Of a stretch of DNA of 64,000 nucleotides, positions 1-64,000 are shown piece after piece. The translations under genes were made by a program, and so were the position numbers. Source of the stretch: Nymphaea colorata (Eukaryota; Streptophyta; Magnoliopsida; Nymphaeales; Nymphaeaceae); the NCBI RefSeq assembly GCF_008831285.2, contig NC_045142.1, positions 4,347,501-4,411,500 on the forward strand, given 5' to 3'. The notes under the pieces were generated by a model that was not told where the DNA came from, made no database searches, and saw only the letters and a program-made list of their open reading frames with translations. Every line of letters begins with the position of its first letter. Positions within the stretch are counted from its first letter, which is position 1.

Positions 1-131
1 CAGTTGTTGGTCATTTCTAAAATTGAACCCGATTTGATTTGATTTCTTAATCAGATATTAATTTCTTTTTCATATCTAATTTTCCCGAAATGGTTCTGTC
101 AGGATCCAAATCTGATACATTGGCATCCTAA
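1..131 (-). repeat. Family 1 inverted-repeat element, cut by window edge
   Basis: The right end reads as the reverse complement of the family 1 start: it finishes with ATACATTGGCATCCTA, matching the GATGTCAAT terminus seen at 24897 and 61316. The internal phrase TTTCTTAATCAGATATTAAT is shared with the copies at 28482, 48010 and 60867. The rest lies outside the window. Confidence 0.55.
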
Positions 132-278
132 ATACAAGGATAACACAGATCTTGCCTATGTGGGAATTAGATTTGGTTTGATAAATTTCGATCCAAGTGA
201 GAGAGAGATAGAGAGAGGACCATGTACAAGAACTAAGGTCATGACAGGTGCAATCGGCCACACTGTCAACCTTTCTTG

Positions 279-532
279 ATGTCAATGGATCCAATTCGAA
301 TTGGATGTACCCTTTACTATACTCCTAATTTTATCTGGTATTCACATGTTTGGATTCAAATTATGATTTGAATGCGAATGAAAAAAAATGTCAAATACCA
401 TATACAAATCTGAATTTAAATTCAAAATTTGGATCTCACTTTTAAATTCAGACCTGAATCCTAACCTAGCTTTTAAATTTAAAGCAATTTGGTCGAATAT
501 CTGATCGGAATCTGATTCATTAACATCTCTAG
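279..532 (+). repeat. Family 1 inverted-repeat element, short copy
   Basis: It starts TGATGTCAATGGATCC and ends GATTCATTAACATCTCTAG, so the two ends are imperfect inverted copies of each other. The body is AT-rich and repeats words such as GATTTGAAT and AAATTTGAA. At about 254 bp it is shorter than the 420-450 bp copies elsewhere in the window. No coding capacity is seen, so it is probably a non-autonomous DNA element. Confidence 0.55.
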
Positions 533-645
533 TCCTTGAAATTGGCTTACTCCTCCATTAGCTAAGATTCGTTGAGATGAAGCAGTTCTCCCGCACTATT
601 CTCATCCCCAAGATGGCTACGCGATTGAAGTAAGATGTGTTTTCG

Positions 646-681
<36 letters not shown>

Positions 682-2781
682 AATTTTATTAAACAGATGT
701 AATTTTTTTTTCTAATATTTTGGTCCCATACCCAATCTGAATGACCTCTGTAGTCTGGTCTAAATATTTTCATAAATTTCGCCATTCTTTGGCTCATATT
801 TGTAACTAGTTTTTGTATGAGCATAAATCTTATCACCCATTTAGTGAATTTTCCAATCAGTTTAATGATTTAGTTTAAACAAGTTATAAATCGACAAAAA
901 AAATATCATCACGCAACTAGAAAATAATGACGAAAAAATAACAACACATGAGACCCTTGCATCAATTTATCCAATTCCAATCAGCCAAGTTAAGGCGAGG
1001 CTTACAATGAAGCGTGTCCAAAACAAGCGTACCCTGTTCTATTGGACTGTCCCAACTGCTTTTCTTCCCTTCCCTCACTTAGTGCAAACACCCAAAAAAT
1101 GTCTTTCACTTAAAACTTTTTCTTATTTCATCAAACACACCTAAGAGATGGTGAAAAACCTCTTTCATACCAATGAGAACTTTCCCTTTTACTCTAAGTC
1201 ACCAGACTCTTCTATTTTACTGCTGCATCGGAGTCCGCATCGAGTCGGGTGCGCACCAGACATGGGTGTGGCTTCGACTCACACCTGAGCCTGAGCCCAG
1301 TTAAAATGTCATATTACTAAATTATTTATATAATATATGTTGTTTTGATATTTTCCTATGCAATACAATTATTTAAGTATGTTATATACATTAATAACTA
1401 AATTGTAATAATATGATCATTTTGATATATATATAATAAATTAAAAAATAATAATAATAATAAAATACCATCGCTGCATCGTCGCACTTGAATTTTTTGA
1501 GATGTTCCATTCCGGCACTCGCACCCGCATCTGTGCACCCTGCACTATGGCGCGACATAGCTTTTACTGAAGTATCCCCCCACAACAGGGGACATATCAA
1601 AAATTTTTTTGATTGAGGGACACTCAAGTCACTAGCCCAAGCTTGACGTGGGCGTCATATGTAATTTTTAATTCATCACAATGTCACTTTGAGATTTTCC
1701 AATGAAATTTTTGAATGGGATGGTATGGGTAGTGGCCTACACCAGCCGCCGTGTATCTCCGCCACGCCGGGGCGGAGCCATCAAACTTTTCTATGGGGCA
1801 TTAAGTATATTGTTAACAACCAAGTTCACCTAAGCCCATGGGACAGTGACCTGAGTCTCGTGGGGCTACTTCAGTGAGACACACGTCCGATAGAGACCCC
1901 ACCTATCTCCGGCCCTGCCGCCACTGCCTCAATGAAAGAAAGTGCTGTCAGTTCCATTATTTGTCATATATAATGCATGCAGCTCAACTAGTTGCATTGC
2001 ATGTGATCTTATGATCGGTTGGGTAGAGTCCAACTATGGACCATAAAAATAACAAATTTCTCGTGTTTTAGACTTGCATATCCATGGGAGGTGTTGTAGG
2101 TGGGTGGTGCCTTGGCTGTAATGCATGAAGCCACGGATCAAATCCCATGGTTGTGTACAATTGTGCAAAGTCTCCTACTCAATATAATATTCTTAGAAAT
2201 ACATGTTGTTATAACACATTTTTTAAAAGCGTCATGTTTCTATTTTGGTATTTTTTAAATTAAGATATTCTTCTTGCCAAACAGTCTCAAAAGGGAGTAT
2301 AGCAGGTTGTACATGTTAGACCCCTAACACAAGACAGTGTGTTCGAGAGTTTGTAATGACAATCATGCCCTCAATGATAAACCATAAGACGTTCGTCTAT
2401 AAGAAAAAAAAAGTGGAATCAAATAAATAATTTTATGTAAAATGACGAAAATACCCTTGTCCGAGCCTAAGATGAATTTGCGGTTGATGCTTCTTGTCTT
2501 TTTTTTTTTTCTCCTTTCTCAAAACTGGATTCTAGAGTAATATGTATAAATCATATTCTGCATATCGATATTTAAAAAGTCTATCTAATTGCACCCTGAT
2601 TTTCAATAGCTTTAATTATGCCTTTTACGTAGATTTGGTAGTAGCAAATGAATGGAATCAAAGATTATGGAAGTTCCTAGCCTTCTTATTTTTTCAAGTT
2701 TAAGCATTAAACTAGTCCTGCTATAACCCAGGATCAGTAGAAAAAGCAAGCAAATTGTGCTATGTCCTCTAGTTTTCATAG

Positions 2782-2809
2782 GCTGGTGTGGGCAGTTGCC
2801 CACACCAGC
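2782..2809. repeat. Perfect 13-bp hairpin in a family 3 element
   Basis: Two perfectly complementary 13-bp arms (GCTGGTGTGGGCA and TGCCCACACCAGC) are separated by only two bases. Diverged versions of the same hairpin occur near 4175-4195, 22660-22680, 23913-23932, 48935-48955 and 58592-58615. At 2782, 4155 and 48930 the hairpin is followed within about 150-220 bp by, or accompanied by, a CTAGCTCCGCC-like or CTAACTCCACC end, so it is part of a small mobile element and not a host terminator. Confidence 0.6.
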
Positions 2810-3753
2810 TTCCCAATTTTCTTCCATTTTTACATTAAAATCGTTTAATATTTACTTTGTCATATATGTAAGTGTCCTTTTAGGTATGAAAACCTTTGAA
2901 TCAGTGTCCTTCCAAAAAAATTTTCTAACTCCACCACTGATTGTGCATAATAGATATTGTATTTATTCAATTGTTATTTTATTGTCCTCAATGTTCAGCT
3001 GAAATTAGTTTCTAGCAACTTCATCAATAACCTGGTTTTCGTCATCAATCAATAACAGGCCTAGGTAATTTTGGATCAGTTTCGATATAAAAAGTACTCA
3101 AGTATGCCTAAGTATCCACTTTGAATACTTGGGTGGGGGTGGCAGTGGTGCAGAGACCTTATTTAAGTACCTTATTGAAGTACGCATAATCGCATATGAC
3201 TTAGACAAAGGCATATATATTTTCTAATAATTTTTACTGGTAAAATTTTTGAAATTTTTACTTATAAGTTTTGCTGGTTTGAAGCTCCTTCAACAAGATT
3301 CGGACTACATCAAATGTGGTCACCATGTTTGAAAACCTACGTTTCAAGTTTATAGTTAAATTCTTCCATTAATCAACTGTCCTAACTTCTTCAGGCTTGC
3401 AAAAATTCCATTACATGTCAAAAAGACAAATTTATACCACTTTCTAAGTTTTTAGACATGAAATTGCATATGTGACAACATTTCTGATAAATCCTTAATA
3501 CACACACACACAGGCACACACACACCCATACTAACCTTTTTTTATCTATTCTTGAACATGAGATTAATTTAGGAACTTTATGTTTGCGACGGAAAAAAAA
3601 ATGCTACTGAAGGAGATGCCGCTGATGCCAGGCAGAGAAGGGACACCTTTATTGGCACAAAAGGAAAATATTCAAAATATGCTTTTGTAAAAGTGTCATG
3701 GAATTGGTTTGGGATGTGATTTAGATTCAGGCCTCTCCACATTGTGGGGGTGG

Positions 3754-4053
3754 GCATCGGGCTGGGTACCATCGGCTTGACTCAGCTGAGCCTCTAAAGT
3801 TGAATCTCTGGCCAGTGATAACTCATTTTTAATATTATTTTTAAAATATATACATATATATCATCATATATCTTTTGTTATTATTAATTATATTCATATA
3901 GTATTGTATTAAAAATATATTTTTATTCTAATCAAGATGGGTGGAGCCTTGTCTCGGGACCGAGTTGCAGGTAGTCGAGCTGGGTGGGGACTGCAGGCCG
4001 CGGCCTAGCATGGGCCTGACTTCATATCCGGTTGGGCCAGCCCAGCCCGATGC
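3754..4053. repeat. Small element with GCATCGGGCTGGG terminal inverted repeats
   Basis: The left end reads GCATCGGGCTGGG and the right end reads CCCAGCCCGATGC, its exact reverse complement. About 270 bp lie between, with a very AT-rich centre and GC-rich flanks. No open frame of note is present. It resembles a MITE; I could not fix the target-site duplication. Similar GC-flanked, AT-centred stretches occur near 23520-23640 and 55725-55965. Confidence 0.55.
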
Positions 4054-4675
4054 AGCCGAACCCTATCCACCACCAGTAGTTGTTAAGTTTTTACCTGGTA
4101 GCTTATGGATGATGTATGTTCAAGTTGGATAAAATATTCATGTGTTCGACCCTTTCATAGTGGCAAAGCTAGTTGCGGGGTTGTGTAGGCAGTTGCCCAT
4201 ACAGACTCAGCTAATTTATTTTATTTACATATTAGATCTTACACACAATTTAATTTATTACATATTGAGTGCAGTTTACATTTAAAAGTTCTTATATTAA
4301 ATAGTGTTTAACAACTACAAAGTTGTAGCTGATGTACTGTCCCTTCAAAAGTAAACAAGCAGTCACCTACTATGAAACTGGGTGACTTTTTAAAGCTTTC
4401 CAGCATTTTTTTTGCTAATAAAGGGAACCTTTTTTAATGTGTAATTTCAGCATATTCACAGCCAAACACTTTCATTATTTCTGGAGCCCAAAACTAAATG
4501 AAAGCTGCTTGGATGTTTCACAACTCTTAAAGGCTGCTGGAATTTTGTTGCCTCCTTAAATATATCACTTTCTATCTCCTTGCTCCATGCACTTGACCTC
4601 ACATTGAATCACAGATCATATCTTGGCTGGTCAGATTTGTGATTTTGATTGAACTTGGGTCTTTTCTTTCAATCC

Positions 4676-4776
<101 letters not shown>

Positions 4777-5730
4777 TCCAGCTATCTAGAGTCATTCAAC
4801 CATCTAATCAATACCGTCTATCTAAAGTAGATGAATGATTGAGAGAAAACTGAAAAGAAAAAAGTATAAACTAATATATATATATATATATATATAGTCT
4901 CTCTCCTTTGACAGAGTCAAAACTGATCATATCTAGACTTTTATTAAAACATTCCTAGAAATTCAGTGACCTAAGAGCATAGCAATATCTGCTGGAAAAT
5001 CGGAAGAGGCAGGACAAAATTCCAACCTCACTGCCCACACTTTTTAATCAAGTTTATAAGCCCAGCAAGTGGGACATATGCAGTGGAGGATTTAGGTGTA
5101 GGCTTGTATAAAAGTTTTTATTCCACCCCCTTAAAAGTGATATTCGGAAAATATAGTTCGCCTTCGGTAAACATTTTAGAGGATATAGTTCGGCTCCTAT
5201 TCCCTAAGAAAAATTCCTGGCTCCTCCCTTGCCCGTTTCCTTTTTTATTGTCCTTCTGTATTAATATGCGGCCGATGGGGTCACAAATTGATGGGTCTGA
5301 TTTGGTACCAGCTTTGCGTCATTCTTTTGTCTGCAAAATCTGATTTCTACCCGATCTCGAACTTATTTAGCTGTCCCAAGTCTGTTCCATTTTCATCCTT
5401 GGGCAGATGCACCTTTCATGTCCTCTTAATTGACTGATAATGAGATGCACCTACTGCTACCAATATGTTGATGATTTTAAGTAAACATTCAAGCAGAAAT
5501 GATGTTGGCATGGAGCATCAAAATGCCCAAGAAAGGTCTGGATCATAATCGGATGCTTTCTTTATGGAAAGAAGAAAGAGAGCGGAAAAAAGGAAAAGAA
5601 AAATGAAGTTCACGTTCTACGTGGTCATCTCAATAAATACTGATGGCGACCATCTAACTTTCTTCTCACAACTAAAGAATTACATGTTCTACTCGGACAA
5701 AATTTTACGATGGCAGAAAGATCAGGATAG

Positions 5731-5915
5731 GGGTAGAGCCAGAAATTTTTCATGAGAAGGGCTGAATTAAAGTTTCTAAATTTTGACATGGACAGAAATA
5801 TTATTTTTCAGAAGTTTCATATAGGAGAAGTAATTTTTTTTAAAAATTTACTTCTCCTATATGAAACTTTTGAAAAATGATTTTAATTTTTTCTTTTTGA
5901 GGTAGGGCCAGGGCC
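5731..5915 (+). repeat. Family 2 element with internal 31-bp fold-back
   Basis: It starts GGGTAGAGCCAGAAATTTTT, as do the copies near 22998 (inverted) and 50955, and runs to a GAGGTAGGGCCAGGGCCC segment. Positions 5803-5833 and 5848-5878 are inverted copies matching at 30 of 31 bases around a 14-base spacer, so transcripts could fold into a long hairpin. Other family 2 copies in this window do not show this perfect fold-back, which suggests a local inverted duplication. Confidence 0.6.
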
Positions 5916-6455
5916 CTTGTGGGATGAAAATGGACAAGGCAGGGCTTAAGTTTTGGAGCTTTTCCAATGTGTGGTTGCTTCAAAAGATCCAAGCAAATCC
6001 GACAAAGTACTGCAAAGACCACTATGAAGCAATCCAATCTTATAGGACAGCTTTATGATATTGAAGCAACTTTCTATGCATATTTTCCCACTGTGGAGAC
6101 ATCTTTTCCATATCAAGTGCACAAACAAATCCAACTTAAGTGCCATTCAATAATGTAGACCATGCACAAGTAACATCAATGAGGTAATATGTGGCCCACA
6201 TCATTACTCCATTTGGTTTATACAGCTATGGTTGTTTAGAATTGACATAAATTTACTCCCTTTGGTTCATTTCTTCATCTTATTAGGCGCTTACTTGATT
6301 TGGTGCCTTTTAGACACCTTGGCACTAATGTGATGTGGAGAAACAGGGCACAAGCAGGTACAACAGGAAACAAATGTTGTATGCCTAAGGCAAGAAACTA
6401 TAACTACACTCTAAGTTGAGTCCCATATTATTAGTTATATACAATGTTTGCATGG

Positions 6456-7848
6456 TCATCTCCCTTTTAGACTGAGTGAGCCGGCAAGCGACAAGGTCAA
6501 CCTCGGTACCAGTAGGCTCGAGTCCGGGTCACCGTAGTCCGTCTTGTGGTGATCACTGTCTAGCCTTGAGTTTCCTTGTGCGATTTGCTGGTCCAACCAG
6601 TTGATTATGTCGGAGAAGACGAGCCCAATGTTTTCCGGTGGCTCGCCGGAGGTCAGTGCATGCCACATCCCGGGATAAAGCCTTAGGGTCTTGTCTGTGC
6701 TTGATGCAGACTCATATAGGAGCTTGCTGACTGAAGGGTCAGTTACTTGGTCCTCCTGACCATGTACTACCAAGAAGGGCAGTGATACCTAAGCATACCC
6801 AAACAAGGTGAACGTATTCTTGTCATAAGGCAGTACATGGAAACTAAACCAACTTGCAGTTTGAGCTCTTAAATGTAGCAAGCAGCTTGAGAGAGAAAAG
6901 AAACACCCAGGTGGAAGGGGAGTGAAAGAGGTATGTGTGTGTATGTGTGTTGGTGCGTGCTTGATGGCCGAGAAAAAATTAAATATTTTAGTTTCTAGTT
7001 ATGCATCAACATTTACGAACTAGGCCAGGTCGGGCTGGGTCAGGTAACCAACATACTTCTCGATGTGGGTGCAGCTCAGTTCTTATAGGACTGGCTCGAG
7101 CTCGGGTCAGGCTTGGTCTAGTGGCATGACATAGATCTGGGTTCAAAGTTGCCTTATTTGTATGTTGATACCTCGGTAACTTTTACTTATTCCATTAAAG
7201 GAGCTCCTGAAAGTTTAAAAATTTAAACTATTAGTGCCCCTTAATTAGCTAGAAATTTCTGGCTCCGCCACTGGGCCTACGTGTCTAGGTCTTATAGCTC
7301 ATCGTCGCACCATTTTGACTGAATTTATTAACTGTTGGGGTTGGTGGGGCTTGACTAAGTTCAACAATGGAGTGGTTTTGGAGAAGGAATTGATGGAACA
7401 CTATTTGATATAAAGAGATGCAAGCATTTTTTTTTTTTTGAAAATTTAAACTGAAAAATTTATTTATATTCTATATCCAATGCCAACAAGGACGACCAAA
7501 ATCGATTGCGACAAGAAAAGTCAAGGATATACAACAATAACAATGACAATAAAAAAAAAAAAATATGTGGTGCATAATGTAGGAAAGTGCTTGAATTTCC
7601 CTTATATTTATATAGCAGAAAACAAGCTGGTAGCTTTGCTAGCACAGTTGTCCAAGCATTATGGAGTCAACATTGTAAAAATAAGTGCGTCATCTGTATT
7701 TATCTATGAAGAGATAAGATAAATCAATGCAAGTCAATCCTTGCAGTTAATGTGGTCAACAAGATATTCCTACCGCAATTTCTAAATTATGGAGTTATTC
7801 CAACAACAAATTTGAAAAAAAAAATACAGTAACAAATTATATTTGAAG

Positions 7849-7924
<76 letters not shown>

Positions 7925-10900
7925 AGTGAGGTGGGGGGGGGGGAGAGAGAGAGAGAGAGAGAGAGAGAAAAGAGACTTTTCTGGCTCATATGCGCCCCTA
8001 TATGTACGCTTAGATTGTCTCCAAACACGTTTTGTGGTATTTAATCATATGGATGAAACTAAATAACCATGAAAATCTGATGTATATGTGAGGTTTATGA
8101 TCGTTTTATGTTTAGTCTGAGCTTGCTTGTTTGAAAAATCATAATTTAGATGAGTCACCTTCTTGAAATCCAACTATATACGCGAATTCTACATGTCCAG
8201 CGCTATAGAATTAAAAAAAAAAGAAGCATGCGATTCATTGACATAGAGAACCGATTTTATAAGAATCTAAAGGGCAACCACTTTGAACTTTGTTGATAAC
8301 TTTATCAGGTAATATTCACATATAAACTTGGCAGGCAGGTGATAATCGTGTATATGTAAGAACACTTGAGTTGTATAAAGGATTTTACCTCATGGAGACT
8401 CTTCTCTATTTGCAAGCTAATCTTCAAGAGCTCATGCCCAGTCTTTAACCGAGGCCTTCCCTTGTAACAATATCGATTGGAACGAACCTGCAACTAAGGA
8501 AATCTTCATAAGAATCCGTTTCATCTGCAAGCCTAAGTTCTCCTAAGAAATAACTCAAATTCAATTCACGAAAAGGGGTTCCATTTCATCCACCTCTTCT
8601 CTTCTCTTTGGCTCTTTTATTGCTACATTTATGATGTTCTTAGTGGGGACAATCTTCCATGTAGGGATGATCTTGCATAGCTTCGCGGAAATGCTGATTA
8701 ACAAAGCATTCGGCTTCATGTCGTCGGCTATCTGGACATGTAAACAATCCCATCAGATTACTAAAATCAATTAATATAGTCCCGAAAGGTGTAGCACAAC
8801 CGGGCGCGGTAAGGTGACTCATGAAAAAAGGGTTTGAGTTCTAAATCCCCGTGATCATTGTCACACTCTGGCGCTACTCTCACAAACTACAAAACGGTGT
8901 TTGGCGTTCAAGAGGGGAGGTATGAATTTTTCATTAGTGGGGTCAAATTTTAATTTTAGTCTCGAAAGGTGTAGCACAACCGGGCGGCAAGGTGACTCAA
9001 GAAAAAAGGGTTTGAGTTCTAAATCCCCGTGATCATTGTCACACTCTAGTGCTACTCTCACAAACTACAAAACGGTGTTTGGCGTTCAAGAGGGGAGGTA
9101 GGAATTTTTCATTAGTGGGGTCAAATTATAATTTGAAAGTCGAAATATATTTTTTTTTCAAAATTTTTATATAGATAAAATGCTCTTTTTTTTTTAATTA
9201 CATGTAGAATTTGTGTTTTTGAATATTTGAATGGGAGATGGGCCATGGCTCCTGTCTGCCTCCATTGGCTCCACCCATACTGGTGCTACTCTCGAGTTGA
9301 AAGGTGTGATCATAAGTTCATGTAGATTTCAAAACTGCTCTGGACCCAGGGACAAAGCAAAGAAAAAAGGGTTTCAGCCACCCACTCGGCAATAGAGTTG
9401 GCAAACCCTTAAAGGTGGCTGCCATCACCACCGCCACCGTCACTATTGCCGTCACCGGCCGGGACCATGACCACCTACATTTTGGGTGCAATAACTACTA
9501 TCACAAACAAAGTAAAAGTTTGGAAGAATGTGACTTCCATTTATGCAGCGATTATACCTTGCACATGGGTGCAACCAGAATTGCACCATCCCAAAACGAA
9601 GGCTGCCTCTTGTGCACAAGAAGGGCGACTGCACCACCCATGGACTCGCCCAACAGGAACCTCTTCTTCTCCTTGTTCTCCTTCCTCTCTGCCAAAGCCA
9701 TGGCGCCGGAAAACTGATTAAAACTCAGTCACGCAGATCAGTCGAGATTAATCGATTTACGGTGTTGCTTACCGGCGACGGTCGCGAAGAAATCACAACA
9801 ATCACCAACAACTTGATCAAAACTAGAGACCAATCCCTGCAAGCCTGATGATTTTCCATGGCCCTCATAGTCTATTCCATACACCGCCAGCCCTGCTTCT
9901 GCTAACCTTATTGCAGTACCTACATTACATACCAATATGCAAAAACTTACTCTACATTTCTTTCTATATACATACATACATATACATACGTGCCTGTGCC
10001 TGTGAGTGGTAGAACTGCATCGTCTCTTTAACTTTTTAAAAAGCCAATTGCATCATTTCTTCAACTTTTTAAAAAGCAAAAGCCAATGTTGCCAGATGGT
10101 TCTATGAATCATTGCTAAAAACACTCAAACCATCAATAAAGTTCATACTACTTTTAATTTGTAGTCATATATATATAAGTATCCGTTATTTAGCTCATCA
10201 AAATTTTTAGTCCAGTTGCGTGACGCAAGTACCTTCATGACTGGGAAACAGGGGACTAATATAGTGAATAAAAAAAAATTTAATGAATGCAATATTCACC
10301 TGCTTCCGCTTCCTCTTATGTACACACATACGCAAATAGTAGCATAAATATATGCGTGCGTGCATGCTTATGCGCTTGTTTGCGTGTGTGTATAGACTGC
10401 GTGCGTGCCAAAATTTTTTCATAAAACAGAACAGAGAAAACCAGAGAGCACGTTACCTTTCATGGAGATGCTGCATTCCATAGCATAACCTGTAGTGTTT
10501 GAGATCAACATAAGAGAATGAGAAGCAATTCTGTCAAATTTGAAGCCGAAGAGGAGAGACAAAACAGAGGAGGGGATCACCATGGCAGAGAAAGACGAGG
10601 CCTCTGGGCTCCTGGTTTCTGGGCAGCCATCTGCAGGTGAAGAGCTTCAGCCCTCGCCGGTTGATGATGCATTCCTGACGATGGAGGTTGCGTTCAAGGA
10701 GTCAAAATTCAGTTGAAAAAAGAAAGCAAGAGTCGATGAAAGCAATTGAGAGTTCTGTTTTCTTGAGAAAGCTTGCCTCTTCGTATCTTACGTTCTCCGT
10801 CGTATCTGCCTGCAGAGAAACAGAAAGAAGTCTTGAATTGAGATCTTGGAAGAAGACCATTAAAGGGAAACGCAACTCTTAAACTGAAATGGGAGTTTCA

Positions 10901-10930
10901 AGGATTCATGGGGACCTGAAATATTACCAT
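6456..10930 (-). CDS. Monoacylglycerol lipase-like alpha/beta hydrolase, copy A (spliced, 9 exons)
   Basis: Predicted serine hydrolase of the plant monoacylglycerol lipase (MAGL) family, which releases a fatty acid from monoacylglycerol; some members act on lysophospholipids or other esters. Coding exons on the minus strand: 10928-10930, 10777-10809, 10581-10674, 10457-10489, 9773-9919, 9558-9688, 8594-8731, 8389-8487 and 6456-6788, giving 336 aa. Visible motifs are RRGLKLFTCRWLP, FLCHG (oxyanion-hole region), GIDYEGHGKSSG, the nucleophile elbow GESMGG (Ser119), HGQEDQVTDPSVSKLLY (Asp239) and GMWHAL (His269). The ATG is the last codon of exon 1. Intron 2 has a GC donor (AG|GCAAGC). The last exon runs about 19 codons longer than in copy B, with no recognised motif. 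No TATA box is obvious. The clade seems nearest the Arabidopsis MAGL6/7/8 type, which is also tandem; that is from memory. Exon junctions are inferred, not transcript-backed. Confidence 0.88.
7851..7968. repeat. Compound (AT)n(GT)n(GA)n microsatellite in intron 8 of copy A
   Basis: About 47 bp of AT dinucleotides run into about 26 bp of GT, then a G-rich step and about 25 bp of GA. It lies in the 1.6-kb intron between exons 8 and 9. Confidence 0.9.
8779..9137. repeat. 180-bp tandem duplication with a SINE-like head, in intron 6 of copy A
   Basis: Two copies (8779-8958 and 8959-9137) are nearly identical, with period 180. Each begins with a stretch resembling a tRNA-derived SINE head: GTGTAGCACAACCGGG resembles a box A and GGTTTGAGTTCTAAATCC resembles a box B. 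Each then continues into the start of a family 2 element (GGAATTTTTCATTAGTGGGG). The second copy leads on into the remainder of the family 2 element, ending GGCTCCACCC near 9277. Confidence 0.75.
9105..9277 (+). repeat. Family 2 element
   Basis: The segment from GGAATTTTTCATTAGTGGGG through an AAATTTTTATATAG-like centre to CATTGGCTCCACCC matches the layout of the copies at 5731 and 50950. It lies within intron 6 of lipase copy A. Confidence 0.5.
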
Positions 10931-11181
10931 TAGAATATGGGGAATGCTGGTTTTGTCGCCGTAACAGGAAGGCTGGAGAGGGAGAGGGAGAGGGAAGGAG
11001 AGCAGGGAGAGGAGGATGATATAAGTAGAAGATCAGAAGATGCCCTTAAGTAGTTGCCCTTACTGCAAGTATGGCTTACCAATTTTGAAATGACGCTACT
11101 TTCCTGTTTTTAGTTGTGACAACGCGTGCGGAGAACTGAATAAGGAGTATAAGGACGGTTAAGAAAGTACCTATCCGTGAG

Positions 11182-11182
<1 letters not shown>

Positions 11183-11229
<47 letters not shown>
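11183..11229. repeat. (AT)n microsatellite
   Basis: About 23 uninterrupted AT dinucleotides some 250 bp upstream of lipase copy A. Confidence 0.9.
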
Positions 11230-11234
<5 letters not shown>

Positions 11235-13338
11235 CTCAACTAAGCTAAAAATTCAGACACTTATGGGAAACATCTAGGTCATCAATTCCAATGAGAACAA
11301 ATGGTAGACATTTTGATGCAAATATAAAAGTCAAAATTGTTTTTTTTCAATAATTTACATAATAGATTTCGTTTAAGATAACTAATCAGTTTCCTTCTTT
11401 TTCTCTATCTCATCACAAGATGAAGGGTATTTTAAGTCTTGAAAAGCAATTTGACTTTTATATTTTTAATTTGCTCATTTTCTTTGCAGTTGATAGCTTA
11501 GATGATTCCTATCAAAATTTGATATGATAGTTATATGTTGGTGACTTTGTCATTTCAAAGTTATCGAGGCATCTAGATAAGATCATTGATCTATCATAAC
11601 AGGCAGTTAAGAGAAAAACATTGAAAAAAAAGATGATGAACATTTTAATTGTATTTCTCTTAATCATTCATCTTTTTTAAATAGACAACCTTGATTAGAT
11701 GGTTTAGTGACTCTAGATAACAAAAATCATTTCACACACACTCTTTTATAGAGGTTTCAAAGGGAATGGATATATATAAAAATAAAATTGTAGAACCTCT
11801 TAGCATCTAATCCACCTGCATCAAGGAAACAGACTGAAATGCAAAAGGAAAGTAAATAAAAATTTCGAAGCAAATTTCTCTCCAAAGTGTATCACCCCCA
11901 GTCAGATCCAAGATCACGATTTAAGATTATTGGAAACTTCAAAAACCCAGATCTTGAATTTCCAGCCCTCATTAATTCCTGCCGGCCCACTTGAATGGGA
12001 TGCTCCAAGTGAATGGATTTTATAAAGTCGAGCATTGCAGATCACATATCCACATTGCTGCTAAGTTCTTGCTTCCAACAAACTTTGAAAACGACCTCTC
12101 TACTCCATATTTTACCTCATCTGTGTTTGCACCTATTGGAAATTTTTTTCCCTCTACAAAAGTACTTTTCATGCACTAAATCATCTAGAAGGAAAAGTTT
12201 TTCCCTTTTTAGATGGATTAGTTGACTGACAACCATGGCCTACCTCACATTTCAAGGGATGTAAATGGTTTGGGTTCGACTCAGATCCACTGTTTACCGT
12301 CTCCCATTTGATCAGATATATTTTAATTAGAACTGGGTTGTTGTGGAACTTAAGTAAAGAGCGGAACACCCGTCAACTAAAGTATCGTGCGTTTACCATA
12401 TGCAATTTAGATGAGTAAAGCCTACGAAAATGAAACTGACGACCGAACTTTTACGTATAACCACAGTCACAGAAAACACATTTTTTCGAAAAAAACACGA
12501 AAAGGCGATAAATTAAGACCATTTTAAACTAAAAAAACGTTAAAACAGAAAAAACGTGTTTTTTTTCAGTTTTTTTTTCACTTTTTCATTTAATGTGAAA
12601 CATTTTCTTTTCATTTTCTATTTTTTATTTGTTACAAATCTACTTATCTTTTGATGTTGTGTTATCAGTTTCTCACTTATTTTATTTTCTCATATTTTTA
12701 GTTTTTTAAAATTTTAAAAATTTACCTTTTTCTGTTTTTTTTTTCAAACTCACCATATTATACCCGAAAAAACCTCACCATTTATTTGAATTTTGGACTC
12801 GAGTTTGCATTAAAAAACCTGAAACATATATCGAGCCCCAGTCTTATTGGATCTCTCTAGATTTGCTTAGTTTCTAGTGCTAATCTTACTAACTCTTGCA
12901 CTTCACCTACTCCAAATCTCCACCGCAAATAACTTCTTCACCTACTCCTTTTTACGGTTGTTCCGGGATTATCGTGTTGCAGGTAGATCTTAGCATTTAC
13001 TTGCCGTCAACTGTATTTTTCCTCTTTTATGTACAATATTTAATGGGGTTAAGCTGACCGACCTAGATATTAAATGACATAATTGACAAAAATGGTTCAT
13101 TCATGAAAGAGAAGGAACAGAATATCAATGGAGAGAAACCTACCTATCTTCTGCCGAAGAAATTATAGAAATCTCTTTATGAATTGCAAATAAAAGAACG
13201 ACAACAACAACAATCTTCAAATGCCCGTAAACTTCTAAACCAAACTTGTTACCGAACCAAATTGGAGCACCAGCGGAGCTTTCTTGGGGCTGCTGGGCAG
13301 CTATTATTTAGTTTTCCATTATTACTTTGAAATAATGG

Positions 13339-13339
<1 letters not shown>

Positions 13340-13415
<76 letters not shown>
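13340..13415. repeat. (CT)n(AT)n compound microsatellite
   Basis: About 28 bp of CT dinucleotides turn directly into about 47 bp of AT. The same CT-to-AT transition occurs at 30749-30826. Confidence 0.9.
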
Positions 13416-13420
<5 letters not shown>

Positions 13421-13510
13421 GTTGAATTACTACCCATTAACCAAAATTGCCTGTGAATTGGAGCAGCGAATGAAACGAGTCCCAGAAGCAGATTTTAGTG
13501 ATTATGTGCA

Positions 13511-13932
13511 GGGATATCAATAGATCGATTTAAACTAGATATATGAAGTAACTGATTCAAAATAGTCAGAAATGGATTTTCTAATTAAAGTCCGGTTAAA
13601 AGCAGTGGCATCAAATTAAATTCAGATTCGATTTTAAATTAAATATCCATTTGAATTCAGATCTGGATTTAGCTTCAGATAAATATCTTACACCTAGCAT
13701 CTATATATCATTTTCAAATTCTGTTCTTAATATAACACAATGTGGTTGGAATTGGGTTGCGTGTTTAAAAGTCAGATTCAGATTTGAATGTGAAAAAAAA
13801 AAATCAGATTCAGATGTGATTTGAATTGTGAATTTAAAAACTCAGATTCATATATGGTATAAGCTTTTCTTCGTTCATATTTGAATCCAAATTTAAACCC
13901 AAATATATAAAACGCTGATAAATTGGGTATGG
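13511..13932 (+). repeat. Family 1 inverted-repeat element
   Basis: It starts AGGGATATCAATAGATCGAT and runs about 420 bp to a GCTGATAAATTGGGTATGG end. The body is made of recurring words (CAGATTCAGATT, TTTGAATCCAAATTTAAA) shared with the other family 1 copies. No protein is encoded. Confidence 0.6.
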
Positions 13933-15642
13933 CAAAGGAGCATAAAAAATAGAATCCAATCTTTTTATATCCCTAATCACATGCATACATTATATTTGTA
14001 TCAAAATTAGAGAAGAATCACAAAGTAAATGAATCAAAACAAGCCTGCCCATTTAACATTCAAACATGAATATATTCTTTTCATTTGTTTTTAAAAGAAA
14101 AACTTGACAAATTCTAATTCTTTTTCCAATTTCTCATGTGATTATTTTCCCCAACTCCCTTATGAGAATTGGGTGTCGAAGGATTAATTATACATCTACA
14201 AGGGAGATGATAAAACTTTGCATTTGATATCAAACACATTTGAAGTCTGAGCCAATATAAATGAAGGCCCTAGAGAACGAATATTTCTTCCAGTTTGATC
14301 CTTGGGCATGTGGGACAATTAAGGCCACAAAGTAACTCCTAATATGTAAAAAAATATCCAAGATTTTTATTTCTGCCACAAACGCATGGTTTACTACTTC
14401 GACACAATGGACCTCCCCTGACACACCTTGTTTGAGTTAGTTCACATATATGAAAATCCATGCCCACTTGTCCACTGGTGCTTGGCCGGACCGGAAAGCG
14501 AGCGTGGCCCATCTAAAACTCGGACACATGGCACCAACGAAGGAAAGTCACGTGTCTCTCTCGCCAATTATTTCTACGTGGGGGCCAACCTATCTACCAA
14601 GTGATTAATACCGAATTACAAAGCGACATTTGTGCCGGGGTCGGCAAGCTCACCCAAAAGAACATTTAACTAGACTAGAAGGTGGACTAGAGACTGTTTG
14701 GCAACAATAATGCACTGTTACTGTCTCATGCATCTACCAAAAAAACATGGAACATATTTATGAAATATTATAACATGTGATCCATAAAAAATAGTTTTCA
14801 ATAGTTAAGCGTAAAACGGGACATGCAATATGCATGCATAATCTTTTTCTAGTTTTCCAATTACACAAAAAGAGAGATCAATTCAACTTTACAAGGCCAT
14901 TTTGACATGATAACAAGTTTATATGCGCTTGTTCATGTGACATTTTCAAATAAGAGAGAAAGAAAGAGAGAGAGAGAGAAGATAGATTACTTGATTAAAT
15001 AGTTGGACGTGTACTGTACTGTTATTTGCCCTTCTAAGTAACTTAAATTGGCTATATTATTTAGGCTCTTTAGATATTACCAGTGAAAGCATAGATGTAA
15101 TATCCTAACTTCCAAAAAAGCATAGTGATCGAGAAGAAAGCATGAAACTGCAAAAGATGAGAAGAGAAGCATCCCATGGCTCATGCAAAGTTGTGGAAGA
15201 TGAGAAGACTATGAAAAGCCACATAATCCGCAACAAAAAAATTTCCAATTGTTAGCTTCTTCTTTTTCGGATGTTCTGTTTTATATCTCGCTAGTTGTTC
15301 TTTTAATTTTGATCCTTATAATTTATCAAGCAAGAGGTTATGAGTTTTTAGATCACGGTCTAAACATGAAACTGAATTTGAACATAAGATCGAAGAGATA
15401 CCAATCATCGCTTGAACAGATGCAAAGTTGCATGGAAGTGGGGGCTTTTCATTAACAGGAATACTCCATGTTTTGGAACATAGTGCTTAACGAAGGTGTC
15501 CTTTTTTTTTTTTTGGACGTGACGGCCAAGGCGATCGATGAAAATGTTATAGTAATACACTGTCATTATTCAATGAAAATGGAGCAGATTCATGAAATGA
15601 TATGTTACTGTTGACATTGGAACATATTCAGAGGACAATAAT

Positions 15643-15726
15643 GATATGTTACTGTTGCCAAACGACCCCACATGAAACGTTTTTGATATGTTACTGTTGC
15701 CAAACGACCCCACATGAAACGTTGTT
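15643..15726. repeat. 42-bp minisatellite, two clear copies
   Basis: The unit beginning GATATGTTACTGTTGCCAAA is present at 15643-15684 and again at 15685-15726, nearly identical. A diverged third start lies about 44 bp upstream near 15599. Similar phrases (GTTACTGT, TTTGGCAACAA) occur singly near 14695, so the unit may derive from a small transposable element end. Confidence 0.75.
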
Positions 15727-17852
15727 CCAAAATATGCCGCATTCATGCTACCAAATACCCTCTAATTCTCTACTTGACTTCCCCTAGGTAAAGGTCACAT
15801 TTGATTGCAAACCATTGGATGTGACAGCCAAGGTGATCTAAGATCTTAGGACCTTTTGATTTCAAACCATTAGTTTCTAACAAGACTAAATTCGCTGTTT
15901 GAAAAAGATGTATAAACTTGTTTGTAAATTTGTAATTCTTGCATGTTACGATTCGTAAACCCTTTCTGCCGTCTAACTTAGGTCCATAGATTAATTGAGA
16001 TCATCGACAAATCCGTGGTTCAGCCTGCCCTATTGTTGGACAGTAAGATGAAATACTCATTCTTTTCACTCAACTACATCTACTACCCCTATATCCAATT
16101 TGTAGCAAATTATGAAGCTAATATATACCCAACCTAATCTACAAAGAACCAAGAAATAACCAACGGTGAAATTATGGATCTGATATTCCACAATAACTTT
16201 GCTACTGCAAAGGGAAAAATAAAAGCTAAACAAAACCGTTGACTGCCCTAATTAGTCTGTCAGGTCAAAGTCAGTCTGTTAGGTCAAACTGTAGTCCAAA
16301 AAAGTGTCGGCCTAGCTAACCGAAATCAAGACAGTCTTTAGCCGATCAAGCCAGGCCCACTTGATATAAGTTGTCCCATCTAAGATTGTCTGGGCTCTTT
16401 AACCCGGTCAAGATGTACTTGGCAGCTTCAAATTTACTCTGGTGGGATATCCTCAAGACATTGAAGCCGCTCACCCTTTCCCCTTGCTTCTAGGGTCTGG
16501 CGCTGCTTTGGGACCTCGGTAGGAAGCGCGATACCTGTCAACTAAGCGCTGCATGCTCACTGTTTGTGGTTTAGGAAAGTAGCAGTCGTAGGAATCAAAT
16601 TGACGTCCGGTTTTTCACTATTCTACCAGTCCAACCAGCGACACTATACCCCTTGAAACAGTTTTACTATATTGGAGAAGTTGTCAAGATCTTTAAGCTT
16701 AAAGAACAACACTGTACATGTTCTTTCTCCAACGTGTGTTTTGAGAACATGAGGTTCTTATTATGTGGCATGGATTCAAATATAATATTCACGACCACAT
16801 CATACTTCTTGATACAAAACCATGGTATTTTCAAATCATTTGTTATAAGAACATGTGTTCCAAGAACATAGTATTTTTCTTATCAAACGTGCTCTATAGA
16901 TATATCAGGTTAAATAATGAGCATGACCAAGATTCTTACCCTACCTAAAAAATAGTTTGTCAGCTATTTTTTTTTTTAAAGAAAAAGGTTATCACAAAAT
17001 TAATTTGCATGGCCCATCGAAAAATTCTATGTGGATATATGAAAGCAGGCATGCAAAATAATGAAAAAATGCCTGCAATTTGACATGGTGGACCAGTTAA
17101 TAAATGGATTGACTTTCAGTCGTATTTATCATGAATACTGCGGACAATAACCCGGAAGCAAATAAAATATATAATATACTGCATTATGGTGAACAACTTA
17201 TCAGAATATTTATAATTACATTGTTTGGTATACTGAAAATAGCACCATATTTTTTTATTATTTTGTGCATTAAACCCTAGTTCAATAAAAAGGAAAAAAA
17301 AAATCTACCCATAAATGGATTATCAGAGTCCACCGTGCTACGTTTGATAATGAAACAATATGCATCTGTATGAAGGGATTAGAATTAAAATTATGCATCT
17401 GGTTTTGAGCATCATTTTTAAAATAAACAGCCATTATCAATGTTATCCATCCGGACATTTGGGAGTCTTGATCTAAAAGATGAACAACATTCAGGGGATG
17501 CCTTTGCATAAAAATTTTTGCCCAATAAGATCTGACCTCAAATCCAGTTGCTTATGAAGATCAACCACACAAATGTTTGGCAGATGTTGCATGCCATGGT
17601 GATCATCTTACTTAATTCAATATGAAAAGAACTATAAGAACTTTATTAGAAGAAAAAGGCCATTGAAAACTACTACAATCAATAGCTACTTGAATGTGTG
17701 GTTGGCTGTCATGATCAGCTCATATCTTGCCCTAGATGCATGGTTTGTGTTACTTTTGCTTCTTTCTCCATTAAAAGCGTGGTTTATGATAAACGTTGAC
17801 ATTGATGTGCAAGTTGAGTGCCGTATTGGTTTACAATTCAAGACAAATCTAG

Positions 17853-17890
<38 letters not shown>

Positions 17891-18058
17891 GACAGCTATC
17901 AGATGTTGCCGGATGGTTAAATATTTATATAAGTTGTAGTTAAATGCATCGTAAACTGTTGCTAAAAGCACTATAAATCATCCTTATACTATAAAATGTT
18001 GTTAGTGCGTCATTTGCATATTCCTAAACGTTTTGTCTTCTAGCAACATCTGACAGCA

Positions 18059-18097
<39 letters not shown>

Positions 18098-19376
18098 GAT
18101 GTTTTTAGATGACTAAAAATAAAAGGTTTGTCACTAAAAAAAGTCATTACAGGAGAGTTAGTGATGGTTTATATTACAACAAAGGTTAATGGTCCTTTTG
18201 GCAAAAGTTTATGAGTTGACTAAGTTTTTAGTTATTAACCATCTGTCAATTTGAGAACTATATAAATTAAATATGAGGTTTCTGATCGAGAATCACAAAG
18301 TGTCACATGGAAAATACTTTTTAAAATTCAAAATACTAATCATCATCTACCTTTTCTAAAAAATAAATCTCCGCTTGATGCTGTAAACCATTAATCAAGC
18401 TGGCCGGATATTATTGTCAGTCACTTGTTCTATAAACAATATATAGATGCATAATATACAAATTTCATGCAGAATAAATTTGTAGCCCATACATGTTCAT
18501 CGCAGTGATCCAAATCAAAATGAGTTTACAAGTTCGTACATTAACCGTTCATGTTTACAAGCCAAGATTGAAGACAAAGTCAGGATTTGATCTATTGGCC
18601 AATTCAAGTGTGTCATGTGCGTCTTTGAGCATTTTTTTATATAGTTTAAGGTTTATTATAATTACGTTAATTTTATTTATTTATTTATTTAATTTTGTAA
18701 ACAGAAATGTAAATAATGCATTTAATTAGTGTTTGATAGCCTCATATCTCAGGCTGCATGAAAAGGTGCTTGTTGTAAGATCCTCAAGTTTAAACAAACA
18801 GAGGAACTTAGTAGCATGGATCTTAAATCCATGTTGCATGCAAAAAATTATGGATTTCAGGTCAGTTGAGGGGAGACTGTGACCTAGAATTCACCGATTT
18901 GAGATCCTGTTGATCTCAAACTGCCATGGAACTCATATCAGCGGTGAAACAAACACAACCATTGAAGAATTGATCATGGCCTATCCTAAAGGCCTTTAAG
19001 TCAAACTGTGGAACAACTTTTGTTCTTTGTAACAGTGTAAGATCCAAAACTATGATCATGTGCTTGTGATCCACATGAAAACTAGATGTAATAAGCTTGT
19101 AAACAATTATTTCACTATGTTCAACTGATCCCATATGTGAATCCATTGCATCTAAGATGTCCTCTTTCTAGGTGAAGCACATTTACTATGAATTGTGCCA
19201 AAACTATTTGGTTTCTTCTATTTGGTATTGGAGAGGGTTGATACTGTATATTATCTATAGAAACAAAACCAAATCTAGAGAAATGAGTCCCCCCCCACTA
19301 GCACATCATTTTTTCCAAGCCCTGTTTCCTTTTGACCGACTCATGCGCCGCTAAGAAACAAGGGCCAAGCTCGAGT

Positions 19377-19691
19377 CTAGCTTGCCGGGATCTGGTCATC
19401 TTGCTCGGCCTTGATCTCGCTTTCCATCCTTGAGTTTCCTTGAGAGATTTGCTTGTCCAGCCAGTTGACGATGTCCGTGAAGACGAGTTCAATGTTCTCC
19501 GGCGTCTCGCCGGAGATCAGAGCGTGCCACATGCCGGAGTAGAGCTTGAAAGTTTTATCCGTGCTTGACGCAGACTCGTATAGGAGCTTGCTGACCTTGG
19601 GATCGGTCACTCTGTCTTCCTCACCATGTAAGATCAGGAAGGGAAGTATCACCTAACAACAGATGAAAATGAGACACATGAAAACCTCTTT

Positions 19692-19725
<34 letters not shown>

Positions 19726-19973
19726 CGTGTGAAAAGGAGAGGAATTGGTAGGTATATTGCTTTAAGTGCATGACCCGTAAGAAATCATCTTTAACTGTTG
19801 ATCTTTTGAAGATGAAAGGCTGAAAGAAAATCAAAGAGAAAAAAGATAGGATAGTTTAGTCGCCCAGCATTAATTAACAACTTTTTTTCTTGATTTTTTT
19901 TCGATCTTAGAAAGATCAACAGCCAAAGATGAATCCTTACAAGTCATGTACCTACCAATTTCTAATATATATA

Positions 19974-20022
<49 letters not shown>

Positions 20023-22097
20023 CTCATGGAGGCTCTTCTCTAGTGCCGTACTAACCCTGAGCAGTTCATAACCAGTCTTCAAACGGGTATTCCCCTTATA
20101 ACAATAAGGATCAGAAAGAAACTGAAAAAAAAAAAAAGAAAACAAAATCAATGTTCATGCTTTTGTGAGCACTAGCTTTAGTAATATCCCCGCAAAAATT
20201 CATGAAATTTTGCTAATTATTTATTTGAAAATAGATATAAAAATAATAAGCAACTGTCTGCCATTTACCTCCTCTCTTTTGCTTGGTACTTTTATAGCGA
20301 CGTCCATGAGATCCTTGGTGGGGATTATCTTCCAGGTAGGGATGATCCTGCACAATTTGGATAGAATACTGATTACCAGAGGACTTGGCTTGATCTCATC
20401 GGCTATCTGGGCAATCAGTATCAATATCACCACATTAATTACCAGATTGATAAATAGACACGAAGATCTTAAAGTTAAACATAAATAATTTTATGTCAAC
20501 ATCCCTAATATATATATATATATATACACACACACGAGTCTGGTGCCAAAACCATGTTAGAAATCTGAATTTAATAATCAAACAATAGAGTCTTTAAGAT
20601 TGATTTTTGATGCTAAAATCAGATTACTAACACAGTTTTAGAATAATCATCTAAACCGGCAGAAACTTTTCAATAGAGAAGAGAAAGACGATGAAAGTTT
20701 ATTTAAAATGATTTCCAAAGACAGTTTTAGGACGGGCCGTCTGGCAATAGTTGTCAGTGTTTCATGAATCTATCACAAGTATTGGAAACTTTTTAAAATA
20801 CTTATACAAATAGTCCATCAATATGTTTGACTATTTTGAGAAGATTCATGGAACACTCTTATAATATTTTTCATGCCAAACTGCCCCATAAGGCACACTG
20901 CTAAAAAAGGTTTTATGTTTGGGCCCGAACGGACATGGGAGACTTCCTAGCAACAATAACAACATGCTATTCTTTTATATATCTCTTGTAAAAAATGAAG
21001 CAGATTCAATATAGAATACTTTTTATGTATTTCATGAATCTATTCCAATCTTTAGTGCAAATTAGTGAAATAATAACATACTGATACTGTTGCAAAACAG
21101 ACCGTCAGAGTTTATTTATACAATAAGGATAAATAAAAAGATGAACCCATGAAGGTGGACCTTGCACATGGGTGCGACCAAAACTGCACCATCCCAAAAA
21201 GAAGGCTGCTTCTTGTGCAGCAGAAGCGCTACTGCACCACCCATGGATTCCCCCAGCAGAAACCTCATCTTGTTCTTGTTCTCCATCCTCTCTGCCCACA
21301 ACCAAGAGATCCCGAGAAACCCATTAAACTCAGTCATAAGACTGATCAGTTGAACTGAATACAATACTGTTTTCACCCTCTGCTTACCGATTATGCTAGT
21401 GTAAAATTCCCAGCAATCACCAACAACTTCATCAAAGTTGGGAATGTATCCTCTTAGGCCTGAGGATCTTCCATGGCCTTCATAATCGATTCCATAAGCC
21501 GCCATTCCTGCTTCTGCTAGTCTTATTCCAATACCTGAATTATGCATCAAAAGGTTATAATCTTAAGTATTTTTGTCTACATGAGCTCAGCTCTGTCTGT
21601 AGTATGAAAGAACGGGAAGAGGAATCAAACAGATCGTTACCGTTCATGGAAGTTTCACATCCCAAAGCGTACCCTGCATAGAATTCAAGGCAGAAAAAAA
21701 AAATGATGGAGTTGAACACCAAATTGGAGGGGATGAAGCTGTAATTTGAATGGTGATAAAAGAATCACCATGGCAAAGAAAGACCAATGATTTTGGTTCC
21801 TGGTTTCTAGGCAACCATCTGCAGGTGAAGAGCTTCAATCCACGTCGACTGATGATGAATTCCTGTCATGAAAATTATGAAATTATGCGATTTTTATGTC
21901 AAAATAATGTTCGGAATAAACGTGAAACGGAAAGAAAAGAAACATTGGTAGCCTTGCCTCTTCGTACTGCACCTGCTCTGTATTTTCTGCCTGCAGAAGA
22001 ACGAGAAAAGATCAACCAAATTAACCAAGAATATAGTCTGAGGAAATTTGAAGATGGGTGTTCCGAAGAATTGATTCAGACACAAAAATCTCACCAT
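19377..22097 (-). CDS. Monoacylglycerol lipase-like alpha/beta hydrolase, copy B (spliced, 9 exons)
   Basis: Predicted soluble serine hydrolase of the plant MAGL family, with the role described for copy A. Coding exons on the minus strand: 22095-22097, 21958-21990, 21769-21862, 21641-21673, 21388-21534, 21161-21291, 20269-20406, 20023-20121 and 19377-19652, giving 317 aa, a normal length for the family. The triad appears complete: Ser119 in GESMGG, Asp239 in HGEEDRVTDP and His269 in GMWHAL. The cap or lid region follows the sheet strand LVAPMCK and includes IADEIKPSPL and IIPTWKIIPTKD. The start codon is the last codon of exon 1 (ATG|GTGAG) and intron 2 has a GC donor (GAG|GCAAGG). A weak TATA-like stretch lies near 22187-22196. 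It is the most compact copy and the best candidate for a normal working gene of the array. Confidence 0.9.
20733..20893. repeat. Small TIR element in intron 6 of copy B
   Basis: The left end GGGCCGTCTGGCAA and the right end TGCCAAACTGCCCC are imperfect inverted repeats about 160 bp apart. A related stretch (GCAACAATAACA ... TTGCAAAACAGACC) follows at about 20950-21107. Both look like short hAT-type or similar non-autonomous elements; family assignment is tentative. Confidence 0.45.
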
Positions 22098-22814
22098 TTG
22101 AATGATGGAAAATAGTTTGCTCTCTTCTCTAAGAATTAAAACAACTCCAAAACAGAGGGACAGAGAGGCAGAGACCAAGTGACTCTTATGTATAAGTCCA
22201 AAGTCTTAAAGAATCTGCCTCTTCTTCTCTTCCGGTTCCAAAGTTCTTCAGCTTTTCGGCTGCAAATTTAGGCCTTTCGTTTCTTCAGGCACAGCCTTCG
22301 TCTCAGTTCTCACTAACTGACGTGGCCGCCACAGTCGGACCTGAAAGGCCCACTGAATCTGAGAAACGATTGGTGAACCAGTCTATTTTCATTTATCAAC
22401 TAAGTTAAACAAATTAATTTTCAAAAATAATTTGTGTGATGAAGATGCTATTTCCGGATGACATGCTTATCTGCCAATAAAGCCGTTTATGGCAGTTCTC
22501 TTTCCATCGTTTCATGCAATGGCTGGAAGTTATAAAATTTTGTTTAAGTGACGCTATTTATAAAATTTTAAATTTTTCAAGAGCATTAATTTATAAAGAA
22601 AGAAAAATTACTATAAAACATCAATATAAAAATAAAACATACTTTTCGCCAGTTCATTGGGGCAATTGCCCACACGGTGCCTACACCTGCCTCTATCCCT
22701 AATTGGTGTTCTGATGAACATGATCTAGCAATGATATTAAAGCTTCCTTTCTTGGATTTTGATTGACTTAAAAAATTCATGAATTATTGAACCAGTTATG
22801 AACTACATTACAAG

Positions 22815-22998
22815 TAGGGCGGAGCCAAGGAGAGCATGAGCACTGGCCCCACCTCAATTTTTTTTTTAAATTTACTCGTAAATTTAAAAAAAATTCACTT
22901 GTTTTATATAAAAATTTTGAAAAATGATATTTAAGCCTCTATCAAAATTTAGAATCTTTAATTCAACTCTTCTCATGAAAAATTTCTTACTCTACCCT
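22815..22998 (-). repeat. Family 2 element, inverted orientation
   Basis: It begins AGGGCGGAGCCAAGG and ends TTTCTTACTCTACCCTTA. Its reverse complement runs parallel to the copies at 5731 and 50950, with the shared phrases TTTTTCATGAGAAG and TTGAATTAAAG. The GGGCGGAGCC-type ends are inverted relative to each other, so this is probably a MITE of roughly 180-200 bp. Confidence 0.6.
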
Positions 22999-24896
22999 TA
23001 ATTACAAAAAACATAAAATATCAGTAACCAAATGAATAGGGCCGAGAAACTCCTGTATATCTTCTTTTGTTGCTATATAAAGGTTGAAATTGAGAAACAA
23101 TAAACGCTACTATATATTGTCCGGTGAGCAAGCAAACACCCTTCATTCCTTTTACCTTTGGGTAACATGACAGTGATGCATCCTTCAATACACAAAAAGT
23201 AAGAAAATGTACTGTATACTTGCTCAAAAGTTAAATGACTGGTTGCCAAGTCAATATATTTCCGAATATGATGTAAGCATTAGCGTGTGAGGCCAATGTT
23301 GGGGCTGGCTCGGGTACATGGTGCCATACTTTAAGAAGCTAGTAACTGCATTTTAGGATGTTCATTTTCATCCATACTTTAGTCGCTTAGAAACTAGAAT
23401 AAGAATATATATATATATATCCTGCTCATTTAGAAACTTTTGACACACTCTTAAAAATATTTCTCACATATCGCTTATTGCTTTCTTAAAAATTTTTAAT
23501 AAGTCATTAAGCCTGGACAACAGGCCTGGGTACTCAATGGGTACCCGACCGGAGTCGTTCCAATGAGCTCGATTCAGACTGACTAATTTTTTTAATTTTT
23601 ATTTAATAATAATATATAATTTATTATTAAATAAAATATGTATTTAATAATAAAACATCGATACACAGCTATCGTGGTCTTTTTAATAAGTGGTACTGAT
23701 AGCTCCCTTTGTTATAGCATAAGAATTAACCACTTTTTTCTAAGATCTTGTGCATTAGACATGGAGACTCGAGGATGTGAGTGGAGAAAAAGATACATGT
23801 TTGGCATGACTTTTCGTTGTTTTTATTTGAGTCTGAATACGAATAAAAATATATGAATATGAAAAAAATATGGTTAATCCGATTCGAATTCGATCTGTTG
23901 ACATCTTTAGGTGTGGGCCTGTGCCCACACCAATTCTTCCAAAGACTCATGCGGCTAGGTCCAGTTATATGGAATTTCCACATCAAAGATGAGTTGATAA
24001 CTCAAAGTACCTCTTGGTCAAAAGACGTTTGCACTGCTACTGCTTGTGTCATTCCTACAGCATGCATGCATGCAAAAAAAAAAAAAATCCTGGAAAGAAC
24101 TTTATCGTGTTTGTTTGATGCCAAAATCATCCAAAAGTTCTAGTTTAGGCAAACGTTCAACAAAAACCCAGTTTAAATAACTAATATCTGCTTCTGATAT
24201 GGTTTAAGCATCATACAATTACGGGTCGTTTGGCTAATGAAATTGTTACACATCATTTTACCAAAATGCTCAAAAAGATTAGGGTCGATTCATGAACCAC
24301 TGGTTTGAGCTAAAGTGTTTTTATATAATTTGACGCTCCAAATCTGAATTTAAATAACTTCCATGTAAAACCAAATCGATATCCAACTTTTACAGACATT
24401 CAAATCCATTTATATTACATGTAATTCAAAATGGGATATGGTGTTGTGTCATATACATATTTAATAAATATCAAAACAGTCAGATATAGTGCCTATGCCC
24501 GAACCAAACAGTCAGATATAATACGATTATACGTTCAAGAGTTAGTAAGCATTTAATTTAATCATTAGCTAAACATAACTTTGGGGAAAAAAAAATCGCC
24601 TTCTTCAATGACATTTTCACTATCCACTTTTTAAAAGAAAACTGTGCATGGCGAAAAAGTACCCCAATTAAATCCTCAAAGCATGTTGGAGGGACTCTGA
24701 TTTTAAAAACTATGGACTTTTTTTTTTGTTTAATTTTATTTTGAGTTGTCAAAAGTGACATTCAAGCAGTTGGGCACTTTTGTTTTCTTAAAATTTTTCT
24801 TCTTTTCTTATTCATCCCTACGAACGACAGTTTTTGCTTCTTCTCTACAAGGGCATTTTTGTCATTTCAAGCTGGATGCCCAGGCTTACCTACATG

Positions 24897-25326
24897 TAGG
24901 GATGTCAATATATCTGATTTTAATTGGATATTTAACTGAATTGTTCTAAAAAGAGTATCAAACCAAGGAATTGCATCATATTTAAATTTAAGAAATAACA
25001 TCAATTTTCATCTACACGAAAAATGTGATCATATTCAAATTTTGATTGGATTGGGTTTGATTTCAAAGAAATATTCTATCTCCAATGCTGGTACATTTTA
25101 AAAATTTGCCGGATTTGGTTCAAAATTCAAATTGAGATTCAGATGTGGATGTAAAAATTAAATATATATCGGATTCAAATTGTGAAATTGGATTTCGAAT
25201 TCGCATCGTACTTCTTTTTTTGTTTGTGTTTGAATTTGAATTCGAATCTGAACTTGTGAATATCCAAAAAGAGCTGATATGGTTAATAGTATATTTGATT
25301 TGAGTCTTAGCCATTGACATCCATAG
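24897..25326 (+). repeat. Family 1 inverted-repeat element, complete copy
   Basis: Left end TAGGGATGTCAATATATC and right end CCATTGACATCCATA are inverted copies of each other. The element is about 430 bp and is matched along its length by the copy at 61316-61739, which also starts GATGTCAATATATCTGATTT. It has no open frame of note. TA at both outer edges would suit a TA target site, but I cannot prove this. Confidence 0.7.
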
Positions 25327-26182
25327 TTGCATATTAAGGGCTGAAAATAACAAAATACGCTTGATAATAAACATTTATAAGAGTAAATGTTGAATTCTAA
25401 ATGCAGACTTCTCATAAAAGAAAAAAAGAAGAAGAAAAAAACCTTCTAGTGAAACATTGGAACACAAGTTCCTGTATTATCTACCTAACATGGAAACCAG
25501 CCTATGGGCCACTTACTTGGATCCTGATATTGTTTTTATTACCAAATTTATACTTTCATTAATTTATTGTGCAATACTTTATTATCACTGAAAGAAAAGA
25601 GCCTAAAAAATTACATCGTCATGGGAAACGAGACCTAGGTTCAACCACATGTAGTGCCCACACCCAGGGGGCGGCAGAGGCCATGGCCCTTCTCATATTT
25701 TAGAAATTTAAAATTTTATATGTAAATTTTAAAAATTTTAGTTTAACCTACATAAACAAATTTTGAAAAAATATATTTCAGCCCATGTTAAAATTTTGAA
25801 ACTATAATTTGGTACATACAACAAAAAATTCCTTTCTCTACCCCCTACCCACATCACACCTGAGTCCATAATTCAAATGCTCGTTAGCCAAAAAATCCGA
25901 GCTCTATTTCCTAGACAATGTGTAGGCTCTTCCTATTTAATTCTCATGAGTGTTACTTGCTATCTTTTTCTTCCCAGTCTTTTGGGTGAATGCCTTCCAT
26001 ATATATATATATAGGGGGGAGGGAGGAGGGGGGCCGCCTAGGCCATGGCCCCACCTTGATCAATGAAAAAAAAAACTTTTACATTGAAAAAAATATTATT
26101 TTTTAATCACTCTATGTATTTTTTAGATTTAAATTCAGTTTGACCCTACCCGAATCCAAAGGTTAGACTCTCATGTCTCCGC

Positions 26183-26219
<37 letters not shown>

Positions 26220-28185
26220 TCACAGAAACAGGAAGCGAGAGCAAAAACATGATAAGAGCACTACCAAAACCACATGGTCATGGAGAAGTGAACCATGAAA
26301 CTGCATTGCAAAATAAATCAGAGATACATGGCCGAAATAAGATTGAGCAAAAATTACAAGGCCCAAGAGATTCCACTTGACCCATCCATGTGCCCATTCT
26401 TCGCCTCCCAGCATCTCGGATTGCATATGTGCTGGTTTTAAACTCGCCCTCTCCTATATACATAGAAGCATAGCGCCCACTGAAATTGAACGAACGGGAA
26501 CTATGTTTGCTATGCACCACTCACCCAACCCAACTAGACTATGCCTCGTGGGGCTTATAATGACCCTAAAGTCAATCCAATGCAGTGTTGTGTGCATAAT
26601 AGTTGAACACATTCTAATCTAAACTAGGGTTTCTTCCTCGCCCTTGCATTCTCTTTCAAGTCCTGAGTTTCCTAGATCCACATGCTTGTCCAGCCAGCCG
26701 GTTATGTCGGAAAAGACGAGCTCGATGTTTTCCGGTGGCTCGCCGGAAGTCAGTGCATGCCACATCCCGGGGTACAGCTTGAGGGTCTTGTCTGTGCTCG
26801 ATGCAGAGTCGAAAAGGAGCTTGCTGACTGAGGGATCAGTTATTCTGTCTTCCTCACCATGCACCACCAAGAATGGCAGTGATACCTAACCAGACCACAG
26901 CGGCGGAAGTTAAGATCCTTCCAAGTACATTGAAAGCCTAGTTGCAATCAGGAGGAAGCCATTATCAAAGGAAAGTTCAGATGGAGATTCACAAACACCT
27001 CACTCCCTTCACACACAGCAAACGCAGTATATTTTAGTTAAAATGCATTGACTGCACTGTTTGGTTCTCTTTAGTCACGAGACATGATATCTCAAGAGTA
27101 CCTCATGGAACACGCTCTAAGCTTTATTTTCTCCAAAAGAGCTTTTTCGTGGGACTGAGTTGTCCTAGCAGCCTTAGTTGGTTTTGAGTCTATTGGCCTC
27201 TGACTATTCTCTTGACACTAGAGGAGCGTTTGATTGCTTCACATATGAGATTGATGATCTCAGAACAGAGGATTTAATGTCGGAAACTCCCTTCTCCCAA
27301 ATTTTTTTCCCCACGCAGCATCATATTTAAGGTTCTAACTATAATGACAATCTCCAATCAACATTTTTTACACAGTGGAGAAATATGGAGTTCATTTATT
27401 TTATGAGCTTTGCATAAAAGAGAAACTGTGCATGTTGGTATATGAAATTCAGTAAAAAAAAAAAAGAAGGAAATGCATTAGTCACCTCGTGAAGACTCTT
27501 CTCCAATTTCAAGCTGACCTTTAGGAGTTCATTCCCAGTCTTTAACCGAGGGATTCCTTTATAGCAGTATGGATTAGAACGAAACTGTAATTCATAATCA
27601 CAAAAAAAATTAATCAAAAAGTTAACAATCTACTAATTGGAAAAGACCTAAACGACAACCCCTTCCCTTTTTGGGGTTCTGGTTTTATTGGGACATGTGT
27701 GGGTTATGATAAACTCATCAACTATAGTGTTATGTATAGGGTATGGTACACCTGTCAACTACAGTGGTAGGGTACAGTACACTTGTCAACTACAGTATGA
27801 CAACCTCCAGATCAAAAAATGACAACATTACCATTTATGTCTTTTACGTGTCAGTTTGGCTGATAACTTATGCTACACCCTTTCATACGATAATTCTTAA
27901 AAAAAAAAACTTAAAAAAAAGATAAAATTAATGCCTATATAATTAAAAGATATGAAAGAAAAAGCTGTAAAATTTTACCTCTTCTCTCTTCTTTGGATCC
28001 TTTATGCCGACATTGACTAGATCAAGAGTAGGGATCAACTTCCACGTGGGGCCGATCTTGCATAGTTTATTCAAACAGCTGTGCACTAGAGGATTGGGCT
28101 TCATCTCCTCTGAGATCTGCAACAAATCATCAACTAATTGAATAACTCTCACAATAATATCAGCGAGCTCATCAGAAAATCACTT

Positions 28186-28380
28186 GAACTCAGGGGCGAA
28201 GCCAGGATTTTTTCTAGGGTCGGGCCAAGACGATTTGCAGACCGGGCCAAGGTCGGGCCAAGAGGAGCGATCGGTCGGGCCAAACTAAAAAAAATTGATT
28301 TTTTCAATGTAAAAAAAAAAAAAAATCCTGGTGTCACCCGGGCAAGCCCCCCCTCCCTCCGCTTCTGCTTGAACTGACCA
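28186..28380. repeat. GC-ended small element in intron 6 of copy C
   Basis: It begins CAGGGGCGAAGCCAGGATTT and ends CCCTCCGCTTCTGC. The two ends are weak inverted repeats of the GGCGAAGCCAG type. The interior repeats a TCGGGCCAAG word, and an A-rich run follows. It seems related in plan to family 2 but with a different body. Confidence 0.45.
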
Positions 28381-28481
28381 TCAAAACTAGATCCTCCGGC
28401 TTTGATTCTTCTTAATTTGACAAAAAGACCAAAAATGAAAAGAACTTGAGTTTTCATGAAATTTTTAGTGGAAGACAGTCA

Positions 28482-28925
28482 TAGGGATGCTAACAGATCA
28501 GATTTGAATAGGATTTATCATTTACTATATCCACTCTTTTGGATGTTTGTGTATTTGGATCTGAAAACTAATAAAAAAAATACTATATTCGGATCTGAAT
28601 CTGAATGTACAATTCAAATCTAATTTTTAGATTCACATCTGTATCTATCTTCTAAACTGAATCCGAACTACTGCATCACGATATGTAAGGATAAACTTTC
28701 AAAATGTATGGATGTGGGATATACTGGAAACTAATTTAAGCCTAAATGAACCCAAATCTGAATCCAACTCCCATGCTGTAATTACTTAAATCTGAATCTG
28801 AATCGGTCCGGATGTCTTTCTTAAAAATTCCAAATTTAATTTGATTTCTTAATTGAATATTAATATTTGTGTTTTTTAAAATGGATCGGTTTGATATCCG
28901 ATCTAAATTGAATTTATTGACAAAA
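28482..28925 (-). repeat. Family 1 element in intron 6 of copy C
   Basis: The left end reads TAGGGATGCTAACAGATCAG and the right part contains TTTCTTAATTGAATATTAAT then AATTGAATTTATTGACA, in the inverted order of the copies at 24897 and 61316. About 440 bp with no coding content. Confidence 0.6.
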
Positions 28926-29411
28926 CTGGATTTGGAGAAGCAAAAAAAATCTGCCCCGGTATTTGGACCCACTCTCAAAGGAAGTCGTTTTCTAAAATTC
29001 AAGTTTAGTTAAACTCGTTTTTTAAATCATTTTTTAGAACTTGGCTTTTCACAAACTTAGTTGAGACTGTCACCCAAACACGTCTTGAATAACATTTTAA
29101 GGGCAAAGCATCATTTGAATCAAAATGCATGGCATGATAAAAGATAATCAACATAGATATGAATAATTTTGGAAAACAAAGAGAAATAAACTTAAAAAGA
29201 TCTAACAATAATAATTCTAAATTTGGATTCATCTTTATACAAGGGAATTGAAATCAGCTTATAGTCACATAGTTGGTGTTGTTTTTTTTTTTATTTCATA
29301 TAATTAAAAGCGGTCGCTGTGTATTTACTACAGCCAATTGTTTGACCATGGTTTTCCGGTGACATGAAAAGAAATTACCATTGAACTACAAAGTAGCCGG
29401 CTGATTTGAGA

Positions 29412-29416
<5 letters not shown>

Positions 29417-29458
<42 letters not shown>
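29417..29458. repeat. (AT)n microsatellite in intron 6 of copy C
   Basis: About 21 AT dinucleotides, some 60 bp from the exon 6 splice donor. Confidence 0.9.
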
Positions 29459-29462
<4 letters not shown>

Positions 29463-30573
29463 CATTGACACCAAAACTATATAAGACTGTATAAATGAAA
29501 GCAGTATCATGGAAGTAGACCTTGCACATGGGTGCAACCAGAATCGCGCCATCCCAATAAGAAGGCTGCTTCTGGTGCAGAAAAGAGCCACCGCACCACC
29601 CATGGACTCCCCATAAAGAAACCTCATCTTGTTCTTGTTCTCCTTCCTCTCTGCATAACCAGAAGATCCAAACTCAATCACATAAATGATCAGTTCATAA
29701 GATGTTGCTTTTTCTTTGGGGCTTTCTCCGCAGACTCACCGGCGACGCTTGTGAAGAAATCACGGCAATCGCCGACAATTTCATCGAAGTTGGAGACGTA
29801 TCCTCTCAGGCCTGCTGATTTTCCGTGGCCTTCGTAATCGATCCCATACACCGCCATTCCTGCTTCTGCTAGCCTTGTCCCAGTACCTATGTCAATACTT
29901 TCCGCGTCAATTCTTCTCCATTTTTTAGTTTCTTCAGAATTCGAGCGTGTAATTTTAGAGAGAGAAAGACGATACCTTTCATGGTTATGCTACACTCCAT
30001 AGCGTAACCTGTCGTAATCAGAGAAAAATCTATCATGGGGAGCACAAATTTTCGAGAAGTTACTGGAAATGTGTGTTGGGTAGTTGAAAAATTGCATGGA
30101 AGGAGAGATGGTGGTCACCGTGAAGGAGAAAGATCAGGGCTTTTGGCTCTCGATTTCCGGCCGGCAGCCACCTACAGGTGAAGAGTTTTAGTCCCCGGCG
30201 ATTGATAATGAACTCCTGCAAAGGAAAAATGAAAAGGAAGACTGTTAACGGAAATACAGATCACGAAACGTAAGATACAATTGTTTCTGCTGTAGATTAG
30301 ATTAATGGTGCTTAATTACCCCTTCATATTTCACTTTTCCTGTAATCTCTGCCTGCAAAATGAACAAGAAAACAGGAAAAAAGCACAACAAAATTGATAA
30401 AAAATTAAAAAAAATAATAAAAAAAATGAAGATGGGGATAGGAGAACTATTAGTGACAATCAAAATTCATTCTTACCATTGAGAAGAAAGTAAACGAGAG
30501 AGAGAGAGATAGAGAGCGAGAATGTCCGGAAAGGTGGGTGGGAGATATCAGTTCTATCTTGAATATTTGTGTT

Positions 30574-30580
30574 CTATATA
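30574..30580 (-). promoter_or_regulatory. TATA box of lipase copy C
   Basis: On the minus strand this reads TATATAG, about 95 bp upstream of the predicted ATG at 30477-30479. That would leave a short 5' UTR of roughly 65-70 bases. It is the clearest TATA element in the lipase array even though the gene behind it is frameshifted. Confidence 0.5.
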
Positions 30581-30746
30581 GAGTAACGTGCTCTTAATCG
30601 TAGTCAACCTGACCTGTCTTCCTCTGCTTTTCTTGGTTAATAAATCTCGTCTTTGACACCAAATGACAGATTTGATCCAATCTATTTTAGTGACTTTCTT
30701 TCGATTTCCTTTTACACCTTTTGACCAGCTTAGATCCGCTTGAACT

Positions 30747-30748
<2 letters not shown>

Positions 30749-30826
<78 letters not shown>
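30749..30826. repeat. (CT)n(AT)n compound microsatellite
   Basis: CT dinucleotides for about 32 bp, then AT for about 46 bp. Confidence 0.9.
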
Positions 30827-30835
<9 letters not shown>

Positions 30836-31275
30836 AAAAAGCTTGCAAAAATCATAAGAATATTTTGAACTTTTAAGGCTTTCATAAAATTAGTCTTGTA
30901 TCTCTTCTATCCAATCATTCTTCGAACCAAAATCTTACAATCTATGCATGCTAATATGATGAAATAAGAAAGGTGATTTTTCTAAGGTTTTATGAAAATC
31001 AAGCAGTATATGTATTACATAAAGATAAGTATTTATTATATTGAAGAGGATACTTTGAGGTTTTAGTTGTCTCATATTAAGGAAATTTAACTCGTGTATA
31101 TAAACTAATTAAAAAAAAGTTTTAAGTAGATCGTCTTGATATGATGCTTTTGCCATAACTACATGGCTAAATTTTTTCATCTACTTTCATCCATTGCAGT
31201 TGAAATTTTGGCAAAACTAAAATATAGAAAAAATGTCAAGACGACAAATGTGAGGGCACCTTTTCACCAAACATG

Positions 31276-31276
<1 letters not shown>

Positions 31277-31334
<58 letters not shown>
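31277..31334. repeat. (AT)n microsatellite
   Basis: About 29 AT dinucleotides followed by a pyrimidine-rich stretch of about 90 bp. Confidence 0.9.
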
Positions 31335-31340
<6 letters not shown>

Positions 31341-31939
31341 CGTTATATTTTCATCTTCTCTCTCCTTTTTTTTTCCTCTCCTTCTTTCTCATCTTCCATC
31401 TTTCCTCTTCTGCCATCTTTCATCTTCTAAGGAGAATCCGACAGCTCCTCCCCCACCATTGCCGGAGGGCCAGATCGGTGACCGGTGATGTCGCCGGACC
31501 ACTGGCAACGGCAGGAGAGGAGCTGTCGGGTCCCCCCCTTCTTAAAGCAATGTTTCTTTAAAATGACACTTTTATCCTTATGGTTGATGGTGCGAACTTT
31601 TGTTCAAGCAATGTTTTATTCACGAGTACAGCAAGTAAATTTTTGAAGAGAGAAGGTCGTTTTGGTCATTTAAAGAACGAATGGATGAAGCACAGAGAAT
31701 GAACCCTGGTTCGGAATGGGAATTCATTTCACCTACCCAAATCATCTCAAGCAGTTATTATGGAGCAGTGTTATAAAAATCGACCCGAATCAGCATGAAT
31801 CGGCCGGCTGTCATGAACCGATTCAAGAGTGCCACATTTTTTATTTTCTATTAATGTTGTAATATGTCTTAAATTTTTTACTTTTATTCATTTTTTATTC
31901 GAAAAATGACTTCTTTAATATTTTTGGCTGATTGACAAC

Positions 31940-32212
31940 CGATTCACATATAAATATCTAACTGGATTTGAATTAAGATTCAAATGGGGAGTCAGTTTTA
32001 AGTAAATATCTTACATCCAATATCCATACATTTTGAAAGTCAGTTTTCGATATATAATATTGATGTTGGGATTTGGTTGTACATTCGAAAGAGAAATTTG
32101 GATTTCATTGTACAGTCAAAATTCGGATACGGATTAGGATATGGTATGGGATTTTCTTCATTCACATTCAAATCCAAATTTAAATCCGAATATTGGAACA
32201 TCTGATAAATGG
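31940..32212 (+). repeat. Family 1 element, partial
   Basis: Only the 3' part of the consensus is clear: the order ATCTTACATCCAATATCCAT, GTTGGGATTTGG, CAAATCCAAATTTAAATC follows that of the copy at 13511. The 5' end is not recognisable. Confidence 0.45.
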
Positions 32213-32482
32213 GATGTATGTTCCTTATATTGTCCAGATCTTAGGGAATTTGGTGCAATTGGAAGCAAGTTTGACAAATAACATGTTATAATGTGTTTCC
32301 AATTCTACAAAAAGGAGTCCTTGTACATTAACTGAACCACAGGAGACCACAAACCCTTTTATCAATTGGTGACCAGCCAATGTGCAGTTGGTGATTGAGG
32401 AGGCATTCCTTGTCCTAAAAAAAGGAGAAAAAGAAGCACACTTGTTACAAAAGAAACTAAAACATTCTATACATTATGCACA

Positions 32483-35400
32483 TCATTTGTTCACAAAATT
32501 GTCCTCTTTTGTAGAACAACCTTGACTTTGAGATGCTGTCATCTGGCTTCCATTTTCGTGCCCGAGCTCGATCTGGACCTGCGAATTTCGCCGCTCAATC
32601 TGCTTGTTCAACCAGCTGATTATGTCTGAGAAGACGAGTTCGATGTTCTCCGGCGACTCACCGGAAGTCAAGTAGTGCCACATGTTTGGGTACAGTTTTA
32701 GGGTCTTGTCTGAGCTTGGTGCAGACTCATATAGGAGCTTGCTGACTGAAGGATCAGTAACATGGTCTTCCTCACCATGCACTATCAAGAAGGGAAGTGA
32801 TACCTAATCATACATAGCAAGGGCAGTTCAGATCCTGTCATATGAAGTATTACATGAAAATCTCCATTTCTTATCATGTGGAAATAATCAGTAGTTAAAA
32901 TGATGTGTGAAAGGGGAATTGAAGAAATAATAATAAGAAGTCCACACCAAACATAAAAGAGGCAAGCTTTTCTTCGTTATAACTCCATTGAAGTACAAGA
33001 AGCCAACTGTCTCCAAACTGACCATCCAACTGCTCTATGCAGTGGATTTCAACCCACTTTGTCGCTAGATTTCGTTCCACATTCAAAAGGCTATAAACCA
33101 TAACAAAAGATAAGCATGCTTTTAATTTATAGGCCTTGGCTTAACATCTCATTAAATGCAGAGGGATTGAATATGTTAAGGCTAGATAAGACTGAATATG
33201 ATCTAGGGCACACCAAGCAATCTCTCAGTATGAGAGATGTGCACTTTTTTTTTTTTTGTTATTAAGTTCAAAGGATTATATTATCTTAGTTGGTATACAA
33301 TATTCTTTTATGATTATAGGGTTGCATGCTTATTGTCAGTATGTTCATTAGTGATGCCTACAATTGATACACTTTTGAAGTGTTGTAATATCTCTACAAT
33401 GATTGGTAGGTCTGTGTAATGAGTCGAGCCACCTCGAGCTTGACTCGAACTCACTTGTTTAGTTCTACTTGTTTGTTAAATGAGTCGAGCTCAAGCTTAA
33501 CTGAAAACTCAAGCTTGTAAATTAATCAAGTTCAAGTTACATGAACTAGACCCATTTGTCCTCGATTTACTTGCCCCTGTACTTTCCAGCAAAATGAGGG
33601 TGACAGAGAGAAAATATTGATATCTACTAGTGGCTTGTATATTTAGGGGATGAAGCAATCAAATGTGTATTTGTGAGATATCATAAAAGTCAGAAGTACA
33701 AATACTTTGATCTTATTTCCAAAGGGACTATGTTAGTGTGGATGTCACATTCTTTGAGTACTAATGCTACTTCTTTCATCACTTATCCTTCGAGAATACT
33801 GAAAGGTCTAGCTCATCCCAGCTTCATATTCCATTAGAGTCATTTCCTTGTGTCCTTTCGTTTGTTCCTGTGCAGTCAACCCCTCGCTTTGTTAATCCTC
33901 CATAGGTTTACATGGGACGACAACTCCCTTCTTATGACTCTCCATCTGTTCCTTCGCAAAAAGTAAATCTCCCTTATGAGTTTAATAAGGCTAATGAAGT
34001 TCTTGGCTGCTCTACAGGTTCTCCTATAGCTTTGCAAAAAGAAAAGAGACAATGAACTCTGCATCCTATTTCCAAATTTGTGTCTACTGATTTATGTTGG
34101 AAAATGTATGCAGAATTTTATTGCTTTCATGTCTGTTGTGCCTATTCCAACAAATGATCACCAAGCACTTGTTGGTCCCAAGTGAAAACAGGTTATGCAA
34201 GAAGAACTAGATACATTGCTTTCTCAAGGGACCTGGGATCTAATACATCTACCTCCTGAGTGGCAGTGACATTGTTAGCTTCAAGTGGGTATTTAAAGTA
34301 CAAAGGCAAGTTGGTGGCAAAAAGACACACAGACATATGGAGTAAACTTCTTTGAGATTTTTTCTCAAGTCGCCAAATTAGACACTATTTGGCTTGTCAT
34401 TTTAGTAGTAGTTCATTATGAAGAGAGCATGTATCAGCTTGACGTTAAAAATGGTTTTCTATATTGAGATATGTTTGAAACAACATATATGAAGCAACCA
34501 CCAAAATTTTAATGGTAGAGAGAGGCGTGGAAAAGTATGCAGACTGAAGAAAACTATATATGACATAAAACAGACTCCACAAGTTTTGTTCCATAAATTG
34601 TTTGATATTTTATCTAGATACAAGTTCCAAAGATCTCCCTCAGACCATTTACTATTCTTAAAAAAGAGTTTCAAATGGATAGTTATTATGGTGGTTTGTA
34701 TGGATGACATTATTTTGACATGTGATGATGAACAAGAAATGATAAACACTAAATTGTACCTACAAAAGCATTTTTTTGACTAAATATCTCAAACCTCTTA
34801 GATAATCATATTCACTTGTTTGTATCGTGAGCCTTCTTTTTGTATACAATAGTTTAGGATGGTGAGTATTAAGTGTTATTTCTGTTTAGTCTTTCTTTGC
34901 TATATTTTTAGTTAATGTGTAGACTGATGCAGGTGAAGTGTCATTCTTACCTCATTGAGACTCTTCTCCATTTCCATGCTCACTTTGAGGAGTTCACATC
35001 CGGTCTTCAAACGCGGCTTTCCCTTATAGCAACAAGAATTCGTCCTAACCTAACATTTGCCAAGGTATATCAGCATCATGTTTTATAATTTTAATGTAAG
35101 CTTTTGTACATAATTAATAATATTAATCAACCAAAAATTTACTAACAGCATATTTATTATTTTATTTGTTTTTAAAACTTACCTCCTCCCTTTTTTTGGG
35201 ATCTTTTATGCCAACGTCGATGATATCTTTAGTTGGAACAATCTTCAATGTGGGCATAATTTTGCTTAACTTATTTAAAACCCCAACAACGAAAGCATTT
35301 GGCTTCATCTCATCAGTTACCTGCCCACAAAATAATCCCAAGATGATATCCATCAAATTTCCGCATCATCGATGTTGTAAAAATGATTCAATTATGTTTT

Positions 35401-37317
35401 AGTTATTTCTTATAAACTTATCATCATACAATCATTTTTTAGAATTTACTCTTAAAATACTTTCATATATAAGTGAAAACCCTAAAAAAATTTATCTTTC
35501 AATTAATGAAAGCAAAATCAAAAACTAATTATTTTGTTTTTTTGTTTCTATTAACAAATCCACCCCACCACTTAAGCATTAAATACTTAAACCAGAAAAA
35601 AAAAAAAAAGAATGAATTCAAAGACAGCAAGATCTTGGCATGCAGCAACTAGACCTTGAGCATGGGTGAGACCAAAATTGCACCATCCCAATAAGTAGGC
35701 TGCCTTTTGTGCACAAGAAGGGCCACTGCACCACCCATGGCTTCACCTAGAAGATACCTCAACTTGTTCCTGTTCTCTTCCTTCTCTAGGAAAACCAAGA
35801 TACTGAGAAGCAAGATATACATAAGGTACCCCATTTGGGAGAGCTTGTTTGTTTTGGTTCGCTTCGCTTACCGGTGATGCTGGTGAAGAAATCACTACAA
35901 TCGTCGACAACGTCGTCGAAGTTGGAGATGTATCCCTGGAGTCCTGATGATTTCCCATGGCCTTCATAGTCGATCCCATGCACTTCCATCCCTTCTCGTG
36001 CCAATCTTATGCCTGTACCTGTTGCGCCGAATATATGTGTGACCAAGCAATGGCCAGATGAGACATTGCTTTTTGAAACATGAAATACCAGATGAGACAT
36101 TCTGATGTCAAAACTTGGCAACGCAGCTTAATCTCTGACTTTGTAGCATAGTTTGTCGCATAAAATGCGTATTATTCGAAAAATGTGTATAATACCCGAG
36201 AAATAAGTCACCAGTATAAAACGGCAATTTGATGCGTCTTTTTTAAAAAAAACACATCACAAAATAAAAAAAACATGAAAAAGCAAGTATTAAAAACATT
36301 CTTTCCTATTTTTTATTAATTTTTATTTTTTTATAATTTTTAGGATTTATTAATTGTTTTAAATTTTTAAAAATTTACATCAATTTTCTCGAGATATGCA
36401 ACTTTGGAGCATTATACTGAAGAAATTTATCGCCATATAATATCCGTACATGATATATGTGACAACACTTTGGGCCATTTTTTTCAAAGTTGATTATCAT
36501 AGGTTCAACTCTCAAGATGCCCAAATCCTTAAAAACCTGATGTGCATATTAGTTTTTAATGAATTTTATTCTTATATTTTTAATTATTTGTTAATTGGCT
36601 CATGAAAAAAAGGATTAAAAAATTAGTTGCAGAATAGAATAATGGTGAATACCAAGCACATTTTAGATGCCCTGAACACACACGAACACACAAAACATTC
36701 ATTGGCACGATAAACCATTGCTAAAAGTTCTAATAGTTGCTGCACTATAAAGTGTCATTAATCTAGGCATTTTGTAGTCACATATTTTAAATTTTTATGT
36801 ATTTGATTTAAATTTTCGTATATACAGTAGATAAAAAAAAAAAAAGAGAGTTCAGGGTGCAGAGAGAAATTACCTTTCATCGAGATGCTGCATTCCATGG
36901 CGTACCCTGTTTGCTGGGAAAGAAAAATCAATCAAACACGAACAAAGAAAAACAAAAAATCATGTCCGGAAGGGAACGACGGCGATCACCGTGGAGAAGA
37001 AAGACCAATCCCTTCGTCTCGTGTTTCCGGGGTCGCCATTTGCAGGTGAAGAGCTTCAACCCTCGCCGGTTGATGAAGAACTCCTGGAACGAACCCAGCC
37101 GATCATGATCTCAACAAAATACATTCACTGAAACAGAAATCGAGTGAAATAAACAAGAAATCCTGAGGTTTCATGGTGCTTGCCCCTTCGTATTTCACAT
37201 CTGCTGCATGTTCTCCCTGCAGAAAACAACACCAAATTAGCAGATTTAACCCACAAACTGGTTTTGATCAGAAACGAAGATGACGGCTTCCCGGGATCCT
37301 ACCAACCGGGCGCTCAT
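32483..37317 (-). CDS. Monoacylglycerol lipase-like protein, copy D, catalytic serine replaced by alanine (spliced, 9 exons)
   Basis: Coding exons on the minus strand: 37303-37317, 37184-37216, 36990-37083, 36874-36906, 35872-36018, 35655-35785, 35183-35320, 34951-35049 and 32483-32803, giving an unbroken 336-aa frame. The fold motifs are all there: FLLHG, GIDYEGHGKSSG, SPMLK, HGEEDHVTDPSVSKLLY with Asp243, and NMWHYL with His273. The nucleophile elbow, however, reads GEAMGG: codon 123 is GCC where copies A, B and C have TCC (Ser). A serine hydrolase without this serine is expected to lack esterase activity, so this may be a pseudoenzyme. Exon 1 encodes MSARL, four codons more than in the other copies. 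Intron 2 has a GC donor (GGG|GCAAGC). Intron 8 is 2.1 kb and contains a copia fossil. Frame conservation argues against simple decay, but a recent single change is also possible. Confidence 0.85.
33408..33560. repeat. GAGCTCAAGCTTG-rich repeat
   Basis: Recurring words GAGTCGAGC, GAGCTCAAGCTT and AACTCAAGCTTG over about 150 bp are typical of a small repeated element. It sits just left of the copia fossil, within intron 8 of copy D. Confidence 0.4.
33600..34800 (+). mobile_element. Ty1/copia-type retrotransposon fossil in intron 8 of lipase copy D
   Basis: Pieces of a copia polyprotein can be recognised on the plus strand, including a reverse-transcriptase active-site-like VCMDDIILTCDD segment near 34695-34735 and upstream text resembling the start of the copia RT region. 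The element is clearly broken, with multiple breaks and no long frame. I could not find its LTRs, so the ends given are approximate. It lies antisense to the host gene. The amount of damage suggests it is old. Confidence 0.7.
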
Positions 37318-38131
37318 CTTGGTGATCGGAGAAAGAGGGAGAGAGAGAGAGAGGGAGAAATTGATCGATCGATCGAATTGAATTTTAACTTGTGATCGAA
37401 TGGGAGAAGCGGCGGATTTGCTGAATCGGCCACCGATTCGAGTCTGGATTAGTCGATTCTGATAGCATTTGTTGTTCTCCCAGAAATGGCGGTGCGGATC
37501 ACTGGGTGCGGCCAGCTGATAACTTCCTCGCCTATTTTTGGTGGATTTGATAACGAGTGACATACAATTTTGGATTAGATTTGAGTGGTTTGGATCGAGT
37601 CATGTGATCCACAAAGCAGGAATGGAGCAGCCAAGATTAGGTTGTACCCTCTACTAAAACTGGTAACTTGTATGTATGGTTGCATATTTGGATTTGAATT
37701 CAGATTTGGATTTGAATCCAAAATGTTATAAGAATTGCCAAAGATCGAATTCGAATATGACATATCAATGGTCAAATCTAAATTTTAAAATATTGTTTTT
37801 AAAATTCCAAATTCGATTCTAATAGGAAGAATGCAAAACCATAATTGAATAGAAAATCATTTTGTTTCAAATATTTATTGGACTGGAAAAAAAAAAGGAA
37901 GGAAAGTAGGAAGCTCTGTACCATGGATGATTTATGAAAAGTAGAAAGGCTCTTATTAACACAAGGAAAACTTGATAAGCACTTTTTCGAAATAGTGCAT
38001 AAATTGGTAGTCAAAAGTGAATCTTCTTTTCCCGTATAAAAGCCCTTGTGGCTGTGGAATTAGGGTTTCTCTCACGGTCTCTCTGTTCGTCGTCGTCCTC
38101 AATCTGTTCCACCGCAGCGTTCGAATCCGCC
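37318..38131. other. Divergent intergenic region between lipase copy D and RPL35
   Basis: The copy D start and the RPL35 start are about 810 bp apart and point away from each other, so both promoters lie here. Next to copy D is a GA-rich 5' UTR candidate (37325-37360). The middle (37541-37830) has family 1-like words such as TTTGGATTTGAATCCAAA. The right end holds the RPL35 core promoter. Confidence 0.6.
38035..38068 (+). promoter_or_regulatory. RPL35 core promoter: TATA box and telo-box
   Basis: TATAAA lies at 38035-38040. TTAGGGTTT, the reverse complement of the telo-box AAACCCTAA, lies at 38060-38068, just downstream, followed by a pyrimidine-rich run (TCTCTCACGG) that looks like a transcription start region. 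Telo-boxes are common in promoters of plant ribosomal protein genes. Confidence 0.6.
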
Positions 38132-40545
38132 ATGGGTGAGCTTTACCGATTCGGAGTTTTCTAATCCTTTTCAATTTAATGGAATGGAAATTTTGTTTTT
38201 CTTTCACGCGTTTTCATTTCCTCCATTTTTTTTTGTTTAGCATTTTTGAGTAATCTCTGTTGGTTTCTTCTCGTTTTCCTCTGATAGCGAGAATCAAGGT
38301 TCACGAGCTCAGGACGAAGACTAAGACGGAGCTTCTGAACCAACTGAAGGATCTCAAGGCGGAGCTCGCTCTGCTCCGTGTCGCGAAGGTTACCGGCGGC
38401 GCCCCGAACAAGCTCTCCAAGATGTATGCTTTTCGCCCCCTCTTGTATCTGTTGTTTTTTCGTCGTCCCTAGGGTTTCTTCTGTTCTTCCTTGAGATCAC
38501 TTCTCTAAAGTCTCTGATTGAGTCCTTTTGTTTTGCTTTTTTGTGCTTACGTTTTCGTTGTTTTTGGAAATGCAGAAAGGTCGTGAGGTTGTCGATCGCA
38601 CAGGTGCTGACTGTCATCTCGCAGAAGCAGAAGGCCGCGCTCCGGGAGGCGTACAAGAAGAAGAAGTACATTCCACTCGATCTGAGGCCAAAGAAGACCC
38701 GTGCTATCAGACGACGCCTCACAAAGCATCAGGTTGGTATTATTTATTTACTTTTCACCTATTTCTATTTTACGTTTCGTTGGTGGTTCTAGCTTGGTAT
38801 TTTCCACACAAAATCAAGGAGTCCTTATTGTATGTCCGTGTGTTCATTCTATGCACTATCGTCATTCCAGCGTGTGGGAGTTTCTTAACGCATGCTGATT
38901 TGTGGAATTTATGTAGTTTACATATATTATGATGAATTGGTATAAGGACAATCAAATTATGTTTTTTGACGATGGGTGATGACTTCTCAAAGAGATGCAA
39001 GTTGTTTTCACTTGTGCGGTTGTTCAAATATCGTATATCGTGCTCCTTATATTTTGTTTCCAGGTGTATACGCAGAGAATATGTAGTAGTTTATATTTAG
39101 TGAATTGGTTCATTTTGGGGAAGGCGTGCCTTAGAATTCCAACTGGTATTTGAAATTTAGAAACTGTCCTAAAGAAACTTTATTATGTTATATGTCTGCA
39201 GTAGTACCTATGCGATGTTGTTTTATGCTCATTGGTATCATATCAGCAGTAAGCCCACGAAGCCATGTTTTCTTCAGTTACTGGTGACTGGAATTTGGGT
39301 ACTACTTTAGTTTCTCTACAGCTGCCAAAACACAATATAACAAAACCATTTTGTAGGAATTGGACTTTTGGCCGATGATACTGATTTCAAACCTTTAGAG
39401 CACTGGAAAAGCAGTAGACTAGGAGGAAGGCAATTATATGCAATTGCGTATTAAGAGATACTTGATATACATGAAATAAAGCTGACTTTTGCAGAATTCG
39501 CAATTGTTCTATATGGAAAGACAATTCTCTTTGAAATGTGAATTCCCATTTATTCCAATTAGCGTTCTATGTGAATCAGGATTCTCATCACTAGTTATCC
39601 CGATTTCAAACCACAGGAATCAGTCTTCTAGTGGTAGGAGTCAAAATTCCTTTGTTACTAGTGCTGCCGTGTGTTCCCAAGGCTTTCATATCGAGTCTCA
39701 AACCATCATCAGTGATCCATATTTTTGTGTATCAACTACCAAGGCTCTTCAGCGTCACTGTCCTGAACCATCTACATAATCTCATGATGGAAAAAACTTT
39801 GAATTTCAAGATTTCTGGATAATGTTGTTGAATCCTGTTTTTGCCAATGTTTAGGTGCAGAATATCGTGATCACAATATATGGATATTCAGATGCTTAAT
39901 ACGATTCATGCTGTAGCTTTTAGTGGCAATGCAGCTTGTATGCTCTGTGATGCATATAATGGTTGATGTTGTGCACTAAGTTATGCTTGAGGCAGTGTGT
40001 TTACAGTAGCTAACGTTTGTTTTGAGAACCATACATGTGCATATATACTCTGCTTGTCTCTTCTCTGCTTCCTAATGGGAGATATAACTCCTGAATTGAA
40101 CTTTGATCACTTGGAAAAGCTTCCATGTCTGTTGTCTTCTCCAACTTTCCGTTAAACCATCTTTTGCAGGTCGGGTGCATCCTACTTTTGCAACTTGAAA
40201 ATTGCATGGATGTTATAGAGGCCTTTAATATGTCTACTTGGCCATGACATAGGGATGGAATGGTGGCCTAGTAGGATATGGTCAGGCTATTTGCTTCCTT
40301 AGTGATGTACACAACCATGCCATGTTGTGATGTTTCTCTTTCATGCAAGCTCAGAAGCTTATGCCGATTATTAGGTTGATTATCAAAATGAGAATGTATT
40401 CAACGCCTGCTTGATGGTCAAAAATCTGTTTCTTATTTCTAATTCGACAATTGTTGCCGAACTTGTGCAGGAATCTTTGAAGACAGAACGCGAAAAGAAA
40501 AGGGAAAAATATTTTCCGTTGAGGAAATATGCCATCAAGGCTTAG
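38132..40545 (+). CDS. RPL35: 60S ribosomal protein L35 (uL29), spliced, 4 exons
   Basis: Cytosolic ribosomal protein uL29, which sits near the polypeptide exit tunnel of the large subunit. Coding exons are 38132-38135, 38288-38423, 38576-38732 and 40471-40545, giving 123 aa, the usual length of plant L35. The product starts [14 protein letters not shown], contains [22 protein letters not shown] and [13 protein letters not shown], and ends [10 protein letters not shown]. The start codon is again at an exon edge: exon 1 ends ATGG and the alanine codon is completed in exon 2. Introns 1 and 2 are both 152 bp; intron 3 is 1738 bp and shows no gene of its own that I can recognise. The protein is very basic, as expected. 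Identification is firm; the splice sites (GT-AG throughout) restore the conserved protein exactly. Confidence 0.97.
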
Positions 40546-42441
40546 ATGTAGCCAAATCAAGCCAGTAATTGCTTTTGGTTAGATGAACTAAAATTATTTT
40601 CCAATTTTGGGGAATTGATTTTGTTAGTTTTTTGGATTTCCTCCGTGATATTTTCTTGTTCTGTGTTGAACCGTTGCGTTTGCATCATTTATATCAAGCT
40701 GTCTCTCTGCATCTCTCTCTTCCACACGCACGTGTTTTAGTTGGACTTGTTATGGTTTCATAAGTCGTAGATCCATGGAATTTTATTCAAGTCTCCCTAT
40801 ATTTTGGATGGGGATGGGACAAGCTCTAGTGAGCATATTATCAGATTATGACCAGGTAGATGTACCCAAATATATTGTGAACTCTTGACCTTTAGCTTGG
40901 TCTTTCGTTCAGGCCTAGCAGCCAGGTGGATGGTGCTCTTAGCCTTCTTAACTCTTGCTATAAAAGTAGTCTTGTTAAAATTCCTTGGCCAGTCTGAACA
41001 CTTGCTATGAGAGCAGTCGTTTTAATAGTTCAAACATAATCTGATGGTTGGTCTGAATTCGAACTGAGCAGTTGCATTGAATAAAAAAATAGGGTGGGAG
41101 TGGGACGTTGTTCAGGGTTTTTTTTTACACACATATTGTGATTCAATTGCGTTCGAAAATTTAAATGAAGTATGGTTATATTTTTTTTTTGTCAATGAGC
41201 GGGACGCAATGGAAGCCATATCCAGTCTGAATACTTTGGGCAGAAATTGAAGGCAGGCAACCTAGCGGGTGTCGTCCTATCTCGATGCACGTTTCAATCT
41301 ATTGAAGAAAATTTTTTGTTAATTTGAGACCGTCACAAAGAATCCGATGCACTTTCGAATTTTATTAATTTTTTATATTATATCATCTGAAGCAAAATGT
41401 TTTTGAGTTTCACATTCTTGACCTCCCTCACCTCGAACCCTTCTGCTGAAGCCTCCTGATCTACAAATATGTTGTTTCCTTTGAACCGTAGTGATAAACA
41501 TCGACAACCTTCTGATTTATCCAATATTAGACCATAGATTTTGAATGTATGCCGGGAGAACCGTGTAATTTTATAGCGTCTTTGGATAATCGCCAGTTTT
41601 ATCATCACAACTGAAATCCTTTTTATCATTGACGTTTTTTTTTCAAGTATATTTATTACATGTACTGGCAAACTTCTCAAGGTTTTTCATAGCTTTATCA
41701 TCATTAGTGTTGGCTTGTCTTACTTTTGACGGCGTTAAATTGATGACAACCGGTTTTTAACATAACTTGCTTTACTCGAAGAAACTTCCCTTAACGTAGT
41801 CTAAATCAGGCAAACGGTTCCATGTTTTCTCTTCTTGCATCATGAACGAACTTGACAAGTGCAAAACAAGTTGATTATCATTGACATGGTCCGTCAATCT
41901 GGTTTTTGGTTGATAGATTATTCCGTCTTGTGAATGTAATGAGCATATGTTAGACGTGTACCATACTATCAATAATGTACATTGTATATGTATGTGCGAA
42001 AGATAATATATAAGTATGAAATAAGAGATAATATTTATGAGATAACAAAACTGTATGAGATAATGTCAAACATCAATATAAGATAATGTTTATGAGATTG
42101 AGATAATGCTAAACATAAGTATGAAATAATGTATATGAAATGATAAAATATTTATAAGACAACGAGATAATAGAGAGATGTATGAGATAATACTTATGTG
42201 TTTTTTTATTATTCAATGGTCATAACGATGACAAATTTTATTTTTATCTCCAAATCTTTTTTTTTGTCGGTTTTTTTTTTTATCATCATTAAAATGACAC
42301 ATTAAATTACATACGCAGAAACAACTTCTATAACTATCTTTACCTTTTACAAACACATGTAATGCTTAGGTCTCGCCTCTCGGCGCAACTAAAATTCCAC
42401 TATATTGCTCATTTAAGAAACGTTTGGTTGTCGAACATCGA
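40546..42441. other. RPL35 3' flank and intergenic, no gene seen
   Basis: The first 200 bp or so are the likely RPL35 3' UTR. The rest is AT-rich. Around 42000-42210 the words GAGATAATG and TATGAGATAA recur many times at irregular spacing, giving a degenerate local repeat on the way to the tRNA gene. Confidence 0.6.
42000..42210. repeat. Degenerate GAGATAATG-rich tandem repeat
   Basis: Roughly ten variants of (TAT)GAGATAAT(G) occur in about 200 bp without a strict period. Confidence 0.5.
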
Positions 42442-42514
42442 TCCGTTGTAGTCTAGTTGGTTAGGATACTCGGCTCTCACCCGAGAGACCCGGGTTCGAG
42501 TCCCGGCAACGGAA
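42442..42514 (+). tRNA. tRNA-Glu (anticodon CTC)
   Basis: A full cloverleaf can be drawn: acceptor stem TCCGTTG with CAACGGA, anticodon stem CTCGG with CCGAG around loop CTCTCAC (anticodon CTC), and T arm CCGGG/TTCGAGT/CCCGG. The discriminator base is A. No intron and no encoded CCA, as usual for a nuclear tRNA gene. A T run follows within 15 bases and could end RNA polymerase III transcription. The gene ends about 200 bp before the ATG of the PPR gene on the same strand. Confidence 0.95.
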
Positions 42515-42716
42515 TTTAATTTTTTGCTCCGTTTTCTGGTTCGTCCCTTTCCCCACTCTTGCCTGTTTGAGTGAAGGTATCAGGGTCTCGTTTTCCCTTT
42601 GTTGTTTCGTGGAAGCCATTTTGCAGAAGTCATTACCTTTGTCTTCCTCGTCTCGTTGTAGTTCTTCTTCCTCGAAGAATGACGAAGAGCCTTCCTCCAT
42701 TCTGCACTGGGCGACC

Positions 42717-44867
42717 ATGGCGAAGTTTCTCCCTTCTCGTCGCATACTCCCTACCAGAACTCTCCCCCGATTCAGCTCAAGGCTGTTCGGTCAAGCCATT
42801 GTCCATGCCCACCTGAAGCAGATTCAGAGAGCCCATGCCCACCTCCTAGTGAATGGCCTCCATGAGGACGACAGCCTCTTAGCAGACACCATCTTCCACG
42901 CCAAACAAGGCTCTTACTATGACATTCTGTACTGCCGCCTAATCTTCGATCGGATCCCCAGCCCCACGGTTTCTACATGGAACTGTCTGATCAGGCTCTA
43001 TGCAGATTCCTACTGGGACGCCTCGTATTCCTTCCTTCTGTACCGGGAAATGCGGCGTCGGGCAAACCAGCCTGACCATCTTACGTTTCCCTTCTTGCTC
43101 AAGGGCTTAGGCAATGGTGGGACGCTTTCAGACGCCGTTTGCGTCCACACCCATGTTCTGAAATCGGGATTTTTGTCGGATTTGTTTGTACAGACCTCGT
43201 TGATGAGTTTTTATACGAAATTTTGTTGTATGGAGTACGCACACCAAATATTCGATCAAATGAGTGAACGAGATACAGCGTCTTGGAACGTTCTGATTGG
43301 TGGGTATTCGCAGAAAGGCTGCTTAGGATCCGTCTTTTCGGTTTTCCAGGGGATGCGGCGTCTGTCTTATTGCTCACCGGATTGTATCACAGTTATGAGT
43401 TTGATGCAGGCCTGTGTGGGGGAAGACAATCGGCAAGTCGGGGAGTCCATTCATTGTTTGGTAATTAAGAATGGCATGGAGAAGGACGTTTCAGTCAAGA
43501 ACACGCTGATTGCCATGCTTGGCAAGTGCGAAGATAGCGAATCGGCCGAGTTATTATTTAGTGAAATGGACCCGCTTGATCGGAACACGGTGTCTTGGAA
43601 CGCCTTGATTTCAGGTTGCTGTTGTCAAGAGGATTCTACCGGAGCAGTAAATATTTTCAATCGGATGCTGCAGTCGGATGAAAGACCTGATCTGGGGACT
43701 ATTTTGAGCTTGGTCTCAGCATTGGCTGAATTTGATATGCTGCCGGCTGGAGGAAGCATTCATTGTTATGTTCTCAAGGCTGGTTTCGATTCAAACATCT
43801 CCGCGGGGAATGCAATTATTTCAATGTATTCAAAATGTGGGGATGCGCAGGCTGCATATCAAGTTTTTGCTGAGATGAGAACGAGAAACCGCGTCACCTG
43901 GACTTCCATTGTTTCTGGGTTTGCTCAAAGTGGTTGCTCAGATGAAGCTAAACAGTTATTCAAGGACATGTTAATGGCTGGTGAGAAACCTGATTCCGTG
44001 ACTATAGTCGCCATGCTCTCTGCTTGTAGCATCTCGGGGGATCATGAATATGGAAAATGGATACATGACTACACAATTGCAGGAGGGCTCATTACTAATG
44101 TCATTGTCTGCAACGCGTTGGTGGACATGTATGCTAAATGCGGCAGCATGAGTGATGCTCGCCAAGTTTTTGAAAGAATGCAGGAGAAGAACATTATCTC
44201 TTGGACAACTATGATACTGGGTTACGCCATGAATGGAGAGTTCAAAGAGGCACTCAATATTTTTTCTGAGATGCTGAAGTTGGGCATAAGACCTAATCAT
44301 GTTACTTTTCTTGCTGTTCTCTCAGCATGCGTTCATGGTGGTCTATTGGAGAAGAGCCTACAGATTTTTCACTCCATGACTGCTACGTATCATATACTTC
44401 CCAGGTTAGAGCACTATGCTTGTGTCGCTGACCTTCTAGGTCGCCAAGGGAACATCCAACAAGCACTGGATTTAATACAAAGTATGCCCGTTAGACCTGA
44501 TGCTGGTATATGGGGTGCCTTGCTGGGAGCTTGCAGAATTCACCACGAAATCGAGATAGGAGAGTTTGTTGCAGAGAGACTTCTGGAGCTAGACCCAAGT
44601 GCTGTTTCCCATGTTTCCATGGCCAATATATATGCAGGAGAAGGGAAATGGGAAGGTGCTGCAAGATTAAGAATGATGATGAAGTCGAAGAAAGTAAAGA
44701 AAACACCTGGTTGCAGTTTTGTTCAAGCAAATGGCAGTACTCATTCATTTGCTGTTGAAGATAGGTCACATCCTGAACATCGGATGATTTATGAAGTTGT
44801 TGATGGGTTGGCATTACAGCTGAAGGGCATTGAAGTCGTGGAAATTGAAGAAGCGGTAAATTTTTGA
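42717..44867 (+). CDS. Pentatricopeptide repeat protein, PLS class, E subclass, probably mitochondrial
   Basis: Intronless 716-aa PPR protein; such proteins bind organellar RNA sequence-specifically, and E-subclass members usually act in C-to-U editing together with DYW-type partners. I chose the ATG at 42717 (ACCATGGCG, good context). The frame is open for 50 further codons upstream but has no ATG there. The N-terminus (MAKFLPSRRILPTRTLPRFS) is rich in Arg and Ser and poor in acidic residues, like a mitochondrial presequence. About 14 P/L/S repeats follow (phrases such as SWNVLIGGYSQKG, NALVDMYAKCGSMSDARQVF and SWTTMILGYAMNGEFKEALN), then E-type motifs from about residue 590 (IWGALLGACRIHHEIEIGE, KKTPGCSFV, HSFAVEDRSHPEH). 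No DYW domain is present. From memory it resembles Arabidopsis At4g19191; that needs a database search. Confidence 0.93.
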   Translation: MAKFLPSRRILPTRTLPRFSSRLFGQAIVHAHLKQIQRAHAHLLVNGLHEDDSLLADTIFHAKQGSYYDILYCRLIFDRIPSPTVSTWNCLIRLYADSYWDASYSFLLYREMRRRANQPDHLTFPFLLKGLGNGGTLSDAVCVHTHVLKSGFLSDLFVQTSLMSFYTKFCCMEYAHQIFDQMSERDTASWNVLIGGYSQKGCLGSVFSVFQGMRRLSYCSPDCITVMSLMQACVGEDNRQVGESIHCLVIKNGMEKDVSVKNTLIAMLGKCEDSESAELLFSEMDPLDRNTVSWNALISGCCCQEDSTGAVNIFNRMLQSDERPDLGTILSLVSALAEFDMLPAGGSIHCYVLKAGFDSNISAGNAIISMYSKCGDAQAAYQVFAEMRTRNRVTWTSIVSGFAQSGCSDEAKQLFKDMLMAGEKPDSVTIVAMLSACSISGDHEYGKWIHDYTIAGGLITNVIVCNALVDMYAKCGSMSDARQVFERMQEKNIISWTTMILGYAMNGEFKEALNIFSEMLKLGIRPNHVTFLAVLSACVHGGLLEKSLQIFHSMTATYHILPRLEHYACVADLLGRQGNIQQALDLIQSMPVRPDAGIWGALLGACRIHHEIEIGEFVAERLLELDPSAVSHVSMANIYAGEGKWEGAARLRMMMKSKKVKKTPGCSFVQANGSTHSFAVEDRSHPEHRMIYEVVDGLALQLKGIEVVEIEEAVNF

Positions 44868-47800
44868 AGTGCATTTTTCTAGCTATGCACCTGAGTCAGA
44901 GTTCTTCAATTGACAGATGGTTTGTTTTCCAAGTGTTCCTCCGCCTTGCTATGAAACAGATTTCTTCTTCAGAATGGTTGTTCTGTTAACACCCATCCAA
45001 CCGTTAAAGACCAGCAAATCCACTATCTGCTCCTGGACATCCATTTAAGCGGGAACCCAGGCAGCAGTAGGCCAGCTTTAAGCACCTCAAACTTTTGGTT
45101 CTTAGATTGTTGTGGAGGTTGGAACTATTCCATGAGGATATCAGGGATATATTCATCAGCCTGTTATTTCCACCAGCTGAATGAGGTTAAGCTAGACTGA
45201 TTTTCTATGGATCTTTGGTTCGCAAAATGATCTACATCTGCGACAGGTCTGCAGAGATTAATTGTAAATACAGCATGGTCTTAATATCTAAACTAATTCA
45301 GGTGTAGGGGCCTCCAATTTGGATTCCCACTGCAGCAAAAAGTTTTGGGCCTGAGTTAGATTTGCATGTTGAAGGAAATGACCAGTTTAATTCCACCAAC
45401 TCAAATGCATCTCTTGGGCACAATCTAGTCTTTGGCTGATTAAGCTCAGCCATATCAATCAGATAAAATGTCCGTACAGGTGAGATACACCTGCAATCCC
45501 ATGGAGATAAGATCTGCAAGACTTGGGCTGGGAATCTTTATTAGTCAATTTTTGCACTTTCCACTGGTGTTGCAGGCCCTTTTGGGCAATGAACTGTCTT
45601 ACTTGCCAATATTTAGATCCACAACTAGGACCCATGATAAATAGATAAAAAAATCACATGCACTGAGACTCAAAGAAAGGGGCACCAACTTAGGGGGGTC
45701 TTTATATAAATAAGATCCAACAACATAGATATAATGCAAGTTAACAGCAACAATCTCAAACCTAAAGAAAGTGGACTCTACTTGGGTCAATAACCAAAGG
45801 ATCCAACCAAGGGATGGAACAACCGCGTGGACTGAAACCTAAAACAGCGACCTGGCCCACATCCAGTCGTTAAGCAAAGACACAAGTATGACCAAGTAAT
45901 ATTACTTTTGGCCGTCAACATCATCATTTGCAGGTAGATGGTAGGACTCATAATTTAGTTTAATCTTCTTAGTTCCAATTGATCTTTTTTCTATTTTTTT
46001 CAGGTGAGTGGTTATTTTTCTACTACCAAAAGAGAGGCCATAGTCTCCCATGTACCCTCGTTGTAGTTCACAGAGCTTGTGTCTAAAATTTTGTCGTTTA
46101 AGAGAATAGCACACTGGAACGTAACAATGACCACAAGTTTCATAAGGCGGACTTTCTTTTGAGTGGACCACCTGCTGCCCAGTTGCACTACATCCCTTGG
46201 AGCATGTAATCTTTTTAGTTGGAAACCTGAATGCACCCATGTATGAATCTAGTGTACATAAATGTGCAATTGAAGTTAAGAGGCATTTTTTCTCTCTCAG
46301 GGTGACCCCCAAGTCAAGTTCAACTGAAAATGGAGTCACATCATCCTAAAGAAAAGCTGCAACGTTGTCCGAGAATGACAGCATATATCAGGAAATCAGT
46401 CCACTGAAGGCCGCCTCTATTGACCATTTCTTGGGATTGGATCAATAAACTTCACTTTGTAAACCAGGTTTTCTTTGAACTCAGTTGCTTGTGAGAAATC
46501 CATAGACCAGTCCACATGAACTACGACTCAAGCCATGGGAGTTCAGTTGAATTGTATGCCTCGAGTGCGTGTTTGTTGCCGCAAACCTAAGGCAATCGAA
46601 AGACTCTCTACTGGATGAGAAAATGAGAAAAGCATAGAGATGTTTCAGAGACACCTTCGGATGCTACCAGGATGTCCATATCTATGCTGACTTCTTCTAA
46701 GAAAACGGCAAAAGATCGGAAAAGATGCGGATTCGAACCAGAAAGAAGATGGTTTTTGGCTTCTTCTCTGTTCTCGTGGAAGTTGGTTTATTTTCAAAGT
46801 AATGAAGCTTGGAAAGAGATGTTCCTCCAAGAAACTGCTCTTGTTTTTATGTACGCAACAGGGTGAACCCACTTGCTGCCGCACCAAGAAATGGAAGGTC
46901 CAAGCCTTTAGCTCATCAACGTGATGCCCTGAGCTTATCCCAAGTATATCTACCATGACTTCTTCCAAAGGGCAGATGGGCAAATGTCTGTACAAGCCCA
47001 CAAAATACCTTATCTATACATTGACATATCATTATTATTTACTTATTTATACATGGAGTGCCCCTTAAAGTTAGATTTACATGTCAGTGTCCTCTACTCA
47101 GAAATTTCTAGCTCCGCCGCCCAGACGACTAACCCCCCTATGAACAGAGGCCATAACTATGATGGTCTTAAGGTAGTAAAATTTCTTGCAAAGCATGTTT
47201 CTAATCACACAAAAGCAGTAATGATCTGTGTACAGTCTATGAGAGCCATATATAAGATGAGAGCTACCTTAAGCCTAGTAACGACATCTATTAAAGAAAT
47301 CCTTTTATTTTCACTTTTTTAAAGTCTCGATGGACATAGCATAATTGGTCGAACTGGTTGGTAGGTGAGAGTTTAGTCATTCGTTCAACTTTCATAGGTG
47401 CTACTCATCTGAACGGCGAAGGGCTATTCTCAAATTAAAGGGAGTAACTGTAAATTCACTCGATCCTGATGCAACTCTAAACCTCGGAACAGGGGAAAGG
47501 AGGGAGCTTCTGCTTCTCACTCAGACATCTTGATTCCTTCCTGCTCAGCCGAAAGGCCTCTAGAAGAGGACCAAACTTGTGAACAAGAAGACCAATCAAC
47601 CAAAAATCATATGACATGATTGGATTCAGTTGGTTGACGGGTTCGTGTAGGGCCAGGCAAATTAGTCCGAGGAAAAAATCTAATTTCAAACCGAGTGAAA
47701 ATGGATATTAGGTAGGACCGGTACTTGGAAAAATAATATCATTCAACATTTGATGCTTTCAAAGCCAACAAGTTTGATACCGATGTGTCTCAAAGTCTTT

Positions 47801-48009
47801 TGAAGTCCATTAATTACTCTGAAACACAACACAGAGTAAGAACAAAAACAGTTACATGTTTGTTGAAGTTATGGGGACCAAGTCCGATATCCTCCTCTAT
47901 GCAAGGAAATGCACTTGGCCTTTTAATAGTCAAATGGACTAAGTGGGATCCAAACCATTCAACTACAGAAGTAGTCGTTTGATTTATATATATATATATA
48001 TATATATAA

Positions 48010-48366
48010 CATATCCAGAAATGATTTTTAAGTTTACAATCTAAATGCGATCGGAATTATAGGTTCCCACCCAAATTCCAACTTAGAAAAGCACGACTAT
48101 GATATGTCAAAAACTGACTTGCAAACAGAAATATCGAAATAGGATGTTTATTTAAAACTGAATGTGATTTTGAATCTGAATTCTATTGAGTTCTTATTTA
48201 AACCGTGTTTGCAACCAAATTCCATCAAACGTGATTTCTTTAGTCAAAATCCGATCTGATTTCTTAATTGAATGTTAAATCTTTTTTGGTATTCTACCTT
48301 TTCTTAAGCAGTTCAGTCAGATATTTGATTTGAATAATGATCTGTCGACAATTATTCCTAGCTAAG
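48010..48366 (-). repeat. Family 1 element, inverted orientation
   Basis: It contains TGATTTCTTAATTGAATG and ends GATCTGTCGACAATTATTCC, matching the inverted family 1 layout seen at 28482 and 60867. The left end is unclear. Confidence 0.5.
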
Positions 48367-48399
48367 GTGTTGAAGTTAGGTTTTTTTTTAACACAAAAA

Positions 48400-48402
<3 letters not shown>

Positions 48403-48447
<45 letters not shown>
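48403..48447. repeat. (AT)n microsatellite
   Basis: About 22 AT dinucleotides just right of a family 1 element. Confidence 0.9.
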
Positions 48448-48448
<1 letters not shown>

Positions 48449-48929
48449 AGAGATGACATGTCCCTTGACATAAACTGAAAGTGTTCTAGTTATTCTAACT
48501 TGCATCTTGGAAAGAAAAGGTTAAATCCGATAGAAATTCAAATAACAGGAATTTTAGGTGAACAAGGAATACCCTTTTTGACTTGGTGTGTGATTGAACA
48601 ATTTCAACAACTGATGAATGGCATTCCTTGTGAAGAATGATAATTCATACAAATTTGTCCGTTGCTTATGGCTCGTAGTGTTGTTTTCTCACATACCAAT
48701 TTTCTTAACTTGTATAACCATAATTAATAAGAAATCTTCAAACTGATGACCTCACTTCTAAGTCTGCATTTCCTTTGACGCCTAATCGGAAAGGTCAGAT
48801 TTGATTAATTCTAGTCACATCTGATTAACATAATACACAAGATTAAGAACTTTCAGGCAAGCTCCTGCCCCAACTTAAATCTACTAAGATTTGAAAAAGA
48901 CTGTTGAGACTGCAGGGAGAGCTACATGT

Positions 48930-49007
48930 GAGTTTGTGCGTGCAGTTGCCTACACAGCCCCACAAAATTTCTGTATTTATATATCAGTTGAACCCGAATA
49001 TATATAC

Positions 49008-49070
<63 letters not shown>

Positions 49071-49160
49071 TGCCCTCTCAAGCATTTTGTTATACATGTG
49101 AAAGATTCAAAATTTTTTAATGAGTTCCTCTCAACCAAAAAATAAAGGTTCTAGCTCCGC
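48930..49160 (+). repeat. Family 3 element expanded by an (AT)n run
   Basis: It starts with a diverged hairpin (GTGCGTGCAGTTGCCTACAC), has about 53 bp of (AT)n inside (49016-49068), and ends GGTTCTAGCTCCGCCTACTG. The ends fit the family 3 pattern of a hairpin near one end and a CTAGCTCCGCC tail. Confidence 0.5.
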
Positions 49161-50609
49161 CTACTGTAATTACAGAGCAAAAGAACTATAATATTCAGTA
49201 GACCTTAATGAAACATTTAAAATTTCTGGACGTTTCTCGATATAATTCTTTTTTTATCTTACATTAAATTCTTATGCACAGTAAAATAACAATTGGTATA
49301 TGGTCGTACAATTTTTAAAAATATAAAATCAAGGTACGTATGTTTATTGATTGAGAGTTAAGTGCTTCAAGTTTCTAACTCTTGTTATCTTTATTTTAAG
49401 ATGATTTCCTTTTGACAGCTATTTTCTTGTCATTTTTACAATAGGATATCACTTATGTATAGTTAAACGAACATCAAATTTACTCCCATTTTTACACATA
49501 AATAAGGGGCCGATGTCACTACGTGCATACTCAACCCTTAAAATTGCCTTACAAAACATTAAATGCCATTCATGTAGTCACTATTTTAATTTACATAAAA
49601 AAATTCTGAATTTCCAAAAGTTCTCCCTTTTAATTTTGATAATACATATACCCTGTCGGTTGTTTCATCAAATTTGCATTTTGCCAGGCGAAGATAGGGC
49701 CGAGTTACACCATATCATGTCAACAAACAAGTTGCAGGCTTTTGGCGAGGACAACATTATGGGTTCCGCCAATCAGAACAGAACATGTCAGCTAATTCAG
49801 CCTCATTAGAATGAAACCACTTTTTTTTTTTAATGTTTACTCAGGAAAACTGTCTTTAGCGTAAAACCCCCAAGAACCCAAGAACATACTCTTATATCTC
49901 TAAGGTTTTGGCTTGCTTTAGAGCTTAAGTGGACCTACATGCAGTACATTCTTTAACTCAAGTGTCGCACTTGCTGCTATTTGAATATCAAAGAAGTAAT
50001 ACACCAGAACGTGACAGCGACCACCAGATTTGAACTTTAGATCCCCTGGTTGCGTATGCCTCTTGAGGTAAGGAAGAGTTTCTTTTCAATGTTATGATCT
50101 TTTATTTTTTCTTTTTATCTCACCTTTATAAGGGTTGTTAAAGTCGAACTCTTGCAGAAGCCTAAATAACAAAGTCTCTTAGCTCGGGCACGATTTCTTT
50201 GGAACCCAAATCAAACGGACCAGCTTCTGTTTTTCTTTTGTATTCATTTGCTGAGGTCTTATTTTAAGGTTGGTATAACTCCTAATATTGAAACATGCTT
50301 ATTCTATAGAGTCTACTCCCTTTAATGCATACATGTTATCAGATTTTTTTCTTCTCATGAATATGAGAAGAGAAACACCAACTTGAACCCTCTTGGGGAG
50401 CAGAGAAGCAAACATATAGACTTCACCTCCTTAATATGAAAGATCATGCCATGAGATGCCTATCAACTGTGAATTATTTACCTCCAGCTTTGAAGTCCTT
50501 GGTCTGACTTTAAGCTAGGTTGGCACTAGTGGTCGAGTCGCATCGGGGCTGGCAAGGACTGTATTAAAGTCTTTGTCCGACTTTAAGCGCGGTTGGTGCT
50601 AGTGGCGGT

Positions 50610-50699
50610 GATACATGGCGGCTGGTGTGTGCTCCATCAAAAGATTCATTAGAAGATACATGGCGGCTGGTGTGTGCTCCATCAAAAGATTCATTAGAA
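50610..50699. repeat. 45-bp perfect tandem duplication
   Basis: The unit starting GATACATGGCGGCTGGTG occurs at 50610-50654 and again at 50655-50699 without a difference that I can see. Just upstream, the phrase CGACTTTAAGC...GGTTGG...CTAGTGG is itself repeated about 73 bp apart near 50505 and 50578, so the site has duplicated more than once. Confidence 0.8.
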
Positions 50700-50949
50700 A
50701 AATGAAAAATGACATTGTGATGACTTAAAAATTACACGTACCACCACATCAGACCTACGTTGGTGAATCGACTACCCCTCGGCCAAAATATCCTAGCTCC
50801 GCTGCTGGTTGGTAGATTTTGTGGATTCACAGGTTGCTGAATCAGTAGATTCACCAAAATCAGCACAGTGGCTGATTCAATTATATATATATAGCATGAA
50901 TTTTTTGCACAATTAGCTGCATGAATGCTTGAGTTCGAGGTTCTCTGGA

Positions 50950-51128
50950 TAGCAGAAATTTTTCATGAGCGGAGCGGAATTAAAGTTTCTAAATTTTGAC
51001 AGGGCCGAAGTATGGTTTTTCAAAGTTTTTACATAGGACAAGTGAAATTTTCTAAAATTTACATATAATTTTTTTTTAAAAATTTGAGATGGGACCACGG
51101 CCCATGCGAGCCCCCCTTGGCTCTCCCT
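50950..51128 (+). repeat. Family 2 element
   Basis: It begins AGCAGAAATTTTTCATGAGC, continues GGAATTAAAGTTTCTAAATT as at 5760, and ends CCCCTTGGCTCTCCCTCT. It compares well with the copies at 5731 and 22815. Confidence 0.6.
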
Positions 51129-53400
51129 CTCGCAGCCATTAATTCACAATTCCCATTTTCTTGGTTCAGAAGCAAACAGTACCACACAACAGCTAATGCA
51201 AGTTCGAGTCAGTGGGTAACCAACAAAACATAATTAAAGCCTTAGTAGAATTTTCAGCTCCCATGGAGCCAAGACCCCTTAACATTCGCACAATGATAAT
51301 TGGGTTGACCGACTTGACTCAAGAACCAATGGAGCTTCAAGAATCCACAGAAGTTGCAGTCACCATCTTGACTCTGTCTATGCCACCACAAGGTACAGGC
51401 GTGGCTAAGGAACTACTTTTCTTTAAACCCTAGATTGGTTAAGGCAGAACAAGAAAGATCAAGAGCATGTACTCGTGATTAAGCCCTATATACGCCTAAG
51501 TCGAAGCTTAATTAGTTGTTGGTTCATCTCTAAAACACTTGGACAAAAAGTTCTTGTGTAAAAAGCTCAAAGGACAGAGTTCCTAGTGCATCTTTTGTCC
51601 GCCATGCAACATGCAAAGCTGAGTATGAAGTGGGTTTTTTGTTTACATATAGGTGTCTCTTAAAATTTTAAAATTATATAACTAGTGCCTCTTAACCAAA
51701 ATTTTCTGGCTCCGACCCTGAATGGTTCCCCTCATGGAGACAGTTCCTGGTCTAACGCGTGGATCGAATCTAACAATGAACTTTTCCTTCATCATTTATA
51801 CATGCCCTAAGTATTCAAATCTTTACTCCTAGGCCTAAGTCAGCTTCTGTTGGAGCCCTTGGTAGATTGGTAAGTCAAGAAAGAGAAGAGAAGAAACAGA
51901 AAAATGAAGACAATTTGCAAATGCATTGTGTCATGACAGGGAAGTGAATGAAAAGGGCAGGAAGGTGCCAACCACTAAAGTGTAAAGTGGATGAAACAAA
52001 GCCACAAGAAGTTTCTGAGCTTGCTGATAACTCCATCCACAAGTTCCCACTGACATTAAACTCTAGGAGCTTTTGTTGAAGAAAAAAAAGGGCAGACAAA
52101 TTGTCCACAACTGTTATCATGTGTCTTTCTTGATCACAAAAATGTTTGTGGCTAACCTCACATCTCATATGTGATTATCAATATCTTATGATCAGTTATA
52201 TGTATGGAAAATGGCCTCTCATTCATTTGAGGGTGTACGTGCCAGTTCGGGAGTCCGCCATGCGGAGTCTCCACCAAGTGTCGGGATGTGCTTGGCCGGC
52301 CTACCGCATTGTTGAAAAGCCAGGACAAATGAGAAAAGAAGTGATATCTTGGAGCTCTGTGTTGAATTTTGGCATTGTCTTCATCATGCCATTTTGAATA
52401 TAGGCCATAAGATTTTTCCATGGTCTCCAACATCTAGAATCACAAAACAGATTATGTAAGGATAATTCCTTAAAATCTTGACTTAAGATGAAATCTGCTT
52501 GTAAAGTCACTAGGAAAAAGAAATTTTGGAGTTTGGATTCAAAATATTATTCTTTGTTATCGAGTTGTAGAAAGTGGGAAAGATTTTCCCTTGCTTGAAA
52601 CGGCGCAGGCTGGGTGTATGAACACGAAAATTTTCTCCTTGTCTGGTCCACCCTGGAAACTTTTCGCCTTTGTATCAAACACCTTCTTCTGAATTAAGAT
52701 AAAAACTAAGTTGTGGCAATTTGTAGAATTGTGCTAATTAACAATTTTTTTTATTTGATTTTTTTTTTATTTCTTTCCCACTGTTCCAAGCTTCTCTTTG
52801 AAATTAAAACAAAATTGGGCCCAAGTTTGTTCTAGAAGGTGTTTGGATGGAATTCCAAAATATATATGCTGTGTTTTGTCTTCAAACCCAAGTTTTTTTA
52901 TTGAGTAAGTGCCATTAAAACTGAGTTTTATAAGGAAAACCAGTTTTGATAGGACCTGGGTTTGCAAAAGGAGTGAAAATTTTGATCTCCTTCAAGTTGT
53001 TTATAAAAAACCAAATTTTGTATGTCACACAAACAAAGAAACCAAATGTGGAAAATTCATTTAAAAACTTGGCTTTTATAAAACCAGTTTTTCATAGACC
53101 TGAGTTGTCATCCAAACACCCCCCTACAGTTTTCATGCAATTTAATATCTTCTGTCATTTCTTCGTCAGCAACTTCAAAAACAATTTCTTTCAACTCACT
53201 GAGTTGAGTTGATGATAAGAGTTAGAGAACATATCTATCTCTCTCTCTCTATCTCTCTTTCTCTCTCTCTCTCATGAGCATACTTTACTCTTCTATTATA
53301 TGAGACGACAAGTTGTTACCAGTTTTTGTGAATATATTATCATTTGGTTGGGTATCCTTTCTTTCTAGAATATATATGTATATATAAAATGAGAATTGAA

Positions 53401-53614
53401 TGGTGACTCTAGCTTTTTAGAGTGACTCAGCCATCCAATCTATACCGTCTGAATCGACGACTCAAAGAAAAATAAGAAGAAAAAAGTGATGGTCATTTTC
53501 ATCATCTAATATTAGTTTATATTTGTTTCTCTTTGTTTTTCTCTCAGCCATATATATACTTTAGATTCATAGTTTTAGTTAGATGGTTGGGTGTCTCTAG
53601 ATAACAAGAGTCAT
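53401..53614. repeat. Small TIR element
   Basis: The left end (GGTGACTCTAGCTTTTTAGA, then GTGACTCAGCCATCCAA) and the right end (TTAGATGGTTGGGTGTCTCT, then AGATAACAAGAGTCAT) are inverted copies over roughly 40 bp with a few mismatches. Related ends occur near 4780-4815 and 11690-11735. Probably a MITE. Confidence 0.55.
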
Positions 53615-53871
53615 CGTTCACTCACTTTTATATATATATATAGAAAATGTGCTACAGGCAAACGTAGATATACGTTAAAGTTGAGATCAATAGATTCAAT
53701 ATTGATATGCTTCAAAATGTACACAAGTTTATAGCTGCGACAGAGCCGAATAAGAAAGCATAAGAAAAGCCTTGGAAGAATAAAAAAATTGTGGGAAGGA
53801 AGTCCACTCTCACAAATCTTAGAAGACTTGAACATAAGAAACCACACACACTCACACCCTCACTCACTTTT

Positions 53872-53874
<3 letters not shown>

Positions 53875-53934
<60 letters not shown>
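53875..53934. repeat. (AT)n microsatellite
   Basis: About 30 AT dinucleotides; a shorter run of about 12 units lies at 54020-54043. Confidence 0.9.
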
Positions 53935-53938
<4 letters not shown>

Positions 53939-56383
53939 CTTTGGCAACGCCCATATGATGCAAATATGATTGACAGAAAGCCAAAAAGAAAAATATAGAG
54001 AATACTATTAAATGACGAATATATATATATATATATATATATAAAATGGGTATCCCGTCCATTAACTGCTGCCTCATGCATTACATATTATTACATATTA
54101 TGTGTGTGTATGTTTGTACGAGCGGATAAATTTAATAGTTGCAGTGAGATGCATGGTTGGATCCATGACAGGTAGCTTGCAAATCATGTTAGATTTAATA
54201 TGTGGGTGCGAATCTGATCCACTTTTTGGGAGACCAGCTCCAATATCGCACTCATCCCTACACCATCACTGGTCAGCAAGGCGTCATTAGTGGCTGAAAC
54301 CCTTTCTATATAAGCAATCTAAGGAAGCATTTGCATCCCATCGGATTTGAAATTCATGAATCTGATGTGTATGTGACGAGGCATTTTTTTTTTTTTTTTA
54401 CAGATCGTAGATTAAATCCATGTTATCGAAATATTTTTCATTTATCTTCAACTCATCAACTCAACGCATTGTTTCATTTTGTACTGTGGTAAAAATCCGT
54501 TTGGAAACTGAATCAGTGGGCTCCTAATTCGGCGAACCGACTGATTCAACCAAATCAATGTCCGCTGAAAATTTTCTAAAAAGTTACTTTTAAAAAAGAT
54601 AAAATAAAAAATACAGGAAAAATAAATTAAAAACATGACATTAATAGTTCAAAAATCGTCTGAATTTGGAAAACAAAATTATAAATATGCTATTCGAGTT
54701 CCAAGTGAAATATTTACTATGATGTTCTCCCCATTGTTTTTCTACAAACTTTAAGTTGAAAATTTTGATGCTCACTGAAATTGACTTTTATATTTCCAGA
54801 AGCTTCCCTTGCCCAAGTCAAGCTCAGATAGGAAATGGAGAAATTTCCACTTGCAACTCACTTTTTAACCATAATTTAAAGATAGGTTTGATGCTTCTAA
54901 TTTTCTTGAAGCGGGCCTGAATTTTATCGACAAATACCAAGGAACTAGAAAGAAACAACCATTCCACCCGGTTTTTCTTCAATAAAAGGGAAAATCTGAA
55001 ATGATGTTGAAAGGGAATCCCCCTGGAAAAACAGTAAGCATACCTGCACCGGTCTTTTAGGATAGTGAGTTCCTTGTCAGGCAAGTCTTCACTTCCGCAA
55101 AAGCCTGTGGAAACCAACTTCCCAAGAAAATGAAATTAGTCAAGGAACGAAGCGAAGTGAACTGACCGCATCATCATCACCATGAATAAACATCCTAAAA
55201 TATATTGCAATCACGATGGAACCTCAATGAATTTTGCAATAAAGTGAATTTATGGCGACCCTCACCCTCACTGGCCTGTTCTCTTGGATACTTAGGCATG
55301 AAGTTTCCCTCCCATTTTAACTTTAATTTCAATTTTTTTAGGAGGCGTTTTATCGTCTTGAATTTTGGTTTTAAAACTAAAGTTCTAGAGATAAAATTTC
55401 AAGTTCGAGTTTTCCTTTATTTGATAATTCAGAATTTTGATTTCGAAATTGAAAATGATATTTGATCAAACATGAATTAGGATTCTAGACTTATGAATTA
55501 GAGCTGTCATGACATGTGTCTTAAGAAAAGATTGAAAATTTTTAAAAATTTTGGAGTCATATTTTCACCTTTAAAAGTAAAATCACAATTCCAAAATTTG
55601 ATTCAAGTTTATAATTTCAAAATCAAAATTCTTTATTTGATAACACAATCTTTATTTCATCAATATTGAGAATTTTAATTTTAAAATTTAAAGTTTATAC
55701 TTGATCAACAATGGTTAAGTCTGGGCACTGGACCGAGCCGCCGCAGAGTACCTAGTACTTGCTCGACAAGAGCCCAAGAAAACGTGACCCGAGTCCAGAG
55801 GGCTTGTTATCGAGCCGGTTCGAGTGGGTCTGATAATGATTTTTTTAATTTTTTTATTAATTTATGTATATGTATATATATAATATTATCATTAATTATT
55901 ATATATATTATTTTATATTAAAATATTTTTTGAATGTAATCGGGCTGAACTCGAGCTCGAGTTTTACATAAAATACAAATTTTTTCTTTAATATTTACGG
56001 TTAATAAAATTAAATTTAAAAATGAAAAATGATGTTTAGAAAATGGCATTTATGAAGTTAATTAGAATAAATAAAGGGGAAAAGGGAGACGCGTATAACC
56101 CGCGTATCGAACCCACATGTTACCTCAAATGCATAGTGAAGGGCCAAAGATGTGTTTTCCTTGCCAATGACGTCACGGACTGAGAACGAAAGATGAACGG
56201 GCGAGGGAAGGAGCGGCCGCCCCACCTCTCCCGACTCGCAGCCACCAGCTTTTGTCCCTGACGCAACCGAAATATCGTGACAAGAAAGCGCAGTTAGCCA
56301 TCGAAAATCGTTACGTTAAGTTGCTTATGGCAGCAAGCAATGGCGGTCAAATCCCGGAGCTGTAACTTGCAGAGAAAACTGTC

Positions 56384-56391
56384 TATATAAA
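56384..56391 (+). promoter_or_regulatory. TATA box of the Exo70 gene
   Basis: TATATAAA lies about 70 bp before the first ATG. A CT-rich leader (CATCTCTCTCTAACTCTCTC) follows, which suits a transcription start near 56415-56425. Confidence 0.65.
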
Positions 56392-56455
56392 CCCCATTAA
56401 CCCTCAGCTGTCCTCTGAGCCACAGTCTCGCATCTCTCTCTAACTCTCTCGACGA

Positions 56456-58321
56456 ATGATGGCAACGAAAGCAACCTTACTCAGCCTTTTTTCTTCCAGA
56501 GAAAGAGGAAGAGGAGATGGGGAGCTTTACTCCGCCATAGCCGCTTCCTCCGGCTCATCTGGCCGCCTCGCTTCGGCGACTCCACGTCGCCTCAATTCCT
56601 TCCAGGTTCGGGACATCCTCTCCCGCGCACAGGCGTTCGTCTCCAAGTGGGATCCCAACTCCTCCGCCTATGCCAAGATCACTTCCCTCTGGTACGAGAG
56701 CCGCCAGGAGGCCAAGGAGTACGTTCGCTCCGTGATCGAGCTCCAGGCCGCCATGCTGTTCCTTGCCTCCAGTAACCCGTCCTCGCCGGACCTCATCCGC
56801 GCGCAGAGCCTGATGCAGACCGCCATGAAGCGGTTAGAGAAGGAGTTCTACCAGATACTCGCCGCTAACCGCGACTACCTGGACCCCGAATCCGTCTCGG
56901 GCCGGTCGTCCACCAGCACTTTGGAGTTCGAGGACGATATGAACTTGGACGACGAGATCAGGGAGGTCGGGAAGTCGATTGGCGATGTGGAGAGGGTGTC
57001 CGCGCTGGCCATGGCGGATCTCGCCTCCATCGCCGAGTGTATGATCGCCACCGGGTACGGAAAAGAGTGCGTGAAGGTTTATATGATCGTGCGGAAGTCC
57101 ATCATCGACGAGGGGCTCTACCGTCTCGGTGTCGAGCGATTGAGCTCCTCCCGGATGAAAAAGATGGATTGGGGAATCATGGAGATGAAGATCAAAGGAT
57201 GGATACATGCCGTAAAGATCGCCGTCAAGACGCTCTTTTACGGCGAGCGTATCCTCTGCGATCATGTCTTCGCTACGTCCCAACACATCCGGGAAGCGTG
57301 CTTCGCGTCCATCACCAAGGAAGGAGCGCAACTGCTCTTCGGCTTCCCTGAAGCTGTCGCCAGAGGAAAGAAGTCGCCGGAGAAGATGTTCAAGATGCTT
57401 GATCTATACGACGCGATCGCGGAGCTCTGGCCGGATATAGAGTCCACCTTCTCCTGCGAGTCATCCAGCGCCGTGCGAGCCCAGGCCGTCTCCGCGCTCA
57501 CCAAGCTCGGCGAGGCCGTCCGATCGATGCTGGCGGATTTCGAGGCGGCGATGCAGAAGGACTCGGCCAAGACGCCCGTGCCGAGAGGCGGCCTCCATCC
57601 TCTCACGCGCTACGTCATGAACTTCCTCTCCCTCCTTGCTGATTACCGCGACATCCTAGCCGATATCGTCGCCGGTTGGCCGATGAAGAAGTCTCTTCCG
57701 GTTGAGATTTCCGATCGCATTGACGATAACCCGATATCCGGCCGGTTCGCGTGGCTCATTCTCGTCCTCCTCTGCAAGCTCGACAGCAAGGTGAGCCTCT
57801 ACAGGGACGTGGCGGTCTCCTACCTCTTCCTGACGAACAACCTCAACTACATCATCGGGAAGGTCCAAAGCTCCAACCTCCGGTTCATCCTCGGCGACAT
57901 GTGGCTGCAACTGCACACCGAGAAGCTCCGCCAGTACGCCATAAGCTACGTGCAGACGGCGTGGAGCAAGGTGGCGGAGGCCCTGACGGAGTTCCCGGAA
58001 GAGCCCGACGCCGAGAGCGGGAGAGAGGCGTTCCGGCGGTTCAGCGCTTCGTTCGAGGAGGCGTACCAGTCGCAGACAGCATCGATCGTGACGGACGACC
58101 GGCTCAGGGAAAGCCTGAAGCTGTCGATCGCGCGGATGGTCGTTCCGGCGTACCGCTCCTTCCACGGCCGGTTTAGCGGTTTGCTCATGGAGGAAGAGGG
58201 CCAGAGCGTGGTCAGGTACTCGCCGGAAGATCTGGAAAACTACATCTCCGACCTCTTTTACGGGAGCAGTGCCAGCGGCAGCGCAACATCTTCCATCCAA
58301 TCGCAAGGCTCCTCCCTGTGA
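56456..58321 (+). CDS. Exo70 exocyst subunit, intronless
   Basis: Subunit of the exocyst complex, which tethers secretory vesicles to the plasma membrane; plant Exo70s form a large family with roles in polar secretion, wall deposition and immunity. The 621-aa product has the C-terminal Exo70 domain (about residues 230-600), with GGLHPLTRYVMNFLSLLADY, RFAWLILVLLCKLDSK, SYLFLTNNLNYIIGKVQSSN and a late VVPAYRSFHGRF segment, followed by a Ser-rich tail. The N-terminal half contains the helical region with acidic LEFEDDMNLDDE. Two ATGs stand in tandem (MMATKA); the second has better context (ATGATGGCA) and would give 620 aa. The gene has no intron, typical of the expanded plant Exo70 clades (an H-like type is possible but not proven). 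The CDS is strongly GC-rich, unlike its flanks. AATAAA-type signals lie at 58359-58385. Confidence 0.95.
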   Translation: MMATKATLLSLFSSRERGRGDGELYSAIAASSGSSGRLASATPRRLNSFQVRDILSRAQAFVSKWDPNSSAYAKITSLWYESRQEAKEYVRSVIELQAAMLFLASSNPSSPDLIRAQSLMQTAMKRLEKEFYQILAANRDYLDPESVSGRSSTSTLEFEDDMNLDDEIREVGKSIGDVERVSALAMADLASIAECMIATGYGKECVKVYMIVRKSIIDEGLYRLGVERLSSSRMKKMDWGIMEMKIKGWIHAVKIAVKTLFYGERILCDHVFATSQHIREACFASITKEGAQLLFGFPEAVARGKKSPEKMFKMLDLYDAIAELWPDIESTFSCESSSAVRAQAVSALTKLGEAVRSMLADFEAAMQKDSAKTPVPRGGLHPLTRYVMNFLSLLADYRDILADIVAGWPMKKSLPVEISDRIDDNPISGRFAWLILVLLCKLDSKVSLYRDVAVSYLFLTNNLNYIIGKVQSSNLRFILGDMWLQLHTEKLRQYAISYVQTAWSKVAEALTEFPEEPDAESGREAFRRFSASFEEAYQSQTASIVTDDRLRESLKLSIARMVVPAYRSFHGRFSGLLMEEEGQSVVRYSPEDLENYISDLFYGSSASGSATSSIQSQGSSL

Positions 58322-59452
58322 TGAAGAGCTCGTCCGTGGTGTGTACATAGTACAGCAAAATAAAAAAAATAAAGAAACGAATAAATTTTGTTTAATTGTA
58401 ATATAAACATTTGTAACCACAATTTACGATACGAAGTTCGTATTAGAAGGCCATTCTGGCTCTCAAGTGAGTGAGAAAATTTTATGCGCCTTTTTCTTTA
58501 ACTCAACAAAATTTTGATGTAGGCACCTCATATAATAATTTTAGAGTCACAACAATGTAATGTTGAGATATTATAATGTAAGTTTTTAATGAGCTGGTGT
58601 GGGCAGTGGCCCGTCCCAGCTAACAAGTAGCTTGAAAGAACATGGATTTTACGCCACCAAGCAAACGACAAAGTCTCTCAGCCTCGGATGTGAATTTCTT
58701 GACACTCAAATTCATTCAACAAAGAAGAAAAAAAAAAGTAAAGAAAATAAAGAAACTAGGACTTGTTACTTTCCCAATCCAATAGAAGATGAAAGCTGAA
58801 CAAAATTGTTGTATTTTCTCTTCATGTTCGACCGTGCAAGTATTACACTCGTTCTAAACGTGCATTTTGAAGAAAAAAGAAAAAGAAGGAAATCAAAATC
58901 AAAACGAATACTCCAATTTAGTATAAAATTCAGATCCAGATCAGGTTTATCTTTGGATCCAAATGGAGGATCCAGATCGACGTCAGCCATGATGCATCAG
59001 CGGTGGACTTGAGATTGCATTACTCAGTCTGCCGTTAACGGAAGAACACCTTTGACTTGTTCTCGGAGACACTTGAGTCTCGCTACCCATAGATTTTGGG
59101 GAGTCAAGGTTGATGAGGACAAGTTCTTCTGTCTTTTGCACCAACTTTCGGACTTTTTTCACAAAAAACGAAAGATCCATTTGAATTTAACGTTTTAAAA
59201 AGGATAAAAATCATCACCCATCAAATTTTATCTCTATGCCTCTTTGAATGTTTATTTTGTTTCGCTTTATCTTTTAACTTTGACTGTTTAGAATGGTGCA
59301 GCTGGTAGGGCTGATGGGCCCGGCTTTTTGGTACTATTGATTTTTCTTATTACAAATTTTGTTGAATACATATGAATGAATTTATGAGACTGGTGACTTA
59401 AAATAAACGTGCCAAGACTATACAAAATGGAAATAGGAATGGGGAAGGATAT
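58322..59452. other. Exo70 3' flank and intergenic, no gene seen
   Basis: After the Exo70 3' UTR the sequence holds a diverged family 3 hairpin near 58592-58615, an A-rich run near 58730, and short family 1-like words near 58910-58985. No coding region is supported. Confidence 0.6.
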
Positions 59453-59524
59453 TGCGTTTGCCGGGAGTCGAACCCGGGTCTATTGCTTGGAAGGCAATTA
59501 TCCTAACCGTTGGACTACAAACGC
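59453..59524 (-). tRNA. tRNA-Gly (anticodon TCC)
   Basis: On the minus strand the gene reads GCGTTTGTAGTCCAACGGTT at its 5' end. The acceptor stem GCGTTTG pairs with CAAACGC. The anticodon stem ATTGC/GCAAT closes the loop CTTCCAA with anticodon TCC, and the T arm is CCGGG/TTCGACT/CCCGG. The discriminator base is A and no CCA is encoded. There is no intron. Confidence 0.95.
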
Positions 59525-59942
59525 TTGCTGGACAAGGTTACTTGTATGTCCTATAAACGTAGGCGTCTCTTGACCGCTCGTGCGCCTAATGGTTCAGCCA
59601 CTCAGGGCTGGCTTATCTCGACATTGCAAGTCGCACTTGTCTATTGCGAATGAATACATTAAATACGTAACGCGCTCATCATATCAAGTCCGTTTACGCA
59701 AGCTATGTGACGTGGTTGCAAATCTTTTCAAGACTTTTGGTTCCCTAACGTCAAGCGGTATTCAAGAAACGTGTGAAAGGATAGGCTTGTTTTGGAATTT
59801 GGTTTTACTAAAGGAAACCTTTCTTAGGGACTAATTCTTCTTTTAATCACAATTCTCTCGCCCCCAAGAAATGCTTCCCAAATAAAGAAGCTTCCAGACA
59901 AGTCTTCCTTCCAACATTTTTGCCCCCCCTTTCTCTTGTTCT

Positions 59943-59945
<3 letters not shown>

Positions 59946-60034
<89 letters not shown>
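59946..60034. repeat. (AT)n microsatellite, about 89 bp
   Basis: About 44 uninterrupted AT dinucleotides, four bases before an 82-bp tandem duplication. Confidence 0.95.
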
Positions 60035-60037
<3 letters not shown>

Positions 60038-60038
<1 letters not shown>

Positions 60039-60201
60039 GAGTGGCTTGTAGTCATGCTTTAAGAGTGGTATCGTGATGGTATTAAAAAGTAACATTGATC
60101 TATAAAATAAGGGATTATTTGAGTGGCTTGTAGTCATGCTTTAAGAGTGGTATCGTGATGGTATTAAAAAGTAACATTGATCTATAAAATAAGGGATTAT
60201 T
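60038..60201. repeat. 82-bp perfect tandem duplication
   Basis: The unit starting TGAGTGGCTTGTAGTCATGC lies at 60038-60119 and again at 60120-60201. I see no difference between the copies, which points to a recent event or an assembly artefact at the edge of the long (AT)n run. Confidence 0.9.
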
Positions 60202-60866
60202 ATGAGGCTAAGTGGTTTGGTTCTTGTCCGACCTATCTTTTTCTCTCGATATTTCGGGATATCTCTTTTTTTTTCTCTCTTTCTCTCTCTTTGGATCTAT
60301 TATTTTTTAATTGTTTCATAATTTGTTAATTTTTGGATTGCAGAATTTCTTTTCATTATTTGATCAAAAGGATTTTCGAGATATATTTTTTTATTATTAC
60401 CCTAATTCAATTTATTTTTTTGGCTTTGAATTTATAAATAAATAAAGATTGTGCAATGGAGACACTTAAGCTCTGAACAATGAAATAATGAGGCTTTTTT
60501 ATTTCTTGATTTCTGAAACAATCCTAGATAATCATGGAGGCAACCTAAGGTAGTGGCTACGCTTCTCCTCTTGCAATCGGTCAATTCAAGTTGAATAAGT
60601 GGCAATTTTATGCTTCGATGCTCATTCTTATTTGAAATCTTTAATATTTTCCTTTTTTAATATCCAAATATTCTTCTTTTTTTAATATCCAAGAACTCTT
60701 GGCTGATGCATCAAAAGTTCTTAAGGGAGCATTCGGTGACACGAAATTGAGTACAAAGGTGTGTTTGTTGGTTGGACGTGTGCCTTGTGTATACATAATT
60801 TGAGACAGATAATTAGCAAGATATCAAGTCTGAGACCATTCATCTACAGCCACCGTGTTTGTCTAA

Positions 60867-61258
60867 AACGGATATGAGGTCTTAGATCATAGCCGGACCT
60901 GATTTTTAAATTTGTATTCTGAAATTGATCTAGGCCCAACTTTTATTTTCATATATGATTCTGAATCCGATTGTTAGATAAACAATTAAATCCAAACCAC
61001 ATTATCATATGTTAAGAACCAACTTACAGAATATATGGGTATTGGACATAAGACACTAAACCCAAACCTGAATTTGTATTCAAATCCAATCTGATATTTA
61101 CTTGAAACGAATGTAAATCCTTCCGGATATCGTTTCTTAAATATGAATCTCATTCCATTTCCTAATCGAATATTAATCCCTTTTTTTTTCATATTTGACC
61201 TTCTTAAACCATTTTGGTTGGACATCTAGTCTGAATTTGATTCATTGGCATCTCTACG
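60867..61258 (-). repeat. Family 1 element, inverted orientation
   Basis: The right end GATTCATTGGCATCTCTA is the reverse complement of the TAGAGATGTCAAT start. The phrase CCTAATCGAATATTAATCC also matches other inverted copies. The left end is unclear. Confidence 0.6.
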
Positions 61259-61315
61259 GAGACACCAAGAAGATGATATTTCCTTGCACCCAGGAACGGG
61301 AAGAACAAATGCAAC

Positions 61316-61739
61316 TAGAGATGTCAATATATCTGATTTGCATTGGATATCCGATTGAACTATTCCGAAAAAATTGGATATGAAAAAAAAATTAATATTC
61401 GATTAAGAAATAAGACCAGATTCAGATTTAACAAATGACAACCTATCTTATTCAGATGCGGATATTAATATTCAATTGATTCAGATTCGAATTGGATTTG
61501 GTATTAAATAATGTTCTACGTCCAATGCTTTTACATTTTGAAGATCAGCCAGATTCAGATTCAGATTCAGATATGAATATTAAAATCAGATTTGGGTTGT
61601 GAAATCGGATTTTGAATTCAAATATGACTTTTCTTTGTTCGAATGTGAATCCAAATTGGAATCTAAATATGTGAATATCCAGGAAAATGGATATGATTAA
61701 AGATATATATGATTCGAATATGATCCATTGATATCCCTA
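61316..61739 (+). repeat. Family 1 element, complete copy
   Basis: The left end TAGAGATGTCAATATATC and the right end CCATTGATATCCCTA are inverted copies. It is 424 bp and similar along its length to 24897-25326. It lies about 57 bp from an inverted copy of the same family. Confidence 0.7.
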
Positions 61740-64000
61740 AATGCAGCCTCAAGAGTGGCTGCAATTGCGAGGCACTCCACAATAAATGTTTCTAGTTGGT
61801 TTATATCCAGGATCCAAAAAAAGTGTTTCTAGTTGTTCTAGATCTGACCCGTTTGCATCCAAAATTTACATTCTTGAAGAAAGTGACATGGAGCCAATTG
61901 TTTTCTTATGCCATAACTGATGTCAAGGGATTAGATCTCCAACTCATCAAAGGAACCTTCAGCTTCTGACTTTTTCCCTTTTCTGGTTTTTGGTACTGTG
62001 CTTTTATTTTATTTGTATGATAAACACACTGAAACAAGCTGTTCTTATCAGCATCCGACCAAGAATGCTTATAATATGGCCGCCACAATCTTACTGACTT
62101 TGCAAGCCAGAAAGCACGGTGCACCAAGGTCAATGTGTTGCATGTGCAGCTGCTTATGGCAGAAGAATGAACAATATTGGCTGTTCATGATTCAGAAGTC
62201 AACCATATTAGAAAACAAATGCTCTGGGAGTTTTTTAAACTAGCATATGATCTTAGCATGGGATAAGGGTTTTTGTTAGTTCAGATGATAAGAATGTGAA
62301 GTTGGATATGCTGATAAGTTGTTCAGACATTTCATAAAACTGGTTCCTGTAACCATGGCTGTGGGGATCTAAATGGTTCAGATTCAGATAATGCAATTAC
62401 ATTGAAAACAGATTCCATAGGTTTCTATGCTAAAAACTTGCAGATTTACGACGTTCTTTGAAATAAGGCATCAGATTCAGGCAGCAGCTTTATTTTCACG
62501 CCACAGTTTGTCTGGCCTTCATCACACTTTTGTGCACTTTTTCTGCGATTTTGTTCCTCTTGTTAGATTGCTATTAGCATCTAACAAAAACAAACTCAAG
62601 TTTTCTTCTGCACAATTTGAACGCCACATAGTAACAGTTCTTGCCCTTTAGATGTTGCTGACAGAGTAAAGAACTTCAACATTATTTTCTCTTTTTATCA
62701 GCAAGATGGGGTTAGGCAGATCCTACCCGATTATGCCAAGAGATGCACTCTGAGTTGGGCACTTTTAATAGATTACGCCAACAGATGCATCAGGGTTTTG
62801 TTGCAACTCCTGACCCACTTCCGCTTGAAGGTGTTGAGCTGAACACCTAGCTAGACAGGTGGACAAAGTTCTAGTTGGTACAAAACTTCTGTTCAGGCAA
62901 AACAACCAGAAGAACCAACACTCAACAAGATCAAACTAGAAAATCCGAACAAGTCAGGTACTGAGATGAGCTAAAAAAGTACATAAAAAGCATCAGTTTG
63001 ACCAAGCTGATTATGAGCTCAGTAGTCAGTAGCCGAGCGACGCAATTGAAACTCAAGTTTGTTTCCACCAAAACTTTCCATTAGATGTCACCTTTCACTA
63101 AGAAAACCAGTGAACGACCACCATTTTTGGTACATTGCCATTCAAGATTGAGATATGTTTTCCACAACAAACATCTGAAGGGACAATAATTTTGATCTAC
63201 GTGGGATAGGCCGCAATTAAACTTTGATTTGGAGGCGTACGGATGAACACATCCTAAAAGATCTACAACATACATAACATCAACCAGCAGTCAGAACTAG
63301 AAGTGTTGGTCTGCTGTCTATCTTTGGATGATAAAACTTGCAGTTTAAATAACTACCAACGTTTAATTGAGGAACAAAAAAACTTCGTGTTGGAAGGATA
63401 ACAGTTAACACAGTCTGCCTGATGCATATGTGAGCCTGTATAGCTCATGGCTACTTCACAACCTCACCTGTCACCTCAATGCAGGATGCTGTGGACATCA
63501 TGTGTGAAATGACAAATGAGCCACGTATCCAATCTCATCTACTACGATGGGTTCTTTAATTGTCAGGAATCAGCCGATACCGTTACATACATCCAAATCA
63601 TGTGAAGAGAAGAATGGTACAGAAGCAGTACAATGGTCAATGAATGACTTCTGCAGCGATGCAGCCACTCCATTTTATACTCCATAATGTCATCCAGATT
63701 AATTGGTCCTGCAAACCGAGAGATTTGTGAAGTTTTAACCCCCTTTTGTCCTTATCTATTATTGTAGTTTACCAATTGTTTTACCTTTTTTTAAGCTGTT
63801 ATTATCAGCAGTCAGTGCAACACGAGACTTTTCGATGCTTCACCCTTATTCTATTCCTCGCCATAAACCCTCTTACAATCTATTCTTCTCCGTGGTTCAC
63901 TTAGAACACCTGTACTTAGTGCAGGAATGTTTTCAACAGGACGATGTGGATGGCACACCGCGGTCAACAGGTTGCCTGTGCGTCACCGTGTGACAGAAGC

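Follow-up and report, generated by a model that had tools for sequence, protein, structure and literature searches.

What becomes of a lipase gene that keeps its reading frame and loses its catalytic serine? The question is raised by one of four monoacylglycerol lipase (MAGL)-type genes, A to D, which form a tandem array with a common nine-exon structure on the minus strand of the window, the whole stretch of 64,000 nucleotides of Nymphaea colorata DNA analysed here. An earlier note on the same DNA reported that copy D carries alanine at the position of the serine, and proposed that it is either a pseudoenzyme or a gene at the start of decay. The neighbouring genes on the plus strand presumably encode a ribosomal protein L35-like protein (38132 onward), a PPR protein (42567-44867) and an EXO70-like exocyst subunit (56456-58321).

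Gene structure and nucleophile elbow of copy D

Copy D extends from 37317 to 32483 on the minus strand, and its nine exons join into one open frame of 1011 nt, encoding 336 amino acids. Coding exon 1 (37303-37317, MSARL) holds the ATG start and ends at the donor GTAGGA. It is followed on the same strand by exon 2 (37184-37216), exon 3 (36990-37083), exon 4 (36874-36906), exon 5 (35872-36018), exon 6 (35655-35785, 131 nt), exon 7 (35183-35320), exon 8 (34951-35049) and exon 9 (32483-32803), the last encoding a longer C-terminal tail than in B and C. The splice sites are proper and all introns are GT-AG, save for a GC donor at intron 2, directly after exon 2. Across the nine exons the frame is unbroken, no stop interrupts it and no splice site has been lost. 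The protein contains the alpha/beta-hydrolase domain Hydrolase_4 (Pfam PF12146; 210 bits, with 27 as the cut-off), and residues 18-300 align with human MGL chains (3hju and others) with an E-value of about 2e-28.

Seven paralogues, A to G, were modelled in total, and the GC donor of intron 2 is common to five of them (A, B, D, F and G), with GT in C and E. Within intron 8, the last intron of D, degenerate pieces of a Copia-type reverse transcriptase were observed on the plus strand (34297-34783), with RVT_2 matches of E 1.2e-13, above the cut-off, and 6e-5, below the cut-off (two of three pieces tested, from 56 listed).

The nucleophile elbow is located in exon 6, the sequence of which is RYLLGEAMGGAVAL. 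It reads GEAMGG, and codon 123, GCC at 35741-35739, specifies alanine at the position of the catalytic serine of the GXSXG motif, just as the earlier note had read it. With alanine in the nucleophile position, the product of D is predicted to be incapable of forming an acyl-enzyme. The other two members of the triad, Asp243 (GAC, 32767-32765) and His273 (CAC, 32677-32675), are both encoded in exon 9 and were identified by alignment with the human MGL chain. The remaining exons, splice sites, Asp and His are thus retained, as had been stated, with the qualifications that intron 2 has its GC donor and that the histidine lies in the context NMWH, followed by tyrosine (NMWHYL), and not in GMWH as in the six other modelled paralogues. 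The lipid-binding motif VX3HGY is also present, starting from VFLLHG at the end of exon 3 and running on into exon 4. The acyltransferase motif HX4D of the AtMAGL3/CSE type, by the definition given in PMC8704367, is absent from D, where HGYAME corresponds to HX4E. As far as its sequence tells, D is a complete protein that lacks one essential catalytic residue, as is the case in pseudoenzymes.

The three other genes of the array all encode GESMGG with the serine codon TCC, in accordance with the earlier note, and the C6 paralogue E uses TCG. Paralogue A (6456-10930, minus strand) has nine exons and encodes 336 aa; paralogue B (19377-22097, minus strand) has nine exons and encodes 317 aa. A repeated stretch was seen in intron 6 of A (9125-8770), where translated pieces of 28-35 aa resemble each other at 71-93%. 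A 17-bp elbow pattern allowing either Ser or Ala gave four exact matches within the window, one per paralogue, and five matches when up to two mismatches were accepted, where chance alone would give 0.86. A degenerate pattern for the alanine form (GE/Q-A-MGGA, GGNSARGCNATGGGNGGNGC) had a single match in the entire genome (407.8 Mb, 783 contigs), namely D itself, and none with the reversed control. At the protein level, 53 stretches of the genome gave matches. Serine was found in 12 of the 12 paralogues other than D with a readable elbow, three in the window (A, B and C) and nine outside it (L006, L007, L009, L010, L037, L038, L040, L041 and L042). In two distant paralogues, L043 and L044, the elbow was looked for and not found; the count outside the window leaves aside L039, a lone last exon, and weak matches on C75 and C160.

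The earlier note had implied that all three serine-bearing paralogues are sound, which does not hold for C (26619-30479, minus strand). Its exon 6 (29650-29521) measures 130 nt instead of 131, one base being missing within 29588-29574. The frame is lost directly after GESMGGAVAL and a stop follows at codon 153, in exon 7. The other eight exons of C are all in the family frame and its omega is low (0.13-0.14, see below), and the lesion is therefore either a very recent break, making C a pseudogene, or an indel in the assembly. Within the array, the serine-bearing copy C is broken and the serine-less copy D is intact.

The shortage of one base in C, possibly a long-read error, also bears on the GCC codon, which is one base away from TCC and could be an error of assembly or else a private allele, with serine in the population. 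This is improbable. GCC is a substitution and not an indel, and indels are the usual type of error in long reads. When 35600-36050 was searched against the DNA of the whole genome, the only full match (100%) was followed at 73% by the second-ranking place, and there was thus no sign of a duplicate or collapsed copy of this segment. Moreover, the Nymphaea colorata assembly was polished with Arrow and also with Illumina reads and Pilon, according to the available text of PMC7015852.

Selection on copy D

Codon likelihoods were computed with a home-made implementation on 286 aligned codons of the seven genes A to G, using F3x4 frequencies; along the stem leading to F and G, substitutions approached saturation (t about 5 per codon). 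Of the 15 topologies for the branching of A to D, with E and F+G taken as outgroup, the four of highest likelihood were no more than 2.0 lnL units apart. The order of A to D being unresolvable, the codon tests were therefore carried out on the two top-ranking trees and additionally on one that left A to E unresolved and scored 22 lnL units worse.

On these three trees, omega on the D branch was 0.187, 0.178 and 0.185, with a background of 0.137-0.138. A separate omega for D brought no significant improvement over a single ratio (2 delta lnL of 1.5, 1.0 and 1.5). Forcing omega to 1, which was done for D and C alone, cost 2 delta lnL of 36.1, 43.3 and 50.7 for D and was rejected on each tree. 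In the same codon test A and B, which retain the serine, reached 0.20-0.22. The comparison of D with A and B had been proposed beforehand, with a value near 1, together with frame breaks in close relatives, as a result that would refute the proposal; no such value was seen on the D branch. These tests show that, as a branch average, the D protein has been kept by selection over most of its history. On average D looks like a working gene, but a late loss may have taken place. We infer that constraint persisted after the loss of the serine.

A second line of evidence comes from dispersed fragments. The segment of D spanning intron 1 through exon 3 (37278-36990) has seven diverged and decayed copies that are 75-78% identical, one on C3 (G000:C3:11255801) and six on C11 (17266199, 17340240, 18348087, 18355790, 18374246 and 18381746). 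Two fragments were aligned with the whole D gene and lose their similarity to it where exon 3 ends; the remaining five were compared with a query that itself reached barely beyond that exon. Relative to the fragment majority, D is different at 13 of 114 sites in exons and at 30 of 141 in introns (Fisher p 0.04), whereas the fragments differ among themselves about equally in exon (31/464) and intron (47/571) comparisons; the sites counted were those covered by at least three fragment groups and showing a majority. This contrast between exon and intron is consistent with D having evolved under constraint from the time the fragments split off. The fragments may have descended from a sister gene of D. 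Four of them (L059, L061, L062 and L063) lie in C11 segments that are about 92-98% identical in blocks of more than 1 kb, and were therefore carried along by larger duplications. Exon 6 had no match at the fragment places, and the fragments are of no use for dating the loss of the serine.

Another candidate, that D is a long-dead pseudogene, was rejected, as an omega of 1 fails on the three trees and no lesion is present in D.

Both halves of the earlier proposal, pseudoenzyme or start of decay, fit the data. What falls away is decay by long neutral evolution (omega of 1 at 2 delta lnL 36-51); the constraint on the branch fits a pseudoenzyme and cannot date the loss. As an incipient pseudogene, D would have been a constrained enzyme that lost its serine recently by one T-to-G change and is now free of selection, too young to have gathered a stop or a frameshift. 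This is a close rival and a distinctly possible course of events. The space left for it was assessed with a two-phase model of normal and then neutral evolution, fitted on the best tree for D, C, A and B. The neutral tail of D peaks at 0.08 per codon and is permitted up to a 95% limit of about 0.21 per codon (grid 0.20-0.25), corresponding to about one sixth of the branch or 0.07 substitutions/site. With a tail of 0.1 the probability of having no stop is 0.29, and 0.01 when coding indels are included at an assumed 0.1 per substitution. However, the gain of the tail over none is 0.68 lnL units in D, which is not significant, against 0.85 in A and 1.23 in B, both with serine, and nil in C. Since A and B give the same signal, D has no excess over them, and the loss of its serine is undatable. 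The frame, splice sites, Asp and His of D, all intact, also argue against incipient decay.

Two further observations lean towards it. In the alignment of the seven paralogues, private changes, those at positions where the other genes are invariant, are most numerous in D (13 out of 121) and include W176L and G270N, the latter three residues before His273. The corresponding counts are 9/117 in A, 10/118 in B, 2/110 in C, 7/115 in E and 3/111 in both F and G. The changes in D could represent early relaxation and would then count against the reading as a pseudoenzyme. Furthermore, in the adjoining copy C there is just one lesion, and a fresh one, so that decay may be under way in the array.

Possible function of the copy D product

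The effect of replacing the nucleophile serine by alanine can be judged from engineered proteins. Human MGL S122A is described as folded, open by NMR and completely complexed at a ligand ratio of 1:1, with nil activity; simulations, unlike the NMR data, favour the closed form (PMC7595040). GXAXG mutants of Arabidopsis MGL reportedly lost all activity, a result attributed to Kim and Suh 2016 for MAGL6 and MAGL8 (PMC9000616). As far as these sources go, they give good support to the statement of the earlier note that the GxSxG serine is needed for ester cleavage. With the human mutant dead and the Arabidopsis ones reported to be so, D can be regarded as a natural version of that knock-out. By analogy, hydrolysis by D via the normal route is very unlikely and binding of a ligand is plausible; the fold is presumably retained.

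The best single reading, to which we assign a probability of roughly one half, is that D is a hydrolase-dead MAGL paralogue, a historically constrained and intact gene with a retained ligand-binding role. Tandem duplication would have given rise to D as a complete MAGL-type alpha/beta-hydrolase gene. Its product would then bind a monoacylglycerol-like or phenolic-ester ligand and leave it uncut. In doing so it might sequester or sense the ligand, or modulate paralogues A or B. Among leaf-beetle pectinases, the dead ones are reported to have affected the pathway more than the live ones (PMC6549527). In short, D probably binds a lipid-like molecule without cutting it, or else it lost its activity too recently for decay to have followed.

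Comparison with known systems

Likeness between D and the plant monoacylglycerol lipases of the AtMAGL6/AtMAGL8 type and caffeoyl shikimate esterase is at the family level: they have the Hydrolase_4 domain, VX3HGY, Asp and His in common, but the nucleophile is serine in those enzymes and alanine in D. In human MGL S122A, the same Ser-to-Ala replacement at the aligned position goes together with a retained Asp and His, as described in PMC7595040; that protein was engineered in the laboratory, whereas D occurs in nature and has private changes besides this one.

Natural members with a defective lipase motif have been described in poplar and cotton. PoptrCSE14 and PoptrCSE18 miss whole motifs and PoptrCSE18 is a shorter peptide, by the account in PMC8704367, while D is complete. 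In GhMAGL4, 16 and 19 of cotton the first Gly of the motif is altered and the Ser is kept, as far as PMC11191281 describes them; in D it is the Ser that is replaced. Among the matches listed from open-licence papers, there was no description of a natural nucleophile Ser-to-Ala change in an otherwise intact plant MAGL gene, and the literal motif GEAMGG returned nothing in the open-licence literature.

Pseudoenzymes of the alpha/beta-hydrolase fold are already known, and proteins of this fold have also been retained with a broken triad for other purposes. The carboxylesterase-like [4+2] cyclases of Apocynaceae are, like D, kept despite a disrupted triad (PMC10873640), and by this precedent D could have gained a different, non-hydrolytic chemistry that uses the His-Asp pair without a nucleophile. 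D does keep His and Asp with the Ser gone, and G270N, C150L, A147S and the tyrosine after the histidine (NMWHYL) might reshape the pocket. In the cyclases, however, the available description has His, and not Ser, replaced, by Tyr or Phe, and the new reaction was demonstrated, whereas in D it would be hypothetical. A change of chemistry in D is very improbable.

Relevant to the reading of D as a hydrolase-dead, ligand-binding paralogue are the GID1 gibberellin receptors, which are plant alpha/beta hydrolases derived from a carboxylesterase and became hormone receptors with the loss of one triad residue and of catalysis (PMC10873640). The parallel is one of principle: by the same source the residue lost in GID1, a class I carboxylesterase, is His, whereas D, of the MAGL family, lost its Ser. 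Extended to its full length, the parallel would make D a lipid receptor or sensor that arose from a MAGL when the nucleophile was lost, and the counterpart of GID1 in that family. It would bind a monoacylglycerol or caffeoyl-ester ligand and signal, or throttle its active neighbours, in a species that may be an early-diverging flowering plant. We consider this specific form doubtful. If D is not retained in related species, it is a gene caught at the first step of decay, next to a copy broken in another way. If it is retained there, it offers a natural test of the passage from lipid hydrolase to lipid receptor by loss of the nucleophile, comparable to the passage from carboxylesterase to GID1.
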